A stretch of 64,000 nt of DNA from Phycobacter azelaicus. Its GTDB lineage: Bacteria > Pseudomonadota > Alphaproteobacteria > Rhodobacterales > Rhodobacteraceae. Below the pieces are notes generated by a model that was not told where the DNA came from, searched no databases, and worked only from the letters and a program-made list of their open reading frames with translations. The DNA is taken from NCBI RefSeq assembly GCF_014884385.1, contig NZ_WKFH01000003.1, positions 1,348,001 through 1,412,000 of the forward strand, written 5' to 3'. The first letter of the stretch is position 1. Every line of letters begins with the position of its first letter. The position numbers were made by a program, and so were the translations under genes. Positions 1 through 64,000 of this stretch are shown one piece after another.

Positions 1-800
1 GCGATGTGATCTATGACGTAAAGGATCTGCGGCTCAGCTTTCCCGATATGTCGCGCAAGCCAATTCTTGGTCCCGCGCCCCGCATCGAGATCCTCAAAGG
101 TCTGACCTTCCAGATCCCCAAGGGCGAGGTGCTGGGTATTGTCGGCGGGTCTGGCTCTGGCAAATCCACCCTCGGGCGGGCGCTGATCCGGCTGATTGAA
201 CCGGACAGCGGCCAGATCGATTTCGAGGGAACAGACATCACCCATATGGGCGAGGACGAACTGCGACCCCTGCGGCGTCGGTTCCAGATGATCTTTCAGG
301 ATCCCCTGTCCTCGCTCAACCCGCGCCGCCGGGTGGCGGGGATCATCGCCGGGCCTTTGCGCCTGCAGGGGCTAGAGGGGATCGATACCCGCGTCAATGA
401 GGCGCTGGATATGGTGGGCCTGCCCCGCAGCTTTGCCAGCCGCTATCCGCATGAATTGTCCGGCGGACAGCGTCAGCGCGTCGGGATCGCCCGCGCCATC
501 GCCCTAAGCCCCGATTTCATTCTGGCGGATGAGATCGTCTCGGGGCTGGATGTATCGAGCCAGGCGCAGGTGCTGAATCTGCTCGAAGAGCTGGTACGCG
601 AGTTGGGCCTTACGCTGGCCTTCATCAGCCACGACCTGTCGGTGATCCGCCGCCTGTGCAGCCGCATTCTGGTGCTCTATCAAGGCGAAATCGTCGAGAA
701 CGCCGCCACGGCGGATCTCTTTGCGGCGCCTGCAGCGCCCTACACGCAAGAGCTGTTGTCGGCGATCCCCTTACCTGATCCTGATCAGGTCTGGGCCTAA
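1..800 (+). CDS. Oligopeptide/dipeptide-type ABC transporter ATP-binding protein (5' partial)
   Basis: Cytoplasmic ATPase that would power a peptide- or opine-type ABC importer. Counting from the GTG at 6, the Walker A (GGSGSGKST) is near residue 47, the Q-loop (FQDPLSSLNP) near 97, the LSGGQ signature at 151 and the Walker B (FILADE) near 171, followed by a SHD H-loop. The LLSAIPLPDPD tail is typical of the OppF/DppF family. The frame is open to the window edge (Asp codon at 3-5) and the N-terminus is shorter than a normal DppF. I therefore read it as the 3' part of a gene, possibly the second half of a fused double ATPase, rather than a gene starting at 6. It ends convergently, 12 bases from the next gene. 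Confidence 0.85.
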   Translation, partial: DVIYDVKDLRLSFPDMSRKPILGPAPRIEILKGLTFQIPKGEVLGIVGGSGSGKSTLGRALIRLIEPDSGQIDFEGTDITHMGEDELRPLRRRFQMIFQDPLSSLNPRRRVAGIIAGPLRLQGLEGIDTRVNEALDMVGLPRSFASRYPHELSGGQRQRVGIARAIALSPDFILADEIVSGLDVSSQAQVLNLLEELVRELGLTLAFISHDLSVIRRLCSRILVLYQGEIVENAATADLFAAPAAPYTQELLSAIPLPDPDQVWA

Positions 801-812
801 GGCGGGGCTATT

Positions 813-1943
813 TCAGCAGACATCGAAGGGGCGCCACGTCTGGCTGATACGCGCGCCGTCAAAGACCTGCAACTCGGGGAATTGCTGGAGCACGGCCTCA
901 GATTGTGTTGGGCGAAACACCAACTGGCTTGGCTCTACTGCGTGCCGTGGCAAGCAGAACCCATGTTGGTTTGAGGAGGGCGCAAAGAACGGGCTGGCGC
1001 TCAGGCCGACTGGGAAAACCGGATCTGCCATCCATTTGCCGCCATAGCAGAAAGCGATGCGATCCCGGATGACACCGGTCTTTTGCAGGATGCGGGTCAG
1101 ACGCGGATGGCCGGGCAATTGATGGTCATAAATCTTCAGAACCGGCGTCACGATAAAGGCTGCCGGTTCGATCTGTGCGTTGATGGGTTGATCAAAGTCG
1201 GATGGCTTGATCATCAAGGATCCGATAGTGAAATCATTCGCAGGCCCCGACATCGGCAATCCAAGAAGGGTCGAACTGCCGGCGGTGTTGATGATCTCGC
1301 GCTGATCTGGCGTCAAGCAGTCAGCAAAATCAGCCAGCCGTCTCATCGCCTCGGCCTGGGCGTTTTTCCCGCCGCCAAGGATTTTGGGCAGGGCGTGGAT
1401 ATGGGCCTCATATCCCATAAGACCACAGACCTTTAGCTGACCCGTCTGGCCAAGAATGACACGCAGATCCGCTGGTTCGGCAAAACCCCCGCGACCAAGG
1501 CCGATATTGACCTCAAAAGCGATGCGAAGTGTGGTTTCGGTTTGCTCTGCCAGTGCTCGGTACTCGGCAAGACGGGCTGCGCTGTCGATGAGCCATGTGA
1601 CCTGATTGGCGAGCGGAGTCTGATCGATGAATGTTGCCGCCGCCGCAACGGGCATGGGCTTGCCCAAAAGGATTTCTGCCCTGGGAAAATGTTCCAGAAG
1701 TTGCGCCGTCAGCGGGAGGTGAAAGGACATCACCCGCTGTGTTCCAAATACCTCAAAGCCTTGTTTAAGCAGGGCAGGCACCGGGATGGATTTATCGGCA
1801 AGACGCAAACGATCCGTGTTGGGTAGGGCCTTGCGTATTGTCTTCAGGTTCTTTGTCAGACGCTCGGCATCAATGACCAGCGCCGGGCGATGCAAGCCAG
1901 CCAGTTTGACCGCATGGATCAACCGTTCGTAGTAGTGGGTCAT
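813..1943 (-). CDS. Alanine racemase N-domain / D-threonine aldolase-like PLP protein
   Basis: 376-residue fold-type III PLP enzyme related to low-specificity D-threonine aldolase and D-serine dehydratase. The N-terminal barrel begins RPALVIDAERLTKNL, and the likely Schiff-base lysine lies in RLADKSIPVPAL near residue 50. The C-terminal part carries GGKWMAD, like the metal-dependent C-domain of DSD1/DTA proteins. The ATG at 1943 overlaps the stop of the upstream oxidase gene by ATGA, so the two are translationally coupled. A longer in-frame extension upstream is not needed. The substrate cannot be told; the pairing with a sugar-lactone oxidase suggests a joint catabolic step. Family assignment is firm, the specific reaction is not. 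Confidence 0.8.
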   Translation of the reverse strand: MTHYYERLIHAVKLAGLHRPALVIDAERLTKNLKTIRKALPNTDRLRLADKSIPVPALLKQGFEVFGTQRVMSFHLPLTAQLLEHFPRAEILLGKPMPVAAAATFIDQTPLANQVTWLIDSAARLAEYRALAEQTETTLRIAFEVNIGLGRGGFAEPADLRVILGQTGQLKVCGLMGYEAHIHALPKILGGGKNAQAEAMRRLADFADCLTPDQREIINTAGSSTLLGLPMSGPANDFTIGSLMIKPSDFDQPINAQIEPAAFIVTPVLKIYDHQLPGHPRLTRILQKTGVIRDRIAFCYGGKWMADPVFPVGLSASPFFAPSSNQHGFCLPRHAVEPSQLVFRPTQSEAVLQQFPELQVFDGARISQTWRPFDVC

Positions 1944-3211
1944 AGGCCTAGAAGTCTTGCGATATAGGGCGTGACCAGGCGGTTCTGTGGGTCCAGCTCC
2001 CGCCGCGCTTCGATGGCCAGATCCCACTCGGGGTACAGCGCCCGAAGGTCTGCCGCCTCAAGGCCGTGCATTTTGCCCCAATGGGGGCGTCCCTGATACT
2101 CTGCAAAGATATCCTCGATGGCTTTGAGGATGCCTTCAAATGGTTTGCCCGCTTCGTGATGGACTGCAATGGACAGACTGTCGCGCTTATAAAACGGGCT
2201 GAGACAAAGATCATCACCTGCCACGGTACGCACTTCCATCGGGAAATAGACTTCGGGAAATGTGCTTTCGATCAGTGCCACCACCTCACGTAGTGCGCGG
2301 GGACCGTGTTCGAGGGGCAGGTGGTATTCGGATTCGTTGAACCGGATGCCGTCACGATCAGTTGGATAGGCCTTGTGCCATTCCTCTACAAAGTGCTCTT
2401 GCGTGTGGGACTTCAAGGCCTGACCCAGAACAAGGCGTCGGAGCCGCGGGCTCCAGCGCAAGAAGCGGGCGGCCATGCGCAACTGGGCAAGACCTTCCTG
2501 ATCCTTGTCTTCGGGACGCGCGATCAGTGCGTCGCTGCTGGTATCGCTTTCGATCACCAAGGCCTGCCCCGATCCGGTGATGTAGAAAAACTCCACGTTG
2601 CGACAGGCCGACATTTTCGAAGAAAACTCCTCCAGAAGATCGTTGAGCGGGATGGCATAACGCCTGCGATCAAGGCGATAGGGTTGCGCCATGTGCATCA
2701 CCGCCTCGGTCACGACACCACCGGTGCCAATGCCCACCGCCATCGCGCGGAAAAGATCGCCTTCTTTATCGCGCGACAGAACGCGCTTTTCACCGGTGCC
2801 GTCGATCACAGTGAACTCCGACAGCATGGAAGAATAGCAACCGAATTCCAATCCGGATCCATGGGTGGCAGTGGCCAGTGCGCCGCCAAGGGCCTGGTCG
2901 TTGATATCGCCCATGTTGGAAAAGGCATATCCCATCGCGTGCAGTTTTCTGGAAATGTCCCCCAGCTGCCCGCCTGCGCCAATCCGCGCCCTGAGTTGCC
3001 CCGCTTCGGTCACATCATCAAAACCGCCGAGGGAGACCTGTGTCCCTCCGTCCACAGCGGCTATGGGCGTGAATGAATGACCCGCACCGACCATACGAAC
3101 CGGCCCCTCTGCTCCTTTGAGAACCGCAGAAAGCTGCTCTTCGGATGTGGCGACCACGCGCTGAGAGGGGCGTGCGACTGCGCTTCCTGACCAGTTGGAC
3201 CATTCTCGCAT
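1940..3211 (-). CDS. FAD-binding oxidase, D-arabinono-1,4-lactone oxidase family
   Basis: 423-residue VAO/ALO-type flavoprotein. The N-terminal FAD_binding_4 domain contains VGAGHSFTPIAA near residue 45, where the His is the usual covalent FAD attachment site in aldonolactone and alditol oxidases. The C-terminal ALO domain contains the diagnostic HWGK (RPHWGKMHGL) near residue 385. Relatives oxidise aldonolactones or alditols with O2 to give H2O2. The ATG at 3211 is preceded by AAAGGAG at good spacing; the ATG at 3226 contains that Shine-Dalgarno and is rejected. It is the first gene of a two-gene operon with the racemase-fold protein. Confidence 0.85.
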   Translation of the reverse strand: MREWSNWSGSAVARPSQRVVATSEEQLSAVLKGAEGPVRMVGAGHSFTPIAAVDGGTQVSLGGFDDVTEAGQLRARIGAGGQLGDISRKLHAMGYAFSNMGDINDQALGGALATATHGSGLEFGCYSSMLSEFTVIDGTGEKRVLSRDKEGDLFRAMAVGIGTGGVVTEAVMHMAQPYRLDRRRYAIPLNDLLEEFSSKMSACRNVEFFYITGSGQALVIESDTSSDALIARPEDKDQEGLAQLRMAARFLRWSPRLRRLVLGQALKSHTQEHFVEEWHKAYPTDRDGIRFNESEYHLPLEHGPRALREVVALIESTFPEVYFPMEVRTVAGDDLCLSPFYKRDSLSIAVHHEAGKPFEGILKAIEDIFAEYQGRPHWGKMHGLEAADLRALYPEWDLAIEARRELDPQNRLVTPYIARLLGL

Positions 3212-3564
3212 GTGTTCTCCTTTCATGGCGCCTGTGCAGTCTTGCCGAACAGCAGGTCGGTCTTCGGGGGTACACGCCGTCTCAATAGTCTGACCGGGCG
3301 AAGAAGGTCATAAGGCGCCCCATATTCCGGCTGGTGTCATCTCGCGTTTCGGTCAGCGTAGCAGGTTCTGAGCATCCGGATAGAGAAACCAACCGTTCCG
3401 TTTTGGGTGACGTTGCTGCCTTCTGCTGCTCCGTGAAAGGCGTGAACGGGCGATCCGGCACGATGGTCGGGTATGGCGATTTGATAAATGAGACCTTTTC
3501 ATTTGAGTTGCCTTGAGGGTTATCTGTCTGACACAACCGGAGACCAACGGATTTGAAGCGACCT
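3212..3564. other. Divergent intergenic region, 353 bp
   Basis: This stretch lies between the oxidase (-) and the XRE-cupin regulator (+) and should hold both promoters. I see no convincing gene in it; the open frames crossing it lack a ribosome binding site or run into neighbours. The only clear structure is an inverted repeat, AAATGA at 3486-3491 with TCATTT at 3499-3504, about 60 bp before the regulator start. It could be an operator. No sigma-70 hexamer pair stands out. Confidence 0.5.
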
Positions 3565-4191
3565 ATGAAATCGGCTCTTGGGCAGAACCCGCATGCCATC
3601 AAAGACAGCAGAGACAAGAACCTTGAGGTCGCCATCGGGCGGCAGGTGCGGGAGCTGCGCAAAAAGCAGCGGATGACCGGCGCGGATCTTGCGGCGCAAA
3701 CCGGGCTGTCCACGGGCATGCTGTCAAAGATTGAAAACGGTGTGACATCGCCCTCGCTCAGCACCATTTCCGCCCTCGCGCATGCGCTGAAAGTGCCCCT
3801 GGTTCAGCTGTTCTCAGGCTATGAAGAAGAGCGCGGCTGCATGCATGTAAAGGCTGGGCAGGGTGTCGAAATCCAGCGCGAAGGCACCAGAGCAGGCCAT
3901 CAGTACAACCTTCTCGGCCACATAGGGTCGAACAGCTCCGGGGTTGTTGTCGAACCCTATCTGATCACCCTCGATAGCACATCCGACCGCTTTCCGCTGT
4001 TTCAACATGAGGGGATCGAGCTGCTTTATGTGCTCGAAGGGCGGGTGGAATACAGGCACGGTGATCGACTTTACGATCTCAAACCGGGCGATTCACTGCT
4101 GTTTGATGCTGACTCCCCCCATGGACCCGAGGACATCCGCGAGTTTCCCACGCGCTACCTTTCGGTCATCACATACCCACAGGCCCGCTAA
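3565..4191 (+). CDS. XRE-family HTH regulator with C-terminal cupin domain
   Basis: 208-residue transcription factor. An N-terminal XRE helix-turn-helix (about residues 20-75, GADLAAQTGLSTGMLSKIENG) is followed by a small cupin_2 barrel (about 130-205, GIELLYVLEGRVEYRHGDRLYDLKPGDSLLFDADSPHG) that probably senses a small metabolite. This is the PuuR/SutR architecture, common next to amine and amino-acid catabolic genes. The ATG at 3565 was preferred over the upstream TTG at 3553; the ribosome site is weak. It sits directly upstream of the mgs-like operon in the same direction and is the obvious candidate regulator. A palindrome at 4303-4315 resembles operators of this family. Confidence 0.85.
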   Translation: MKSALGQNPHAIKDSRDKNLEVAIGRQVRELRKKQRMTGADLAAQTGLSTGMLSKIENGVTSPSLSTISALAHALKVPLVQLFSGYEEERGCMHVKAGQGVEIQREGTRAGHQYNLLGHIGSNSSGVVVEPYLITLDSTSDRFPLFQHEGIELLYVLEGRVEYRHGDRLYDLKPGDSLLFDADSPHGPEDIREFPTRYLSVITYPQAR

Positions 4192-4302
4192 GTCATCAGT
4201 CCGCACAATTATTGATCAAATAGAGTGATTGCGTCCGAAACTTAGGCATCGGCGCATCGGGTGGGGGCCCGCTGGACCCACAGCATACTGACAGCACAAA
4301 TA

Positions 4303-4315
4303 TTCCTCTGAGGAA
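4303..4315. promoter_or_regulatory. Palindromic operator candidate upstream of the mgs-like operon
   Basis: A perfect inverted repeat, TTCCTC-T-GAGGAA, lies 70 bp before the mgsA-like start, in an AT-rich stretch. TTCC...GGAA palindromes of this kind are typical binding sites of XRE-cupin regulators, and such a regulator is encoded just upstream. The binding is inferred. The gene itself is preceded by a strong AGGAGG at 4376-4381. Confidence 0.5.
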
Positions 4316-4384
4316 ATAAAATTTCCCGATAGCAATGGTGGCATAGGCGGACCCCGCCTAGCAGATCCGTTTCAGGAGGACCCT

Positions 4385-5275
4385 ATGTGCGGCATCGTTG
4401 GCCTGTTTCTGAAGAACGATGAGATGCGCCCAAGGCTGGGCGATATGCTCACCGATATGCTGATCACCATGACAGACCGCGGCCCCGATAGCGCCGGGAT
4501 CGCGATTTATGGTGACGAAGACGAAGGTTGCCTCAAGATCACGATACAATCGGACACCCCGGACGAGGCCTTTTCAGGTCTCAAAGAAAATCTGACCACG
4601 GCTGCAGGACTACCTGTGGGCGTCAAGGTGCTCGACACCCACGCTGTCCTGACGCTGCCCAGCGATTCAGAGGCAGAGGTGATGTCTGCCTTGGCCGATA
4701 AAGGTCTGCGCATCATGGGGATTGGCTCTTCGATGGAGATCTTCAAGGAGGTCGGCCTGCCGCGCGACGTCGCCGCGCGGTTTGACCTGCGCAACATGGG
4801 AGGCAGCCATGGCATCGGTCACACGCGCATGGCGACGGAATCCGCCGTCACCACCATGGGCGCGCACCCGTTTTCCACCGCGCCCGATCAATGCCTTGTG
4901 CACAACGGTTCGCTGTCCAACCACAACCAGATGCGCCGAAAGCTGGCGCGCAAGGGTGTTGTGACCCAGTCGGAGAACGACACCGAGGTCGGCGCGGCCT
5001 ATATCTCGTCCCGGATCGCTGAGGGCGCCACCCTGGGTGAGGCGCTTGAGGACACAATAAACGATCTCGACGGGTTCTTCACTTTTGTGACAGGCACCAA
5101 AAACGGCTTTGGCGTCGTCCGTGACCCGATTGCCTGCAAACCCGCCGTCATGGCCGAGACCGAAGACTATGTCGCCTTTGCCAGCGAATACCGCGCCTTT
5201 GCGGATCTTCCAAATATCGAGGCTGCCACGGTCTGGGAGCCTGAACCCGCAACCGTCTACTTCTGGGAGCGCTGA
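4385..5275 (+). CDS. mgsA: Class II glutamine amidotransferase, N-methylglutamate synthase subunit A-like (MgsA/GlxB)
   Basis: 296-residue Ntn-type glutaminase domain resembling the first domain of glutamate synthase. The N-terminus MCGIVGLF exposes Cys2 as the nucleophile after Met removal, and GHTRMAT and HNGSLSNH motifs match the class II fold. In the N-methylglutamate pathway MgsA works with MgsB and MgsC to move the glutamine- or gamma-glutamylmethylamide-derived amine onto 2-oxoglutarate; the rhizobial homologue is GlxB. The gene leads a three-gene row (gaps of 3 and 10 bp) before a type III glutamine synthetase. Whether the substrate is glutamine or gamma-glutamylmethylamide cannot be read from sequence. 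Confidence 0.85.
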   Translation: MCGIVGLFLKNDEMRPRLGDMLTDMLITMTDRGPDSAGIAIYGDEDEGCLKITIQSDTPDEAFSGLKENLTTAAGLPVGVKVLDTHAVLTLPSDSEAEVMSALADKGLRIMGIGSSMEIFKEVGLPRDVAARFDLRNMGGSHGIGHTRMATESAVTTMGAHPFSTAPDQCLVHNGSLSNHNQMRRKLARKGVVTQSENDTEVGAAYISSRIAEGATLGEALEDTINDLDGFFTFVTGTKNGFGVVRDPIACKPAVMAETEDYVAFASEYRAFADLPNIEAATVWEPEPATVYFWER

Positions 5276-5278
5276 AAG

Positions 5279-5965
5279 ATGACAACAACGCTCGATATGA
5301 CCACAACAGATCTGCGAGAGGTCAACACGACCCTGCAGGCCGCCGCCAAATCGCAAGCCAATGAGGCCTATGTCGTCATTAATCCGCGCGGTAGCCATGC
5401 CATGGCCTGCGGCCTTGATGGCCCGCTGAACGTCACCATCAAAGGCTCTACCGGCTACTACTGCGCGGGCATGAACAAGGAGGCGTCGGTCACTGTTGAA
5501 GGGTCTGCCGGGCCGGGCGTGGCCGAGAACATGATGTCAGGTGTTGTCACCATCGAAGGGGACGCCAGCCAGTACGCAGGCGCCACGGGCCATGGCGGGC
5601 TTTTGAACATCAAGGGTAACGCCAGTTCACGCTGCGGGATCTCGATGAAGGGTATCGACATCGTCGTGCATGGCAATATCGGCCATATGTCTGCCTTCAT
5701 GGCGCAAAAGGGCAACCTGGTTGTGCTGGGGGACGCGGGCGATGCGCTTGGCGATAGCCTTTACGAGGCGCGGCTTTTTGTGCGGGGCAGCGTGAAATCC
5801 CTCGGCGCCGACTGCATCGAGAAACAGATGCGCCTTGAGCATATCGAACTGCTGAAAGAGCTGCTGGAAAAGGCGGGCGCGGATGCCAAGCCGGAGGAGT
5901 TCAAGCGCTATGGCTCGGCACGGCAGCTCTACCACTTCAACATCGACAACGTAGACGCCTACTGA
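5279..5965 (+). CDS. mgsB: GXGXG-motif protein, glutamate synthase domain 3-like (MgsB/GlxC)
   Basis: 228 residues built around the right-handed beta-helix of the glutamate synthase C-terminal domain. Repeated Gly-rich turns are visible (VTIKGSTGYYCAGM, VTIEGDASQYAGATGHGG, IKGNASSRCGISMKG, VVLGDAGDALGDSLY). This domain is structural and helps form the ammonia or methylamine channel. It starts 3 bp after mgsA and belongs to the same operon. The length agrees with GlxC/MgsB. The split of GltB into three polypeptides (amidotransferase, FMN domain, GXGXG) is the hallmark of N-methylglutamate synthase-type complexes. Confidence 0.85.
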   Translation: MTTTLDMTTTDLREVNTTLQAAAKSQANEAYVVINPRGSHAMACGLDGPLNVTIKGSTGYYCAGMNKEASVTVEGSAGPGVAENMMSGVVTIEGDASQYAGATGHGGLLNIKGNASSRCGISMKGIDIVVHGNIGHMSAFMAQKGNLVVLGDAGDALGDSLYEARLFVRGSVKSLGADCIEKQMRLEHIELLKELLEKAGADAKPEEFKRYGSARQLYHFNIDNVDAY

Positions 5966-5975
5966 GGAGCGCGAC

Positions 5976-7298
5976 ATGGACGAGACACCACAGACCGAAC
6001 CGCGCCAAAGTTGGACTTTTTCCAACGAGATCAACGCTGAGATCCGTCGGGCGGCCGCGACAGGTATCTAAGATTCGCGGCGGCGGCGCCAAACGTAGGG
6101 TGCCGCATTTCGATGACCTTCTGTTCCTGGGCGCGTCGGTTAGCCGCTATCCGCTCGAAGGGTATCGCGAGAAGTGCGAAACTGCGGTGACGCTTGGAAC
6201 CCGCTTTGCCAAGAAGCCGATTGAATTGAAAATCCCAGTTACCATCGCGGGCATGTCCTTTGGCGCACTCTCCGGCAACGCCAAAGAGGCGCTGGGACGG
6301 GGCGCCACCATGGCGGGCACCTCGACCACCACCGGGGATGGCGGTATGACCGAAGAAGAGCGCGGCCATTCCGAAAAGCTGGTCTATCAATATCTGCCCA
6401 GCCGTTACGGCATGAACCCCGACGATCTGCGCCGTGCTGACGCGATTGAAGTCGTTGTGGGACAGGGCGCCAAGCCTGGCGGCGGCGGCATGCTTTTGGG
6501 CCAGAAAATCACTGAACGCGTTGCCGGAATGCGCGACTTGCCGGAAGGGATTGACCAGCGTTCGGCCTGTCGCCACCCGGATTGGACCGGGCCGGATGAT
6601 CTTGAGATCAAGATCCTAGAGCTGCGGGAGATCACCAATTGGGAAAAGCCGATCTACGTCAAGATCGGCGGCGCCCGCCCCTATTATGACACGGCCCTTG
6701 CGGTCAAGGCGGGCGCGGATGTTGTTGTACTCGATGGGATGCAGGGCGGCACGGCCGCCACGCAGGATGTCTTCATCGAACATGTGGGCCAGCCGACGCT
6801 GGCCTGTATCCGCCCGGCTGTGCAGGCGCTGCAGGATCTTGGGCTTCACCGTGAGGTGCAGTTGGTCGTCTCTGGCGGGATCCGCACTGGCGCGGATGTG
6901 GCCAAGGCGCTGGCGCTTGGCGCCGATGCAGTGGCGATTGGCACGGCAGCGCTGGTGGCGATCGGTGACAATGATCCGAAGTGGGAAGCAGAATATCAGA
7001 AGCTTGGCACCACAACGGGCGCTTATGACGACTGGCATGAAGGGCGCGACCCTGCCGGGATCACCACGCAGGACCCAGAACTGATGGCGCGTCTTGACCC
7101 CGAGGCCGCCGGTCGGCGTCTGCGCAACTATCTGAATGTGCTGACGCTTGAATGTCAGACGCTGGCGCGGGCCTGTGGTCATAACCACATTCACAATCTC
7201 GAACCAGAAGACCTATGCGCCCTCACCATGGAGGCCGCCGCCATGGCCAGGTGCCCCTCGCGGGGACCAACTGGTACCCGGGTAAGCCCGGCTTTTAA
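5976..7298 (+). pseudogene. mgsC: FMN-binding glutamate synthase-like subunit (MgsC/GlxD), two frameshifts
   Basis: FMN-domain subunit that would reduce the imino intermediate to N-methylglutamate or glutamate. Translation from the ATG at 5976 (SD GAGGAG) gives MDETPQTEPRQSW...RRAAATGI and then TAA at 6069-6071. The downstream frame resumes as IRGGGAKRRVPHFDDLLFLG, which fits loss of 2 bases near 6070. A second shift near 7252 (AGGTG where AGGGTG would give MARVPLAGTNWYPGKPGF and a stop at 7296-7298) replaces the C-terminus and lets the present frame run to 7368, into glnT. The core 6100-7251 is open and well conserved (GMSFGALSGNAKEAL, DGMQGGTAATQ, SGGIRTGADVAKALALGADAV). This is either a real pseudogene or sequence error; a shortened protein from GTG 6100 is possible. 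Confidence 0.8.
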
Positions 7299-7309
7299 GC
7301 CGGATCGAC

Positions 7310-7330
7310 AGAGGGGCCAGCGGCCCCTCT
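7310..7330 (+). promoter_or_regulatory. GC-rich hairpin between mgsC and glnT
   Basis: A perfect 9-bp stem (AGAGGGGCC / GGCCCCTCT) with a 3-base loop, 34 bp before the glnT start and 12 bp after the ancestral mgsC stop. No U-run follows, so it is more likely an mRNA processing or stability element, or a partial attenuator, than a strong terminator. Confidence 0.6.
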
Positions 7331-7364
7331 CTCAATATCTGGACAAGCAACAGGGAACAAAACG

Positions 7365-8681
7365 ATGAGCAAACTTGCCAAATTCGCCGCAGACAAGGGC
7401 GTCAAATATTTCATGATCTCCTATACCGATCTGTTCGGTGGCCAGCGCGCCAAACTGGTGCCCGCCGCAGCCATTGCGGATATGGAGGAAGAAGGCGCAG
7501 GCTTTGCCGGTTTTGCGACCTGGTTTGACATGTCACCCGCGCACCCGGATATGCTCGCCGTTCCGGACCCGGATGCGGTTATCCAGCTGCCCTGGAAGCC
7601 CGAGGTCGCCTGGGTACCCGCAGACTGTGTGATGGAGGGCACCCCGGTTGAACAGGCCCCGCGCAACGTATTGAAAAAGCTGATCAAAGAGGCGACAGAT
7701 GCCGGGCTGCGCGTCAAGACCGGCATCGAAGCCGAGTTCTTTCTGCTGTCACCTGAGGGCGACAAGATCTCGGACCCATATGATACCGCGGAAAAGCCCT
7801 GCTACGATCAGCAGGCGGTCATGCGGCGCTATGATGTGATCGCAGAGATCTGCGATTACATGCTCGAGCTTGGCTGGGGCCCCTATCAGAACGACCACGA
7901 AGACGCCAATGGCCAGTTCGAGATGAACTGGGAGTTTGACGATGCGCTGGTGACGGCGGACCGGCACTCCTTTTTTAAATTCATGGTGAAATCGGTCGCC
8001 GAAAAGCACGGGCTCAGGGCGACCTTCATGCCCAAACCTGTCGAAGGACTGACCGGCAACGGCTGCCACGCACATATCTCGGTCTGGGATCTGGACGGCA
8101 AGACCAACGCCTTTGCCGGAGATGCGGGCGGTCAGATCGGTGAGGTCGGCCTGTCAGAGCAGGGCGGTTACTTTCTTGGCGGAATCATGTCTCATGCCGA
8201 AGCGTTGGCGGCAATCACCAACCCAACGGTCAACAGCTACAAGCGGATCAATGCGCCCAGCACCATGTCCGGTGCTACCTGGGCGCCCAATACGGTAACT
8301 TGGACCGGCAACAACCGCACTCATATGGTCCGCGTTCCCGGTCCCGGCCGTTTCGAGCTGCGCCTGCCCGACGGGGCGGTGAACCCCTATCTGCTGCAGG
8401 CTGTTATCATCGCGGCTGGCCTGTCCGGCATCCGGGCCAAAGCCGATCCGGGCAAGCGCTATGACATTGACATGTATGCCGAGGGGCATCTCATCACCGA
8501 TGCGCCGAAGCTGCCGCTCAATATGCTCGACGCGATCCGCAACTTCGATGCGGATGAGGCACTGAAAAAAATGATGGGTACCGGCTTTTCCGCGTCCTAC
8601 GTCAAGATGAAGCAGCAGGAATGGAACAGCTTCGTCTCACACTTTTCGCGCTGGGAAAAAGACAACACGCTGGACATCTAA
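7365..8681 (+). CDS. glnT: Type III glutamine synthetase-like ligase (GlnT / gamma-glutamylmethylamide synthetase GmaS family)
   Basis: 438-residue cytoplasmic ATP-dependent ligase of the glutamine synthetase fold. Visible motifs are GIEAEFFL, the metal-site EDANGQFEMNWE, GNGCHAHISVWD (His of the glutamate/metal site), NSYKRINAP and RFELRLPDGAVNPYL. Members of this type III group make glutamine or, as GmaS, couple glutamate and methylamine to gamma-glutamylmethylamide. Being next to the mgsABC-like genes favours the GmaS role, but sequence alone does not separate GlnT from GmaS. The ATG has a modest SD (CAGGGAACAAAACG). The present out-of-frame mgsC tail overlaps the start by 4 bp; the ancestral mgsC would have stopped 66 bp before. 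Confidence 0.88.
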   Translation: MSKLAKFAADKGVKYFMISYTDLFGGQRAKLVPAAAIADMEEEGAGFAGFATWFDMSPAHPDMLAVPDPDAVIQLPWKPEVAWVPADCVMEGTPVEQAPRNVLKKLIKEATDAGLRVKTGIEAEFFLLSPEGDKISDPYDTAEKPCYDQQAVMRRYDVIAEICDYMLELGWGPYQNDHEDANGQFEMNWEFDDALVTADRHSFFKFMVKSVAEKHGLRATFMPKPVEGLTGNGCHAHISVWDLDGKTNAFAGDAGGQIGEVGLSEQGGYFLGGIMSHAEALAAITNPTVNSYKRINAPSTMSGATWAPNTVTWTGNNRTHMVRVPGPGRFELRLPDGAVNPYLLQAVIIAAGLSGIRAKADPGKRYDIDMYAEGHLITDAPKLPLNMLDAIRNFDADEALKKMMGTGFSASYVKMKQQEWNSFVSHFSRWEKDNTLDI

Positions 8682-8753
8682 CGGCTAGCAGGTTTCGTCC
8701 AGACCACTCTGCAACATGACTGTCCCGAGAACGCCGGATGCGGTGCAGGGCAT

Positions 8754-9137
8754 TTATGTCTGCTCTTCAATCACCTTGCGCGCTGCGCGGAAACACTCAA
8801 GTGCTTGCGGCACGCCGCAATAGATGCCGATGACATGAATGATGGCGCGGATTTCATCCTGTGTGACACCGTTGTTGATTGCGCCGCGGCAATGCAGCTC
8901 CCATTCATGCATCTTGCCCAAAGCACCAATCATCGAGAGGTTCATCATCGAGCGGGTCTTGGCGTCAATCACGTCATCACCCCAGCCAAAGCCCCAGCAC
9001 CAGGCGGTCATGGCTTCTTGAAAGGGGCGCGTAAAGTCGTCGGCGGCGGCAAGGTTACGCTCCACATATTCGGCGCCAAGGGTGGCTTTTCGCTGCTCGA
9101 GGCCCTTGAGGAAAAGATCTTCGTCAAAACTGCTCAT
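8754..9137 (-). CDS. Carboxymuconolactone decarboxylase family protein
   Basis: 127-residue all-helical AhpD-like protein close in length to PcaC (4-carboxymuconolactone decarboxylase). It has the pattern of the family (LGAEYVERNLAAADDFTRPFQE, TRSMMNLSMIGALGKMHEWELHCRGAINNGVTQDEIRAIIHVIGIYCGVPQALECFRAA). There is no CxxC redox pair, so a decarboxylase or structural role is more likely than peroxidase activity. The GAGG ribosome site supports the ATG at 9137. It is 97 bp downstream of the GntR gene on the same strand and convergent with glnT. It may take part in the pathway encoded by the divergent operon, but no substrate can be assigned. Confidence 0.8.
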   Translation of the reverse strand: MSSFDEDLFLKGLEQRKATLGAEYVERNLAAADDFTRPFQEAMTAWCWGFGWGDDVIDAKTRSMMNLSMIGALGKMHEWELHCRGAINNGVTQDEIRAIIHVIGIYCGVPQALECFRAARKVIEEQT

Positions 9138-9234
9138 TTGTCTGCTTCCTCTTTCATGTCAGGGCAAAGCCCTTTGGTAGCAAAGGTCCAGGCGCGGGCC
9201 GGGTGAAGTGCGGGCGGTCCGATCTGACGACTCA

Positions 9235-9921
9235 TCAAGGGGTAACTTTCTCTTCGGCGAGCATTTTTGCTGCGACCGCTTTTGCATCCGTCAGGTGGCG
9301 CTCAACAGCCGCCCGCGCCGCTACTGGATCACGACTGATGATGGCATCGCAGATCTTGTGCATGTGCACGGGGCCAAGGGCCTCGCGATCAGAGCTGGCC
9401 AGCGTCATGATGCGAAGCCGGGAAATCCGACCATTCAAGCGCTGCACCACTTCCCATGCGATGGTATGTCCCGCACCCGCAAAGATGATGCTGTAGAATT
9501 TGGTGGTGGCCTTGAACAGGGCGCCTGGCGTCTGATCTTTGGCAGCGCCTTGCAGGTCTCGCAGGGCGGTCGCGAGTTGGCGTTGCTGATCCGCTGTCAT
9601 ATTGATGGCGCAGTCCGCCGCCGCCGCCGTTTCGAGCTGAAGCCGGATGTCATAGATCTGCCGGGCGTCGTCCCAGGTCAGGTGGGAGACGCGCGGACCC
9701 ACGTTCGCCTGATGCTCGACCAGTCCCTCGGCATCCAGATAGCGCAGTGTTTCGCGCACCACCGTGCGGCTCACCCCAAGCTGTTCACATAAAACACGCT
9801 CCACCAGCCGTTCACCGGGCTTGAAGGTTCCATCGATGATCGCATCGCGAAGACGCTCCAGCACCACATCGCGCAGCGTTGTCGGCTGAAGGTCGATCTT
9901 TTGAAGGCCCTGATTCTGCAT
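9235..9921 (-). CDS. GntR-family transcriptional regulator with FCD ligand domain
   Basis: 228-residue regulator. The N-terminal winged helix (about residues 15-80; LRDAIIDGTFKPGERLVERVLCEQLGVSRTVVRETLRYLDAEGLV) is followed by an all-helical FCD domain (about 85-215), where metal-binding Asp and His residues normally hold an organic acid effector. It is divergent from the DUF1185-hydrolase-monooxygenase operon across a 103-bp gap, the classic position of a local regulator. A GT-N3-AC half-palindrome at 9971-9981 fits the binding site of this subfamily. The effector is presumably a pathway substrate or intermediate. Confidence 0.9.
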   Translation of the reverse strand: MQNQGLQKIDLQPTTLRDVVLERLRDAIIDGTFKPGERLVERVLCEQLGVSRTVVRETLRYLDAEGLVEHQANVGPRVSHLTWDDARQIYDIRLQLETAAAADCAINMTADQQRQLATALRDLQGAAKDQTPGALFKATTKFYSIIFAGAGHTIAWEVVQRLNGRISRLRIMTLASSDREALGPVHMHKICDAIISRDPVAARAAVERHLTDAKAVAAKMLAEEKVTP

Positions 9922-9970
9922 GCTCGGACGCTACCAGCCGTCAGGTTGCACGACAAGCTTGATTGTAGGA

Positions 9971-9981
9971 TTGTATTACGG
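9971..9981. promoter_or_regulatory. Candidate GntR/FCD operator
   Basis: TTGTATTACGG contains the GT-NNN-AC core recognised by many FadR/FCD-type GntR proteins. It lies in the short gap between the regulator gene and the divergent catabolic operon. Assigned from motif and position only. Confidence 0.4.
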
Positions 9982-10024
9982 TACGCCATATTCAAGTCAT
10001 ATACGAAGCTGATAGGAAACTGAT

Positions 10025-10627
10025 ATGCCAGCCAAGATCCGCAAGACGCTGTTGCATGTGGAAGAAACGCATATCGAGGGCGGTAAAGAGGCCGCTGTTC
10101 CGCTCAAGATGATCGCTGCCGTGGCGGTGATCGCCAATCCCTGGGCGGGGCGGGGGTTCGTCGAAGACCTGGCCCCCGAGATCGCCGATTGCGCGCCGGG
10201 CCTTGGGAAAATGTTGACCGGCATGATCCTTGATGCCGCAGGCGGCGGCGACAAGGTGGAAGGTTATGGAAAATCTGCCATCGTGGGCGTCAACGGCGAG
10301 GTAGAGCACGCCTCGGCGCTGATTCACACCCTACGCTTTGGCAACCATTACCGCGAAGCCGTCGGGGCCAAGTCCTATCTGGCCTTTTGCAACACACGTG
10401 GCCCCGCCAATGCGCCGCTGATGATCCCGCTGATGGACAAGAATGATGGGGGCCGCCGCAGCCACTATCTGACCATCCAGCTGTCTGTTGCGGATGCGCC
10501 TGCTGCGGACGAGATCGTCATCGCCCTTGGTGCTTCGATCGGCGGGCGCCCGCATCACCGCATCGGCGACCGCTATCAGGATCTCAAGGAACTTGGCCAT
10601 GATGTTGACAACCCTGCCGCCGTCTGA
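10025..10627 (+). CDS. DUF1185 / amino acid synthesis family protein
   Basis: 200-residue soluble protein of the AA_synth (DUF1185) family, whose biochemical function is not established. Recognisable features are IRKTLLHVEETHIEGG, the Gly/Asp-rich GGDKVEGYGKSAIVGVNGEVEHASALIHTLRFGN and a C-terminal GASIGGRPHHRIGDRYQDLKEL. The ATG at 10025 follows AGGAAACTGAT. It is the first gene of a five-gene operon, and its 3' end overlaps the hydrolase gene by 29 bp. Its position in a ring-opening monooxygenase operon suggests an enzymatic step on a small carboxylated intermediate. Confidence 0.85.
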   Translation: MPAKIRKTLLHVEETHIEGGKEAAVPLKMIAAVAVIANPWAGRGFVEDLAPEIADCAPGLGKMLTGMILDAAGGGDKVEGYGKSAIVGVNGEVEHASALIHTLRFGNHYREAVGAKSYLAFCNTRGPANAPLMIPLMDKNDGGRRSHYLTIQLSVADAPAADEIVIALGASIGGRPHHRIGDRYQDLKELGHDVDNPAAV

Positions 10628-11438
10628 GCAGTCCGGACCCATAGGCTACCGCGCGGCAGGCACGGGCGCACCTCTGGTTCTGCTGCATGGTGTGGGTATG
10701 CAATCCGCAGCCTGGGCGCCACAACTTGCGGCTCTTTCATCCTCACATCGCGTGATTGCACTGGATTTGCCGGGACATGGCATCAGTTCGCCTCTGCCCG
10801 CAAGTTCTGAGTTGCCGGATTTTGTGGTCTGGGCTGCCGAGGCGATAGGAGCGCTTGGGTTTGATCGGGTCAGCCTTGCGGGACATTCGATGGGTGCGCT
10901 TGTTGCGGCTGGCCTTTCGGTGAGCCGACCGGATCTTGTCGAACGGGTCGCACTGCTGAATGGGGTTTTCCGCCGGGATGCTGCTGCCCGCGATGCGGTA
11001 AAAGCCCGTGCGGCGCAGATCGGTACAGGCACCTTCGATGTTGAAACGCCTCTTGATCGATGGTTCGGAGCAGGATCCGAAAGTTGTGGTATCCGTGCCA
11101 GCGTTGCAGCATGGCTGAGAGCCGTGGATCTGGGCGGTTATGCTACGGCCTATTCCGCCTTTGCGTGTGGCGATGACTGCTATGCCGATGGCTTTGGCAG
11201 AATCCGATGCCCTTTGCTGGCGCTGACCGGCGATCTCGATCTGAACTCCACTCCCGCCATGTCTCATGCAATGGCTGCAGCCGCCCCGATGGGGCAGGCT
11301 GTGATTGTCGAAGGACACGGCCATATGGTGAACCTGACCGCGCCCGAAAAGGTCAACGCCGCGCTCGCAGATTGGCTTGAGACCTGCTCCAAACTTGAGA
11401 CCTGCTCCAAAAGGGAGAACGTTGCATGTCAGCCATAG
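10599..11438 (+). CDS. Alpha/beta hydrolase (TgnD- or 3-oxoadipate enol-lactonase-like)
   Basis: 279-residue alpha/beta hydrolase. The oxyanion motif LLHGVGM is near residue 28, the nucleophile Ser sits in GHSMGA near 95, the acid is in TGDLD and the catalytic His is in EGHGHMVN near the C-terminus. The start at 10599 (SD AAGGA) lies inside the DUF1185 gene; the longer reading frame upstream is an overlap artefact. The last codons contain an exact 18-bp tandem duplication giving LETCSKLETCSK. In trigonelline degradation a hydrolase of this superfamily cleaves the ring-opened N-methylformamido intermediate, and that role would fit here. Lactonase is the alternative. Confidence 0.82.
   Translation: MMLTTLPPSEQSGPIGYRAAGTGAPLVLLHGVGMQSAAWAPQLAALSSSHRVIALDLPGHGISSPLPASSELPDFVVWAAEAIGALGFDRVSLAGHSMGALVAAGLSVSRPDLVERVALLNGVFRRDAAARDAVKARAAQIGTGTFDVETPLDRWFGAGSESCGIRASVAAWLRAVDLGGYATAYSAFACGDDCYADGFGRIRCPLLALTGDLDLNSTPAMSHAMAAAAPMGQAVIVEGHGHMVNLTAPEKVNAALADWLETCSKLETCSKRENVACQP
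11376..11411 (+). repeat. 18-bp perfect tandem duplication in the hydrolase 3' end
   Basis: Two adjacent identical copies of CTTGAGACCTGCTCCAAA at 11376-11393 and 11394-11411. They encode LETCSK twice, in frame, just before the AAGGGAG ribosome binding site of the flavin reductase gene. This looks like a recent slippage event. Confidence 0.95.
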
Positions 11439-12346
11439 ATCCGCAGGCCCTGCGCCGCGCCTTTGGGGCCTTCATGACCGGGGTGACGGTTGTCACCAGC
11501 CGCGACAAGGACGGTCAGCCCTTGGGCTTTACCGCCAATTCCTTCACCTCCGTTTCGCTTGACCCACCGCTGGTGCTGGTTTGTCTTGCCAATACCTCGA
11601 CCAACTGGAGGGCGTTCACCGAAGGTTCGGGTTTTGCAGTCAACGTTCTGTCAGAGTCGCAAAAAGACATCTCCAACATCTTTGCACGCCCTTCTGACAA
11701 CCGCTTTGAGCATGTTGCGTGGCACAAAGGGCCGCACGGCGCGCCGGTGCTGGAGGGGGTCTCTGCCTGGTTCGATTGTTCCATGCACAAGGTCGTGCCT
11801 GCCGGGGATCACGCCATCATGATTGGTGAGGTCCGCGCTTTTGACACGGGTCCGGCGCCGGGTCTGGGATATGTGCGGGGAGCCTATGTCACCCCGGCGA
11901 CCGAGGCAAAGGCTCTGGACCGTCGCACCGGCATCATGGTCTCGGCCCTGATCAAGCAAGGCAACTCGGTTCTGTTGGTCGATCACCGCGACGGCAGTCT
12001 CACCCTGCCCGAAGCACAGGTCGGGGACGATGGTGTCACCGCCACGCTGAACCGATTGCTGGAGCGCACCGGGCTGACGACCGAGGCCGGGTTCATCTAC
12101 GCGGTCTACGAGGATACCCACCGTGGATGCCAGCACATCACCTTCTTGTGTGAAGCCGAGGAAGGAATGCCGCGCACCGGCGCCTTTGTGCCACCGACCA
12201 ATTCGAGCCTGATGGATCTTGCCGACCCGGCCATGGTTGCGATGCTGGCGCGTTTTGCCGAAGAAATGCAGCTCGGAAGTTTTGGTGTCTATTGCGGAAA
12301 CGAACGCAGCGGGCAGGTGCGTGAAATCAATATGGGGGCGCTGTGA
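11426..12346 (+). CDS. Flavin reductase domain protein with Nudix-like C-terminal extension
   Basis: 306 residues. The first about 165 match the flavin reductase (DIM6/HpaC) split barrel (LRRAFGAFMTGVTVVTSRDKDGQPLGFTANSFTSVSLDPPLVLVCLA), which supplies FMNH2 from NAD(P)H. Residues about 180-300 (ALIKQGNSVLLVDHRDGSLTLPEAQVGDDGVTATLNRLLERTGL) resemble a Nudix fold, but a full catalytic REx2EExGU box is not visible, so it may be a sensory or regulatory domain. The gene overlaps the hydrolase by 13 bp and is one base from the LLM monooxygenase gene, making them an evident two-component monooxygenase pair. Confidence 0.85.
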   Translation: MSAIDPQALRRAFGAFMTGVTVVTSRDKDGQPLGFTANSFTSVSLDPPLVLVCLANTSTNWRAFTEGSGFAVNVLSESQKDISNIFARPSDNRFEHVAWHKGPHGAPVLEGVSAWFDCSMHKVVPAGDHAIMIGEVRAFDTGPAPGLGYVRGAYVTPATEAKALDRRTGIMVSALIKQGNSVLLVDHRDGSLTLPEAQVGDDGVTATLNRLLERTGLTTEAGFIYAVYEDTHRGCQHITFLCEAEEGMPRTGAFVPPTNSSLMDLADPAMVAMLARFAEEMQLGSFGVYCGNERSGQVREINMGAL

Positions 12347-12347
12347 C

Positions 12348-13385
12348 ATGAAATTTTCGCTGTTCGCGCATATGGAGCGGATCTCGGAGAGCCAGGATCA
12401 AAGGCAGCTCTACAAGGAGTTCGTTGAACTCTGCCAGATCGCCGATAAGGGCGGCATGCACGCGGTTTGGACCGGCGAACATCATGGCATGAATTTCACC
12501 ATCGCGCCGAACCCGTTCTTGAACCTGGTTGATCTGGCCCGTCAGACCAAGAACGTGCGCCTTGGCACCGGAACGGTGATTGCGCCCTTCTGGCACCCGA
12601 TCCGGCTTGCTGGTGAAGCCGCCATGGTGGATATTATGACTGATGGGCGGCTTGAGTTGGGCATCGCGCGCGGTGCCTACAGTTTTGAATACGAGCGCCT
12701 GCGCCCTGGTATGGACGCCTGGGAAGCCGGTCAGCGCATGCGAGAGCTGGTCCCTGCCGTGAAAGGGCTGTGGAAGGGCGACCACGTGCTGGAGGGGGAG
12801 TTCAACTCCTACCCGGCAACCACTTCGGCGCCGTTGCCACTGCAACAGGACGGTCCGCCCATCTGGGTCGCGGCTCGCGATCCGAACAGCCATGAATTTG
12901 CCATTGCCAACGATTGCAACGTTCAGGTCACGCCATTGTGGAAGGGCGATGATGAGGTGCGCCATCTGGCGGACACTTTTGACGCCGCCTGTGCCAAACT
13001 CCCAAACAAGCCAAGGCCCAAGCTGATGCTGTTGATGCACACCTATGTGGCGGAGGGAGAAAGCGACGCGCAGCAGGCCGCCGAAGAGTTGAACCGGTTC
13101 TACAATTATTTCGGAGCCTGGTTCATGAACAAGCGCGAGATCAGGCAAGGTCTGATCAAGGAGCTGACGGACGAAGAAATCGCGGCGCACCCGTTTTATT
13201 CCCCGGAGGCCATGTCCCGCGATCTCGTCATCGGTGCCCCGCAAGCGGTGATCGACCGTATCAAATCCTACGAGGCGATGGGCTATGATGAATATGCCTT
13301 CTGGATCGACTCCGGCATGAGCTTTGAGCGCAAGAAAGCCTCGCTTGAACGCTTCATTTCGGATGTGATGCCAGCATTTGCATGA
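12348..13385 (+). CDS. LLM-class flavin-dependent monooxygenase (TgnA-like candidate)
   Basis: 345-residue TIM-barrel oxygenase of the bacterial luciferase-like family (MKFSLFAHMER, AVWTGEHHGMNFTIAPNPFLNLVDLARQTKNVRLGTGTVIAPFWHPIRLAGEAAMVDIMTDGRLELGIARGAY). It lacks its own reductase and would use FMNH2 from the preceding gene. The start at 12348 follows the reductase stop by one base. Relatives in this context (TgnA for trigonelline, PyrA for pyridine) open N-heterocyclic rings. The substrate is inferred from neighbours, not from active-site residues. Confidence 0.87.
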   Translation: MKFSLFAHMERISESQDQRQLYKEFVELCQIADKGGMHAVWTGEHHGMNFTIAPNPFLNLVDLARQTKNVRLGTGTVIAPFWHPIRLAGEAAMVDIMTDGRLELGIARGAYSFEYERLRPGMDAWEAGQRMRELVPAVKGLWKGDHVLEGEFNSYPATTSAPLPLQQDGPPIWVAARDPNSHEFAIANDCNVQVTPLWKGDDEVRHLADTFDAACAKLPNKPRPKLMLLMHTYVAEGESDAQQAAEELNRFYNYFGAWFMNKREIRQGLIKELTDEEIAAHPFYSPEAMSRDLVIGAPQAVIDRIKSYEAMGYDEYAFWIDSGMSFERKKASLERFISDVMPAFA

Positions 13386-14857
13386 GGGATGCCATGGACC
13401 GCTTTCAGCACTATATCGACGGCGCATTCGAAGATGGGAGTGCGGGTTTCGAGAGCCTTGATCCGGCCACGGGCCAGCCTTGGGCAGTCATGCCGGAGGC
13501 CAGCGCGTCAGACGTGGACCGCGCCGTTCGCGCAGCGGACCGGGCCTTTTGTGCGCCAGACTGGGCGGGCTTGACGGCAACCCAGCGCGGCAAGCTTCTT
13601 TATCGGCTCGCAGATCTGGTGCAGGAGGCGGCGCCGCGCCTTGCTGCGCTGGAAACCCGGGACACGGGCAAGATCATTCGTGAAACCTCGGCCCAGATCG
13701 CCTATGTCGCCGACTACTATCGCTACTATGCTGGTCTTGCGGACAAGATTGAAGGCGCGCACCTGCCCATCGACAAGCCCGACATGGAGGTCTGGCTGCG
13801 ACGGGAACCTGTCGGCGTGGTGGCCGCCATCGTACCCTGGAACAGCCAGCTGTTCCTGTCCGCCGTCAAGCTGGGCCCCGCGCTGGCAGCCGGTTGCACC
13901 GTGGTCCTGAAGGCAAGCGAGGATGGCCCTGCTCCGCTTCTTGAATTCGCGCGGCTCGTGGATCAGGCGGGCTTTGCCCCTGGTGTTGTCAACATCCTCA
14001 CCGGCGGCCCCGAGGCGGGCAAAACCCTGACGGCGCATCCCCTGGTGGCGCATGTGGCTTTTACCGGCGGGCCGGAAACAGCACGACATATCGTGCGCGC
14101 CAGCGCAGACAATCTCGCCAAAACCTCGCTCGAACTCGGGGGGAAATCTCCCTTTATCGTCTTTGAGGATGCCGACATTGATAGCGCGGTGAATGCGCAG
14201 GTCGCAGGGATTTTTGCGGCTACCGGTCAAAGCTGTGTTGCCGGTTCGCGTCTTCTGGTTCATCGCTCTGTCCGCGACGCATTCATTGCTCAGCTCAAAG
14301 CCAAGGCCAAAGCCGTGCGTATCGGCGCACCGGATGACATGGAAACCGAGGTCGGACCGCTGTGCTCGTTGCGTCAACGTCAGCGCATCGAAGGCGTCAT
14401 TGCGCAGTCGCTCGATGCGGGTGCCAAATTGGTGACAGGTGGACAAGCGCCCAATTCAGAAGGGTTCTTCTTTCCGCCAACAATCCTTGATTGCAGTGAC
14501 GCGCCAGCTGCGCCCTGCATCACCGAAGAGCTGTTTGGCCCGGTCTTGTCGGTTCTGGCGTTTGACACCGAAGATGAGGCAATCGCCCTGGCGAATGCGA
14601 CGCCCTATGGGCTTGCCTCAGGTGTTTTTACTCGCGACCTTGCGCGAGCGCATCGGATGATCCGCGCCATCCGGGCCGGGATCGTATGGATCAACACGTA
14701 CCGCGCCGTCTCTCCCATTGCTCCATTCGGAGGACACGGTCTGTCGGGCCATGGGCGCGAAGGCGGCCTTGCGGCGGCCCTCGACTACACGACGTTGAAA
14801 GCTGTGTGGCTTCGCACCTCGGATGATCCGATCCCGGATCCCTTTGTCATGCGATAA
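13382..14857 (+). CDS. NAD(P)-dependent aldehyde dehydrogenase (TgnC/semialdehyde dehydrogenase-like)
   Basis: 491-residue ALDH. It shows PWNSQLFLSAVKLGPALAAGCTVVLKASE (cofactor site), FTGG, LELGGKSPFIVFEDAD (general base Glu) and GQSCVAGSR (catalytic Cys near residue 288). It overlaps the monooxygenase by ATGA at 13382; a second ATG at 13394 has a better-spaced GAGGG and may be the true start. Last gene of the operon. It would oxidise the aldehyde produced by ring opening, or succinate semialdehyde. The FGGHGLSGHGREGG tail is normal for the family. Confidence 0.87.
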   Translation: MRDAMDRFQHYIDGAFEDGSAGFESLDPATGQPWAVMPEASASDVDRAVRAADRAFCAPDWAGLTATQRGKLLYRLADLVQEAAPRLAALETRDTGKIIRETSAQIAYVADYYRYYAGLADKIEGAHLPIDKPDMEVWLRREPVGVVAAIVPWNSQLFLSAVKLGPALAAGCTVVLKASEDGPAPLLEFARLVDQAGFAPGVVNILTGGPEAGKTLTAHPLVAHVAFTGGPETARHIVRASADNLAKTSLELGGKSPFIVFEDADIDSAVNAQVAGIFAATGQSCVAGSRLLVHRSVRDAFIAQLKAKAKAVRIGAPDDMETEVGPLCSLRQRQRIEGVIAQSLDAGAKLVTGGQAPNSEGFFFPPTILDCSDAPAAPCITEELFGPVLSVLAFDTEDEAIALANATPYGLASGVFTRDLARAHRMIRAIRAGIVWINTYRAVSPIAPFGGHGLSGHGREGGLAAALDYTTLKAVWLRTSDDPIPDPFVMR

Positions 14858-14905
14858 ACGCGTAACAGGGCGACTGGCCAAATCACCTTCAGATGAAAAG
14901 ACAGA

Positions 14906-14928
14906 GCCGCCCCAAGAGCTGGGGCGGC
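14906..14928 (-). terminator. Intrinsic terminator after the minus-strand ALDH
   Basis: A perfect 9-bp GC-rich stem (GCCGCCCCA / TGGGGCGGC, 5-base loop). Read on the minus strand it is followed by TCTGTCTTTT. It ends the 16394-14955 gene and probably also stops the convergent operon ending at 14857. Confidence 0.8.
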
Positions 14929-14954
14929 CGTAGGGATCATGGGTCGATCATAGC

Positions 14955-16394
14955 TTAGTCGGTGGACCAGCCGCCAACGGCTTTCACTTCGAGGAAGTCC
15001 TCGATCCCGAAGATACCACCTTCGCGGCCGTTGCCCGACTGTTTCATGCCGCCAAAGGGAGATCCCGCAGAGCGGGACTGGCCGTTCATCTCCACCATGC
15101 CCGAGCGCAGTACGCGGGCCATGCGGTTGGCCTTTTCACCGTCCTGTGTCTGTACGTAGTTGGTCAGACCATAGGGCGTGTCATTGGCGATCTCGACAGC
15201 TTCTTCTTCGGTCTCGAAGGGGATGATCGACAGGACCGGGCCAAAGATCTCTTCGCGGGCGATGGTCATCTGGTTGTTCACATCGGCAAAGACGGTGGGT
15301 TTGACATAGAAGCCCTTGTTGAAGCCTTCGGGGCGACCGGTGCCACCGGCAACAAGGCGGGCGCCTTCGTCGATGCCTTTCTGGATCAGGTCCTGAATCT
15401 TGTTCCACTGAGTTTCATTCACAACTGGGCCGATGTGGCGGCCTTCTTCCGACGCCGGGCCGACGGTGACCTTGGAGGCAACCTCGGCGGCGGTGGCGAC
15501 GGCCTGATCGTAGATGCCTTTTTGTACTAGCATACGCGAGGGTGCGTTACAGCTTTGCCCGGTGTTGTTCATCATGTGAAGAACGCCGCGCTTGACGGCC
15601 TTTTCGTCTGCATCGTCAAAGATCACATTGGCGCCTTTGCCGCCCAGCTCCAGATGGACCTTCTTCAGGGTATCGGCCGCCGCCTTGGAGATCGCGGTGC
15701 CTGCGCGGGTCGAGCCGGTGAAGGACACCATGTCGACATTCGGGTGCGCCGACAGCTGCGAGCCGACGCCGACACCATCGCCATTCACGAGGTTGAAGAC
15801 ACCGGCGGGGAAGCCTGCCTCGTCCATCATCTCGGCAAAGATCATCGCATCAAGCGGGCTTTCCTCGGAGGGCTTCAGAACCATGCTGCAGCCCGCGATG
15901 GCCGCCGCGCCCACCTTCAGAGTGATCTGGTTCATCGGCCAGTTCCAAGGCGTGATCAGGGCAGCAACGCCAACGGCTTCGTAGATGATGCGATCGTTCT
16001 GGAAGCGATCGCTCAGGGGGCGCTCGAATTCAAAGGCCTTGGCGGCGCGCACGAAGTTCTTGAGATGGTAGATACCGGCGCCGACCTGTTGCGTGCGAGA
16101 CATTTCGATCGGGGCGCCCATTTCGGTGGACATGGCCTGCGCCAGATCCTCACCTCGGGTCTGGTAGACTTCAATCAGCTTTTCCACCAGCGCGATCCGC
16201 TCTTCCACCGGAGTTGCCATCCAGCCGGGCAGCGCGGCCTTGGCGGCTGCAACGGCGGCATTGGTGTCCGCCTCGCTGCCGAGGGAAATCACCGCGCAGG
16301 GCTCTTCGGTGGAAGGATCGATGACCAGGTGGTCCTTTGCAGCCGAAGGGGCAACCCATTGGCCGTTGATGTAAAAGTCGCGTTTCTCGATCAT
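14955..16394 (-). CDS. Aldehyde dehydrogenase family protein
   Basis: 479-residue cytoplasmic NAD(P)-dependent ALDH. Typical motifs are TPWNWPMNQITLKVGAAAIAGCSMVLKPSE, FTGSTRAG, LELGGKGANVIFDDAD with the general-base Glu, and NTGQSCNAPSRML with the nucleophile Cys. The ATG at 16394 has GGGAG upstream; a TTG 15 bases earlier is rejected. It stands alone, divergent from a peroxiredoxin gene across 287 bp, with a strong terminator behind it. The substrate is unknown; it is a different subfamily from the ALDH of the neighbouring operon, so it need not belong to the same pathway. Confidence 0.88.
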   Translation of the reverse strand: MIEKRDFYINGQWVAPSAAKDHLVIDPSTEEPCAVISLGSEADTNAAVAAAKAALPGWMATPVEERIALVEKLIEVYQTRGEDLAQAMSTEMGAPIEMSRTQQVGAGIYHLKNFVRAAKAFEFERPLSDRFQNDRIIYEAVGVAALITPWNWPMNQITLKVGAAAIAGCSMVLKPSEESPLDAMIFAEMMDEAGFPAGVFNLVNGDGVGVGSQLSAHPNVDMVSFTGSTRAGTAISKAAADTLKKVHLELGGKGANVIFDDADEKAVKRGVLHMMNNTGQSCNAPSRMLVQKGIYDQAVATAAEVASKVTVGPASEEGRHIGPVVNETQWNKIQDLIQKGIDEGARLVAGGTGRPEGFNKGFYVKPTVFADVNNQMTIAREEIFGPVLSIIPFETEEEAVEIANDTPYGLTNYVQTQDGEKANRMARVLRSGMVEMNGQSRSAGSPFGGMKQSGNGREGGIFGIEDFLEVKAVGGWSTD

Positions 16395-16496
16395 GTCCGG
16401 ATCTCCCAAAAATCAGACGTTTCGCCGGATCCTTGCCGACGTATTCGCCCGCCACTGTGTCACCGCATTGACCCATGGGCAAGACCAGAGGTGAAA

Positions 16497-16510
16497 AATT
16501 TGATCAAATT
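16497..16510. promoter_or_regulatory. AATTTGATCAAATT palindrome in the ALDH/peroxiredoxin divergent region
   Basis: A perfect 14-bp palindrome about 100 bp upstream of the ALDH start and 170 bp before the peroxiredoxin start. Its position in a divergent promoter region suggests an operator. A related TTGATCAA core occurs at 4212-4219 upstream of the mgs-like operon. The binding factor is unknown. Confidence 0.4.
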
Positions 16511-16681
16511 ATTCCCTCCGTATCTCCGGTCCGAAAACACAGTTTTCCCTTTTTGTCGCAGGTGATTGGCGGTTTTGTGCTGGTGTTGACGCATGAGGGG
16601 TTTAACCTGCGCCGCGAGTGATTACCTTGCGTAGCAAGATACGTATCAAAAACAGAATATGACTGACGATAGGAGACCTCC

Positions 16682-17335
16682 ATGGGTTTGCGCATCAACG
16701 ATGTGGTTCCGAATTTCACCGCAGAGACCGATCAGGGCACCGTCACCTTCCATGACTGGATCGGGGACAGCTGGGCGATCCTGTTTTCCCACCCCAAGGA
16801 TTTCACCCCGGTCTGCACCACCGAGTTCGGCGCCGTGGCGCAGCTGGCCGAGGAATGGGAGAAGCGCAACACCAAGGTGATCGGTGTCTCCGTTGACGGT
16901 GTCGAGGATCATAAGAAGTGGAAGGGCGACATCGAAAGCTATTCCAAGGCCTCTGCCGGTTTCCCGATCATCGCGGACGAAGGGCTGGCAGTCTCCAAGG
17001 CTTTTGACATGCTGCCTGCCGAAGCCTACCTGCCCGATGGCCGTACACCTGCCGACAGCGCCACCGTGCGCTCGGTCTTCATCATCGGCCCGGACAAGCA
17101 GCTGAAACTGTCGATGACCTATCCGATGTCGGTGGGCCGTAACTTTGCCGAGATCCTGCGCGCGCTGGACGGTCTGCAGATGGCGACCGGCAACGGCGTT
17201 GCGACGCCTGCCAACTGGGTGCCGGGTGAAGACGTGATCATCCCGCCGACCGTGTCGAACGAAGACGCCAAGGCCAAGTTCGGCGAGTTCGAGACCATCT
17301 TCCCCTACCTGCGTAAAACCAAGGCGCCGGAATAA
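16682..17335 (+). CDS. 1-Cys peroxiredoxin (Prx6 type)
   Basis: 217-residue thiol peroxidase that reduces H2O2 and organic hydroperoxides in the cytoplasm. The peroxidatic Cys45 sits in HPKDFTPVCTTEFG. The long C-terminal domain with RSVFIIGPDKQLKLSMTYPMSVGRNFAEILRALDGLQ is the Prx6 signature, and no resolving cysteine is visible. TAGGAGACCTCC precedes the ATG. Monocistronic with a terminator behind it. It is divergent from an aldehyde dehydrogenase, a reasonable oxidative-stress pairing. Confidence 0.93.
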   Translation: MGLRINDVVPNFTAETDQGTVTFHDWIGDSWAILFSHPKDFTPVCTTEFGAVAQLAEEWEKRNTKVIGVSVDGVEDHKKWKGDIESYSKASAGFPIIADEGLAVSKAFDMLPAEAYLPDGRTPADSATVRSVFIIGPDKQLKLSMTYPMSVGRNFAEILRALDGLQMATGNGVATPANWVPGEDVIIPPTVSNEDAKAKFGEFETIFPYLRKTKAPE

Positions 17336-17360
17336 GTCGGAAGCCAATTCGAAGTTCAGC

Positions 17361-17382
17361 AAGGGGGCCGTTTGGCCCCTTT
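17361..17382. terminator. Terminator between peroxiredoxin and the convergent kinase gene
   Basis: The stem GGGGCC (17364-17369) pairs with GGCCCC (17374-17379) and extends by A-T and G-T pairs. On the plus strand TTTGTCATTT follows. It abuts the minus-strand stop at 17384, so it may act in both directions. Confidence 0.75.
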
Positions 17383-17383
17383 G

Positions 17384-17896
17384 TCATTTCGCGGATTTCT
17401 CTTCGGGTGCGGTGTGAAGCACGATATTGAACCCCTCCTGCGGCGTGGGCAGCATGAAGTGTTTCGAGAACTGGTGAAACTGCTCTTCGGTGGCCGAAAA
17501 TGGGTGCTCGCCACTGGTATTGCGCGCACGCAGGCGGGCGAGGCAGACATCATCGGGCACCTCTATCACATGAAGCTGATGGGCCGCGCTGGTCTGGCCC
17601 AAAAGTCCGCGTAGCCACTGGCGCTGCTCGATTGTGTTGGCAGAGAAATCCAGCACCACGGAGAGACCGGTGTTCAAGAGTTCAACGACATGGGGCGCGA
17701 TGGCCGCATGCAGCCTGGCCGTGCAGCGCAGGTAGTCAGCTCCTGAGGTGATCTCGCCGGGAAACAGCGTGCTGAGCCATACATCCTCTGCAATCAGAAC
17801 TGCCTCGTCTTGCTGTTTCAAGCGCTGGGCCAGAGTGGATTTTCCAGAGGCGATCTTGCCGCACAGCATGTGAAGCACGGGATGGTATTGGGGCAT
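17384..17896 (-). CDS. P-loop ATPase/kinase, zeta-toxin or gluconate-kinase-like
   Basis: 170-residue AAA_33-type small-molecule kinase. Walker A is GKIASGKST near residue 14; LIAEDVWLSTLFPGE and VVLDFSANTIEQRQWL follow, with a C-terminal lid region RLRARN. The likely start is ATG 17896; it has no clear ribosome site, and an ATG at MLCGKIASGKST is an alternative. The family includes nucleoside, antibiotic and sugar kinases, so no substrate is named. It lies alone, in the same direction as the GT25 gene further upstream. Confidence 0.7.
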   Translation of the reverse strand: MPQYHPVLHMLCGKIASGKSTLAQRLKQQDEAVLIAEDVWLSTLFPGEITSGADYLRCTARLHAAIAPHVVELLNTGLSVVLDFSANTIEQRQWLRGLLGQTSAAHQLHVIEVPDDVCLARLRARNTSGEHPFSATEEQFHQFSKHFMLPTPQEGFNIVLHTAPEEKSAK

Positions 17897-17964
17897 TTTT
17901 GAAAACCATGTGAAGCGCAGAAGGTGCAAGGTTTGGCGCGCTGTGATTGTTCAGAGTTCGACCA

Positions 17965-17987
17965 CCCGGCCCGACGATCAGGCCGGG
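17965..17987 (-). terminator. Hairpin downstream of the GT25 gene
   Basis: A perfect 7-bp stem (CCCGGCC / GGCCGGG) with a 9-base loop, 94 bp beyond the GT25 stop. There is no U-run on the minus strand, so this is at best a weak or Rho-assisted terminator. Confidence 0.35.
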
Positions 17988-18080
17988 ATGTTAATTCGGA
18001 CAAGGAGCCGAGGGGCAATATGCTGAACCGAAGCTTTCATGCCATGATGCCTTGCACAGCGATGCTCAGAAGTCCAGCGG

Positions 18081-18794
18081 TCACGCTGTTTGCGGACGGG
18101 CCGATACATGCGCGCGGTAGAGCGCACGCTTGAACTCACGCGAGAGCTTATTGCCGCTTTTACGTTTCTGGATGGTGGATCCACCCAGTTCATCGGTCAG
18201 TTCGCTCACGCCATTGGGCAGGATGGTTTGTATTCTTTGGCCGTGGATCCAGTGCATTTGCAGGAAGGTGTCCACGGGACGGTCGATGGTGGTACTGGCG
18301 GCCAACAGATTTTCTGCCGCATTTCGCCCCACCACCTGTGCCACGGTTTGCAGGCCTATCACGCGGGGAAGAAACAGCTTGGCCGCGCCATTTTGATCAA
18401 TGATCGCTGCTGGGCTTTCCCGGCGTTTGGCTGGCAGCCGGATGAAACTGTCCGTATCGGCGTGGGTCTCGATCAGGGATAATGTGGCCTGCCATTCAGC
18501 TTGTTGCAGTGCCAGATCGTCTTCCACAATCAGCGCATAGTCCCAGCCCTTATCGACGATCCGTTGCCAGCAGGCGCGATGAGACAAAAAGCACCCGACC
18601 TCACCCGGTGATAGGGGGAACGGGTAGCTTGGCGCATGAAGGTCGCCCTTACGCAGAGGGAAAATATTATGCGCGACGGCCTCGCGGCCATTTACGGCCT
18701 CAGTCACCTCTGCATTCGGCAGGCTGTACAGCAGATGCTCTACATTGGCCGCCCGTTTGCTGCTGCCGGACATATGGATGATCAACGAATGCAT
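18081..18794 (-). CDS. Glycosyltransferase family 25 protein
   Basis: 237-residue GT25-type (LPS biosynthesis / LgtB-like) sugar transferase. Supporting motifs are SPGEVGCFLSHRACWQRIVDKGWDYALIVEDDL, where EDD is the metal/nucleotide-sugar motif, and a late TSTTIDRPVD-like segment. GAGG precedes the ATG at 18794 at acceptable spacing; a longer frame upstream was rejected. These enzymes decorate LPS or capsule. The gene is isolated, so the acceptor is unknown. Confidence 0.83.
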   Translation of the reverse strand: MHSLIIHMSGSSKRAANVEHLLYSLPNAEVTEAVNGREAVAHNIFPLRKGDLHAPSYPFPLSPGEVGCFLSHRACWQRIVDKGWDYALIVEDDLALQQAEWQATLSLIETHADTDSFIRLPAKRRESPAAIIDQNGAAKLFLPRVIGLQTVAQVVGRNAAENLLAASTTIDRPVDTFLQMHWIHGQRIQTILPNGVSELTDELGGSTIQKRKSGNKLSREFKRALYRAHVSARPQTA

Positions 18795-18889
18795 GAGAAA
18801 AACCTCTAAACCGCTTTGCTCACTTAAGAAAGCTTGCCTTTGTCCCAAGGCCTGATTGACTTGACGGGTGGCGGACATACAGTCGCCCT

Positions 18890-19450
18890 ATGCGTGTTGA
18901 GGTTGTTCTTTCTTCTCTTTCGATTCTTCTCACGGCCGTTGCATTACTGGTCTCCGGATTGCAGGATCTATTGTTGGTGAGCATTCCCTGTATGCTGGCC
19001 AGTCTGATCCTTTTGGTTCGGGCTCGCTCTTCCAGGCGGCGTGTATCTGGCAGACAGCAGACCGTTTTGTTGGATGGTTCCAACGTCATGCATTGGAAAG
19101 ACGGCGTTCCGCAGCTCGAGACGGTTCGGAAGGTACTGTCCTGCCTGCAAAGAAATGGGTACTCGCCCGGCGTGATCTTTGATGCAAATGCCGGGTATCT
19201 GATATCCGGCAGTTACATGCACGATGGCCATCTTGCCAAGGCGCTGGGCCTGCCGCGTGACCGGGTCATGGTGGTGCCGAAAGGAACGCCTGCCGATCCG
19301 GCAATCCTGATGGCGGCCCGGGATCTGGGCGCGCGCATCGTGAGCAATGACCGGTATCGTGACTGGGAGGTGGACCATCCCGAAATCAGCCAGCCGGGCT
19401 ATCTGATACGAGGTGCTTTTCGGGGCGGGCAGGTGTCTCTCGATTTGTGA
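18890..19450 (+). CDS. Membrane-tethered NYN-domain (Zc3h12a/Regnase-like) ribonuclease candidate
   Basis: 186 residues. The N-terminus has two hydrophobic segments (about residues 3-23 and 26-43), then a basic linker (RARSSRRR) and a PIN-like NYN domain. Acidic active-site positions are visible in VLLDGSNVMHW, VIFDANAGY, ADPAILMAARDLGARIVSNDRYRDW. This order matches RNase_Zc3h12a, the fold of eukaryotic Regnase-1. Topology suggests the nuclease faces the cytoplasm from the inner membrane. Single gene; the RNA target is unknown. Confidence 0.75.
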   Translation: MRVEVVLSSLSILLTAVALLVSGLQDLLLVSIPCMLASLILLVRARSSRRRVSGRQQTVLLDGSNVMHWKDGVPQLETVRKVLSCLQRNGYSPGVIFDANAGYLISGSYMHDGHLAKALGLPRDRVMVVPKGTPADPAILMAARDLGARIVSNDRYRDWEVDHPEISQPGYLIRGAFRGGQVSLDL

Positions 19451-19471
19451 GGGGCTCTTCACAATGAAAAA

Positions 19472-19496
19472 GACCCCGCCGTTGCCAGCGGGGCCT
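19472..19496 (-). terminator. Intrinsic terminator of pnp
   Basis: The stem CCCCGC (19474-19479) pairs with GCGGGG (19488-19493), extended by a G-C pair beyond one mismatch. On the minus strand CTTTTTC follows, 27 bp after the pnp stop. Confidence 0.8.
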
Positions 19497-19522
19497 TTCC
19501 GATTTCAGAATGCGGCTGCAGA

Positions 19523-21664
19523 TCAGTCCGCGGCTTCTTCTTTCTTTTCAGGTGCGGCGGGTTCGCCGGTTTCCTGATCGACAACTTTCATCGACAGGCG
19601 CACCTTGCCACGATCGTCAAAGCCCAGAAGCTTGACCCAGACCTCCTGACCTTCCTTCAGAACGTCCGAAGGATGGTTCAGGCGACGGTTCTCGATCTGG
19701 CTGACGTGCACCAGGCCGTCGCGCTTTCCGAAGAAGTTCACGAAGGCGCCGAAATCGACGATCTTTACCACCTTGCCTTTGTAGATCGCGCCTTCTTCCG
19801 GCTCTGCCACGATCGCGTGGATCATGTCATAGGCCTTCTGGATGGCGTCACCGTTGGACGAGGCGATCTTGATCACGCCATCATCGTTGATGTCGACCTT
19901 GGCACCCGAGGTTTCCACGATTTCGCGGATGACCTTGCCGCCCGAGCCGATCACTTCACGGATCTTGTCGGTGGGGATGTTCATGGTCTCGATACGCGGT
20001 GCATGCGCCGAGAAGCCCTTGGCTTCGGTCAGAGCCTTGCCCATCTCACCGAGGATGTGAAGACGGCCTGCCTTGGCTTGCTCCAGGGCCTTTTCCATGA
20101 TTTCGGGCGTGATGCCTGCAACCTTGATGTCCATCTGAAGCGAGGTGATGCCGTTCTCGGTACCAGCCACCTTGAAATCCATGTCGCCAAGGTGGTCTTC
20201 GTCACCCAGAATGTCCGACAGGATCGCGTAGGAGCCGTCGTCTTCGAGGATCAGACCCATGGCCACACCGGCCACTGGCGCTTTCAGGGGAACACCTGCA
20301 TCCATCATCGACAAGGAGCCACCACAGACCGACGCCATCGAGGAGGAACCATTCGATTCGGTGATCTCGGACACCACGCGGATGGTGTAGGGGAAGTCGG
20401 TTGCCGCGGGCAGAACCGCCTGCAGCGCGCGCCATGCCAGCTTGCCGTGGCCGATTTCGCGGCGACCGGGCGAACCTACGCGGCCCACTTCACCAACCGA
20501 GTAGGGTGGGAAGTTGTAGTGCAGCAGGAAGTTCGATTTGAAGTTGCCGTGCAGCGCGTCGATGAACTGCTCGTCATCGCCGGTGCCCAGCGTGGTCACG
20601 ACCAGACCCTGGGTTTCACCACGGGTGAACAGCGCAGACCCGTGGGTGCGCGGCAAAAAGCCGGTTTCGCAGACGATGTCGCGGATCTCGTCGGTCTTGC
20701 GGCCGTCGATACGCTTGCCAGTTTTCACCACGTCGCCGCGCAGGATGCTGGCCTCGAGCTTTTTCAGGGCAGAGCCGAGGTTCTCGTCCTCAAGCTGCTC
20801 GTCGCTGAGCGCTTCCTTGATCGCGTCGCGTGCGGCAGCAACGGCGGCGGTGCGCTCCTGCTTGTCGGTGATCGCGAAGGCGGCGCGCATCTGCTCTTCA
20901 CCGGCGGCTTTGACGGCTGCATAGAGATCGGAGTAGTCCGGCGCGGCAAAGTCGAAGGGCTCTTTCGCGGCTTCTTCGGCCAGCGAGACGATCAGGTCGA
21001 TCACCGGCTGGATCTGCTCGTGCGCAAAGTTCACGGCGCCCAGCATTTCAGCTTCGGTCAGCTCGTAAGCTTCGGATTCCACCATCATCACGGCGTTCTT
21101 GGTACCTGCGACAACCAGGTCGAGGCGCTGCTCGGGGTTGAGGCGCAGGTCCTGCATGTCGTCGACGGTCGGGTTCAGAACGTATTCGCCATCCTCGAAC
21201 CCAACGCGGGCACCAGCGATCGGGCCCATGAAGGGCGCGCCGGAAATGGTCAGCGCGGCAGAGGCCGCGATCATCGCGACGATGTCGGGGTCATTGACCA
21301 GATCGTGGCTCAGCACGGTGCACATCACCAGGACTTCGTTCTTGAAGCCGGGGACGAACAGCGGGCGGATCGGACGGTCGATCAGACGCGCAGTGAGGGT
21401 TTCCTTCTCGGTGGGGCGGGCCTCACGCTTGAAGAAGCCACCGGGGACCTTGCCTGCGGCGTAATATTTTTCCTGGTAGTGAACGGTCAGGGGAAAGAAG
21501 TCCTGGCCGGGCTTTTGCTGCTTGGCAAAGGTGACGTTTGCCATAACCGAGGTTTCGCCGAGGGTGGCAATCACTGTGCCGTCTGCCTGGCGGGCAACCT
21601 TGCCGGTTTCCAGTGTGAGCGTTTCCTCGCCCCACTGCATCGATTTCTTCGTAACGTTGAACAT
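19523..21664 (-). CDS. pnp: Polyribonucleotide nucleotidyltransferase (PNPase)
   Basis: 713-residue 3'-5' phosphorolytic exoribonuclease of the RNA degradosome. Domain order is RNase PH-like 1 (about 10-140), helical linker, RNase PH-like 2 (about 310-540), KH (about 555-615, with [11 protein letters not shown]) and S1 (about 620-690, [33 protein letters not shown]). The acidic tail is usual. Length and order match the family exactly. Unlike the common rpsO-pnp arrangement, rpsO lies 2.4 kb upstream with several small genes between. Confidence 0.98.
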
Positions 21665-21882
21665 ATCAGCATCCTAAGTGGGAGCTCTCCCAGGCGTATC
21701 CCGGGTCTCCCGTTGTCATGGCGGCCCCATTGCCGCCGGCCCCCTCCATCTTTCTTTCGAGCGCCGGGGCCATGGCGCAACGTCTCAGATGCCCGGCCCT
21801 TACATCACTTTGGGCCGGATTGAAAGGAAAAGCGCCGCAAGCGGCTGAGATAAAGGAGGGTTTGGTCTATGCGGGCCTGTAC

Positions 21883-22149
21883 CTACCGGTCACAGATCTG
21901 CCGGTCCCGGGCGAGCATGGCCGCCTCTACGGCTGCCAGCCGCGCCGTTGCCTCGGCGTCTGAACCGCCACGTTGCTTAACCTTCTGCCAGATGGCACGA
22001 CAAGAGCGCGGCGACCAGGGCAATGCCGCGTCCTGCATCCAGGCCCGAAGGTCGGGTGGCAAGCGATCATAGGCCGCCATCGGATCCTCAGAGCGTTTCC
22101 GGATGGGCAGGCTGGTTGTACCAAGATTGCGGCGATGCAAGCGGGGCAT
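21883..22149 (-). CDS. DUF6525 family small protein
   Basis: 88-residue basic protein (MPRLHRRNLGTTSLPIRKRSEDPMAAYDRLPPDLRAWMQDAALPWSPRSCRAIW...). The YDRLPPDLRAWM and LPWSPRSCRAIW blocks are what I recognise as DUF6525, found in Rhodobacterales and without known function. The start at 22149 is chosen from homology; the ribosome site is weak. It is upstream of pnp on the same strand, separated by about 220 bp. Confidence 0.7.
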   Translation of the reverse strand: MPRLHRRNLGTTSLPIRKRSEDPMAAYDRLPPDLRAWMQDAALPWSPRSCRAIWQKVKQRGGSDAEATARLAAVEAAMLARDRQICDR

Positions 22150-22310
22150 GAGAGTTCCATTGGACGGCGTTTCGAAGACATGTAATAACATATCATACTA
22201 TGCTGGCAACACATCTTAGTTTTTACAGATCAAGGTTTTATGATGCAGTAGGGCCGTCAACGCATCAGCAATCATTTGGTGTCAGGGCTTACTAATCGAT
22301 TCTGAGAGAG

Positions 22311-22697
22311 ATGCGTATGTCAAATAATGAAATGGTCGAACAAGTACAAAACGCCATTCGGGCTCATGGTGCTTGGAAACTCCGGCTGAAAACTGCGATT
22401 GCAACAGGCACCAGCACGCTGAGCGTGGATCAGGTTGCCAGGGATGATTGTTGCGACTTCGGGAAGTGGCTTTACTCCAATAAGATTACACCGACCACGA
22501 AGAACGGCGTACCTTATCAGGTCATCAAACGACTTCACAGCGAATTTCACCAGTGCGCTGGCAGCGTCCTGAAGGAAGCGACCACAGGAAAACGGGAAAC
22601 CGCCACCCAACTCCTCGATGGATCATTCACCGACAAGAGCAACACACTGGTCAGAGCGCTTGGGAAATGGAAAGGCGAGCTTCAAGCCGGCCAGTAG
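22311..22697 (+). CDS. Free-standing CZB (chemoreceptor zinc-binding) domain protein
   Basis: 128 residues that consist of one CZB four-helix unit. Likely zinc ligands are the His in AHGAWK (near residue 19), Cys in DDCCDFGKWL (the Cx-F-G-x-W-L core) and His in LHSEFH. CZB domains usually sit at the C-terminus of chemoreceptors or diguanylate cyclases and sense zinc or hypochlorous acid. Here there is no partner domain, so it may act in trans. The start is ATG 22311 or 22317. A strong hairpin follows. The upstream 160 bp are AT-rich and probably hold divergent promoters. Confidence 0.82.
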   Translation: MRMSNNEMVEQVQNAIRAHGAWKLRLKTAIATGTSTLSVDQVARDDCCDFGKWLYSNKITPTTKNGVPYQVIKRLHSEFHQCAGSVLKEATTGKRETATQLLDGSFTDKSNTLVRALGKWKGELQAGQ

Positions 22698-22711
22698 GCG
22701 CCGCCTAACGG

Positions 22712-22747
22712 ACAGCCGCTCCGGGACAGCCCTATCGGAGCGGCTGT
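22712..22747 (+). terminator. Long hairpin after the CZB gene
   Basis: A perfect 12-bp inverted repeat (ACAGCCGCTCCG / CGGAGCGGCTGT) with a 12-base loop, 15 bp behind the stop codon. No U-tract follows, but the position and stability favour a terminator. Confidence 0.65.
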
Positions 22748-22878
22748 GGCAGTGACAAAAACGGTTGCGCACACAAAGAACACCCGCAAAATTGTCTGGT
22801 GTTCGGGCCCCGCTTGAAAAACAAGGTCTCCGCCAACCCACTGACCAGATTCAGGTTGTCGACGTCCGACAGGGGAGG

Positions 22879-23061
22879 CTATCCCTTGCCCTCCTGAACT
22901 TGGTACTGAAGACGAGCACGTCTCAGGCGTTCGGTCTTCCTGCGCCGTGTCTCGCTTTCGTCGTCCATGATCTCCCGTGCGGCACGAGTTGTCTTGTCCA
23001 GCGCGGTTTCCTTGCGCTGTACCCCGGCATTCTCCAGATCCTTAATCGTTAGCTTCTGCAT
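22879..23061 (-). CDS. Small basic hypothetical protein
   Basis: 60 residues, highly charged (MQKLTIKDLENAGVQRKETALDKTTRAAREIMDDESETRRRKTERLRRARLQYQVQEGKG), predicted mostly helical with an Arg/Lys-rich second half. AAGGA precedes the ATG at 23061 at good spacing. The composition suggests a nucleic-acid-associated or stress protein, but I do not recognise a family with certainty. It is same-strand with the DUF982 gene upstream. Confidence 0.55.
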   Translation of the reverse strand: MQKLTIKDLENAGVQRKETALDKTTRAAREIMDDESETRRRKTERLRRARLQYQVQEGKG

Positions 23062-23146
23062 TGTCTCAATCCTTGAAGGCAGGGGAGGCACCCAGAGCAG
23101 GGTATCCTATTGGCGTCTGAGCGTAGGGCAGCAAGTGCCCGCTGGC

Positions 23147-23404
23147 TTAGGCAGCAATGGAAGGCTCGGCTTTCAGACCGGCGGTCTCGACTGCGGCCAA
23201 AAAGGCCACGCGCGCTGCGTCGACTGGTGCGAGACAGTCCATGACGGCGTCGATCTGCTCTAGCGCAAGATCCCGTCTGTGATCTGAAACCGGCCAGGCC
23301 TTTTTCAGCCAGTGATGAGCTTGTTCGATTGTTGTGATTTTCTTTGTCCGGCCCTCTGAGGGCAGGAAAATCGTCATGGGAGAACCCCAGGTAATTTCTA
23401 TCAA
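23147..23404 (-). CDS. DUF982 family protein
   Basis: 85 residues. ITTIEQAHHWLKKAWPVSDHRRDLALEQIDAVMDCLAPVDAARVAFLAAVETAGL follows the DUF982 pattern of a Trp-Pro, a helix, and an AR-x-AF-x-AA-x-EAG end. The function is unknown; the family is common in Rhizobiales and Rhodobacterales. Family homology includes the segment before MTIFLPSEG, which favours the TTG at 23404; ATG 23377 is the alternative. Confidence 0.65.
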   Translation of the reverse strand: MIEITWGSPMTIFLPSEGRTKKITTIEQAHHWLKKAWPVSDHRRDLALEQIDAVMDCLAPVDAARVAFLAAVETAGLKAEPSIAA

Positions 23405-23467
23405 ATCTCGTCTTTCTGTCGTTTCTTGGATACGGGCGGCGCGTGGTAGATACTGGGTGCCGCAAGG

Positions 23468-23505
23468 GGCGAGAGCATGGCAAAGGACGCTCTCGCCGTA
23501 TTTTT
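23468..23505 (+). terminator. Plus-strand intrinsic terminator without an assigned gene
   Basis: A perfect 9-bp stem, GGCGAGAGC (23468-23476) with GCTCTCGCC (23489-23497), is followed by GTATTTTTG on the plus strand. No plus-strand coding sequence ends here, so it may close a small RNA transcribed from the region around 23400. Confidence 0.5.
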
Positions 23506-23507
23506 GT

Positions 23508-23526
23508 CGGCCCTTGTTCAGGGCCG
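23508..23526 (-). terminator. Hairpin just after cspA
   Basis: A 6-bp GC stem (CGGCCC / GGGCCG, 7-base loop) starting 8 bp after the cspA stop. The minus strand continues with ACAAAAATAC rather than U-rich sequence, so termination is uncertain. Confidence 0.35.
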
Positions 23527-23533
23527 CAGGGGC

Positions 23534-23740
23534 TTATGCCAATGCAAGGTTGCTTGCAGATTCGCGACCGTCGCGACCGCTCTCGAGATCAAAGGTCACG
23601 GCCTGACCATCGTCAAGCTGCTGGATGCCTGCGCGTTCAAGAGCGGAAATATGAACAAAAACGTCCCGCGATCCATGCTCGGGAGCAATGAAACCAAAAC
23701 CTTTTTGAGTGTTGAACCATTTCACGGTGCCATTGGCCAT
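23534..23740 (-). CDS. cspA: Cold-shock protein (CspA family)
   Basis: 68-residue single OB-fold RNA chaperone. RNP1 (KGFGFI) and RNP2 (VFVHISAL) are both present, after [12 protein letters not shown]. The ATG at 23740 has GGAG upstream; the frame extending to 23809 is untranslated leader. The roughly 280-bp leader/intergenic stretch to rpsO has room for the long 5' UTR normal for csp mRNAs. A canonical promoter was not obvious. Confidence 0.93.
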
Positions 23741-23969
23741 CGTGTCGTCTCCATAATAAATGTCATCCGCAACACGCGATGACCCGGCCCAGTGTCGACA
23801 TAAGAACAACTGGGGCCGTTAGGAAACAGAAGGTCGTAGGAAGAAGCTTTGCCCAATACACATGGGGCATTCCATCCGAGATTGTAAGGGGAAAGGCGAA
23901 AATATCCTGGAACTAATTTATCACCTCAGTCTGGCGCGACCTTTTGGAGCATCACGCAGCTCCAACAAA

Positions 23970-23999
23970 AAACGCCCGCTCCTTTGGGAACGGGCGTTT
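23970..23999 (-). terminator. Intrinsic terminator of rpsO
   Basis: A perfect 9-bp stem (AAACGCCCG / CGGGCGTTT) with a 12-base loop, followed on the minus strand by a run of T residues (TTTTTTG counting the stem end). It begins 22 bp after the rpsO stop. Confidence 0.9.
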
Positions 24000-24021
24000 G
24001 CAACTGGATGCAATGTCGCGC

Positions 24022-24291
24022 TTAGCGGCGGATGCCCAGACGCTTGATCAGGTCCTGGTAACGGGCCTCATCCTTGCCTTTGGTGTAGTCCAGCAGCTTA
24101 CGACGCTGAGCAACCATCTTCAGCAGACCACGACGACCGTGGTTGTCTTTCTTGTGGGTCTTGAAGTGCTCGGTCAGGGTGTTGATACGCGACGTCAGAA
24201 TGGCAACCTGAACTTCGGGCGAACCGGTGTCGCCTTCCTTGGTTGCGAATTCTTTCATCAGGCGTGCTTTTTCTTCAGCAGTAATCGACAT
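24022..24291 (-). CDS. rpsO: 30S ribosomal protein S15
   Basis: 89 residues, the exact family length. The sequence [71 protein letters not shown] is unmistakable S15, which binds 16S rRNA helices 20-22. AAGGAGACCCCG precedes the ATG at 24291; the upstream extension of the frame is leader sequence. It has its own terminator, so it is not co-transcribed with pnp here. Confidence 0.98.
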
Positions 24292-24462
24292 CGGGGTCTC
24301 CTTCATAAGGTTAAAGTGGATGGCGCAGGCCGGGATGTCGTCCAGCACAGGCCCATGGAGAAATCCGCCGCGATTCCACGACAGATGCGGGCGTATAGGC
24401 GGTTTCGCGGAAAAAAGCAAAGGCGATGTTCATCGAATTGCCTTTTCGCCCGTGTGATCGTT

Positions 24463-25665
24463 TCATGCTCTGCGCCAGCCCGGAAAGGGATCTGGCATGT
24501 CTTTCAATCCGGATAACGCGTCGGCATCTGGAACATCCATCAGGCAGGCCTCCAGCCGGGCCTTCAGGCGCGGCCAGTCGATGCCGCTGCCGATAAAGAC
24601 CAGCTCCTGCCTGCGATCGCCAAAGGGCTCTTGCCAGTGTTCCTTTAGGTACGCCTGCGCCTGCGCATGGGTCGGCCTGCGATCTTCGGGGACGGTCGCC
24701 CACCAGGTCCCGAGTGGGGCTACGCTGGACAGGGCCCCGGCCAGGGAGAATTCTGCCACCCAATCGGGGCGGGTTGCGATCCAGAAATGCCCTTTGGCCC
24801 GGATCACACCGGGAAGGTCCGCATTCAGAACCCGGTGGATGGCGGCGGGATCAAAAGGCTGTCTGGCGCGAAAGACAAAGGACCGGATGCCATATTCGTC
24901 GCTTTCGGGGGTGTGATCGGCAAATCCATACAGTTCTTTTGCCCACATGGGGTGTTCATGTGCGGTTTCGAAACTGAACAGGCCTGTGTCAAGGATGTCT
25001 CCAGCCTCCACCTGGCTGTGATCTACCTCGATGATGCGGGCATCGGCGTTCAGACTGCGAATGATCTTTCGCGCTGCGTCGACCTTGGCAGGGCCTGCGT
25101 CCGAAATCTTGTTCAGCACCACTACATCTGCAAATTCCATCTGGTCGGTCAAAAGGTGCACCAGGCTTCTGGTGTCTTCCTCACCCATGCTCTCCCCGCG
25201 ATCGGCTAGCTGGTCATGGCTTGAAAAATCACGTGGCAGGTTCACCGCATCGACCACGGTCACCATGGTGTCAAGGCGGGCCACATCAGACAGGCTGACG
25301 CCCGCCTCATCGCGAAATTCAAAGGTGGTCGCGACGGGAAGCGGCTCAGAAATGCCCGTGGATTCAATAAGGAGGTAATCGTAGCGCCCGGCCTCAGCGA
25401 GGCGGCGCACCTCTTTCAACAGATCGTCTCGCAGGGTGCAGCAGATGCAACCGTTGGAGAGCTCCACCAGTGTCTCGTCTGTCTGGCTCATCTCGGCGGA
25501 ACCTGCGCGCACCAAGTCGGCATCAATGTTCACCTCGGACATATCGTTGACGATGACCGCAACGCGGCGGCCCTCGCGGTTGTTCAGTATACGGTTCAGC
25601 AAAGTGGTCTTGCCTGCGCCCAGGAAGCCAGACAGAACGGTGACAGGGAGGCGTGGGTCGGCCAT
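24463..25665 (-). CDS. COG0523 GTP-binding metallochaperone (CobW/ZigA-like)
   Basis: 400-residue G3E-family GTPase. Walker A is [16 protein letters not shown] near residue 12, the metal-binding CxCC motif is GCICCT, the switch region is ESTGISEP and the specificity motif NKIS. A C-terminal CobW_C domain (about 260-365, [19 protein letters not shown]) follows. A near-perfect palindrome 16-37 bp upstream of the start looks like a Zur box, pointing to zinc-limitation control and a zinc chaperone role. The ATG at 25665 has GGAG upstream; the TTG 12 bases earlier is rejected. Confidence 0.9.
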
Positions 25666-25680
25666 GAAGATCTCCAAGAT

Positions 25681-25702
25681 ATGTTATGTTATGACATAAC
25701 AT
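25681..25702 (-). promoter_or_regulatory. Zur-box-like palindrome upstream of the COG0523 gene
   Basis: A 22-bp near-perfect palindrome beginning ATGTTATG and ending CATAACAT, with TTATGA in the middle. Its GTTATG...CATAAC arms match the alphaproteobacterial Zur operator pattern. It lies 16 bp before the start codon, where bound repressor would block initiation. Confidence 0.75.
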
Positions 25703-25772
25703 TCACAATCTGATGGGAATGGCAAGGCCACCCTTTGGATGCCCTGCAATGCTGGGCGCGTTCAGTGCAATC

Positions 25773-26816
25773 CTAGATCTGTGGCAGACTCAGGTAGGCG
25801 GGATCATCGGTGCGGATCAGCTGGATGTCGGCGTCACTCAGTGGCGCAGAGCCGTTGACTCGAACGGCCTCCTCCCCGTCGAGGCGAATGATATGCTGGT
25901 CCGGATTGTCGGGGTTCTGTTCGACCGAGATTTCTGGTTCTGCGTTGCCGTCCGGCTCCCAGAGAACCATCAGTTGATCTTCATCCGGATCATAGTCGAT
26001 CAGGTCCACGGCGGCTGAATCGCCCGCCAGACCACCTGCTGTCTGGTCTAGGATGATGTGATCCGCGCCCTCGCCAACCGTCACGATATCGCCAGAACCG
26101 GCAACCAATGTGTCGTCACCGTCCCCGCCATTCAGAAAGTCACTGGTTGCGCCATCGTCTGCACCCCAAACAAGGTCATTACCGACACCACCAAAGAGTG
26201 TGTCCGTATCCGCGCCTCCGGCGAGCGTGTCATTGCCATCGTTCCCATGCAGCGCATCATTGCCCCAGCCACCGCTCAGCTGGTCATCACCCTGCCCGCC
26301 GTGGGCGGTGTCGTCTGCCCCGCCGCCATCGAGCGTGTCGTTTCCGAAATGACCGTAGAGGCTGTCATCGCCCGCATCGCCGGACAGGAAGTCATTTCCG
26401 TCTTCTCCATGCAAAAGGTCGCGCCCTTGCCCGCCATACAAGGTGTCTTCCCCGACATCACCATAAAGGGTGTCATGGCCGTCATCCCCTGACAGCACAT
26501 CATCACCCCCATAGCCGTTCAGCTGATCGTCATTTCCCCCGCCCGACAAGAGGTCACCAAAGTCGCTGCCAGACAGAAGTTCCACATCGTCGTCCCCCGT
26601 CAGGTTCAGCCCATCTTGAGGAGCGTCATCCGGGTCCGATTTGTGCGTGTCGATGATGTCCGAAACAGGGACAACTTCGGATTCTTGTTCTCCGCCGACC
26701 TGGTCTACATCGCCATCGGCCTCTGACTCGTCGCTGCCAAAGTCAACGAATATTGCGCTGCCAACGGCAACAAGGCCCAACAACCCAGCCAACCAGAACA
26801 CTGCCCCACTCTCCAC
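25773..26816 (-). CDS. Membrane-anchored RTX (hemolysin-type) calcium-binding protein
   Basis: 347 residues. The N-terminal hydrophobic segment (about 7-25, FWLAGLLGLVAVGSAIFV) looks like an uncleaved anchor, followed by an acidic linker. About residues 75-230 hold tandem GGxGxDxLx nonapeptides (GGGNDDQLNGYGGDDVLSGDDGHDTLYGD and so on) that form a Ca2+-binding parallel beta-roll. The C-terminal part (about 240-347) is a non-repetitive, beta-rich domain seen in roseobacter relatives. No type I secretion genes are next to it. The function is unknown, likely surface or periplasmic. Confidence 0.85.
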   Translation of the reverse strand: MESGAVFWLAGLLGLVAVGSAIFVDFGSDESEADGDVDQVGGEQESEVVPVSDIIDTHKSDPDDAPQDGLNLTGDDDVELLSGSDFGDLLSGGGNDDQLNGYGGDDVLSGDDGHDTLYGDVGEDTLYGGQGRDLLHGEDGNDFLSGDAGDDSLYGHFGNDTLDGGGADDTAHGGQGDDQLSGGWGNDALHGNDGNDTLAGGADTDTLFGGVGNDLVWGADDGATSDFLNGGDGDDTLVAGSGDIVTVGEGADHIILDQTAGGLAGDSAAVDLIDYDPDEDQLMVLWEPDGNAEPEISVEQNPDNPDQHIIRLDGEEAVRVNGSAPLSDADIQLIRTDDPAYLSLPQI

Positions 26817-26926
26817 GCCACGGAAGATACATTTATGTCAGGGCTAAGTATTACACGGTCCACAGTGCAATGCAAAACAAATGGAGAACATCGGTTAACG
26901 ATCCGCAAACAGCCGGGGTCGTTTGG

Positions 26927-27433
26927 CTAAGTCCAAGTCAGCGGTTGTTGCGTGTAAGAGATATAGAGAGGGTGCTTTGGGTGCCCGTGCTTGCTGAGGC
27001 CGAGATGAAACAGCGGGCGGCCGGTTGCCCTTAAGGCGGCCTCAATCCGCGGACCCTGCTCCCGGTGGGTACCATGAGTGCCCCAGGCGCAAATGATCTG
27101 ATCCGCCCACTCCGCGCCCGACAGGATCGCCGCCTGATTCTCTGGCCCCTCGGGATCCTTGGCCGCGCGCATCACGCGCGGGTCGGTGGCGCGAATGGCA
27201 AAGATATTGGTGGCGCGGAAGCCTCCAAAGCCCAAGGCCCGCGCCCGCCGCTCGCAACGCTCGATGGTGGGATCGTTCTGTACTTCGGTCGCTGTCGAAG
27301 GGTTCAGCATCACGAACATCACCTTTTTCCCGTGGGGATCCCAGACCCGCGTCAGGCTGTAGCGATAGGTCTCGCAGTCGGAATAGACGGCGGTGGAGGG
27401 CGCATCGCCCTTGGTATGGCTGCGGGTGATCAT
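26927..27433 (-). CDS. DUF1643 domain-containing protein
   Basis: 168-residue protein. DSETYRYSLTRVWD-like opening, MFVMLNPSTATEVQNDPTIERCERRARALGFGGFRATNIFAIRATDPR, WADQIICAWGTHG and FHLGLSKHGHPKHPLYI are the conserved DUF1643 blocks. Its activity is unknown; the fold is thought to be nucleotide- or nucleic-acid-related, which I cannot confirm here. I chose ATG 27433 by family length; ATG 27472, 5 bp after the truB stop, is possible. It is probably the last gene of the rbfA-truB operon. Confidence 0.82.
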   Translation of the reverse strand: MITRSHTKGDAPSTAVYSDCETYRYSLTRVWDPHGKKVMFVMLNPSTATEVQNDPTIERCERRARALGFGGFRATNIFAIRATDPRVMRAAKDPEGPENQAAILSGAEWADQIICAWGTHGTHREQGPRIEAALRATGRPLFHLGLSKHGHPKHPLYISYTQQPLTWT

Positions 27434-27477
27434 GGGGCAGAGATGCCATGGCGCCCCCAGAGGGGCAAGCATAGGCG

Positions 27478-28386
27478 TTACTGGTTGAAGACGCGGCTGG
27501 GGTGCAGCTCTCCGGATTTGTGGATGCCCACGGCGACCGCCTTGCCATCGAACGAGGCCCAGGCCTCATCCCCGTATTCCACTTCGGAGGCCAGCACCAT
27601 GCCGGGGTTGCCGTTGCGCAGGCGGGTGGCGCCTTCGGGGGTGCATTTCAGCTCGGGCAGGTCGGCGAGACCTTCCTCAAGCGGGCGCAGGTGGGTGTCG
27701 AGTTCGGGCGTGCGCTGCATTCGTTCGATCTCTTCCAGCGACAGCCCGTCGGCGGCATCAAACGGCCCTGACCAGATCCGGCGCAACTCCTTCACATGGC
27801 CATGACAGCCAAGTGCCGCGCCCAGATCGCGCGCGATGGAGCGCACATAGCCCCCCTTGCCGCAGGTCATCTCCAGCACCACGTGATCGGCGTCGGGGCG
27901 ATCCACCAGAACCAGTTCCTCCACCCAAAGCGGGCGGGCGGCGATCTCGAAATCCTCATCCCCGTCGCGGGCGAGCTTGTAGGCACGCTGCCCGTCGATT
28001 TTCACGGCCGAGAATTTGGGCGGCACCTGCATGATCTCGCCAATGAACGGGCCGAGCGCAGCCTTGATGTCTTCATCCGAGGGGCGCGCATCGCTCTGGG
28101 CGATCACTTCGCCCTCGGCATCGTCAGTGTTGGTGGCCTGACCCAGCCGAACGGTGAAAGTATAGGCCTTCAGCGCATCGGTGATATAGGGAACCGTCTT
28201 GGTCGCCTCGCCCAGGGCCACGGCCAGAACGCCGGTCGCCTCGGGGTCGAGCGTGCCCGCATGGCCGGCTTTCTTGGCCTCCAGCGCCCAGCGCACCTTG
28301 TTCACGACAGCGGTCGAGGTCAGCCCCGCAGGCTTGTCCACCACCAGCCAGCCGGAAATATCGCGCCCCTTGCGTTTGCGTGCCAT
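27478..28386 (-). CDS. truB: tRNA pseudouridine(55) synthase TruB
   Basis: 302 residues. The catalytic Asp47 lies in [22 protein letters not shown], after [22 protein letters not shown]. It isomerises U55 in the T-loop of tRNAs. The C-terminal PUA-like region is present. Gene order rbfA - glycosidase - truB with short gaps suggests one transcript devoted largely to translation. Confidence 0.96.
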
Positions 28387-28471
28387 GCCTGTTCCCCGTG
28401 ATGTCTTGCTGAGGCGCGCGGCGTAGCGGATCGGGCAGAAGCTGTCAATTACCCGTCACGGTAGGGGGGAG

Positions 28472-29212
28472 CTATTCCACCACGCCCACCACAGGCCCCA
28501 TGGCAAACCCCGCATCCGAGCGGCCCAGTTGGGGCGCGTGCAGGCGGGAGATATTGCCATCGAAATACAGCGCATTGGGCAGTTTCAGGTGGTTGCGGAA
28601 CAGGCTGCCAAACTGGTGGAAAGTCACCGCATTGCGCGAGATGACAAAGACCGCGCGCTGCCCGTCCGCCGAGGTGCCAACCCCGTTGCGCACGTAATAC
28701 GACGTGGAGTCGGGTAGAAAGCGCGGATGCAGTTTTCCGTCGATCACCAGCATCGGCCCCGATTGGGTGGCATCGCGGCAGGTCTTCCCCTGATCCCGGA
28801 AGGTCATCGTCTCGATCACATCGGCGCGGCCGTTGTTGATGCAGAAGACTCCGTTTGGCAGCAGGCCGAAATTGCCGGGGCCTGCGTTGGGGATCAGCCG
28901 CATCTCCTGCTGACCATCCTCGACATACAGCCCCACCGGAGAGCGATCCGCGTGATACATCCCGGCATTGGTGGCAAAGCTGAGGCTCTTGCCCGCCTTG
29001 GCCAGTTCCGCCTCGATCGGGGCAAAGTGGCCATAGGGTTTGCCGTTCTCGGCGCGCAGGAACAGGCGCAGCTCTTCGCGGCCCGCATCCACCTCACAGA
29101 TCGTGTAGCGGTTGCCGTCATAGCTGTCGTTGCGGCACTCGACAGCGGCGGCGCTGCTGGCCCATAGCCCCGCAATCAGGGCAGCGCAGATGGACGCCGC
29201 CCGAAAGGTCAC
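28472..29212 (-). CDS. Phosphodiester glycosidase (NAGPA-domain) family exported protein
   Basis: 246 residues with a Sec signal peptide ([26 protein letters not shown]). The mature part shows [34 protein letters not shown] and the late [15 protein letters not shown], characteristic of the DUF2233/NAGPA family, whose mammalian member removes GlcNAc from phosphodiesters. The bacterial substrate is unknown, and the site would be periplasmic. Its ATG overlaps the rbfA stop (ATGA), so an envelope enzyme is translationally coupled to a ribosome maturation factor. Confidence 0.85.
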
Positions 29213-29604
29213 TCTTCGATGTCGCGGCGCACCGCGTCCTGACTCAGCATCCGGCGGGTGTCGTCCATCTGGTCGAATGTCTGATCCAGTTGGAAGCGCA
29301 GATCGGGGGTGAACTTCAGGCCCAGCTTCTTGCCCACTGCCCGGCGCAGCTCGCCCTTGTTGCGGGCGAGCAGTTTCAACACCTCCTCCTGCCCCTTGCC
29401 ACCAAGCGGCAGCACATAGGCGGTGGCGATCTTCAGATCCGGGGAGGCACGCACCTCGCCGACCGTGATCGACATGCGGTTCAGCTCGGGATCATGCACA
29501 TCGCCCCGCGCCAGCACTTCGGACAGAGAGCGGCGGATCAGCTCGCCGACGCGCAGCTGACGTTGAGAGGGGCCGGGGCCATCGTGGAATTTGTTCTTTG
29601 CCAT
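29209..29604 (-). CDS. rbfA: 30S ribosome-binding factor A
   Basis: 131-residue KH-like cold-adaptation factor for 16S 5'-end maturation. [51 protein letters not shown] and [17 protein letters not shown] are family hallmarks. It is the first gene of the rbfA-truB transcript, divergent from dapB with 105 bp between. The ATG at 29604 is the only sensible start. Confidence 0.96.
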
Positions 29605-29709
29605 GGGTTCGATCTATGCCGAAAGCAGCCCTTTGCCAAGACACGTCCAAAAGGGTAGGACAAAAGCCGCAAGAAACGAAGCGCCAGCTTGGGATAAAGG
29701 ATCAGGCCA

Positions 29710-30519
29710 ATGACTCATAAACCGGGTATCGTGATTACCGGAGCCTCTGGCCGGATGGGGCAGATGCTGATCAAGACCGTGCTGGAGAGCGACAAGGCCA
29801 CGCTGGTCGGCGCTGTCGAACGCAGCGGCCACGATTGGGTTGGTCGTGACGTGGGTGAGGCGATGGGCGGCACGCCGCTTGGCGTCACCGTCACCGATGA
29901 CGCGCTTGAGGCGTTCTCCAAGGCGCAGGCGGTCATTGATTTCACCGCCCCTGAGGCGACGCTGGAATTCGCGGCCCTCGCAGCGCAGGCCCGCGCCGTG
30001 CATGTGATCGGCACCACCGGCATGACCGATGAACAGATCGCCCGGCTGGAACCTGCATCGCGCCACGCGGTGATCGTGCGGGCTGGCAACATGTCCCTTG
30101 GCGTGAACCTTCTGGTGCAGTTGACCAAACAGGTCGCCGCCGCGCTGGACGAGGATTTTGATATCGAGGTGATCGAGGCGCACCACCACCACAAGGTCGA
30201 CGCCCCATCCGGCACCGCGCTGATGCTGGGCGAAGCCGCCGCCGAGGGGCGCGGGGTCAAGCTCGCCGATGTCTCGGACCGGGGGCGTGACGGCATCACC
30301 GGCGCACGCAAACGCGGCGACATTGGCTTCACCGCCATTCGCGGCGGCGACATCGTGGGCGAACATGACGTGCTGTTCGCCGCTGCAGGGGAACGGATCG
30401 TTCTGCGCCACATGGCCACAGACCGCGCGATCTTTGCCCGTGGCGCCCTGAAGGCGGCGCTGTGGGGGCAGGACAAATCCCCCGGTGAATACGACATGAT
30501 CGACGTGCTGGGGCTTTGA
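29710..30519 (+). CDS. dapB: 4-hydroxy-tetrahydrodipicolinate reductase
   Basis: 269-residue NAD(P)H-dependent enzyme of lysine and diaminopimelate synthesis. The Rossmann motif is [13 protein letters not shown]; the catalytic and substrate motif is [20 protein letters not shown] near residue 155, and [16 protein letters not shown] is in the C-domain. AAAGGA precedes the ATG. It stands alone, divergent from rbfA and convergent with the NIPSNAP gene (9 bp gap). Confidence 0.97.
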
Positions 30520-30528
30520 GTCCCCCCA

Positions 30529-30861
30529 TCAACGGGCGGCTGTTTCCGAGAACCCTTCAAGCCCTTCTGTGGCCTCTGCGACTGAGGCTTCGAAGTGTTC
30601 GATCATCGGCATGACGATCGGCTCGACTTCCTTTTCCCAGACGGGGCCGTCGTAAAAGGCGGCCTTGATCCGCTCGCGCTCCTCCATTGATGGAAATGCG
30701 CGCAGCCAATGCACCACATCGGGATCCTCAAGATCGCGCATGGGGCCAAAGACCAGCATGCCAGCCGCGCGCAGGGCCGGGCGGTTCACGGTCTCGAAAA
30801 AGTGGATGAACGCATCGCGCTTGCCGGGTTTCAGGTGATAGCGGCGGATTTCAAAGATCAA
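30529..30861 (-). CDS. NIPSNAP family protein
   Basis: 110-residue dimeric alpha+beta barrel protein. FEIRRYHLKPGKRDAFIHFFE at the N-terminus and VHWLRAFPSMEERERIKAAFYDGPVW are diagnostic. The function in bacteria is not established. The gene is short but has clear codon structure and a family match over the full length. It is downstream of the DUF1674 gene on the same strand (38 bp). Confidence 0.87.
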   Translation of the reverse strand: MIFEIRRYHLKPGKRDAFIHFFETVNRPALRAAGMLVFGPMRDLEDPDVVHWLRAFPSMEERERIKAAFYDGPVWEKEVEPIVMPMIEHFEASVAEATEGLEGFSETAAR

Positions 30862-30899
30862 GGGGTGGTTTCCAATTCGGATAGGCGCTGGCGCAAGGC

Positions 30900-31100
30900 T
30901 CAGAAATCGATAGCGATGCCCTTTTTCTCCCAGTCGCCATAACGGGCAGGATCCGGGCCGTCGCGTCCGCCCAGCTCCTTGGGCAGCGGGGCCTTTTCGG
31001 CGGCGGCTTTGCGGCGTACCTCGGCCTCGGCGAGGGCGCGCTGGGCGGCGGGGGGGAGGTCTTTCTGGGTCGGGGTCTTCGGTGTGGTCTCGTCGCTCAT
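30900..31100 (-). CDS. DUF1674 / SdhAF4-like succinate dehydrogenase assembly factor
   Basis: 66 residues. The C-terminal block PLPKELGGRDGPDPARYGDWEKKGIAIDF is the conserved signature of the SDHAF4/DUF1674 family, which helps flavinated SdhA assemble. AGGAACCCGCG precedes the ATG at 31100; the longer frame upstream is rejected. Divergent from rsmB, a conserved arrangement in Rhodobacterales. The function in this organism is inferred from the family. Confidence 0.85.
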   Translation of the reverse strand: MSDETTPKTPTQKDLPPAAQRALAEAEVRRKAAAEKAPLPKELGGRDGPDPARYGDWEKKGIAIDF

Positions 31101-31200
31101 CGCGGGTTCCTTTATGCTTTGACCATGATATACGCCCCTGTCCGGCGGGAACAAGTCAGCGCCGGTGGTCCCCAAGTCGCCAGAGAAAGCTAGAACTCCG

Positions 31201-32475
31201 ATGTCCGACAAAACCCCCGATCCGCTCCAGGCCCGCAAATCCGCGATCTACCTTCTGGATCAGGTGCTGGGCGAGGGACGTTTGTTGGCGGAGTGCTATG
31301 CCGCCGGAGCATTGGAGCGGCTGGCGCCGGAAGAGCGCGCACGGGCGCAGCGATTGGCGGTCGAGACGCTGCGCAGCTTGGAGCGGGCTGATCGGGTGTT
31401 GCAGAAGCATCTCAAGAAAACCCCGCCGCTGACGGTGATGAATGCGCTGCGGCTGGGCACGGTGGAGCTGTGCTCGGGCGGGGCGGCGCATGGGGTGGTG
31501 AACGCTATGGTGACGATTGTCTCGAAACACCGCCGCCACGGGCAATTGAAGGGCATGGTCAACGCGGTGCTGCGCAAGGTGGCCGAAAAGGGACCGGCGG
31601 AATGGGCGAAGTTGCGCACGCCGCGCTTGCCGAACTGGCTGCGCAAACCGCTGGTACAGGCCTGGGGCGCCGAGGCGATGCTGGGCATTGAGGCCGCCCA
31701 TTTCGCGGGTGCCCCGCTGGATATCACGGGCAATCCCGGCGCGGATCTGTCGGCGCTGGGCGGAGAGCTATTGCCGACCGGTTCGGTGCGGCTAACGGAT
31801 GCGGGGCAGGTGTCTACCTTGCCGGGCTATGCCACCGGGGACTGGTGGGTGCAGGATGTGGCCGCGGCCCTGCCTGCAAAGATGATCAACGCACAAAAGG
31901 GCGAGCGGGTGCTGGATCTTTGCGCAGCTCCGGGCGGCAAGACCATGCAGATGGCGGCCGCTGGCGCGCAGGTAACGGCGGTGGATGCCTCGGCCGGGCG
32001 GATGGAGCGGCTACAGGAGAACCTCTCCCGCACAGGTCTCAGCGCCGATCTGATCGTAGGCGATGCGTTGGAGCAGGCCGGCCAGTTTGATGCGGTGTTG
32101 CTGGACGCGCCTTGCTCGGCCACCGGCACCATCCGTCGCCATCCCGATCTGCCCCACGCCAAGGACGGTAGCGAATTCGGCGCTCTGATCGAATTGCAGG
32201 CGCAGATGCTGGCTCATGCCTGGACCCTGGTTAAACCCGGCGGGCGCATGGTCTTTTGCACCTGCTCCTTGCTGCCGGACGAGGGCGAATGCCAGATCGA
32301 AGAGGCGCTCGATATGTTTCCGGATATGTCGACGGATCGTAGCTGTTTTGACGGCCTTGGCATTGATCTTGCCTGGATCACCGAAGAGGGAGGCCTTCGC
32401 CTGCGCCCCGACTATTGGGCAGAGCGCGGCGGCATGGATGGCTTCTATATGGCGCTTTTGCTCAAAGCGGGATGA
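31201..32475 (+). CDS. rsmB: 16S rRNA (cytosine(967)-C5)-methyltransferase RsmB
   Basis: 424 residues. An N-terminal NusB-like RNA-binding domain (about 10-135) is fused to a SUN/NOL1 SAM methyltransferase: LDLCAAPGGKTMQMA (motif I), LLDAPCSATGTIRRHPD (motif IV Cys) and VFCTCSLLPDEGE (catalytic Cys, motif VI). Start at ATG 31201. First gene of the conserved rsmB - heparinase-like - purH - lspA row. Confidence 0.95.
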   Translation: MSDKTPDPLQARKSAIYLLDQVLGEGRLLAECYAAGALERLAPEERARAQRLAVETLRSLERADRVLQKHLKKTPPLTVMNALRLGTVELCSGGAAHGVVNAMVTIVSKHRRHGQLKGMVNAVLRKVAEKGPAEWAKLRTPRLPNWLRKPLVQAWGAEAMLGIEAAHFAGAPLDITGNPGADLSALGGELLPTGSVRLTDAGQVSTLPGYATGDWWVQDVAAALPAKMINAQKGERVLDLCAAPGGKTMQMAAAGAQVTAVDASAGRMERLQENLSRTGLSADLIVGDALEQAGQFDAVLLDAPCSATGTIRRHPDLPHAKDGSEFGALIELQAQMLAHAWTLVKPGGRMVFCTCSLLPDEGECQIEEALDMFPDMSTDRSCFDGLGIDLAWITEEGGLRLRPDYWAERGGMDGFYMALLLKAG

Positions 32476-32579
32476 TCATTTCTCGCCCATGGGGTGCGCG
32501 GCGGTTATTCTTCGGTGACTCGGATGTTTGACCGGGCTATGCTTCGACCAAAACGCCAGCGGCGTGAGGCGGAAAGAGC

Positions 32580-34322
32580 ATGTCCAGATACGATAGACTG
32601 GCGGGGCGCGGAACCCGCCTTATGAACCGGATATATGCCTGGCGGGCGCGCAAGCAGCCGGCGGCAACCGGATTCGTATCTCAGCCCGAGCCACGCACCA
32701 TCGGCAGCTTTGCCCGCGGACGGCAGCTTGTTGCAGGCAATCTTCTACTGGCAGGATACCTCGTTGAGTCGACCACCACCGGCCTCTGGGAGGTCGCAGC
32801 CCCCGACGCCGCCTTTGATGCCGAACGGCACGGATTTGCCTGGCTCGACGATCTGGCGGCCGTGGGGGATATCAAGGCCCGCATGAAGGCGCAGAATTGG
32901 GTTTGGGGCTGGATCCTGATGCACGGGCGCGGCACCGGTCCCGGCTGGTCGCCAGATCTGACCGGACGCAGGGTCATCCGCTGGATCAACCATGCGCTGT
33001 TCCTGCTCAGCGGCAAGGGGCGGGATGACACCGAAGCCTTTTATCGCTCTCTGTCGCAGCAGACCTGGTTCCTTGCGCATCGCTGGCAGGGTGCCACACC
33101 AGGGCTTCCCCGGTTCGAGGCGCTGGCGGGACTAATTTACGCGGGCCTTGCCCTGCAGGGCAAAGAGGAGCTGGCAGATCCCGCGATTCGCGCCCTCAGT
33201 GACGAATGTGAGCGTCAGATCGATGAGCAGGGCGGCCTTCCGACGCGCAATCCCGAAGAGCTTCTGGAAGTCTTTACCCTGCTGACCTGGACGGCTGCCG
33301 CCCTGCATGAGGCTGGCCGGACTGTCCCGGCACCTCAGGTGGCCGCGATAGAGCGTATTGCACCTACCTTGCGTGCGTTGCGCCATAGCGATGGCGGCCT
33401 TGCGCGGTTTCATGGTGGAGGGCGCGGGCTTGAAGGGTGGTTGGATCACGCGCTGGCCGCAAGTCATGTCGCGCCTCGGCCCGTCGAAGGGCTTGCCATG
33501 GGCTATGCGCGTTTGTCGGCGCGCCGCACCTCGGTTGTGGTCGACGCTGCCGTCCCGCCTCAGGGGCGCGCTTCGGGGAACGGGCATGCCTCAACGCTGG
33601 CATTTGAACTGACCTCCGGGCGGCGTCCGCTGATCGTCAACTGTGGCTCGGGCGAGACTTTCGGCCTTGAGTGGCGCCGTGCAGGTCGGGCCACGCCCTC
33701 GCATTCCACACTTTGCCTCGAGGGCCATTCCAGCGCGCGGCTTGCCTCTCCAGATCGTGGCACGGGGCAGGAAGAGCTGATCGACGGACCGAGCGAGGTG
33801 CAGGTGCAGCTTGAAGATCTGAGCGACGGCAGCCGGTTCCAGGGTGGCCATGATGGTTACATGCGCGAGTTTGGCCTGACCCACGCCCGCACGCTGGATC
33901 TGTCCTTTGACGGGCGCGGGCTGGTGGGAGAGGACATGCTGGTCGCTCTGGATGAGGCGGCGGAAAAGCGGTGCGCTGCTGCGTTAGCGTCGCATGGACC
34001 TGACGGGATTGGCTTTGATATTCGCCTCCATCTGCACCCGGAAGTGGATGCAACCCTTGACTTGGGCGGCGCAGCAGTATCCATGGCGCTCAAGAGCGGG
34101 GAAATCTGGGTTTTCCGCCATGACGGCACTTGTGATCTGAAGCTGGAGCCGGGCGTCTACCTGGAAAAGACCCGCTTGAAGCCGCGTGCGTCAAAGCAGA
34201 TCGTTTTATCTGGCCGGGTGATCGACTATGCCACCCGCGTCCGGTGGACGTTGAGCAAGGCGCAGGAAACTGCCGATGCCGTGCGCGACCTGAACCGGGA
34301 CGACCCCGAGAGTATTGACTGA
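32580..34322 (+). CDS. Heparinase II/III-like family protein
   Basis: 580-residue protein. The N-terminal alpha/alpha toroid region (about 60-330, with [32 protein letters not shown]) is followed by the C-terminal Hepar_II_III beta-sandwich (about 345-555, [39 protein letters not shown]). It has no signal peptide, which is odd for a secreted polysaccharide lyase. In Rhodobacterales this gene is always between rsmB and purH, suggesting a cell-wall or housekeeping role rather than heparin use. Its stop overlaps the TTG region before purH. Confidence 0.88.
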
Positions 34323-34344
34323 GCCTGCAAAGGACCGCCCTGCC

Positions 34345-35934
34345 ATGACCGACCTTCACCCCGTACGCCGTGCGCTGCTTTCCGTATCCGACAAGACCGG
34401 CCTGATTGAGCTGGGCAAGTCCCTCGCCGAACGCGGGGTTGAGCTGCTTTCGACTGGTGGCACTGCCAAGGCGCTGCGCGATGCAGGGCTTCAGGTTAAG
34501 GACGTCTCGGACGTCACCGGCTTTCCCGAAATGATGGATGGCCGCGTGAAGACCCTGCACCCGATGGTACACGGTGGCTTGCTGGCACTGCGCGACAACG
34601 ATGCTCATGTGGCGGCGATGAACGAACACGGCATTGGCGCCATCGATCTTCTGGTGGTGAACCTCTACCCGTTCGAGGCAGCGCTGGCGCGCGGCGCAGA
34701 TTATGACGAGATGATCGAGAATATCGATATTGGAGGCCCCGCGATGATCCGCGCGGCCTCCAAAAACCACCTGTTCGTGAACGTGGTAACCGACGTCGAG
34801 GATTACGACGCCCTGCTGGCCGAGCTGGATGCGAACGACGGTCAGACCTCTTATGGGTTCCGCCAGCGTCTGGCCCAGACCGCCTATGCCCGCACCGCCG
34901 CTTATGACGCCGCCGTGTCCAACTGGATGGCAGGCGCGCTGGAGCTGGAAGCCCCCCGTCGCCGTGCCTTTGCCGGTGAGCTGAAACAGACCCTGCGCTA
35001 TGGCGAGAACAGCCACCAGAAAGCGGCCTTCTATACCGATGGTTCCAACCGTCCGGGCGTTGCCACCGCCGTGCAGCTGCAGGGCAAGGAGCTGTCCTAC
35101 AACAACATCAACGATACCGATGCGGCCTATGAGCTGGTCGCCGAGTTCGACCCGGCGGAAACCGCTGCCGTCGCCATCATCAAGCACGCCAACCCCTGCG
35201 GCGTTGCACGCGGCGCGACCTTGGTCGAGGCCTATCAGAAGGCGTTCGACTGCGACCGCACCTCTGCCTTTGGTGGGATTGTGGCGCTGAACCAGCCGCT
35301 GGACGGCGAAACCGCCGCAAAGATCACTGAAATCTTCACCGAGGTGGTGATCGCTCCCGGTGCCTCGGACGAGGCCAAGGAAATCTTCGCCGCCAAGAAG
35401 AACCTGCGCCTGCTCTTGACCGACGCGCTGCCTGATCCGCGCAAGGCAATCACCGCGTACAAGCAGGTCGCGGGCGGCGTGCTGGTACAGGATAAGGACG
35501 TGGGTTACGTCGGCATGGACGATCTGAAGGTCGTCACCGAAAAGGCCCCGACAGAAGAGCAGATGCAGGACCTTCTGTTTGCCTGGAAAGTGGCCAAGCA
35601 CGTCAAATCAAATGCAATCGTTTATGTCAAAGGCGATGCCACCGTGGGCGTGGGTGCCGGTCAGATGAGCCGTCTCGACAGCGCCAATGTCGCTGCCGCC
35701 AAGGCGCAGCGCATGGCCGATGAGTTGGGTCTGGACGAAAGCCTGGCCAAAGGGTCGGCCGTGGCCTCGGATGCCTTTTTCCCCTTCCCCGACGGTCTCT
35801 TGGAAGCCGCGGCTGCCGGCGCGACCTGCGTCATCCAGCCGGGCGGTTCCATGCGCGATGAAGAGGTGATCAAGGCGGCCAATGAGGCTGGTCTCGCCAT
35901 GGTCTTTACCGGTATGCGGCACTTCCGTCACTGA
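34345..35934 (+). CDS. purH: Bifunctional AICAR formyltransferase/IMP cyclohydrolase
   Basis: 529 residues catalysing the last two steps of purine synthesis. The N-terminal MGS/IMP cyclohydrolase domain begins [37 protein letters not shown]. The AICAR transformylase domain carries the catalytic KHANPCG near residue 270 and ends with the usual [17 protein letters not shown] precedes the ATG at 34345; the TTG at 34315 is rejected. Confidence 0.97.
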
Positions 35935-35941
35935 TCTGCAC

Positions 35942-36436
35942 ATGGCAAGGGATATGGCAGTACGCATGATGTTTTGGGGCGCCTTCTGGGCCTTTCTGTT
36001 GGATCAGGCCAGCAAATATCTGGTGATTCACTGGATGGGCCTTTCACAGCGCCTGGCCATCGATGTGCTGCCTCCCCTGCTGAACTTTCGCTATGGTGAG
36101 AACACCGGGATCAACTTCGGCCTGTTCGGCGGAGGCGATGATGCGTCGCGCTGGGTTCTGATCGTGCTGTCGCTGGTCATCTGTGTTGCATTGGCTTACT
36201 GGATCAACCGTTCGCATCGTAGTGCGAGATTGATGGCCCTGGCGGCTGGATTGGTGATCGGCGGGGCGCTGGGCAATGTGGCGGACCGGCTGCTTTATGG
36301 TTATGTGCTCGACTTCCTGAACATGTCTTGCTGCGGCATCACCAACCCGTTTGTCTTCAACGTGGCCGATGTCTTTATATTTGCCGGGGCGGCAGGTTTG
36401 ATCCTATTTGACCGAGGCGGGAAAAACCCCGCGTGA
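35942..36436 (+). CDS. lspA: Lipoprotein signal peptidase II
   Basis: 164-residue inner-membrane aspartyl protease with four transmembrane helices. FWAFLLDQASKYLV, NFRYGENTGINFGLF, GNVADRLLYGYVLDFL (catalytic Asp) and FNVADVFIF (catalytic Asp) are all present. It cleaves prolipoproteins before the lipidated Cys; the next gene encodes a lipoprotein. ATG 35942 lies 7 bp after purH; ATG 35954 is possible. Confidence 0.95.
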   Translation: MARDMAVRMMFWGAFWAFLLDQASKYLVIHWMGLSQRLAIDVLPPLLNFRYGENTGINFGLFGGGDDASRWVLIVLSLVICVALAYWINRSHRSARLMALAAGLVIGGALGNVADRLLYGYVLDFLNMSCCGITNPFVFNVADVFIFAGAAGLILFDRGGKNPA

Positions 36437-36490
36437 CCTTGGTCTGAAATTGCGGTAGAAGAACCTCGAAACTGGCAGGAGTATCTGGGA

Positions 36491-37012
36491 ATGCGGATCC
36501 CTTTGGGCATGATTGTTCTGGTGGGCGCGGTGGCTGTTGCGGGCTGCTCGCAAAAAGGGCTGCGCGATATTCGCAAGACTGGCACCGGTCCGGACGAATT
36601 CCTCGTTCTGCCGAGCAAGCCGTTGAGCGAGCCTGCCGATTACTCCAGCCTGCCAACCCCTACACCGGGTGGAACCAACATCACCGACGCGACACCAAAG
36701 GCGGATGCCGTGGCTGCGCTTGGGGGTAAGGCATCGGCGCTGGTGCCGGGACAGGGCGTGCCGAGCTCGGAACTGGCGCTGGTCTCTGCCTCCAGCCGCT
36801 ATGGTGTCTCCCCAACCGTCCGTCAGGAGCTGGCTGAGGAAGACGCTCAGTTCCTCAAGCGCAAGCGGATTACGGGCCGGATCAAACTGTTCCCGGTTGA
36901 TCGCTATGAGCAGATCTATGCCAAACAGACCCTTGACCCCTTTGCGGCCAATGAACGGTTCCGCCGCGCAGGCGTCGCGACGCCGACAGCTCCCCCTGCA
37001 ACCAGCGAGTAA
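36491..37012 (+). CDS. DUF3035 lipoprotein
   Basis: 173 residues with a lipobox (VAVAGCSQ, lipidated Cys19). GPDEFLVLPSKPLSEP is the conserved DUF3035 core, followed by a low-complexity Pro/Thr/Ala region. Alphaproteobacterial relatives are outer-membrane lipoproteins thought to associate with outer-membrane assembly; I cannot confirm that here. It follows lspA by 54 bp in the same direction. Confidence 0.88.
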   Translation: MRIPLGMIVLVGAVAVAGCSQKGLRDIRKTGTGPDEFLVLPSKPLSEPADYSSLPTPTPGGTNITDATPKADAVAALGGKASALVPGQGVPSSELALVSASSRYGVSPTVRQELAEEDAQFLKRKRITGRIKLFPVDRYEQIYAKQTLDPFAANERFRRAGVATPTAPPATSE

Positions 37013-37245
37013 GACACTTACGGCGGGCATACAGTGACACCCGGCTCATATGGGGCTGATTTCACATTCTTGTTTGTACGACTTGCGCATCAATCACATC
37101 GGCTTAGCTTGTGGTTAACCATGATTGCTCCACAATGCTTGGAGCCCGAGCGCTCTTCGGGCGGTGGTTTTCCGACTTTGCGAGAGCCTCAAGCAGGATT
37201 GTCCATGGTGCGTCACCATGGGCCGATAGGATTGGAGGATGTCGC

Positions 37246-38598
37246 ATGATCCGACGGATCGTTTTAAGTGCCATTGCTTTGACGGCCCTGATCTCAGCGC
37301 CTCTGCGCGCCGAACAACAGGCCGAGGATATGGTCACCGCCTTTACCCTCGAGAACGGTATGGAGGTTGTGGTGATCGAGGATCACCGTGCGCCGGTCGT
37401 TCAGCACATGGTCTGGTATCGCGCCGGATCCGCAGACGAGCCGCCCGGTCAGTCCGGCGTTGCGCATTTTCTGGAGCATCTCCTGTTCAAGGGCACAGAT
37501 ACTCTGGCACCTGGTGAGCTTTCGGCGACCGTGGCGGCCAATGGGGGGCGCGATAACGCCTTCACCAGCTACGATTACACGGCCTATTTCCAGCGCATCG
37601 CCGCTGATCGACTGGAACTGATGATGAAGATGGAAAGCGACCGGATGGTCAACATCCGTCTCAGCGAAGAGGAAATCGCGACCGAGCGTGAAGTGATCCT
37701 CGAAGAGCGCAACCAGCGCACCGACAACGACCCCCGCGCCCTGTTCCGCGAACAGCTGCGCGCAGCGCAATACCTCAATCACCGCTATGGTCAGCCTGTG
37801 ATCGGATGGCGGCACGAGATGGAAACGCTTGACCGTGAGGATGCGCTCTCGTTTTACAAGACCTACTATGCCCCCAATAATGCGATCCTGGTTGTCTCGG
37901 GCGATGTGACACCTGAAGAGGTGCGCACCCTCGCGGAGAAATACTACGGTGCAATCCCCGCTAACCCCGATCTGCCTGAACGGTTTCGCAGTCAGGATCC
38001 GCCACAAACTGCAGCGCGGCGCATGACTTACCGTGATCCGCGTGTCGCGCAGCCTTATGTGCAACGCTCCTATCTGGTGCCTGAACGCGACAGTGGCGCG
38101 CAGGAAACCGCTGCGGCGCTTTACCTTCTTTCCGAGCTTCTGGGAGGCGGGAACACCTCGTACCTCGCCAATGCCCTGCAGTTCGATCAGCAGACCGCGG
38201 TTTACACAGGAGCATTCTATTCCGGGGTCTCTCTGGACAAGACCAATTTCACCTTCCTGATCGTCCCTGCCCAAGGGGTGTCCCTGCAAGAGGCGGAAGA
38301 TGCCCTTGATGAGACTTTCCGCAAGTTCCTCCAGGATGGTGTCGATCAAGAGCAACTGGACCGGATCAAGCTGCAACTGCGCGCGTCAGAGATCTATGCA
38401 CGTGACAACGTGGATCGCATTGCCAACCGCTATGGCCGGGCGCTGACCTCGGGTTTGACGGTTGAGGACGTGCAGGACTGGCCGAAGATCCTGCAATCGG
38501 TCACCGCAGATGAGATCCTTGCGGTCGCGCGGGAATTCCTGCGGCCCGAGGTCTCCGTCACTGGATGGATGATGCGCCCAGAGGAGGTCACCCAATGA
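37246..38598 (+). CDS. M16 zinc metallopeptidase (active subunit)
   Basis: 450-residue exported insulinase-like peptidase. Signal peptide MIRRIVLSAIALTALISAPLRAE. The inverted zinc motif HFLEH lies in GVAHFLEHLLFKGTDTL, with the distal Glu in EEIATEREVILEERNQR. GGAGG precedes the ATG at 37246; the frame opening at 37111 is upstream leader. It is coupled by an ATGA overlap to a second M16 gene without the zinc motif, forming the usual heterodimer. Confidence 0.93.
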   Translation: MIRRIVLSAIALTALISAPLRAEQQAEDMVTAFTLENGMEVVVIEDHRAPVVQHMVWYRAGSADEPPGQSGVAHFLEHLLFKGTDTLAPGELSATVAANGGRDNAFTSYDYTAYFQRIAADRLELMMKMESDRMVNIRLSEEEIATEREVILEERNQRTDNDPRALFREQLRAAQYLNHRYGQPVIGWRHEMETLDREDALSFYKTYYAPNNAILVVSGDVTPEEVRTLAEKYYGAIPANPDLPERFRSQDPPQTAARRMTYRDPRVAQPYVQRSYLVPERDSGAQETAAALYLLSELLGGGNTSYLANALQFDQQTAVYTGAFYSGVSLDKTNFTFLIVPAQGVSLQEAEDALDETFRKFLQDGVDQEQLDRIKLQLRASEIYARDNVDRIANRYGRALTSGLTVEDVQDWPKILQSVTADEILAVAREFLRPEVSVTGWMMRPEEVTQ

Positions 38599-39926
38599 CT
38601 GTTTTGACTACGATCCGGGCCGGGCTGCTGTCGTGTTTTGCCCTGTTGTTCTCTGTGCTGTCGGCAGCGGCGGAGATCGACATCAAGGAGGTCACTTCTC
38701 CCGGCGGCATAACCGCGTGGCTTGTGGAAGATCACTCGATTCCCTTTGCGGCACTAGAGCTGCGGTTCCGGGGGGGCACCTCTTTGGATGCACCCGGAAA
38801 GCGCGGCGCGATCCATTTGATGACAGGCCTTCTCGAGGAAGGTTCAGGTGATATGAGAGCGCAGGAGTACACCAAGGCGCTGGAAAGCCTTGCAGCGAGT
38901 TTCTCATATGATGCGGACAAGGAATCCCTGTCGGTGTCTGCGCGCTTCCTGACCGAGAATCGCAATGCTGCAGTGGATTTGTTGCGCCAGACGCTGCTTG
39001 AGCCCCGCTTTGATCAGGATGCGCTCGACCGGGTGCGCGCGCAGGTTCTGTCCGGGTTGCGCTCGGACGAAAAGGATCCAGACAGCATCGCTGGCCGCGC
39101 CTTTGCCCGGATGGCCTTTGGCGATCATCCCTACGGGAGCGACGGAACCGGCACGATGGAAAGTGTGTCTGCCCTGAACCGTCAGGACATGTTCGAGGCC
39201 CATGCGGCCGTATTTGCCCGTGACCGGCTTTATGTCTCTGCCGTCGGAGACATCACCGAAGAGGAACTTGGCACCCTGCTGGACCTTTTGCTTGGCGATC
39301 TTCCGGAAACCGGTGCGCCCCAGCCTGGCCCTGCAGATGTCTCCATCGCGGGCGGTACGACGGTGATCGATTTTGACACGCCGCAGTCCGTTGCGCTGTT
39401 TGGCCATATTGGCCTTGATCGGCATGATCCGCGCTTTTTTGCGGCCTATATCATGAACCAGATCCTTGGTGGTGGGTCCTTTGAAAGCCGTTTGATGAAT
39501 GAAGTTCGGGAGAAAAGGGGGCTGACCTATGGGGTGTATTCCTACTTGGTGCCCCGCGACCTCGGTGCGGTCTATATGGGCTCGCTTGCCTCTGCGAATA
39601 CCAAGATGGCCGAAGCGGTGGAGGTGATCCGCGCGGAATGGACCCGTATGGCAACCGAAGGCGTTACTGAAAAGGAACTTCAGGACGCCAAGACCTATCT
39701 GACCGGCGCCTATCCCTTGCGCTTTGATGGCAATGGACGGATCGCCTCGATCCTGGTGGGGATGCAGATGGACGACCTCCCGATCGACTATGTCGTGACC
39801 CGAAACGACAAGATCAACGCCGTGACGCTGGAGGAGATTAAGCAAGTTGCCTCCGAAGTGCTTTTGCCCGAGAACCTGCATTTCGTTGTCGTTGGACGGC
39901 CCGAAGGTTTGAAGACTGGCGGCTGA
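38595..39926 (+). CDS. M16 family peptidase-like protein (inactive partner)
   Basis: 443 residues with a signal peptide (GLLSCFALLFSVLSAAAE). Where the active subunit has HFLEH this protein has IHLMTGLLEEG, so zinc ligands are missing. The C-terminal R/Y-type substrate-binding region (GGGSFESRLMNEVREKRGLTYGVYSYL) is conserved. This is the noncatalytic half of the two-subunit M16B proteases. It overlaps the first gene by ATGA. Confidence 0.92.
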   Translation: MTVLTTIRAGLLSCFALLFSVLSAAAEIDIKEVTSPGGITAWLVEDHSIPFAALELRFRGGTSLDAPGKRGAIHLMTGLLEEGSGDMRAQEYTKALESLAASFSYDADKESLSVSARFLTENRNAAVDLLRQTLLEPRFDQDALDRVRAQVLSGLRSDEKDPDSIAGRAFARMAFGDHPYGSDGTGTMESVSALNRQDMFEAHAAVFARDRLYVSAVGDITEEELGTLLDLLLGDLPETGAPQPGPADVSIAGGTTVIDFDTPQSVALFGHIGLDRHDPRFFAAYIMNQILGGGSFESRLMNEVREKRGLTYGVYSYLVPRDLGAVYMGSLASANTKMAEAVEVIRAEWTRMATEGVTEKELQDAKTYLTGAYPLRFDGNGRIASILVGMQMDDLPIDYVVTRNDKINAVTLEEIKQVASEVLLPENLHFVVVGRPEGLKTGG

Positions 39927-39947
39927 TCCCAGCCACATTGAAAAACG

Positions 39948-39981
39948 AAAGCGGGCCGAAGAGTCATCTCCGGCCCGCTTT
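39948..39981. terminator. Bidirectional terminator between the M16 pair and the ALDH gene
   Basis: A perfect 11-bp stem (AAAGCGGGCCG / CGGCCCGCTTT) with a 12-base loop. The plus strand continues TGTTTGGTTT and the minus strand CGTTTTT, so it can serve both convergent transcripts. Confidence 0.9.
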
Positions 39982-40000
39982 GTTTGGTTTGGGTTCAACT

Positions 40001-42337
40001 TTACTCGCCGTAGGGCACCCAGATATTCTTGACCTCTGTCACGGCTTCCAGGAAACGGCGGCTGTGGTCGCTGTGCCAGTCCATCGCGGCACCGTTGTTG
40101 ACCCAGGTTCGCTTGAGGTTGCTGGCGGAGGCCTTTTCGATCTCTGCCGACAGATCGCTCGAGGAAAAGCTCCAGACCGCATCCACATTCATATGCGATG
40201 CCAGCGGGCCTGCCAAATCGCTGTGGCTGCCGGTGAGAATGTTGACCACGCCAGCGGGCACGTCCGAGGTCTCCAGCACCTGATAGAAATCGGTGGCCGC
40301 CAGCGGGAATGGCTCGGAGGCCGCCAGCACCACCCGGTTGCCCATGGCAATGGCGGGCGCCATTACGGAAATCAGTCCGAGAAGTGGCGCCTCGTCTGCG
40401 CAAAGCGCGCCGATAACACCAACAGGTTCTTTCATCGCTAGCGCCACACCACGGATCGGCACGCCATGGACCTGACCGTCATATTTGTCGGCCCAGGCAG
40501 CGGCGGTGAACAGGCGCTGGATTGAGGCCTCAACCTCCTGCGCGCCGGTGCGACGGCCGGTCATGTGGTCGATGCGCTGGGCAAACTCATCCGCCCGCGC
40601 CGAGAGGTTTTCGCCGATGTAGTAGAGGATTTGCGCCCGCAGGTGGCCGGTGGTCTTGGCCCATCCCTTGGCGCCAGCTGCGGCTTCGACCGCGTTGCGC
40701 ACGTCCTTGCGGCTGCCCATGCCCACATGGCCGAGGATATTGCCGGACCTGTCACAGACCGCGCTGGAATAGCCGCTGTCGGGGCGGGCCTGCTTGCCGC
40801 CGATGTACATCTTGGCGGTGCGATCGATGAGATCGCTGCCGCTGCCCTGACCGCCGAAGGCTTCGACTTTGCCCAGCGCCTTGGTTTTGCCTTTTGGTTT
40901 GGTGTAGGCCGACAGCCCTTCCCAGCCACCTTCACGACCAAATCCGCTTTCGCGCACCCCGCCAAATCCCGCCGCCGCATCGAACATGTTGGTGCCGTTA
41001 ACCCAAACGACGCCGCAGGCGAGTTTCGGCGCCATATCCAGGGCGAGGTTCACGTTCTCGCTCCAGACGCTGGCGGCGAGGCCATAGCGCGTATTGTTCG
41101 CCAGCTCCACCGCCTCTGCCGGGGTGCGGAAGGTGCAGGAGACCAGAACGGGGCCAAAGATTTCTTCCTGCATCAGCCGGTCTGCCGGGGTGAGCCCCTC
41201 AATCAGGGTAGGGGCGTAGAAGCAGCCTTCTTCGGGCAGGTCCACCTTGGCCTGATAGGTCTGGCCCGCGTCATTGGAGGCGACCAGATCGGTGATGGTC
41301 TTCAACTGCACCGGATCCACCACGGCGCCCACGTCGATGCATTTATCAAGTGGATCGCCGATGCGCAGCTTGTCCATGCGGGCGCGCAGTTTGGTGTGGA
41401 ACCGTTCGGCTATGCCTTCCTGCACGAGCAGACGCGAGCCAGCGCAGCAGACCTGACCTTGGTTGAACCAGATCGCATCCACCAGCCCTTCGACAGCTGA
41501 GTCGATGTCGGCATCGTCAAAGACGATGTAGGGTGACTTGCCGCCCAGCTCCAGCGTCAGCGCTTTGCCGCTGCCTGCGGTCGCCTCGCGGATGCGGCGA
41601 CCCACGGCGGTGGAGCCGGTGAAGGCGATCTTGTCCACATCCGAGGCCACGATCATCTCACCCACGGCGCCATCGCCGGTGACGATGTTCACAACGCCCT
41701 TCGGCAGGCCCGCCTGACGGCAGATATCGGCGAACAAAAGCGCGGTGAGCGAGGTATATTCCGCCGGTTTCAGCACCACGGTGTTGCCCATTGCAATGGC
41801 GGGCGCGACCTTCCAGGCCAGCATCAGCAGCGGGAAGTTCCACGGGATGATCTGCCCGCACACGCCAAGCGCGGTGCGGTCCGGCAGTTCGCTCTCCATC
41901 AGCTGGGCCATGCCGGCGTGATAGTAGAAATGCCGCTGCGCCAGGGGAATATCGATGTCGCGGCTTTCCCGGATCGGCTTGCCGTTGTCCATGGTTTCAA
42001 GCACCGCGAACAGACGGCTGTGTTTCTGCAAAAGACGCGCGATGGCATAAAGGTATCTGGCGCGGCCCGGCCCACCGAGCTTTTCCCATTTCGGCTGAGC
42101 GCTGCGGGCAGCGGCGACTGCGGCGTCCACATCGGCTTGAGTGGCTTGGGTCAGGGTCGCCAGCACTTCTCCGGTGGCGGGGTTCTGGCTGTTGAACCCA
42201 TCTCCGGGCGCGGTGAAACCACCGTTAATGAAATGGCCAAAGCGGTCGCCCTGATCGACCAGCCAGGCCAGCGCCTCGGCAGCGCTTTCGGGGGCGGGAC
42301 CATAGCTCATGGTGTCAAAGATCTCTTTGATGGACAT
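40001..42337 (-). CDS. Double-domain aldehyde dehydrogenase (ALDH16 type)
   Basis: 778 residues in two ALDH modules. Residues about 1-490 form a complete enzyme (PWNFPLLMLAWKVAPAIAMGNTVVLKPAE, LELGGKSPYIVFDDAD, NQGQVCCAGSRLL with the nucleophile Cys). Residues about 510-778 repeat the fold but lack an obvious catalytic Cys/Glu set (PLLGLISVMAPAIAMGNRVVLAASEPFPLAAT), so the second half is probably structural. This is the ALDH16 arrangement known from animals and some Rhodobacteraceae. It lies 11 bp behind deoC, consistent with acetaldehyde or another aldehyde product of nucleoside breakdown as substrate. Confidence 0.9.
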   Translation of the reverse strand: MSIKEIFDTMSYGPAPESAAEALAWLVDQGDRFGHFINGGFTAPGDGFNSQNPATGEVLATLTQATQADVDAAVAAARSAQPKWEKLGGPGRARYLYAIARLLQKHSRLFAVLETMDNGKPIRESRDIDIPLAQRHFYYHAGMAQLMESELPDRTALGVCGQIIPWNFPLLMLAWKVAPAIAMGNTVVLKPAEYTSLTALLFADICRQAGLPKGVVNIVTGDGAVGEMIVASDVDKIAFTGSTAVGRRIREATAGSGKALTLELGGKSPYIVFDDADIDSAVEGLVDAIWFNQGQVCCAGSRLLVQEGIAERFHTKLRARMDKLRIGDPLDKCIDVGAVVDPVQLKTITDLVASNDAGQTYQAKVDLPEEGCFYAPTLIEGLTPADRLMQEEIFGPVLVSCTFRTPAEAVELANNTRYGLAASVWSENVNLALDMAPKLACGVVWVNGTNMFDAAAGFGGVRESGFGREGGWEGLSAYTKPKGKTKALGKVEAFGGQGSGSDLIDRTAKMYIGGKQARPDSGYSSAVCDRSGNILGHVGMGSRKDVRNAVEAAAGAKGWAKTTGHLRAQILYYIGENLSARADEFAQRIDHMTGRRTGAQEVEASIQRLFTAAAWADKYDGQVHGVPIRGVALAMKEPVGVIGALCADEAPLLGLISVMAPAIAMGNRVVLAASEPFPLAATDFYQVLETSDVPAGVVNILTGSHSDLAGPLASHMNVDAVWSFSSSDLSAEIEKASASNLKRTWVNNGAAMDWHSDHSRRFLEAVTEVKNIWVPYGE

Positions 42338-42348
42338 TTGCGCACTCC

Positions 42349-43362
42349 TCAGGCCATCGCGTGGCGGTAGCCGGCGGAATAGGCGCCGGTGACATAGTGT
42401 TCGAGCTGGCGTTCGATATCGCCCAGTAGGGACGAGGCCCCAAAGCGGAACAGGTCGGGCTGCAACCAGCGGTCGCCTAGCTCTTCTTTCATCAGGCTGA
42501 GATAGACCAGCGCATCCTTGGCCTTGGAAATCCCCCCGGCGGGTTTATAGCCGACGCGGTAGCCGGTGCGATCGTAGTAGTCGCGGATCGCTCGGATCAT
42601 CACCAGGGAGACAGGCAGAGTGGCGTTGACGCTCTCCTTGCCGGTTGAGGTCTTGATGAAATCGGCCCCCGCCATCATGCAGATCATCGAGGCGCGTGCG
42701 ACGTTGCGCAGGGACCCCAGTTCACCGGTGGCGAGGATTGCCTTTACATGGGCCTCGCCACAGGCGGCGCGGAAGGCTTTCATTTCGTCATAGAGCGCCT
42801 GCCAGTTGCCGCTCAGCACGTGGCGACGCGAGATCACGATGTCGATCTCATGGGCGCCTGCCTTGACGCTTTCCTCGATTTCGGCAACGCGCAGATGAAA
42901 GGGCGACAGACCCGCCGGGAACCCGGTGGACACCGCTGCGATGGGAATGCCCGTGCCTTTCAGTGCCTCGACGGCTGGGGCGATCATGTCGTGATAGACG
43001 CAGACCGCACCGGTGGTGATGCCGGGGGTGCCAAGTGCCTCAAGCAGGTCTGCGCGCACCGGCTGGTGCGCCTTGGCACAAAGGCGCCGAACCCGCCCGG
43101 CGGTGTCATCGCCCGATAGCGTGGTCAGGTCGATGCAGGTGATCGCCTTCAAGAGCCAAGCGGCCTGGTATTCTTTCTTTACGCTGCGTCGTCCGGGCAG
43201 GCTTGCGCAGCGCCTCTCAATGGCAGAGGTATTGGCTTGCAGCCCCAGTGCCCAATCCAGATCCAGCTCCATACCTGGATTGCGGGGCTCGCTTATCTGC
43301 GGCAGTTGCGTATTGCCCGCAGCAGTGCCCAGCGCAGCATTCTCAGAGACGTGGCTTTCCAT
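42349..43362 (-). CDS. deoC: Deoxyribose-phosphate aldolase
   Basis: 337-residue class I aldolase splitting 2-deoxyribose-5-phosphate into glyceraldehyde-3-phosphate and acetaldehyde. The Schiff-base Lys is in ADFIKTSTGKES, the second Lys in VGYKPAGGISKAKDAL, and the helper Asp in HEIDIVISR. There is a longer N-terminal extension (about 70 residues) than in E. coli DeoC, as in eukaryotic-type enzymes. ATG 43362 has a GAGG 12 bases upstream; ATG 43380 is also possible. First gene of a two-gene operon with ALDH16. Confidence 0.92.
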   Translation of the reverse strand: MESHVSENAALGTAAGNTQLPQISEPRNPGMELDLDWALGLQANTSAIERRCASLPGRRSVKKEYQAAWLLKAITCIDLTTLSGDDTAGRVRRLCAKAHQPVRADLLEALGTPGITTGAVCVYHDMIAPAVEALKGTGIPIAAVSTGFPAGLSPFHLRVAEIEESVKAGAHEIDIVISRRHVLSGNWQALYDEMKAFRAACGEAHVKAILATGELGSLRNVARASMICMMAGADFIKTSTGKESVNATLPVSLVMIRAIRDYYDRTGYRVGYKPAGGISKAKDALVYLSLMKEELGDRWLQPDLFRFGASSLLGDIERQLEHYVTGAYSAGYRHAMA

Positions 43363-43482
43363 TGTCGGGGGTTTCCTCATCACAGGTTTGCGCGAAATTC
43401 GCACGGGTGCGGCATCTTGGCAAGCAAACCGCCCGCTTTCCGTGCGGTAATTTTGACCTCTTGGACAAAAAGAGGAAATTAG

Positions 43483-43499
43483 TTGCGAATAATTCTCAT
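43483..43499. promoter_or_regulatory. Fur/Mur-like box 1 upstream of sitA
   Basis: TTGCGAATAATTCTCAT, a Fur-family 7-1-7 type site. It lies just before the -35 hexamer of the sit promoter and is repeated 31 bp downstream as TTGCGAA-CCG-TTCTCAT. In roseobacters sitABCD is controlled by the manganese-sensing Fur homologue Mur. Confidence 0.7.
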
Positions 43500-43504
43500 T
43501 TACA

Positions 43505-43535
43505 TTGACCTTCTTGCGAACCGTTCTCATATTAT
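43505..43535 (+). promoter_or_regulatory. Predicted sigma-70 promoter of sitABCD
   Basis: TTGACC at 43505-43510 with CATATT at 43528-43533 (17-bp spacer) or TATTAT at 43530-43535 (19-bp spacer), about 30 bp before the start codon. The second Fur/Mur-like box fills the spacer, so bound repressor would exclude RNA polymerase. Confidence 0.6.
43514..43530. promoter_or_regulatory. Fur/Mur-like box 2 upstream of sitA
   Basis: TTGCGAACCGTTCTCAT shares both 7-base arms with the box at 43483 and differs only in the three central bases. It lies between the -35 and -10 elements. Confidence 0.7.
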
Positions 43536-43565
43536 AGCCAGTCTGACGTCCAAAGGAGATCCAGA

Positions 43566-44543
43566 ATGAATCGCTTGCGCTATGCGTTGATGGGCTTGGC
43601 TGTGTTGCTGGCTGTTCCGGTGATGCTTGTTGCCTCTGCAGGCCGTGCCGGGGCAGAGGCGCCGCTCAAGGTGGTTGCGACGACTGGCATGATCGCGGAT
43701 GCCACCCGTCAGGTGGGCGGTGATGCCGTGGACGTGCGGGCCCTGATGGGACCGGGCGTCGATCCTCATGCCTATCGTCAGACCCGCTCTGACATCGTGG
43801 CCATGACCCGCGCGGATCTGGTGCTCTATCACGGTCTCTATCTTGAGGCGCAGATGGAAGATTTCCTAAAGGATCTGTCCCGCAAGAGTACTGTTGTCGC
43901 AGTTGCCGAGAGCCTGCCAAAGGACCTTCTGCGGGCCCATGATGACTATGACAACAAGTTCGATCCGCATGTCTGGATGACGCCCGCTCTATGGAAAGAG
44001 GTCGTGGCGCGAGTGGCCGAGGTGCTGAGCGAGGTCCGTCCGGACCAAGCGGATGTTTTTGCGGCCAATGCCAAGGCGCATATGGCAGATCTGGATCGTC
44101 TGCTGGCCTATGCCAATGAAACTCTTGCTTCTGTCCCGGAAGACAGCCGCGTGTTGATCTCGGCCCATGATGCTTTTGGCTATTTCGGCCGTGACTTTGG
44201 TTTCGAGGTGCTGGGCATTCAGGGCATCTCCACCCAGTCCGAGGCGGGCCTTAACCGGATCAGCGAGTTAGTCGACTTTCTGGTGCAGCGGCGTATTTCC
44301 GCAGTCTTTGTCGAAAGCTCGGTCTCGGACCGCTCCATGCGCGCCCTGATCGAAGGGGCGGCAGCGCAGGGTCATGAGGTCAAGATCGGCGGAGAGCTGT
44401 TCTCGGACGCAATGGGAGCGGACGGGACGTACGAGGGCACCTACCTTGGCATGCTGGATCATAACATCACCACCATTGCCGGGGCGCTGGGCGCCGATGT
44501 GCCGGAGCGTGGCATGGATGGCAAATTGTCGGCGGGACTCTGA
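43566..44543 (+). CDS. sitA: Manganese/zinc ABC transporter substrate-binding protein (SitA)
   Basis: 325-residue periplasmic cluster A-I (TroA-like) binding protein. Signal peptide ends near AGRAGAE. Metal ligands are expected from His in GVDPHAYRQT, His in FDPHVWMTP, Glu in GISTQSEAGL-like region and a C-terminal Asp in TYLGMLDHNI. AAAGGAG precedes the ATG. First of four genes in the transporter operon; regulated through two Fur/Mur-like boxes. Manganese is inferred from the roseobacter sit system; zinc or iron cannot be excluded. Confidence 0.9.
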   Translation: MNRLRYALMGLAVLLAVPVMLVASAGRAGAEAPLKVVATTGMIADATRQVGGDAVDVRALMGPGVDPHAYRQTRSDIVAMTRADLVLYHGLYLEAQMEDFLKDLSRKSTVVAVAESLPKDLLRAHDDYDNKFDPHVWMTPALWKEVVARVAEVLSEVRPDQADVFAANAKAHMADLDRLLAYANETLASVPEDSRVLISAHDAFGYFGRDFGFEVLGIQGISTQSEAGLNRISELVDFLVQRRISAVFVESSVSDRSMRALIEGAAAQGHEVKIGGELFSDAMGADGTYEGTYLGMLDHNITTIAGALGADVPERGMDGKLSAGL

Positions 44544-44545
44544 TC

Positions 44546-45352
44546 ATGGGGCAGACGGTTGAACTGGTAAGTACCCAAGGCGCTGACACGGCAGGACAAC
44601 CGCTTGAGGCCAGCCCGCTCGCCATTCGCGGTCTTACGGTCACCTACGGAGAAAAGCCTGCCGTCTTCAGCGTCGACATGACGGTGGAGCCGGGCAAGAT
44701 GACGGCGATCATAGGGCCGAATGGCGCCGGCAAATCGACGCTTCTGAAGGCCGCGCTTGGGATCGTACCACCCGTTTCTGGCCGGGTGCAGGTCTTTGGC
44801 CGCCCTCTGGAGGCAATGCGTTCTAGGATCGCCTATGTGCCCCAGCGCGCCAGCATCGACTGGGATTTTCCGACCCGCGTGATCGACGTGGTGATGATGG
44901 GGCTTTACCGGGAGTTGGGCCTTTTGGGCCGCATCCGTGGACATCATCGCACCGTGGCGCGCGACTGTCTGGATCGCGTCGGCATGGGCGATTTCGCGGA
45001 TCGTCAGATCGGCCAGCTTTCGGGCGGCCAGCAGCAGCGCGTGTTCCTTGCGCGCGCCCTTGCGCAGGACGCGGATCTTTACCTCTTGGACGAACCCTTT
45101 GCGGGGGTGGATGCCGCAACCGAAAAGGCCATCATCACCGTTTTGAAATCCCTGCGCGAAGCGGGTAAATCCGTGGTTGTCGTGCATCACGATCTGGCCA
45201 CGGTGTCAGACTATTTCGACAACGTCTTCCTGATCAACACCCGCAAGGTCGCCGAAGGCCCGGTGGCGGAGGCCTTCACTCCCGAGACGCTTCAGGCGGC
45301 TTATGGCGGCAGGCTGGCGACCGCGCAGATCGACCAGCTTTCGGCTTTGTAG
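44546..45352 (+). CDS. sitB: Manganese/zinc ABC transporter ATP-binding protein (SitB)
   Basis: 268-residue ABC ATPase. Walker A GPNGAGKST near residue 60, signature LSGGQQQR, Walker B LYLLDEPFAGVD and H-loop VVVHHD are all canonical. It starts 2 bp after the sitA stop. It energises import through the SitC and SitD permeases. Confidence 0.93.
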   Translation: MGQTVELVSTQGADTAGQPLEASPLAIRGLTVTYGEKPAVFSVDMTVEPGKMTAIIGPNGAGKSTLLKAALGIVPPVSGRVQVFGRPLEAMRSRIAYVPQRASIDWDFPTRVIDVVMMGLYRELGLLGRIRGHHRTVARDCLDRVGMGDFADRQIGQLSGGQQQRVFLARALAQDADLYLLDEPFAGVDAATEKAIITVLKSLREAGKSVVVVHHDLATVSDYFDNVFLINTRKVAEGPVAEAFTPETLQAAYGGRLATAQIDQLSAL

Positions 45353-45362
45353 GTCTGAACTC

Positions 45363-46568
45363 ATGCTGCTGGATGCGCTTCTCTTGCAACTTGGCTACAA
45401 CGCCACGCTGGTCTCGATCGGGGCGGCCCTGCTTGGCGGTGCTGCGGGAATTTCCGGGACTTTCCTGTTCCTGCGCAAGCGGGCTCTGGTCAGCGATGCC
45501 GTAAGCCATGCCACCCTTCCCGGTGTCGGAATTGCCTTTCTGGTGATGGTATTCCTTGGCGGCGACGGGCGCAATCTGGCGGGGCTTTTGATTGGTTCGG
45601 CCTTGTCGGCGGGCGTGGGTCTGTTGTGCATGAACTGGCTGACCCGCAACACCCGTCTGGCCGAGGATGCGGCCATCGGGGCAGTGCTGTCGGTGTTCTT
45701 CGGCTTTGGGATCGTCCTGCTCACCGTAATTCAGACCCTGGGTGTTGGACGGCAGGCGGGGCTTGAAGGCTTCCTTTTGGGTTCCACCGCCGGGATGCTG
45801 CTGAGCGATGCGCTGATCATCGCGGGCGGCAGTGCGATGGCGCTCTTAGTGATCCTCCTGATGCGCCGCCCGATGATGCTGGTGGCCTTTGATCCCGAAT
45901 ATGCCGCCGCGCGCGACCTGCCGGTGCATCGCATTGATATGTTGATGATGGGACTGGTGATGGCCGTGACAGTTGTCGGGCTGAAAATTGTCGGTCTGAT
46001 CTTGATCGTCGCCCTTTTGATCATCCCCGCCGTCACCGCCCGCTTCTGGACCGAGCGGTCAGACCGCGTGGTCGTCATTGCTGGTGTCTCCGGTGCCGCT
46101 TCGGCCTACGTGGGCGCGGCGATCTCGGCCTCGGCGCCGAACCTGCCCACCGGGCCGATCATCGTGCTTGTGTCCTTTGTCCTCTTTGTTCTGTCGCTGC
46201 TCTTCGCCCCAAACCGAGGTGTTCTGGCTGCCGTGCTGCGCCACCAGAGGTTTCAGCGCCGGGTGCATCTGCGGCAGGGCTTGCTGGCCTTGGCGCAGCG
46301 GCAGCCGATCTATGAGCCGCTTACCCTGCGCCTGTTGCGCCGTGCCGGACTTGTGCGCGCCGATGGTGTGGCCACCGAAAAAGGGCGCGCCCGCGCTGCC
46401 AAGGCCTTGCGCGATGAAAAACGCTGGGAGCTGGTGCGCAGCGATCTGGCGCATGAGGCCGCCGCCGCCCTTTACGATGGTCTGCGCGAGATTGAGACGG
46501 TGCTGACCCCCGATCAGATCAGCGAAATCGACCGCCGCATCGGCGGCCCGCAGGAGGTTTCCGCGTGA
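45363..46568 (+). CDS. sitC: Manganese ABC transporter permease with DtxR-like C-terminal tail (SitC)
   Basis: 401 residues. The first about 285 form an ABC-3 family permease with eight or so transmembrane helices (FLFLRKRALVSDAVSHATLPGVG is the family motif). The remaining about 115 are soluble: LLRRAGLVRADGVATEKGRARAAKALRDEKRWELVRSDL...LREIETVLTPDQISEIDRRIGG. This resembles the wing and dimerisation part of DtxR/MntR repressors, without an intact set of metal ligands. Permease-DtxR fusions are known (chlamydial YtgC-YtgR). ATG 45363 follows sitB by 10 bp. Confidence 0.9.
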   Translation: MLLDALLLQLGYNATLVSIGAALLGGAAGISGTFLFLRKRALVSDAVSHATLPGVGIAFLVMVFLGGDGRNLAGLLIGSALSAGVGLLCMNWLTRNTRLAEDAAIGAVLSVFFGFGIVLLTVIQTLGVGRQAGLEGFLLGSTAGMLLSDALIIAGGSAMALLVILLMRRPMMLVAFDPEYAAARDLPVHRIDMLMMGLVMAVTVVGLKIVGLILIVALLIIPAVTARFWTERSDRVVVIAGVSGAASAYVGAAISASAPNLPTGPIIVLVSFVLFVLSLLFAPNRGVLAAVLRHQRFQRRVHLRQGLLALAQRQPIYEPLTLRLLRRAGLVRADGVATEKGRARAAKALRDEKRWELVRSDLAHEAAAALYDGLREIETVLTPDQISEIDRRIGGPQEVSA

Positions 46569-47497
46569 TGAGCGGCGCTGAATTTGTCCCCCTGTCCCTG
46601 ACGCCCCTGCTGATCGGCATCTTTGCCGCCGTGGCTTGCGCTTTACCCGGAAATTTCCTGTTGCTGCGCCGACAGGCTTTGATCGGCGATGCGATCAGCC
46701 ATGTCGTTCTGCCGGGTATCGTCGTGGCCTTTCTTTTGACCGGAGCGATTGCCGCAGGCCCCATGCTGCTTGGCGCCGCCGGCGCCGCCGTCACTGCCGT
46801 GATCCTGATCGAGGCGGTGCGTCGCCTGGGCCGCATCGAACCCGGCGCGGCCATGGGCGTCATTTTCACCACCATGTTCGCGGGCGGTGTGTTGCTGCTT
46901 GAGCAGACCGATACCTCTACCGTGCACCTGGATGTGGAGCACGCACTTTATGGCAATCTCGAAAGCCTGATCTGGCTCGATGCGACGGGCTGGTCCTCCC
47001 TTTGGGACCTTGAGGCGCTGCGTTATCTGCCGCCCGAGTTGCCGCGCATGGCGCTGACGCTGCTTGGCGTGGCCGCGTTCATCGCTCTGTTCTGGCGGGC
47101 GCTGAAGATTTCCACCTTTGACGAGGGCTTTGCCCGCACGCTGGGGATCCGAACCGACCTTTTGGGGTTGGCGCTGGTGATCATGGCAGCGATTGCTGCG
47201 GTGGCAGCCTTTGACGCGGTGGGGTCGATCATCGTCATCGCCATGTTCATCTGCCCGCCCGCTGCCGCAAGGATGATGACGGACCGGCTGGAAACACAGA
47301 TCGGATGGAGCGTGGTATTCGCCACCCTTTCTGCCGTTCTGGGCTATGTTCTGGCGGGTTATGGCCCCCTCTGGCTGGGCGCTGCGGACGCGGTGAGCGC
47401 GGCGGGCATGATCGCCACCGTTTCGGGCGTGATCTTGGCCATGGCCGCCAGGTTTGGCCCCTGCCGCCGCCGCGCGGGGGCGCCTGCGGGCGTATAA
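46568..47497 (+). CDS. sitD: Manganese/zinc ABC transporter permease (SitD)
   Basis: 309-residue ABC-3 permease (NFLLLRRQALIGDAISHVVLPGIVVAFLL; GIRTDLLGLALVIMAAIAAVAAFDAVGSIIVIAMFICPPAAARMMTDRL). It forms a heterodimer with SitC in the inner membrane. ATG 46568 overlaps the sitC stop as TGATG, so GTG 46565 is less likely. It lacks the DtxR-like tail of SitC. Last gene of the operon; I see no clear terminator before mutL. Confidence 0.92.
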   Translation: MSGAEFVPLSLTPLLIGIFAAVACALPGNFLLLRRQALIGDAISHVVLPGIVVAFLLTGAIAAGPMLLGAAGAAVTAVILIEAVRRLGRIEPGAAMGVIFTTMFAGGVLLLEQTDTSTVHLDVEHALYGNLESLIWLDATGWSSLWDLEALRYLPPELPRMALTLLGVAAFIALFWRALKISTFDEGFARTLGIRTDLLGLALVIMAAIAAVAAFDAVGSIIVIAMFICPPAAARMMTDRLETQIGWSVVFATLSAVLGYVLAGYGPLWLGAADAVSAAGMIATVSGVILAMAARFGPCRRRAGAPAGV

Positions 47498-47551
47498 CCC
47501 AAGCGCTTTGCGGGTGGCAGAATCGAAGGGCTCCATGCTAAATTTAGCGGT

Positions 47552-49459
47552 ATGAGCAGCCCAGACCCCCAAATCAGCGAAGCATCCCGCTCCACCATCC
47601 GTCAGCTGGATGACAGCGCCATCAACCGCATCGCTGCCGGTGAGGTGATCGAGCGTCCGGCCTCGGCGGTTAAGGAATTGGTGGAAAACGCCATCGACGC
47701 GGGCGCTACCCGTATCACGGTAGACATCGCCGATGGCGGCAAGACGTTGATCCGGGTCACCGACGATGGCTGCGGCATGAGCGCCGAGGATCTGCCGCTT
47801 GCCCTGTCGCGCCATGCCACCTCCAAGATCGATGGCTCGGACCTGCTCAATATTCACACCTTTGGCTTTCGCGGTGAGGCCCTGCCCAGCCTTGGCGCAG
47901 TTGGCCGCCTGACGATCACCAGCCGCGCGTCGGGCAACGATGCCGCTCAGGTCCGTGTTGCCGGGGGCAAGGTGGATCCGGTGAAGCCTGCCGCCCTGCG
48001 CGCGGGCACCGTGGTGGAACTACGCGATCTGTTCTACGCCACCCCGGCGCGGCTCAAGTTCATGCGCACTGACCGGGCAGAGGCGCAGGCGATCGGCGAT
48101 GTCATCAAACGCCTCGCCATGGCAGAGCCTTCGGTGGGTTTCACTCTGCGGGATGTCTCGGGCGGGGGCGAGGGGCGCGTGACCTTCCGCGCTGATCCCC
48201 TGTCGGGTGATCTTTTTGATGCGCTGCACGGGCGGCTCTCTTCGGTGCTGGGGCGGGAGTTTGCCGAAAACGCGCTCAAGATCGATGCGACCCGCGAGGG
48301 TCTTCGTCTTTATGGCTATGCAGCGCTGCCGACCTATACGCGCGGCGCGGCAGTGGCGCAGTTCCTGTTCGTGAACACGCGCCCCGTGAAGGACAAGATG
48401 CTGACCGGCGCCCTGCGCGCGGCCTATTTCGATTTCCTCAGCCGCGATCGTCACCCGGCAGCAGCGCTGTTCATCGACTGTGACCCGACTTTGGTAGACG
48501 TGAACGTGCATCCGGCGAAATCAGAGGTGCGGTTCCGCGATCCGGGGTTGGCGCGCGGGCTGATCGTCTCTTCCCTGCGCCATGCGCTGGCAGAGGCGGG
48601 GCATCGTGCCTCCACCACCGTTGCCGGGGCCACGCTAGGCGCCATGCGGCCTGAACAGGCAGGCGGTCAGGGCGCCCCCCATGTCTACCAGATGGATCGC
48701 CCCTCGATGGGCGCGCGCACGGCGGCCTATAGCGCCCAGCGGCCTGATTATGCGCCGGTGCCGCCCTATCAGCCGCCGCAGCAGACAGGCGGTTTTGCCG
48801 AGATGGCCAGCGCCTATAGCGGGCAGGTAATTGACGAGCCATCAGCGCCCGCGGCAGAACAGGAGCAACCGCCCGAGGCGCTCCCCTTGGGGGCGGCGCG
48901 TGGGCAGGTGCATGAGAATTACATCATCGCCCAGACCGCCGACGGCATGGTGATCGTCGATCAGCACGCGGCCCATGAACGGCTGGTCTATGAAAAGCTC
49001 AAGAAACAGATGGGCGAAAACGGTGTCGCGGCGCAGGCACTTTTGATACCTGAAATCATTGAACTCTCGGACAATGACTGCGCGCGCCTCCTGGCGGTGG
49101 CGGAGGAACTGGCCAAATTCGGTCTTGGCATCGAGGCTTTCGGCGGAAATGCCGTCGCCGTGCGTGAAACTCCTGCGATATTGGGAGAGGTCAACGCAGA
49201 GGCCATGGTGAAGGACATTCTGGACGAGTTGGACGATCAAGGCGAAAGCCAGCTGGTGCAGGCGCGGCTTGAGGCGATCCTGAGCCGGGTGGCCTGTCAT
49301 GGCTCGATCCGGTCGGGTCGGCGGATGCGCGGTGAAGAGATGAACGCGCTGTTGCGGGAAATGGAGGCGACGCCCCATTCCGGCCAGTGCAACCACGGCC
49401 GCCCGACTTACGTGGAGCTGAAACTCTCTGATATTGAACGGCTGTTCGGGCGCACGTGA
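47552..49459 (+). CDS. mutL: DNA mismatch repair protein MutL
   Basis: 635 residues. The N-terminal GHKL ATPase has [31 protein letters not shown] and FGFRGEAL; the C-terminal domain has [15 protein letters not shown] (the DQHAx2Ex4E endonuclease motif), [12 protein letters not shown] and CNHGRPT. So it is an endonuclease-type MutL, as expected in organisms without MutH. The linker (about 345-440) is Pro/Gln/Tyr-rich. Followed by rmuC with a TGATG overlap. Confidence 0.96.
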
Positions 49460-50685
49460 TGGAAGGTATGGAAGAGGCCATCGCGAACATGGACCAGATC
49501 GGGACGCTGATTCTGATCGCGACTGGTTTTGCGGTGCTTCTGATCCTGCTTTTGGTAATGTCACTGCGTGCCTCGGCCCGGGCGGCCTCTGCGGTGGCAC
49601 CGCTCGCGCAGCAGATGGAATACCTCGGCCAGTCGGTGCAGCAGCTGCGTGGTGGTTTGCAGCACGTCTCTGACATGCAGGCGAATGCGCAGGTGCAGAT
49701 GGTGCAGACGGTGGAGGCGCGGCTTTCGGATGTGCAGCAGCATATGAACGACCGGCTAGCCGACAATGCTCTGCGTCAGGCCCGCGCCATGGCCGAGATG
49801 CAAGAGCGGATGCAGGAAAGCCTGCATGGCAGTGCGAAACGCACCGTGACCTCCCTGACGCAACTGCAGGAGCGGCTCGCCACCATCGACAAGGCGCAGG
49901 ACAATATTACCAAACTGTCGGGCGATGTGCTGACGCTACAGGATATCCTGTCGAACAAGCAGACCCGGGGCGCTTTTGGGGAAATCCAGCTCAACGATAT
50001 CGTCTCGAAAGCTTTGCCTGCCGATGCCTATCGGTTTCAGGCGACGCTCAGCAATGGCAAGCGCGCGGACTGCCTGATCGACCTGCCGAATCCTCCGGGG
50101 CCGATCGTGATCGACAGCAAGTTCCCGCTGGAACCCTATGAGGCTCTGCGCCGGGCGCAGACGCAGGACGAACTCGCCTATGCGGCGCGGCAGATGAAGA
50201 CTGCCCTGCGCGCCCATATCCAGGCGATTGCGCAGAAGTATATCATCGAAGGAGAGACAGCAGACGGCGCGATCCTGTTCCTGCCGTCCGAGGCGGTCTA
50301 TGCCGAGCTGCACGCCAACTTTACCGACCTGGTGCGCGAAGGTTTTGCAGCGAAGGTCTGGATTGTCTCACCCACCACCTGCATGGCGACGCTCAACACC
50401 ATGCGTGCGATCCTGAAAGATGCCCGCATGCGCGAACAAGCGGGGGCCATCCGCAATGAGCTGGGCCTTTTGCACCGCGATGTGGAGCGGCTGGGGGATC
50501 GCGTTGGTACTCTCGACCGGCATTTTGCCCAGGCCGCCAAGGATGTGGCGGAGATCAAGATCAGCGCCGACAAGGCCGGGCGGCGGGCGCAGCGGCTAGA
50601 TAATTTCGACTTTGAAGAGATCGACCCGGGCGCCGGGTCTGATCCGACCGGCACCGTGGTGCCGCTGGAGCATCCCGAACGATGA
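49459..50685 (+). CDS. rmuC: DNA recombination protein RmuC
   Basis: 408 residues. One N-terminal transmembrane helix (about 15-36, TLILIATGFAVLLILLLVMSL), a coiled coil (about 50-140) and the RmuC nuclease-like core (about 160-370; GAFGEIQLNDIVSKALP, CLIDLPNPPGPIVIDSKFPLEPYEAL, ILFLPSEAVYAELHANF). RmuC limits inversions at short repeats. ATG 49459 overlaps the mutL stop, and its own stop overlaps the cyclase start by ATGA. Confidence 0.94.
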   Translation: MEGMEEAIANMDQIGTLILIATGFAVLLILLLVMSLRASARAASAVAPLAQQMEYLGQSVQQLRGGLQHVSDMQANAQVQMVQTVEARLSDVQQHMNDRLADNALRQARAMAEMQERMQESLHGSAKRTVTSLTQLQERLATIDKAQDNITKLSGDVLTLQDILSNKQTRGAFGEIQLNDIVSKALPADAYRFQATLSNGKRADCLIDLPNPPGPIVIDSKFPLEPYEALRRAQTQDELAYAARQMKTALRAHIQAIAQKYIIEGETADGAILFLPSEAVYAELHANFTDLVREGFAAKVWIVSPTTCMATLNTMRAILKDARMREQAGAIRNELGLLHRDVERLGDRVGTLDRHFAQAAKDVAEIKISADKAGRRAQRLDNFDFEEIDPGAGSDPTGTVVPLEHPER

Positions 50686-52022
50686 GTAACCTGTCGCCAG
50701 ATCGCCTTCTGTTGCGGCGAGCAGAGGTTGACGCCGAACGCGTGGTCTCTCTTCTTCGTATCGGTGTATCACTGGGGTTGCTTGGGATCTTCTTCCTGAC
50801 CGTCTGGGACAGTGTGGAAACAGTCGAAGACTACCTGCGCAGGCAATGGCTCTTTGCGCTGGCCACCATGATTTCATACCTGCTGCTGGGCCTATTTACG
50901 CTGTGGCGCGCCCGTCGCGGTATGTTCCGGGGATGGATGATCTGGACGGGCGTGACGCTGGACTGCGCCTTTTTGCTGGTGAATGCCTGGGTGGGGCTTG
51001 AGAATACCTCTCTGCCAGGCGGGGTGACCTTTCTGTTGCCACCGATCTGGCTGGTGCCGACCGTTCTGGCCTTTGCGGTCTTGAGGTTTAATCCATACCT
51101 GCAGGCCTATACAGTGATCCTGATTGTCTCGGGGCTGTCCTTGATGATCCTGTGGCAACCCGAAGAGATGCCCGTTCAGGCTGCAGAACGGGCTCTGTTC
51201 CTGCTGTCACTGCCTCCCAACATCATCCGTATCTCGATGATCGCACTGGCGGGGGTGGTTCTGGTGGTGGCGGCCTATCGTATGCGCGCCCTCTTGCATC
51301 GCTCCATCACCGAGGCTCAGGCGCGCACCAATTTGACCCGCTATCTGCCCGCGCAACTGGCTGGACGCCTTGCTGATGGTGGCCTTGAGGAACTGCGACA
51401 GGGCCACCGGCAGGACATGGCCGTTTTGTTCATCGACATCCGTGGCTTTACTCGTTGGTCGGAGGGGCGCGATCCGCAGGAGGTCAGCGCCCTTATCACC
51501 GAGTTTCGCCACCGGGTGCAGCGGGCGTCAGCGCAAACCGGTGGGATGATCGACAAATACATTGGCGATGCAGCCATGCTGCTGTTCGAAGGTAGGGATG
51601 GCGCCTGCCGCGCGCTGGACTGCGTCGATGCCCTTGATGCAGAACTCGAAGACTGGAGCACCGAGCGTGCCAATGCCGGAGAGGCACCCATTCTGGCCGG
51701 AATTGGCTTGCACTGGGGAGAGGTTTTCTCAGGCGTTGTCGGCAACTCAGAGCGGCTGGAGTACAGCGTCTTTGGCGATACGGTGAATACGGCGGCCCGG
51801 CTGGAGCAGCTGACACGCAGCGCCAATGTCCGTGTTATTGTGTCTGACGCAGTTATTGCAGCTGCCGGAACAGAGCCCGCGCGCGACGGATGGTTCACCC
51901 TGCCACCGGTACACCTGCGCGGGCGCAGCAATGGTCTGGCTGTCTTCGCACGGGGGCAGATCGAGCCGGATGCACAGGGAATTGCCCCAGATCAAAGACC
52001 GGTGAAACCTGCTACTGTCTGA
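50682..52022 (+). CDS. Membrane-bound class III adenylate/guanylate cyclase
   Basis: 446 residues. Six predicted membrane segments (about 20-205) precede a class III cyclase domain (about 235-425). Metal-binding Asp sits in VLFIDIRGFTRWSE, with the second Asp in KYIGDAAMLLFEG. The transition-state Asn/Arg pair is in FGDTVNTAARLEQL. The Lys of KYIGD and the Asp-Thr of GDTVN favour ATP as substrate, so cAMP is the likely product. Coupled to rmuC by ATGA, an unexpected link between DNA repair and second-messenger genes. Confidence 0.9.
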   Translation: MSNLSPDRLLLRRAEVDAERVVSLLRIGVSLGLLGIFFLTVWDSVETVEDYLRRQWLFALATMISYLLLGLFTLWRARRGMFRGWMIWTGVTLDCAFLLVNAWVGLENTSLPGGVTFLLPPIWLVPTVLAFAVLRFNPYLQAYTVILIVSGLSLMILWQPEEMPVQAAERALFLLSLPPNIIRISMIALAGVVLVVAAYRMRALLHRSITEAQARTNLTRYLPAQLAGRLADGGLEELRQGHRQDMAVLFIDIRGFTRWSEGRDPQEVSALITEFRHRVQRASAQTGGMIDKYIGDAAMLLFEGRDGACRALDCVDALDAELEDWSTERANAGEAPILAGIGLHWGEVFSGVVGNSERLEYSVFGDTVNTAARLEQLTRSANVRVIVSDAVIAAAGTEPARDGWFTLPPVHLRGRSNGLAVFARGQIEPDAQGIAPDQRPVKPATV

Positions 52023-52060
52023 TGGGGATAACCCACGCGAACAGCAGGAGAGACAGTGAC

Positions 52061-52384
52061 ATGTTGGAGATTTCCCCAAGAAAGGTGGCCCAGGTTGCAA
52101 TGATGGCGCGCGAACTGGATCGTGCGGAGGGCGAATTGCGTGCCTTCATCGAGCGGATGAGCATGGACGACCAGGCCGAGTTGACAGCGGTCATGTGGAT
52201 TGGTCGCGGCAGTTTCGAGGTCGAGGAACTCGGCGAAGCGATCGCCACAGCCCGCAGCGAAGCAACCATCCCGACCGCCGACTACCTGATCGGAACGCCG
52301 CACCTTGCGGACAACATCGAGGCGGGCCTCGAGGCCTTGGGCATTGATGTGGGCGATGTCGAGGAAGATGTGATCGGCCGCTGA
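52061..52384 (+). CDS. DUF3775 domain-containing protein
   Basis: 107-residue acidic helical protein. LEISPRKVAQVAMMARELDRAEGELRAFIERMSMDDQAELTAVMWIGRGSFEVEELGEAIATARSE... and the C-terminal TADYLIGTPHLADNIEAGLEALG match DUF3775. The function is unknown. AGGAG lies 12 bases before ATG 52061. It follows the cyclase gene by 38 bp and is convergent with the histidine kinase gene. Confidence 0.83.
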   Translation: MLEISPRKVAQVAMMARELDRAEGELRAFIERMSMDDQAELTAVMWIGRGSFEVEELGEAIATARSEATIPTADYLIGTPHLADNIEAGLEALGIDVGDVEEDVIGR

Positions 52385-52409
52385 ATGGTGCCGTTGTCAG
52401 GTCACGTCT

Positions 52410-53477
52410 CTAGGTTTGTGTGAATACTTCGCCCGGTAAAGTGAAGGTGATGATGGCCCCGTGTCCGGCGTCGCAGTTCTTCGCCTCGATCAGGCCGCCA
52501 CGGTTTTGAACAAGGCGCCGGGTGCCAAACAAGCCGAACCCGCCATCCTTGCGGAGCGTTCCAGTGTTGAGAAGCGCAACCGAAGGGTCGGCGAGACCGG
52601 GCCCGTTGTCCTGGACTTGAACTGCATAAAAGCCGGGTCTCGCTGGCGTAAGGCTGATCTGGATCTGTAGTTTTCCGTTGGCTGCGTCTTTCGGTTTTCC
52701 ATGCTTGATGGCATTGTCGATCAGGTTCCGAAGGACGATCAACGTCGCGGCCCGATCGCCGCGGAGTGTTCCGCCGGTGATGTGAAAGTCGCAGTGTTTC
52801 AACGGATCCAGAAGGGCAAAGATCTCTTTTCCGAGGTCTTCAAAACTGAATTCCTGAATGTCGGATTTGGTCGAAGTTGCTTGTGCGTGAGACAGGATGT
52901 CTGAAATCAGCGACGTGGCCTTCGTGGCGATCTGTTCAAGCATATCTATCAGCTCGAGCTTGCCATCGCCCAGATCCTCGAAATCGTCGCGCAGCATTTC
53001 GGCAATAGCAGTCACATTGCGCATCGGTGTACGCAGGTCGTGGGCCGCAAGATTGACGAAATCCTCGATTTCGCCTTGGATGATCTCGGCGCCGATCTGC
53101 ATGGCTTGAAGGTGACCCAAGGTCGAAATATCCTTGGTGGTTCCAACGATCTGAACGACTTTTCCTGCATCGTTGAGCAACGGCCGGAGCGTGACTTCAA
53201 TCTGGTGAACGTCACCGTGCAGCGGCAGATGGGCCTGATAGCTATAGGGTTGGGCTGTTTCGAGTACGTGCATATGGTGCCCGAAAATTGTTTCTCCGTT
53301 GCGTCCCGGGAAAAGGTCCTTGATGGTTGCGCCCAGTATTTCGGACTCGGGGCGCAGGATGTGGCCACGTGCGTAAGTATTGAATGCCGTGTAGCGCGGG
53401 ATGTTTTGTTCGTCCGGTTCAAGAACGAAAACGGCCTGTTCGATCTTGTCGAGAAACGCCTTTTGCTCTGGTGTCAT
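52410..53477 (-). CDS. PAS-domain sensor histidine kinase (orphan)
   Basis: 355-residue soluble kinase. A PAS domain (about 10-120) is followed by HisKA with the phosphoacceptor His in NLAAHDLRTPM near residue 147 and a HATPase domain (N-box LRNLIDNAIKHG, G1 DNGPGLAD, G2 GGFGLFGTRRL). No transmembrane segment, so it senses a cytoplasmic or diffusible signal. GGAGG precedes the ATG. No response regulator is adjacent, so its partner is elsewhere. Confidence 0.9.
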   Translation of the reverse strand: MTPEQKAFLDKIEQAVFVLEPDEQNIPRYTAFNTYARGHILRPESEILGATIKDLFPGRNGETIFGHHMHVLETAQPYSYQAHLPLHGDVHQIEVTLRPLLNDAGKVVQIVGTTKDISTLGHLQAMQIGAEIIQGEIEDFVNLAAHDLRTPMRNVTAIAEMLRDDFEDLGDGKLELIDMLEQIATKATSLISDILSHAQATSTKSDIQEFSFEDLGKEIFALLDPLKHCDFHITGGTLRGDRAATLIVLRNLIDNAIKHGKPKDAANGKLQIQISLTPARPGFYAVQVQDNGPGLADPSVALLNTGTLRKDGGFGLFGTRRLVQNRGGLIEAKNCDAGHGAIITFTLPGEVFTQT

Positions 53478-53617
53478 GCGGAGTCCTCCGACAGGTTTTG
53501 CACGCGGTGGATTCCGGGACGATTGAGCGCGGATGCTGATGACCCTGAAAGTCCGTGAGGGGACCTTTGCAAGTTCAGGCTAAAATCCGGTAAATCGCAA
53601 ATGCAATAAAACAATAT

Positions 53618-53654
53618 CGTCAAGGCTCCACAAAGCAACGGCAGAGCCTTGACG
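53618..53654 (-). terminator. Intrinsic terminator of the saccharopine operon
   Basis: A perfect 11-bp stem (CGTCAAGGCTC / GAGCCTTGACG) with a 15-base loop, starting 7 bp after the stop at 53661. The minus strand continues ATATTGTTTTATTG, a fair U-rich tract. Confidence 0.85.
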
Positions 53655-53660
53655 CATGCA

Positions 53661-54803
53661 TCACCCTGTGTGGTCGATAACTTCCAAGTGCTGCGCCAGC
53701 GTGCCGATCTTGCCCATCCAATCTTCGATCAGCTTGGGATCGCTGGGGGCGGCATGGACGCCCGCTGGGATCTGGCGGTTCATCACCGCCTCGATGGCAA
53801 AGCTGACTGGGTAGGACACAAGCCGCGCCATTGCAGTGCCGCGCTCATCACCCCAGGCATCCATCACATAGGTCTTGTGCCAGACGGTCTCGCCGTCCTT
53901 TTCCGCCTTCAGGCTGACGCATAGGACAACACGGTCCGGCTCACCCTCGTCATAGGCGTTTTCATCCCAGAACTGGTCGGACATCTCTTTCAGGCGGGCA
54001 TCGCCAGCCTCGCCTTCGAGGGTTTCGACCTCTTTGAATACATCGGCCCAGGCTTCGGACCAGCCATTCAGGCGCAGGGTGCCGCGGACGAACTCCTTAA
54101 CCGGCCAAGTCTCTTCGAACTCATACTGCGCCATGAAGGGCAGGGAGTCGCGGTTGGGATAAACCTCGAAACTTTCAGGGGTGGGCAGCGGTGCGTCATA
54201 GCTGCTGATCGCGTCCCAGGGGCGGTCGACGCGCAGCTCGGAGTAATCCCGCACCGAGCGCGAGGGCGAGCGCAGCGCCTTCAGCACGCCAAGCGGCGAC
54301 CAGCTGAACTTGTAGCGGAAGGGGTTGGGCGTCTTGGGAATGCCGCCGCAGTAGGAGATAAAGCTGATGTGGTTGTCGGAATCATAAGCGGCCGAGGCTT
54401 TGTAGTCATGGACCAGCGCATGGGCCATCAGGTGGTCGATGCCGGGATCAAGACCGACCTCGTTCACCAGCGCCACACCCGCCGCGCGGGCCTTGTCGTC
54501 GAGTGCGCGCATTTCGGGCGCGATATAGGAGGAGGAGACGAAATGCGCACCCTTTGAGATCGCCAGCTCCGCCAGCTCCACGTGCCAGTCGCCGGGCAGC
54601 ATCGAGACGACCACATCGGCCGGGCTCAGCATCTGGGCGAGGTTCGAAATGGAGAAGGCATGGATATTGGTGGTCAGATCACCCACCGCTTCGCGCGCTT
54701 TTTCGGGGGTGCGGTTCCACACCGCAACGTCATGGCCCGCCTCCAGAAGGCGGCGCAGGCCGGGGATGGCCGACAGGCCGGTTCCGCACCAGTGAATGGT
54801 CAT
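53661..54803 (-). CDS. Saccharopine dehydrogenase family protein (glutamate-forming, LYS9-like)
   Basis: 380 residues. An N-terminal Rossmann domain (MTIHWCGTGLSAIPGLRRLLEAGHDVAVWNRTPEKA) is followed by the saccharopine dehydrogenase C-domain (LVNEVGLDPGIDHLMAHALV, ISYCGGIPKTPNPFRYKFSWSPLGVLKAL). It would oxidise saccharopine to 2-aminoadipate semialdehyde plus glutamate. Last gene of an operon with SemiSWEET and the lysine-forming enzyme, so the two dehydrogenases plausibly run lysine breakdown in sequence. Confidence 0.88.
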   Translation of the reverse strand: MTIHWCGTGLSAIPGLRRLLEAGHDVAVWNRTPEKAREAVGDLTTNIHAFSISNLAQMLSPADVVVSMLPGDWHVELAELAISKGAHFVSSSYIAPEMRALDDKARAAGVALVNEVGLDPGIDHLMAHALVHDYKASAAYDSDNHISFISYCGGIPKTPNPFRYKFSWSPLGVLKALRSPSRSVRDYSELRVDRPWDAISSYDAPLPTPESFEVYPNRDSLPFMAQYEFEETWPVKEFVRGTLRLNGWSEAWADVFKEVETLEGEAGDARLKEMSDQFWDENAYDEGEPDRVVLCVSLKAEKDGETVWHKTYVMDAWGDERGTAMARLVSYPVSFAIEAVMNRQIPAGVHAAPSDPKLIEDWMGKIGTLAQHLEVIDHTG

Positions 54804-54815
54804 GAATGTGACTCC

Positions 54816-55064
54816 CTATTTGTATTTCAGTTTAGCCGCCACGATGCTGATGACGATCAGCACCGCGCAGAAATTGGCCAGGATCAATGGCATGTCGCCC
54901 ACCATTAGCCCGTAGATGAGCCAGAGCGATACAGTGAGTAGAAACATCAGATTTGCCGCCAGCGACAGGCCGGATGTGTCACGCGTACTCCAGGCGCGCC
55001 ACGCTTGAGGGATCCAGCAGATCGTACCCATCGCCCCGGCTAGATATCCGATGTAGAGTTCCAT
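54816..55064 (-). CDS. SemiSWEET (PQ-loop) small transporter
   Basis: 82-residue membrane protein with three transmembrane helices, one half of a SWEET/PQ-loop unit; it must dimerise. GTICWIPQAWRAWSTRDTSGLSLAANLMFLLTVSLWLIYGLMVGDMPLILANF shows the PQ motif and the conserved Asn. Known SemiSWEETs carry sugars. Here it is embedded between the two saccharopine dehydrogenase genes (1-bp overlap with the upstream gene, 12 bp to the next), which suggests a substrate tied to lysine metabolism or osmoprotection. Confidence 0.9.
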   Translation of the reverse strand: MELYIGYLAGAMGTICWIPQAWRAWSTRDTSGLSLAANLMFLLTVSLWLIYGLMVGDMPLILANFCAVLIVISIVAAKLKYK

Positions 55065-56116
55065 CAGGAGTTCATGTGCTCGTCAAAGGTGGCCTTGGCC
55101 CGGCCCCAAACGCCTTTGTCGAGGTCGCCAAGCGTCAGCAGAGAGGGCAACAGCTGCTCGGCATAGTCGACCGAGCTTTCGGCCGGTAGCATCGAGGGCA
55201 GGTTGTCGATCGCCATCACATCGAGCACCGGATCCTCGGCTACGCGTACGGCGGGAGCGTCCCAGGTTGTGGCGCGACTGTAAACAGGCACCGGGTTGTA
55301 ATCGCTGTCCGGATCGCAGGCGACATCGCCGATGGCGGTCAACTTGCGCGGTGCGTTCAGCGCCGATTGCGGCACGAAGACCGGGGTGCCGGGGCGTGCG
55401 AAGATGCAGTTGAGGAACAGATCGTGCTCAAGGATTTCCGGGAAGGGGCCGCCATGCGCGGTTTCCGCCATGTCCCATTTGGTGACCACGACGCCCATGG
55501 TCTCCAAGAGGTCTGCCGCACCAGTGCCGACACGGCCAAGCGCGCCGATCACGATGGCATTGGGCCGAGCGTTCGCCACATTGTACAGCTCAGCTGCAAG
55601 ATCTGCGATCAGCGAATCCTTGTCTGTGTAGACACCAACGGGACCGCAAGTCTCACCGCGCTGCTGTGCGGCCCAGCATTTCAGCGTGACCGCCGCACCC
55701 GCATAGCCGGCCCAATAGCCGAAAGCAGCAACCCGGCGGCCGTTTTCCTCGACCAGATATTCCAGATCGTAAAGCGTACCGCCGCCCTCGCGGAACCGGC
55801 GCAGGAGCTCCTTGCCGGAGTGCTGTCCCTTGAAGGCATGGCCGAACATGATGTGGCGATGAGGCAATGGGGTGCCATCCTCGGGCAGCTCTTTGAGACC
55901 AAAGATGATCGCGTCCCTGGGCGCTTCCGGCCAGCTGTTTTCCGGCGCGATCTCGCAGCCCGCATCGATATAGCCTTGCAGGGGCAACGCCCGGACTGAG
56001 CTTTCCTCGACCGTGACCTTGATCCCGGCCTCGATCAGCGCCTTTGCGCCTTCGCCGGTCAGCCCTACCCGTTCTTCGTTCGGGCGCTGCTCGGCCCGTA
56101 CCCAGAGATGAGTCAT
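55064..56116 (-). CDS. Saccharopine dehydrogenase (lysine-forming, LYS1-like)
   Basis: 350 residues of the AlaDH/PNT-type fold. RAEQRPNEERVGLTGEGAKALIEAG is the N-domain; HIMFGHAFKGQHSGKELLRRF, LEYLVEENGRRVAAFGYWAGYAGA and VIGALGRVGTGAADLLETMG (NAD site) follow. It condenses lysine and 2-oxoglutarate to saccharopine or the reverse; in bacteria the breakdown direction is expected. It is followed by SemiSWEET with a 1-bp overlap and preceded by a GST gene 26 bp upstream. Confidence 0.92.
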   Translation of the reverse strand: MTHLWVRAEQRPNEERVGLTGEGAKALIEAGIKVTVEESSVRALPLQGYIDAGCEIAPENSWPEAPRDAIIFGLKELPEDGTPLPHRHIMFGHAFKGQHSGKELLRRFREGGGTLYDLEYLVEENGRRVAAFGYWAGYAGAAVTLKCWAAQQRGETCGPVGVYTDKDSLIADLAAELYNVANARPNAIVIGALGRVGTGAADLLETMGVVVTKWDMAETAHGGPFPEILEHDLFLNCIFARPGTPVFVPQSALNAPRKLTAIGDVACDPDSDYNPVPVYSRATTWDAPAVRVAEDPVLDVMAIDNLPSMLPAESSVDYAEQLLPSLLTLGDLDKGVWGRAKATFDEHMNS

Positions 56117-56142
56117 TGCTTTTTCATTCCCTCAAACGTCTG

Positions 56143-56757
56143 TCATAGCATGGATTTGGCGCGCACCGCCTGGACCGAGGCGCGTTGTTCCATCGCCGTC
56201 ATGAATTCCTGGATCTTGGGGTAGTCCGCAATTGATACCCCATCCCCTTCGAGCCAGTTGCAGACCACGAAAAGATAACAGTCCGCAAGGGAGATTTTCT
56301 CCCCCAGCACAAAGGGGCCACGCAGGCCGTTTTCGCTGATATAAGCGGCAGAGGTGGCCATGGTTTCCGGCACTTTTGCGGCCATGTCGTCAAACGAGGA
56401 TTGCTGCGTCGCCCAGCGGCTGCCGCGCATCTTGTGGGCGTGATTCACATGCATGGTAGAGGCAAGGTAGTACATCACCTCGCGCATGCGGGCCTGTTGC
56501 AGCGCATCTTCGGGACGCAGACCTGCCTCGGGAGCGAGATCCGCGATATAGTCCAGCAGGGCGCCGGTTTCCGTCAGAATGCCACCTTCGACCACAAGTG
56601 CGGGTACACGGCCTTTTGGATTGATCTGGTGATAGGCGGGCTTGGTCTGTTCGGCGCTGGCGAAATCCACCTGAACTGATTCGTATGGCAGACCTGCTTC
56701 TTCAAGGGCGATGGCCACGGCAATCGAAATGGTTCCGGGTGTGAAATAGAGCTGCAT
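56143..56757 (-). CDS. Glutathione S-transferase
   Basis: 204 residues. Thioredoxin-like N-domain (MQLYFTPGTISIAVAIALEEAGLPYESVQVDF, INPKGRVPALVVEGGILTETGALLDYIAD, with cis-Pro and the ET glutathione contact) and helical C-domain with LADCYLF. The FTPGTIS start resembles beta-class GSTs, with Ser rather than Cys as a possible catalytic residue. GAGG precedes ATG 56757; the TTG at 56763 is rejected. Between the histidine phosphatase and saccharopine genes with 26-bp gaps, so probably co-transcribed. Confidence 0.9.
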   Translation of the reverse strand: MQLYFTPGTISIAVAIALEEAGLPYESVQVDFASAEQTKPAYHQINPKGRVPALVVEGGILTETGALLDYIADLAPEAGLRPEDALQQARMREVMYYLASTMHVNHAHKMRGSRWATQQSSFDDMAAKVPETMATSAAYISENGLRGPFVLGEKISLADCYLFVVCNWLEGDGVSIADYPKIQEFMTAMEQRASVQAVRAKSML

Positions 56758-56783
56758 GGTCAATCCTCATGTTCTGGGAATGG

Positions 56784-57437
56784 TCAAAGGTGCGTCTGGG
56801 CATAATGCCGCTCTGGCGTTTCAAGGTGCGGCACCGCGTTGAACAACACCGGAGACAGGTGGCCACCGATCGGGAACAGACGGTGCATCGACGTGTTCAT
56901 GATGGCAAGGGCCATACGAGACATGCCATTGATATCCAGCGCCATGGCTTGCCGCATCGCCATTGATATCAGCCCTCCTGAGGTGACAACGAGCGCCGGA
57001 CCCTCCCCTTCTGCGATCTCGCTCAGGGCCGTTTGGGTCCGGGTTTCAAAATCGTGCCAGCTTTCGGGGGCGCCGTCGATTTTGTCTTCGGCCCAGGCGC
57101 TGAGAACTTGTGGCAGATGGGCGATGAAGCCTTCGCGTTCTTGCGGGATGGAAAGCCCGTGCTGCGCCTCCATTGCTTGCGCCAGCGTGAAATACTCCAT
57201 CTCGTTGAGGCGAGGATCCTGAACCACCTCTTCGGTGAAGCCCATCCCAGCTGCGGTCTCGATATGGCGGGTCAGGGTGCCGCAATAGATCCGCGGATGG
57301 CTGGCGCCGCTGGCGCGCAGGTGTTCGCCCAGCCAGGCGGCCTGCCGGTGCCCCAGATCGCTGAGGCGGTCATAGCTGTGTTCGTCGCGCGCCTCGGTGT
57401 TTGCCTGCCCGTGGCGGATCAGCGTGATGTGAGACAT
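56784..57437 (-). CDS. Histidine phosphatase family protein
   Basis: 217 residues. The catalytic [10 protein letters not shown] is at residues 6-15, and the second His follows the VVTSGGLIS region, where a Gly-Gly replaces the more usual GH; phosphoglycerate-mutase-like hydrolases vary at this site. [11 protein letters not shown] supplies the phosphate-binding Arg. GGAG precedes ATG 57437; a much longer upstream frame is not coding. Likely first gene of the GST-saccharopine transcript. Its substrate is unknown. Confidence 0.87.
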
Positions 57438-57666
57438 GACGGTTGCTCCAGTGCTCTTTGCCGGGACTCTTAGGCGAGCGATCGCCGACATGGAAGGAAG
57501 GTTTCCGGCTGGAGGTAGTTTTTCGCATCGCCTCGTCCTGCCGGTTGAACATCCGGTCCAATGTGCAGCTTGCAAAAGGTTAACAAATTGTGGAGATGTG
57601 GAAATCGCTGCGCGAAGTGCACTATGGCCTCCAGGACGGATGAGCCGGAAACTAAGGAGACCCGGG

Positions 57667-58860
57667 ATGACGATCAATCCCCAGCGTTTTTTGGCCGATT
57701 TGCATACACTGAGGTCATTTGGGGCCTCTGGCGTTGGCAAAGGGGTGGTGCGACCGGCCTATTCCGCTGTTGAAATCGCCTCACGTCGATGGCTGGCCAG
57801 TCGCATGCAGGAAGCAGGGCTTGAGGTTCGCTTTGATGCGCTTGGAAATCTGTTCGGTTTGGCAGGAAAAAAATCGCTCCTCATAGGCTCCCATAGTGAT
57901 AGCCAGCCCGAAGGCGGCTGGCTCGATGGTGCGCTGGGTGTCATCGCCGGGCTGGAGATCGCACGGGCCAGCAAGGAAGCAGGTGGGCCGCCCATTTCCG
58001 TTGTCAGCTTTCAGGATGAAGAGGGGCGTTTTGGCGTTCTCACGGGCTCCGATGTCTGGACGGGGCGTTTGCCGATGTCCAAGGCGGATCAACTGACGGA
58101 TAGCAGTGGCCAGACCTTGCAGTCGGCGCGCCAACGGATGAAGGCAGGGGCGGACAGGACCGTGCCGCATGATCAGTTCACAGGCTATCTCGAAATGCAC
58201 ATCGAACAGGGGCCTGTTCTGGATTCCTCCACAGACCGGATCGGTGTGGTCACGGATATCGTCGGTATTCGGAATGTTCAGATCACGTTCACCGGACGCC
58301 AGAACCACGCAGGTACCACCCCTATGCATTTGCGCAGGGACGCCTTCCAGGCAGTGTCAGCCTTGAACATGCGCCTCAACGAAAGGTTTGCGGAGGTCGT
58401 CACGCCTGCAACGGTCTGGACCCTCGGGCATGTGGTGCTGCATCCAAATGCTTCTTCGGTTGTGCCGGGTAAGGCTGTTTTCACGTTCCAGTGGCGCGAT
58501 GCCGACAAGCAGCGCCTGGAGGTCATGGAGCAGATCCTGCGCGACAGCTGCAGCGAAATCGCCCGTGACTACGGGGTCGTTGCGGATCTCGGCACCGTGA
58601 TGGGTATCGACCCCACCGCCATGGACGCCCGGCTGCAAGCGGCTCTGGCCTTTGCTGCAGAAGAACTTGCGCCGGGGCAGTGGCGCAAGATGCCATCGGG
58701 CGCTTTGCATGACGCGTCCAATGTGGCAACGATCATGCCAAGCGCAATGCTCTTCGTGCCTTCGATCGGCGGGATCAGCCACGCATTTGACGAAGACACG
58801 GATGAAGAGGATCTGGTCCTGGGGCTTGAGGTGCTTGCAAAGGCGGCAGAGGCACTGTGA
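57667..58860 (+). CDS. M20 family amidohydrolase (hydantoinase/carbamoylase type)
   Basis: 397-residue dinuclear-metal hydrolase. Metal ligands are visible in [46 protein letters not shown] and [10 protein letters not shown]; the dimerisation lid has QNHAGTTPM. The family hydrolyses N-carbamoyl amino acids, ureidoglycolate or allantoate; the residues here do not decide. AAGGAG precedes ATG 57667. The 229-bp gap to the divergent histidine phosphatase holds the promoters. Alone on its transcript. Confidence 0.9.
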
Positions 58861-58885
58861 CCTGTTGCGGGCCTCCAACGGCTTC

Positions 58886-59137
58886 TTACTCGGCTGCGAC
58901 GGCTGACATGTTGGCCCGGCCGTAGCCGCGTTTGAGCATGCGGTTTCGGTGCCTGTCCGCCGCGACAGAGGCTTCTCGCAGATTGCCGTAGATATTGATG
59001 ACGCTCTGCCCGCCTCGCCCTGAAACGCCCCATTCCCGGAGCACTGACACCTCGGAAAACAGGTTCATTGCCAATTCGATCCGATAGAACCGCGCAGGGC
59101 GTTTGGGGGTCTGGCGATAGAGCAGGCAGGTGGTCAT
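58886..59137 (-). CDS. WGR domain-containing protein
   Basis: 83 residues that make up one WGR domain: RPARFYRIELAMNLFSEVSVLREWGVSGRGGQSVINIYGNLREASVAADRHRNRMLKRGYGRA. The name-giving WGR is WGV here, a variant common in alphaproteobacterial homologues. The domain is thought to bind nucleic acid, and single-domain forms have no known role. The ATG is 59137. It lies 137 bp downstream of the response regulator on the same strand. Confidence 0.87.
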   Translation of the reverse strand: MTTCLLYRQTPKRPARFYRIELAMNLFSEVSVLREWGVSGRGGQSVINIYGNLREASVAADRHRNRMLKRGYGRANMSAVAAE

Positions 59138-59274
59138 GTATTGAATTTACTTACACCGATTCGCGGCGACAAGAGGCGATCACTCTGGAAGGTGCTCCTT
59201 TCCGTTGCGAGGCCCAACGGGAGGCGCGAATGACGGGCGGGAAATGCACGAAAAGAGGTGCAGCGCTTCGGTTC

Positions 59275-59979
59275 TCAGGTCCAGCTCACATCCCCAAGGA
59301 AGATATAGCCCGCACCATATATCGTCTTGATAAGCCGGGGGTTCTTTGGGTCTTCACGAAGCTTGGTACGCAGACGGGAGACGCGTACATCCATTGCTCG
59401 GTCAAAGCTGTCTCCGGCCGCGCCGCCCAAGGCCTCTTGCATCTGGGCGCGGGAAATCAGCCTTTTTGGACTTTCGAGGAACAGGCGCAGGACCTCTCCT
59501 TCTGCGTGGGAAAAGGGCGTTTCTCCTCCGTCCGCATCTTCGAGCACATAGCGATCGAAATGCGCCGTCCAGCCGGAGAACTGGGCCGAGTTTCCGCCTT
59601 GCACCTGTGCGCGGGGACCGCCGCGCAGGCGGGCACGGATCCGAGCGACCACTTCGGTGGGATCAAAAGGTTTGGTTATGTAGTCGTCGGCGCCCAGCTC
59701 TAGGCCAGTAACCCGGTCCTGTACCTGTGCCCGCCCTGAGATGATGATCACCGCCGCACCTTGTTCAAGGGCTAGGCGGTGCACCAGGCTCAGCCCGTCG
59801 GTGTCGGGCAGCGACAGGTCCACAAGACAGACATCGGGGGTCACGCGCTTCAGTGAGGCTTCGAATTCGCGTGCGCGAGAGAAACTCTGCGTGCGAAAGC
59901 CTGCATCTTCCAGAGTTTCGGTCAGGATCCGCCGGATTTCCGGTTCATCATCCAAAATGGTCACTAAGGGCGCGCTCAT
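59275..59979 (-). CDS. OmpR/PhoB-family response regulator
   Basis: 234 residues. Receiver domain (about 5-118): acidic DDE at 10-12, phosphoacceptor Asp in VCLVDLSLPDTDG, Lys in ITKPFDP. Trans_reg_C winged helix (about 135-228): SHAEGEVLRLFLESPKRLISRAQMQEAL, RVSRLRTKLREDPKNPRLIKTIYGAGYIF. ATGA overlap with the upstream hybrid kinase makes the pair a single two-component unit. Confidence 0.93.
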   Translation of the reverse strand: MSAPLVTILDDEPEIRRILTETLEDAGFRTQSFSRAREFEASLKRVTPDVCLVDLSLPDTDGLSLVHRLALEQGAAVIIISGRAQVQDRVTGLELGADDYITKPFDPTEVVARIRARLRGGPRAQVQGGNSAQFSGWTAHFDRYVLEDADGGETPFSHAEGEVLRLFLESPKRLISRAQMQEALGGAAGDSFDRAMDVRVSRLRTKLREDPKNPRLIKTIYGAGYIFLGDVSWT

Positions 59980-61877
59980 GATGCGGTCTCCGGTTTGATC
60001 AGCGCCGAGAGCTGCTGGGTGGTAAAGGGTTTCTGCAGGACGGGCCCGCGCCGAAGGGCGGCGCGGTGAAGCGCATCTCCCGGTGGCAGGGAGGTCATCA
60101 GAATATGCGGCAAGTGAGAACCCGCCAGACGATCGGCCAGATCGATGCCTGTTGCCTCTCCTTCCAAGCGAATATCCGACAGGACCAATGCGATATCGGG
60201 AATATCCGCCGTCAGGGCCGACGCCTCATCTACACTGGTGGCTTCGATCACGGAATAGCCGAGGGCGATCAGCATGTCACGGAAAGTGGCGCGCAGGCTC
60301 TCGCTGTCTTCAACCAGCAGTGCAATCCCGCCGGAGGCGTCAGGCGCCAGCCTGTAGGGTAGGCGCAGGGTAACGCTTGCGCCTGACACGGTATTGCCGA
60401 TGCGCATGTCTCCGCCCGTAGATTTTGCCATATCATAGACGGTGGGCAGGCCAAGACCTGACCCTTCGCTGCCCTTGGTGGTGAAGAAGGGGTTCAGCGC
60501 CTGCTTGAGCGCTTCGGGGGAAAAGCCCGGGCCTGTGTCCGTGACCGTGATTTCAAGCCAGGTTTCCCCAACCGCATGGGCGCTGACGGTGATCTGCCCG
60601 GTTGTGCCGCAGGCATCGCGAGCATTGAAGATCAAATTCAGCAGGGCATCCTGAAGTTTGCCCGCATCGAGCAGCAACAGGACATCTGGCATGTTGTCGA
60701 GAATGCTGAGGCCGATGCCCTGCGGCAAAGAGGGGGAGGCAAGGATCTTCAGTTCGTTGAGAAGCACATGCATGTCCGTGGCTTGCGGGCGGAGCGTCCG
60801 CTGGCCGGTCATCTCTCCTATCCGGTTGAGCAGCCGACCGCCGCGCCGTGCTGCAGACAGTGTGCCTTGGATCAATTCCTCAGCCTCGGGCGGCAGATCC
60901 ATTTTTGCAAGTTTGCCCTGCATGCCAAGTATGATGGTCAGAAGGTTGGAAAAGTCATGCGCCAGACCCGAGGTCATCTGTGCCGCCATCTCGCGGCGAC
61001 GGGCCTGTTGCAGGGCGACGCGGGCCTGGGTTTCTTCCGTAACGTCCATCGAGAGGATGAATACACCGCCGCTGTTGTCGGGCGTAAAGGCGACGCGGAT
61101 TCGGCGGCTGCCGTGTTCCTCGGTGAATTCAAAGACCGGGCTGCTGCCCTTGTAGGCCGCCATAAGGTGAGGTTCGATCCGGGCAAAGGCGGCAGGTCCA
61201 AGCGCTTCGGAAATATGCATTCCGAGGATGTCCGAGGGGCGGCTGGGAAAAACCGAGCTAAGCCGCCTGTTGGTGTAGGTGTAGTAGCCCTCCGCGTCCA
61301 CATGGGCGATATGGGCCGGCATCATCTCGGTGGTCAGACGGGTGCGCGCTTCGATCTCGGTCAGCTGCCGCTTGGCCTCTTCCAGGGCGCTATTGGTGGC
61401 GGCGAGCTTGCGGTTGGCGGCAGAGAGCTCTTCAGTGTGAGTGATCAGCCGATCCGACATTTCCTCGGACCGGGCCCTGAGCAACAGTTCGACCCGTTTG
61501 GTGCGCGTGATATCCGTGTAGACGGAGACCCATCCGCCCTGGGGCAGTGGCGCCCCTTCGATCGAGATCACCTGCCCGTTGGCCCGGGTGCGTTCCAGGT
61601 AGTGGGGAACAAAGGCAAGCGCCTGTTCGACGCGGGCCTGAACGAAATCGTCGATATCCTCGATGGGGCCATATTCTCCGCTTTCGGCGATGTGGCGGAT
61701 GGTGTCGTCGAAGCGTGCGCCGGGCGTGACCAACCTGTCGGGCAGGGCGAACATCTCCTTGAAACGACGATTGCAGACGGCCAGACGCAGGTCACTGTCG
61801 TAAATCGACAAGGCCTGGGCAATCAGGTTGAGCCCGGCAGTCGTCATTGCGGCGCGCTGTTTGTCTGAGTGCTTCAT
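59976..61877 (-). CDS. PAS-containing hybrid sensor histidine kinase/response regulator
   Basis: 633-residue soluble kinase. PAS_7-type sensor (about 10-125), coiled coil (about 130-175), second PAS (about 178-285), HisKA with His in SGLAHDFSNLLT near 305, HATPase (N-box LNLIFNARDACG, DTGPGFSP, GLGLPTVYDMAKSTGG) and a C-terminal receiver (about 515-630, LVLSDIRLEGEATG, LQKPFTT). No membrane segment. GGGAG precedes ATG 61877. It phosphorylates the adjacent OmpR-type regulator directly or through a phosphorelay. The divergent AMP-ligase gene is a possible target. Confidence 0.92.
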   Translation of the reverse strand: MKHSDKQRAAMTTAGLNLIAQALSIYDSDLRLAVCNRRFKEMFALPDRLVTPGARFDDTIRHIAESGEYGPIEDIDDFVQARVEQALAFVPHYLERTRANGQVISIEGAPLPQGGWVSVYTDITRTKRVELLLRARSEEMSDRLITHTEELSAANRKLAATNSALEEAKRQLTEIEARTRLTTEMMPAHIAHVDAEGYYTYTNRRLSSVFPSRPSDILGMHISEALGPAAFARIEPHLMAAYKGSSPVFEFTEEHGSRRIRVAFTPDNSGGVFILSMDVTEETQARVALQQARRREMAAQMTSGLAHDFSNLLTIILGMQGKLAKMDLPPEAEELIQGTLSAARRGGRLLNRIGEMTGQRTLRPQATDMHVLLNELKILASPSLPQGIGLSILDNMPDVLLLLDAGKLQDALLNLIFNARDACGTTGQITVSAHAVGETWLEITVTDTGPGFSPEALKQALNPFFTTKGSEGSGLGLPTVYDMAKSTGGDMRIGNTVSGASVTLRLPYRLAPDASGGIALLVEDSESLRATFRDMLIALGYSVIEATSVDEASALTADIPDIALVLSDIRLEGEATGIDLADRLAGSHLPHILMTSLPPGDALHRAALRRGPVLQKPFTTQQLSALIKPETAS

Positions 61878-62286
61878 TTTTTCTCCCGTTCCTTGGCTAT
61901 CATTCTGCAGCCGCATGGCAAGAGGGCGCGCAAGGCTTTCAAGTCCGCGTTGGCTTCTGTGTCAATCTTCCGCGCGGGAAAGCGTTCCCGCCTGAACCGG
62001 CATTTTCTCGAAAACGCCTCCCCAGCCGGGCCCGCCAAGGGATCGCACGACACCTGCGGGCGCGGCAGGGCTGTTGTGTCGTGTCCCGGCGTGGGATGCC
62101 GAGGTGTCGAGAAAACCAATATGAAACAAGGACAAGGCCGAATAATCGGCCCTGTTACAATTCGTAAGATTTGGGAAAAGATCAGGAAAAAGTTGACGCA
62201 CTACCTTGGGGCAGGTCCTAATCGGGACCAGAATCGCGGCACAGCGATCGTCCGGCCGGGGGAGGCCGGAAAGGGAGGAGATAAAA
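61878..62286. other. Divergent intergenic region, 409 bp
   Basis: This lies between the hybrid kinase (-) and the AMP-ligase (+). I see no gene in it. It holds a perfect 7-bp hairpin (GCGGGAA at 61974-61980 with TTCCCGC at 61985-61991), which may be a binding site or mRNA leader structure, and a TTGACG at 62193-62198 that could be a -35 hexamer, though the matching -10 is poor. Confidence 0.45.
62271..62280 (+). promoter_or_regulatory. Strong ribosome binding site deciding a TTG start
   Basis: AAGGGAGGAG lies 6 bases before TTG 62287. No ATG or GTG is available near the conserved N-terminus of the downstream ligase, so this extended Shine-Dalgarno fixes the unusual start codon. Confidence 0.8.
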
Positions 62287-64000
62287 TTGGCTCAGACGCA
62301 GTCGAGCGCCGCAGGACTTCAGTCCTTGCCGGCGCTGCTTGAACGTAATGCCACCGAGTTTGCCGATCAGCCCGCCTACCGGGAAAAGGAATTCGGCATT
62401 TGGCAGGCCTGGACCTGGGCGCAAGCCGCCAAGGAGATCGAGGCGCTGGCTCTTGGCCTGATCAATCTTGGGGTTCAGGAAGGCGACTTCATCGCAATCA
62501 TCGGGCGCAACCGTCCCTACCTCTATTGGTCGATGGTTGCCGCGCAATCCGTGGGTGCGGTGCCGGTGCCGGTCTACAACGACTCTGCCGCCGAAGAACT
62601 GGCTTATGTGCTGGATCACTGCGGCGCGCGCTATGTGATTGCGGAAGATCAGGAACAGGTCGACAAGGTGCTGGAGATCCAGGACCAACTGCATGATCTC
62701 AAGCACGTGATTTACCTCGATCCGCGCGGCATGCGCAAATATGACCACCACACGCTGCACCAGTACAGCCACGTGCAGGAGCAGGGCCGCGCCGCCTATG
62801 ACGAGTGGATCACCGACCTGAAGGAACGCCGGGCCAAGCTGACCTACGACAGCACCTGCGTGATGCTCTATACCTCGGGCACCACGGGCAAGCCCAAGGG
62901 CGTGGTTCTCTCGAACCGCAACGTGATTGAAAGCGCAAAGAATTCGGCCGATTTCGATGGGCTCACCCGCAACGAGGACATTCTTTCGTACCTGCCGATG
63001 GCCTGGGTGGGGGATTTCATCTTCTCGATCGGCCAGGCCTACTGGTGCGGCTTCTGCGTGAACTGCCCGGAAAGCCAGGACACGATGATGACCGACCTGC
63101 GAGAGATCGGTCCGACCTACTTCTTTGCGCCGCCGCGCGTGTTCGAAGGCCAGCTGACCAGCGTCATGATCCGGATGGAGGACGCAGGCAGTCTCAAGCG
63201 CAAGATGTTCCACCACTTCTTGGCCCACGCCAAGAAGGTCGGCGGCGACATCCTGGATGGCAAGCCCGTGGGCCTCATGGACCGGCTGAAATACAAGCTG
63301 GGTGACATTCTGGTCTACGGCCCGCTGAAAGACACGCTTGGCTATGGCCGTATCCGCGTCGGCTATACCGCCGGTGAGGCCATTGGCCCGGAGATCTTTG
63401 ATTTCTACCGCTCGCTGGGGATCAACCTCAAACAGCTCTATGGTCAGACCGAAGCGACGGTGTTCATCACTGTGCAGCCCGATGGCGAAGTGCGCGCCGA
63501 CACCGTTGGTGTGCCTGCACCGGATGTGGAAATCCGCATCGATGACAATGGTGAGATCTTCTACCGCTCGCCGGGTGTCTTTGTGGAATACTACAAGAAC
63601 GCCGAGTCCACTGCTTCGACCAAGGACCCCGAAGGTTGGGTGGCAACAGGCGACGCGGGGTTCATCGAGACGGACAGCGGCCACCTGCGCATCATCGACC
63701 GCGCCAAGGACGTCGGCAAAATGGCCAACGGCGCGATGTTCGCGCCCAAGTATGTCGAGAACAAGCTGAAGTTCTATCCCGACATCCTTGAGGCTGTGCT
63801 CTTTGGCAATGGTAAGGACCGCTGTGTGGCCTTCATCAACATTGACCTTACCGCCGTGGGCAACTGGGCCGAACGCAACAACATCGCCTATGCCTCCTAT
63901 CAGGAGCTGGCGGGCCATCCCAAGGTTCTGGAGAGCATCCGCGAGCATGTTGAAGAGGTGAACAAATCCGTCGCCGCCGACGAAATGCTGTCGGGCTGCC
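62287..64000 (+). CDS. AMP-forming acyl-CoA synthetase, long-chain fatty acid CoA ligase-like (3' partial)
   Basis: At least 571 codons, open to the window edge. The TTG start gives MAQTQSSAAGLQSLPALLERNATEFADQPAYREKEFGIWQAWTWAQAA. The P-loop VMLYTSGTTGKPKGVVLSN is near residue 196, the A5 motif YGQTEATVF near 382, and the hinge/A8 region GDAGFIETDSGHLRIIDRAKD near 455. These activate a carboxylate as acyl-AMP, then acyl-CoA. Roseobacter homologues often sit beside branched-chain amino acid ABC transporter genes, which would lie beyond the window. Divergent from the two-component system. The substrate (fatty or aromatic acid) is not decidable. Confidence 0.9.
   Translation, partial: MAQTQSSAAGLQSLPALLERNATEFADQPAYREKEFGIWQAWTWAQAAKEIEALALGLINLGVQEGDFIAIIGRNRPYLYWSMVAAQSVGAVPVPVYNDSAAEELAYVLDHCGARYVIAEDQEQVDKVLEIQDQLHDLKHVIYLDPRGMRKYDHHTLHQYSHVQEQGRAAYDEWITDLKERRAKLTYDSTCVMLYTSGTTGKPKGVVLSNRNVIESAKNSADFDGLTRNEDILSYLPMAWVGDFIFSIGQAYWCGFCVNCPESQDTMMTDLREIGPTYFFAPPRVFEGQLTSVMIRMEDAGSLKRKMFHHFLAHAKKVGGDILDGKPVGLMDRLKYKLGDILVYGPLKDTLGYGRIRVGYTAGEAIGPEIFDFYRSLGINLKQLYGQTEATVFITVQPDGEVRADTVGVPAPDVEIRIDDNGEIFYRSPGVFVEYYKNAESTASTKDPEGWVATGDAGFIETDSGHLRIIDRAKDVGKMANGAMFAPKYVENKLKFYPDILEAVLFGNGKDRCVAFINIDLTAVGNWAERNNIAYASYQELAGHPKVLESIREHVEEVNKSVAADEMLSGC

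Follow-up and report, generated by a model that had tools for sequence, protein, structure and literature searches.

The 64,000-nucleotide stretch of Phycobacter azelaicus DNA analysed here (hereafter the window) carries an operon whose genes are orthologous to those of the trigonelline (tgn) operon of Acinetobacter, and we consider it likely that this operon, too, serves trigonelline catabolism. Trigonelline, a plant and algal compound, belongs with homarine to the betaines, which contain nitrogen and occur in algae, plants and marine animals. The earlier note had proposed a ring-opening operon for such N-methylpyridinium carboxylates; a trigonelline-type operon is supported by orthology, gene order, the identity of the LLM oxygenase to Acinetobacter proteins and a shared operator-like palindrome, of which the window has a diverged copy. 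Of the two substrates proposed, trigonelline has more evidence behind it than homarine. A trigonelline-type operon is thus placed in a Rhodobacteraceae genus, and which marine operon uses which betaine becomes directly testable.

Gene content and order of the operon

The six open reading frames are all intact in the window and profile matches confirmed the family of each, so that the layout first described, six genes including a divergent GntR/FCD regulator, holds. Percentages are identities to Acinetobacter sp. PK01.

9235–9921, minus strand: GntR/FCD regulator (PF00392 and PF07729), divergent from the operon; 52% to the GntR protein encoded next to tgn in PK01
10025–10627, plus strand: DUF1185 (AA_synth) protein, TgnF-like (PF06684, formerly DUF1185, now AA_synth); 71%
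10602–11438, plus strand: alpha/beta hydrolase (Abhydrolase), TgnD-like; 55% to the PK01 hydrolase
11426–12346, plus strand: flavin reductase (PF01613, Flavin_Reduct), TgnA ortholog; 48%
12348–13385, plus strand: LLM flavin-dependent oxygenase (PF00296, Bac_luciferase), TgnB ortholog; 73%
13382–14857, plus strand: aldehyde dehydrogenase (ALDH; PF00171, Aldedh), TgnC ortholog; 72%

The genes overlap or lie at most 1 bp apart, as had been noted before: the DUF1185 and hydrolase genes share 26 bp (assuming the hydrolase ATG at 10602; other possible starts are an ATG at 10599 and, for a longer ORF, a TTG at 10488), the hydrolase and reductase genes share 13 bp and the LLM and ALDH genes 4 bp, while 1 bp separates the reductase and LLM genes. 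The hydrolase, which we take to be TgnD, carries GHSMG, GDLD and GHGH, the Ser, Asp and His motifs that would be expected of an active enzyme, and the same can be said of GQSC and ELGGK in the ALDH. The reductase matches 3rh7 over its full length, and about 145 of its residues make up a C-terminal part.

The tgn operon (Perchat et al., 2018) was compared through NZ_CP094644, an NCBI-annotated Acinetobacter relative, and through passages citing it; in the PK01 reference the reductase, oxygenase and ALDH are named tgnA, tgnB and tgnC by automatic annotation. TgnA, TgnB and TgnC orthologs are present together in the window, as are a TgnD-type hydrolase with its catalytic residues and a DUF1185 (TgnF) protein. 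Two points of the earlier note need correction. It had TgnA as the LLM oxygenase and TgnB as the reductase, and the PK01 record has them the other way round; it had also set DUF1185 apart from the trigonelline genes, to which it belongs: a published passage places TgnF of A. baylyi in the DUF1185 family as a homolog.

The LLM protein shares 73–74% identity with Acinetobacter proteins, which include one named tgnB, and retains 175 of the 184 positions that are invariant in 13 TgnB-type rows. The earlier note would have taken its proposal as refuted by an LLM protein clustering with alkanesulfonate or nitronate-type monooxygenases and distant from TgnA. The protein scores only 26.8 bits against the alkanesulfonate monooxygenase (SsuD) model TIGR03565, whose cut-off is 518.2, and this score, together with the identity to Acinetobacter proteins, the orthology and order of the genes and the shared palindrome, leaves the proposal standing. 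In 80 named loci, found by the LLM protein alone and representing the best 80 of 580 confirmed, the partners were ALDH in 80, DUF1185 in 78, reductase in 78, regulator in 76 and hydrolase in 72, missing partners being due in part to short loci (9 of the 80 are under 14.1 kb) and to ORF and coverage cut-offs. The grouping of these genes is therefore not due to chance. R. pomeroyi DSS-3 is not represented among the 120 proteins of either of two match listings.

A candidate operator and the predicted pathway

The palindrome TATGGTATACCATA, a new finding of this analysis, lies about 35 bp upstream of DUF1185 in related loci and appears operator-like. Of 85 related loci, 82 have it with no more than three mismatches, and in 31 of the 85, among them PK01, the match is exact. 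The window has a diverged copy at the same position as in its relatives, with mismatches at 3 of 14 positions.

9977–9990, no strand: candidate operator TACGGTACGCCATA, 35 bp upstream of the start of DUF1185

With a matrix built from 84 sites, the window's own included, no site of the window scores higher than this copy, which reaches 12.8 of 25.9 bits; the second best, at 45545, has 10.4. The 12-mer core of the palindrome was found in 15 of 18 genomes at 16 sites in all, every one of them at the operon locus. Among neighbouring genes in related loci, no palindrome was found before those for carboxymuconolactone-decarboxylase-family (CMD) proteins (0/29), cytosine permease (0/8) or NIPSNAP (0/2), and it precedes 4 of 62 DUF1330 genes. 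The palindrome marks tgn-type operons, and sometimes also their succinate-semialdehyde dehydrogenase (SSADH) gene.

We propose that the GntR/FCD regulator, probably a repressor, binds the palindrome that precedes the operon. Opening of the N-methylpyridinium ring would fall to the LLM oxygenase (TgnB), with FMNH2 provided by the reductase (TgnA), and the resulting aldehyde or hydroxybutyrolactone would be oxidised by the ALDH (TgnC). Cleavage of the N-methylformamido product by the hydrolase (TgnD) would then yield succinate semialdehyde, CO2, formate and methylamine, with DUF1185 (TgnF) presumably in an assisting role.

Genes for the predicted products

Oxidation of succinate semialdehyde by SSADH (TgnE) is the last step of trigonelline degradation. 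No SSADH or BCCT gene was found beside the window operon, and we assume that the enzyme would be encoded elsewhere in the genome; an ALDH at 14955–16409 is 35% identical to the PK01 SSADH. Loci of the same form as that of the window are called type I below, and SSADH is found in 18 of 100 of them, so that it is not a constant feature of tgn loci. PK01 and a Ruegeria (L145) have a separate palindrome for this gene, whereas in 14 of the 18 cases it lies just downstream without one. Closer reading of four loci showed a transporter gene between those for ALDH and SSADH, in the order ALDH, transporter, SSADH and all on the same strand, and locus L116 is above both the BCCT and SSADH cut-offs.

On its other side the operon is preceded by genes of predicted methylamine assimilation, the GmaS gene ending 0.55 kb from the regulator gene.

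4385–5275, plus strand: MgsA/GlxB-like glutamine amidotransferase (PF13522); 56% to its PK01 relative; true start uncertain, the domain beginning at residue 141
5279–5965, plus strand: MgsB/GlxC-like GXGXG protein (PF01493); 61% to PK01 GlxC
6100–7368, plus strand: MgsC/GlxD-like FMN protein of glutamate-synthase type (PF01645); 79% to its PK01 relative
7365–8681, plus strand: GmaS, gamma-glutamylmethylamide synthetase; best PDB match RhGmaS 7cql, 631 bits
8754–9137, minus strand: CMD protein (PF02627), possibly an accessory gene

Of 100 type I loci, 29 have a relative of the CMD protein, and PK01 is one of these. GmaS has QNDHEDANGQFEMN at 175–188, the RhGmaS methylamine site, and keeps the methylamine-site and catalytic residues Gln175, Asp177, Glu179, Glu186 and Asn188, with the same numbering. 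The GmaS and MgsABC-like proteins next door probably capture the methylamine released, and gmaS may be co-regulated with the operon. On the PK01 plasmid, glxBCD/glnT- and dimethylamine-type genes lie within 30 kb of tgn. General synteny of tgn with gmaS was rejected, and the methylamine link may be due to chance, because only two of the 100 type I loci have gmaS, and these belong to the genus of the window.

Other substrates and comparison with known systems

The homarine operon homABCDER is said to consist of five enzymes and a regulator, a number that fits the window. It is nevertheless unlikely, in our opinion, that the window operon is homABCDER. In the route that we derive for homarine, C5–C6 of N-methylpicolinate would be cleaved, the aldehyde oxidised and the formyl group removed, and the resulting N-methyl-iminoglutarate would yield N-methylglutamate and, via Mgd, glutamate. 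The homarine operon of Ferrer-Gonzalez et al. (2026) is cited in PMC13390433, and a passage of a 2026 paper gives Mgd a role in homarine catabolism. In favour of homarine are this role, a soxA-family (possibly Mgd) cluster with purU beside the operon of a genus mate (G001), and the fast homarine draw-down by R. pomeroyi mentioned in published passages. Passages of Heal (2021) had R. pomeroyi growing better on trigonelline than on homarine; the 2023 correction deletes both the sentence and the experiment, so that this result was dropped, and its withdrawal also favours homarine. Against homarine, the LLM has 73% identity to TgnB of Acinetobacter with invariant residues kept, the same operon is found in soil and plant bacteria, also adjoining nod genes, and 18 of 100 loci have a linked SSADH gene, which a glutamate product would not need. 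No Mgd gene was found beside the window operon, and Mgd as a defining homarine feature is an assumption; the sarcosine-oxidase-like genes of PK01, 34% identical to the G001 protein, could not justifiably be called Mgd. A clade of 35–41% identity (IV) was set aside as a homarine operon because its neighbours, by eye, resemble a thiamine-diphosphate enzyme and agmatinases, or carnitine genes.

The marine Rhodobacterales also have an operon that we call type I', and in none of 394 and none of 54 genomes do types I and I' occur together. Such exclusion would also fit a single substrate common to the two types, which speaks against the trigonelline reading. It is expected, too, if one copy handles trigonelline and homarine, perhaps with other N-methylpyridinium carboxylates, the GmaS and Mgs neighbours serving either product; the reaction chemistry that we derive is alike for either carboxyl position. 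We regard this dual use as quite improbable, given that the missing double copies may reflect kinship and that a passage of Heal (2021) argues, from sterics and not from experiment, that TgnA/TgnB action on homarine is unlikely. That the operon acts on something unrelated, such as a sulfonate, a nitronate or a different heterocycle, is hardly credible: the LLM fold is common to such enzymes and the protein stays below the NCBIfam cut-off in each of the best 25 of 28 families, but its score with the SsuD-type model and its identity to Acinetobacter proteins argue against this, as does the orthology of the entire operon to PK01 tgn.

The relation of the two types allows a tentative reading, possible but doubtful, in which an ancestral trigonelline operon of marine Rhodobacterales split into type I and an exclusive type I', the latter being the homarine operon. 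The type I' LLM would then have changed the otherwise invariant residues H38R, A137L, A185G, C190F, V192I and V294T, the window form would have kept the TgnB residues, GntR control and the palindrome and would stand, in its genus, beside methylamine capture, and comparing the pair would show, as a natural experiment, how a ring opener of this kind changes its substrate. A first tree placed I' inside the Rhodobacterales type I clade; AU tests (p 0.51 and 0.25) left an origin there unsettled. SSADH linkage (18/100 vs 0/14) was too weak to divide I from I'. The TgnB-like LLMs are now separated from a sister clade, a member of which (P0338) is called trigonelline monooxygenase in a database.

Type I' has the five enzymes in the same order as the window, with an LLM 62–69% identical to that of the window. 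It differs in that LysR replaces GntR in 14 of 14 loci, LLM positions such as C190F and V192I are changed in all 14 rows, and soxA (sarcosine-oxidase)/Mgd-family genes adjoin 4 of the 14, an association that leaves homarine some probability. The palindrome is missing from these loci apart from one chance match with three mismatches, as many as the window copy has, which tells against the trigonelline reading. The likeness to homABCDER is one of reported gene number and of the soxA/Mgd-family genes in the wider G001 locus. The GmaS matches RhGmaS of Rhodovulum sp. 12E13 (7CQL) over its whole length with the methylamine-site motif kept, and no difference bearing on function was found between them. 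The PK01 tgn locus has cytosine-permease, porin-like and SSADH genes that are not beside the window operon, its palindrome is exact where that of the window has diverged, and its genes comparable to the adjoining GmaS and MgsABC-like set are 20 kb away. The Acinetobacter tgn operon and the window operon nevertheless share all six genes, in identical order and with the GntR regulator divergent.

LLM clades, residues and neighbours

LLM proteins were sorted by identity to that of the window into type I (~69–100%), type I' (~62–69%) and clade IV (35–41%), types I and I' not being sharply parted by identity alone near 66–69%. Rhodobacteraceae were sampled with 394 genomes, in most cases a single one per genus; 102 have an LLM at E <= 1e-55, and none of the 394 carries two copies of 60% or more. 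In a Ruegeria-containing genus 43 of 54 genomes match, with a copy at 72–80% in 15, 64–66% in 26, 56% in one and only 38% in one; the 72–80% and 64–66% copies occur together in none of the 54 (chance 4e-6, kinship ignored). The LLM is found in two of the four genomes examined of the window's genus, and the window's own 4.0-Mb genome has no close second copy, its two other matches being only 30% and 26% identical.

In a tree of 82 rows, built by a quick method and with one very long outgroup row, the window LLM pairs with that of its genus mate (SH-aLRT 100) and is joined, with lower support, by Pararhodobacter and Thioclava; type I' forms a clade (support 100), and Acinetobacter TgnB lies in a 17-row group (support 92) beside Rhodobacterales. 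AU tests on 62 rows are compatible with I' inside as well as outside the other type I rows. The TgnB-type reference comprised 13 rows (four Acinetobacter, one Moraxella, two Xanthomonas, three Burkholderiales loci, one Alcaligenes, two rhizobial), the trigonelline name being borne by the Acinetobacter ones only. The window LLM keeps 175 of the 184 positions invariant in these rows; when a subgroup position is counted as kept if conserved at 90% of rows, Ib (the window's subgroup) keeps 165, Ia 155, I' 138 and clade IV 74. H38R, A137L, A185G, C190F, V192I and V294T are among the changes found in all 14 I' rows. We infer that residues 190–192 are near the flavin; the alignment to luciferase ends at residue 188, short of them.

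Gene families beside type I and I' operons (loci of 5–24 kb; counts are therefore lower bounds)
Type I (100 loci): GntR 96, DUF1330 62, carboxymuconolactone-decarboxylase-family (CMD) 29, succinate-semialdehyde dehydrogenase (SSADH) 18, cytosine permease 8
Type I (100 loci): BCCT 12, 9 of these with SSADH too
Type I (100 loci): gmaS 2, MgdA-like 2, MgdC-like 1, MgsC-like 1
Type I' (14 loci): LysR 14, MgdA-like 4, MgdC-like 4, all other counted families 0

Four I' operons (L252, L253, L260, L261; LysR, DUF1185-hydrolase-reductase-LLM-ALDH) are divergent from soxB/soxD/soxA-family genes 64–77% identical to those of the genus mate G001, and are candidates for a homarine operon. The window carries a methylamine gene beside its own operon:
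7365–8681, GmaS-type gene, best match 7cql

PMC7948447 identifies 7cql as RhGmaS, whose methylamine-site motif the window product carries with identical numbering; glxBCD/mgsABC-type genes lie upstream. In the window gmaS ends at 8681 and the CMD gene starts at 8754, only 73 bp away, whereas in G001 (locus L086, 10505–16542) the two genes are separated by purU and a soxA-family cluster that may be Mgd, so that these intervening genes were lost in the window or gained in G001. Elsewhere in the window's genome soxA-family proteins are 57% and 47% identical to that of G001; any of these proteins may be Mgd or a sarcosine oxidase.

Seven loci (L085, L214, L217, L218, L222, L225, L228) hold a distant LLM operon (35–41%) that also contains ALDH, DUF1185 and hydrolase; the gene after these resembles, by eye, one for a thiamine-diphosphate enzyme, and some of the loci have two agmatinase-like genes as well. 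Another distant LLM set, in L216 and L220 (the latter from a 2.1-Mb genome, locus G+C 37%), lies near genes that by eye are carnitine dehydrogenase-like and beta-keto acid cleavage enzyme-like; L209, L215, L221 and L224 have a similar pattern.

The palindrome and the SSADH gene

Of 93 loci attempted, 85 yielded the regulator–DUF1185 intergenic stretch, and 64 of these 85 stretches contain ATGGTATACCAT; in a shuffled control (five rounds) no ungapped 6+6 palindrome was common to more than one stretch. Mismatches to TATGGTATACCATA number 0 in 31 loci, 1 in 30, 2 in 11, 3 in 10, 4 in 2 and 6 in 1. The palindrome of Acinetobacter sp. PK01, our tgn-annotated reference, matches exactly, and those of the window (TACGGTACGCCATA) and the genus mate (TACGGTACACCATT) have three mismatches each. 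Because the best matches in whole I' loci (n=14) reach 3 mismatches in one, 4 in ten and 5 in three, a 3-mismatch palindrome means little except by its place. A pattern built from the two genus sites, a partly circular exercise, has one match in each of those genomes. Stronger evidence than either comes from the exact 12-mer, present in 15 of 18 genomes at 16 sites (once in 14, twice in one), every site at the operon locus; it is absent from G789, G795 and G797 among the 18, and its reversed control pattern was found in one genome. The accessible portions of the literature on trigonelline, homarine and DUF1185 yielded no mention of the palindrome.

At L145, from the genome with two 12-mer sites, the second site lies 41 bp upstream of an SSADH gene; in PK01 a second palindrome lies 92 bp before SSADH, which the CMD gene follows. 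These are the two of 18 SSADH genes (96 loci) with a site scoring at least 10 bits; 14 of the other 16 lie downstream of tgnC on the operon strand and two (L173, L178) on the opposite strand. In L104, L110, L116 and L151 ALDH is followed by a gene of 556–577 residues and then SSADH; in L116 this intermediate gene scores above the cut-off for BCCT, and the gene after it above that for SSADH. On Ensifer canadensis plasmid pT173b (L053) the orthologous operon adjoins nodL, noeA and noeB, and genes for an ABC transporter and SSADH follow it downstream, a setting that suits a legume betaine such as trigonelline.

Substrate and kinship to the Acinetobacter tgn locus

The LLM matched 326 records of the plasmid collection (tblastn); among the 40 matches listed, Rhodobacterales are 74.8–79.1% identical to it, Acinetobacter 72.8–73.9%, and Burkholderiales and rhizobia 71.6–74.8%. 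Window and PK01 proteins are 52% (regulator), 71% (DUF1185), 55% (hydrolase), 48% (reductase), 73% (LLM) and 72% (ALDH) identical, and Acinetobacter clusters P0121–P0123, named trigonelline monooxygenase oxygenase component, are 90–92% identical to the PK01 protein.

Two features in and beside the operon were observed:
11906–12346, reductase C-terminal part (residues 161–306), no Pfam match, aligning along its whole length with solved protein 3rh7, which we take to be Sinorhizobium-type
14955–16409 (-), second ALDH, convergent with the operon, sharing ~35% identity with both SSADH and TgnC; the relatives examined lack it next to their operon

Because orthology, residues, the palindrome and the SSADH link point that way, trigonelline is the probable substrate predicted from these sequences. 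Fast uptake of homarine by R. pomeroyi, reported in the literature, weighs against certainty, and homarine is an unlikely substrate in its place; I and I' would likewise exclude each other if they were two versions of a single function, which again tempers the case for trigonelline, and action on both compounds appears slightly less probable still. A published claim of poorer growth of R. pomeroyi on homarine than on trigonelline (PMC8269262) was withdrawn for a contaminated standard, according to the correction (PMC10134881), and is thus not citable against a homarine role. Trigonelline remains the favoured reading.

The tight six-gene layout described in the earlier note holds, all six genes being present, intact and packed as it described. 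Its treatment of DUF1185 as an outsider to the trigonelline gene set does not, because TgnF of A. baylyi is reported to be a homolog of a DUF1185-family protein and to stimulate TgnE-dependent oxidation of succinic semialdehyde; the same source (PMC7913881) saw no such stimulation with its own DUF1185-family protein. Its naming of TgnA as oxygenase and TgnB as reductase has to be reversed: in the PK01 plasmid record (NZ_CP094644) tgnA is the reductase, tgnB the oxygenase and tgnC the dehydrogenase. The order there, a divergent GntR regulator followed by DUF1185, alpha/beta hydrolase, tgnA, tgnB and tgnC, is identical to that of the window.
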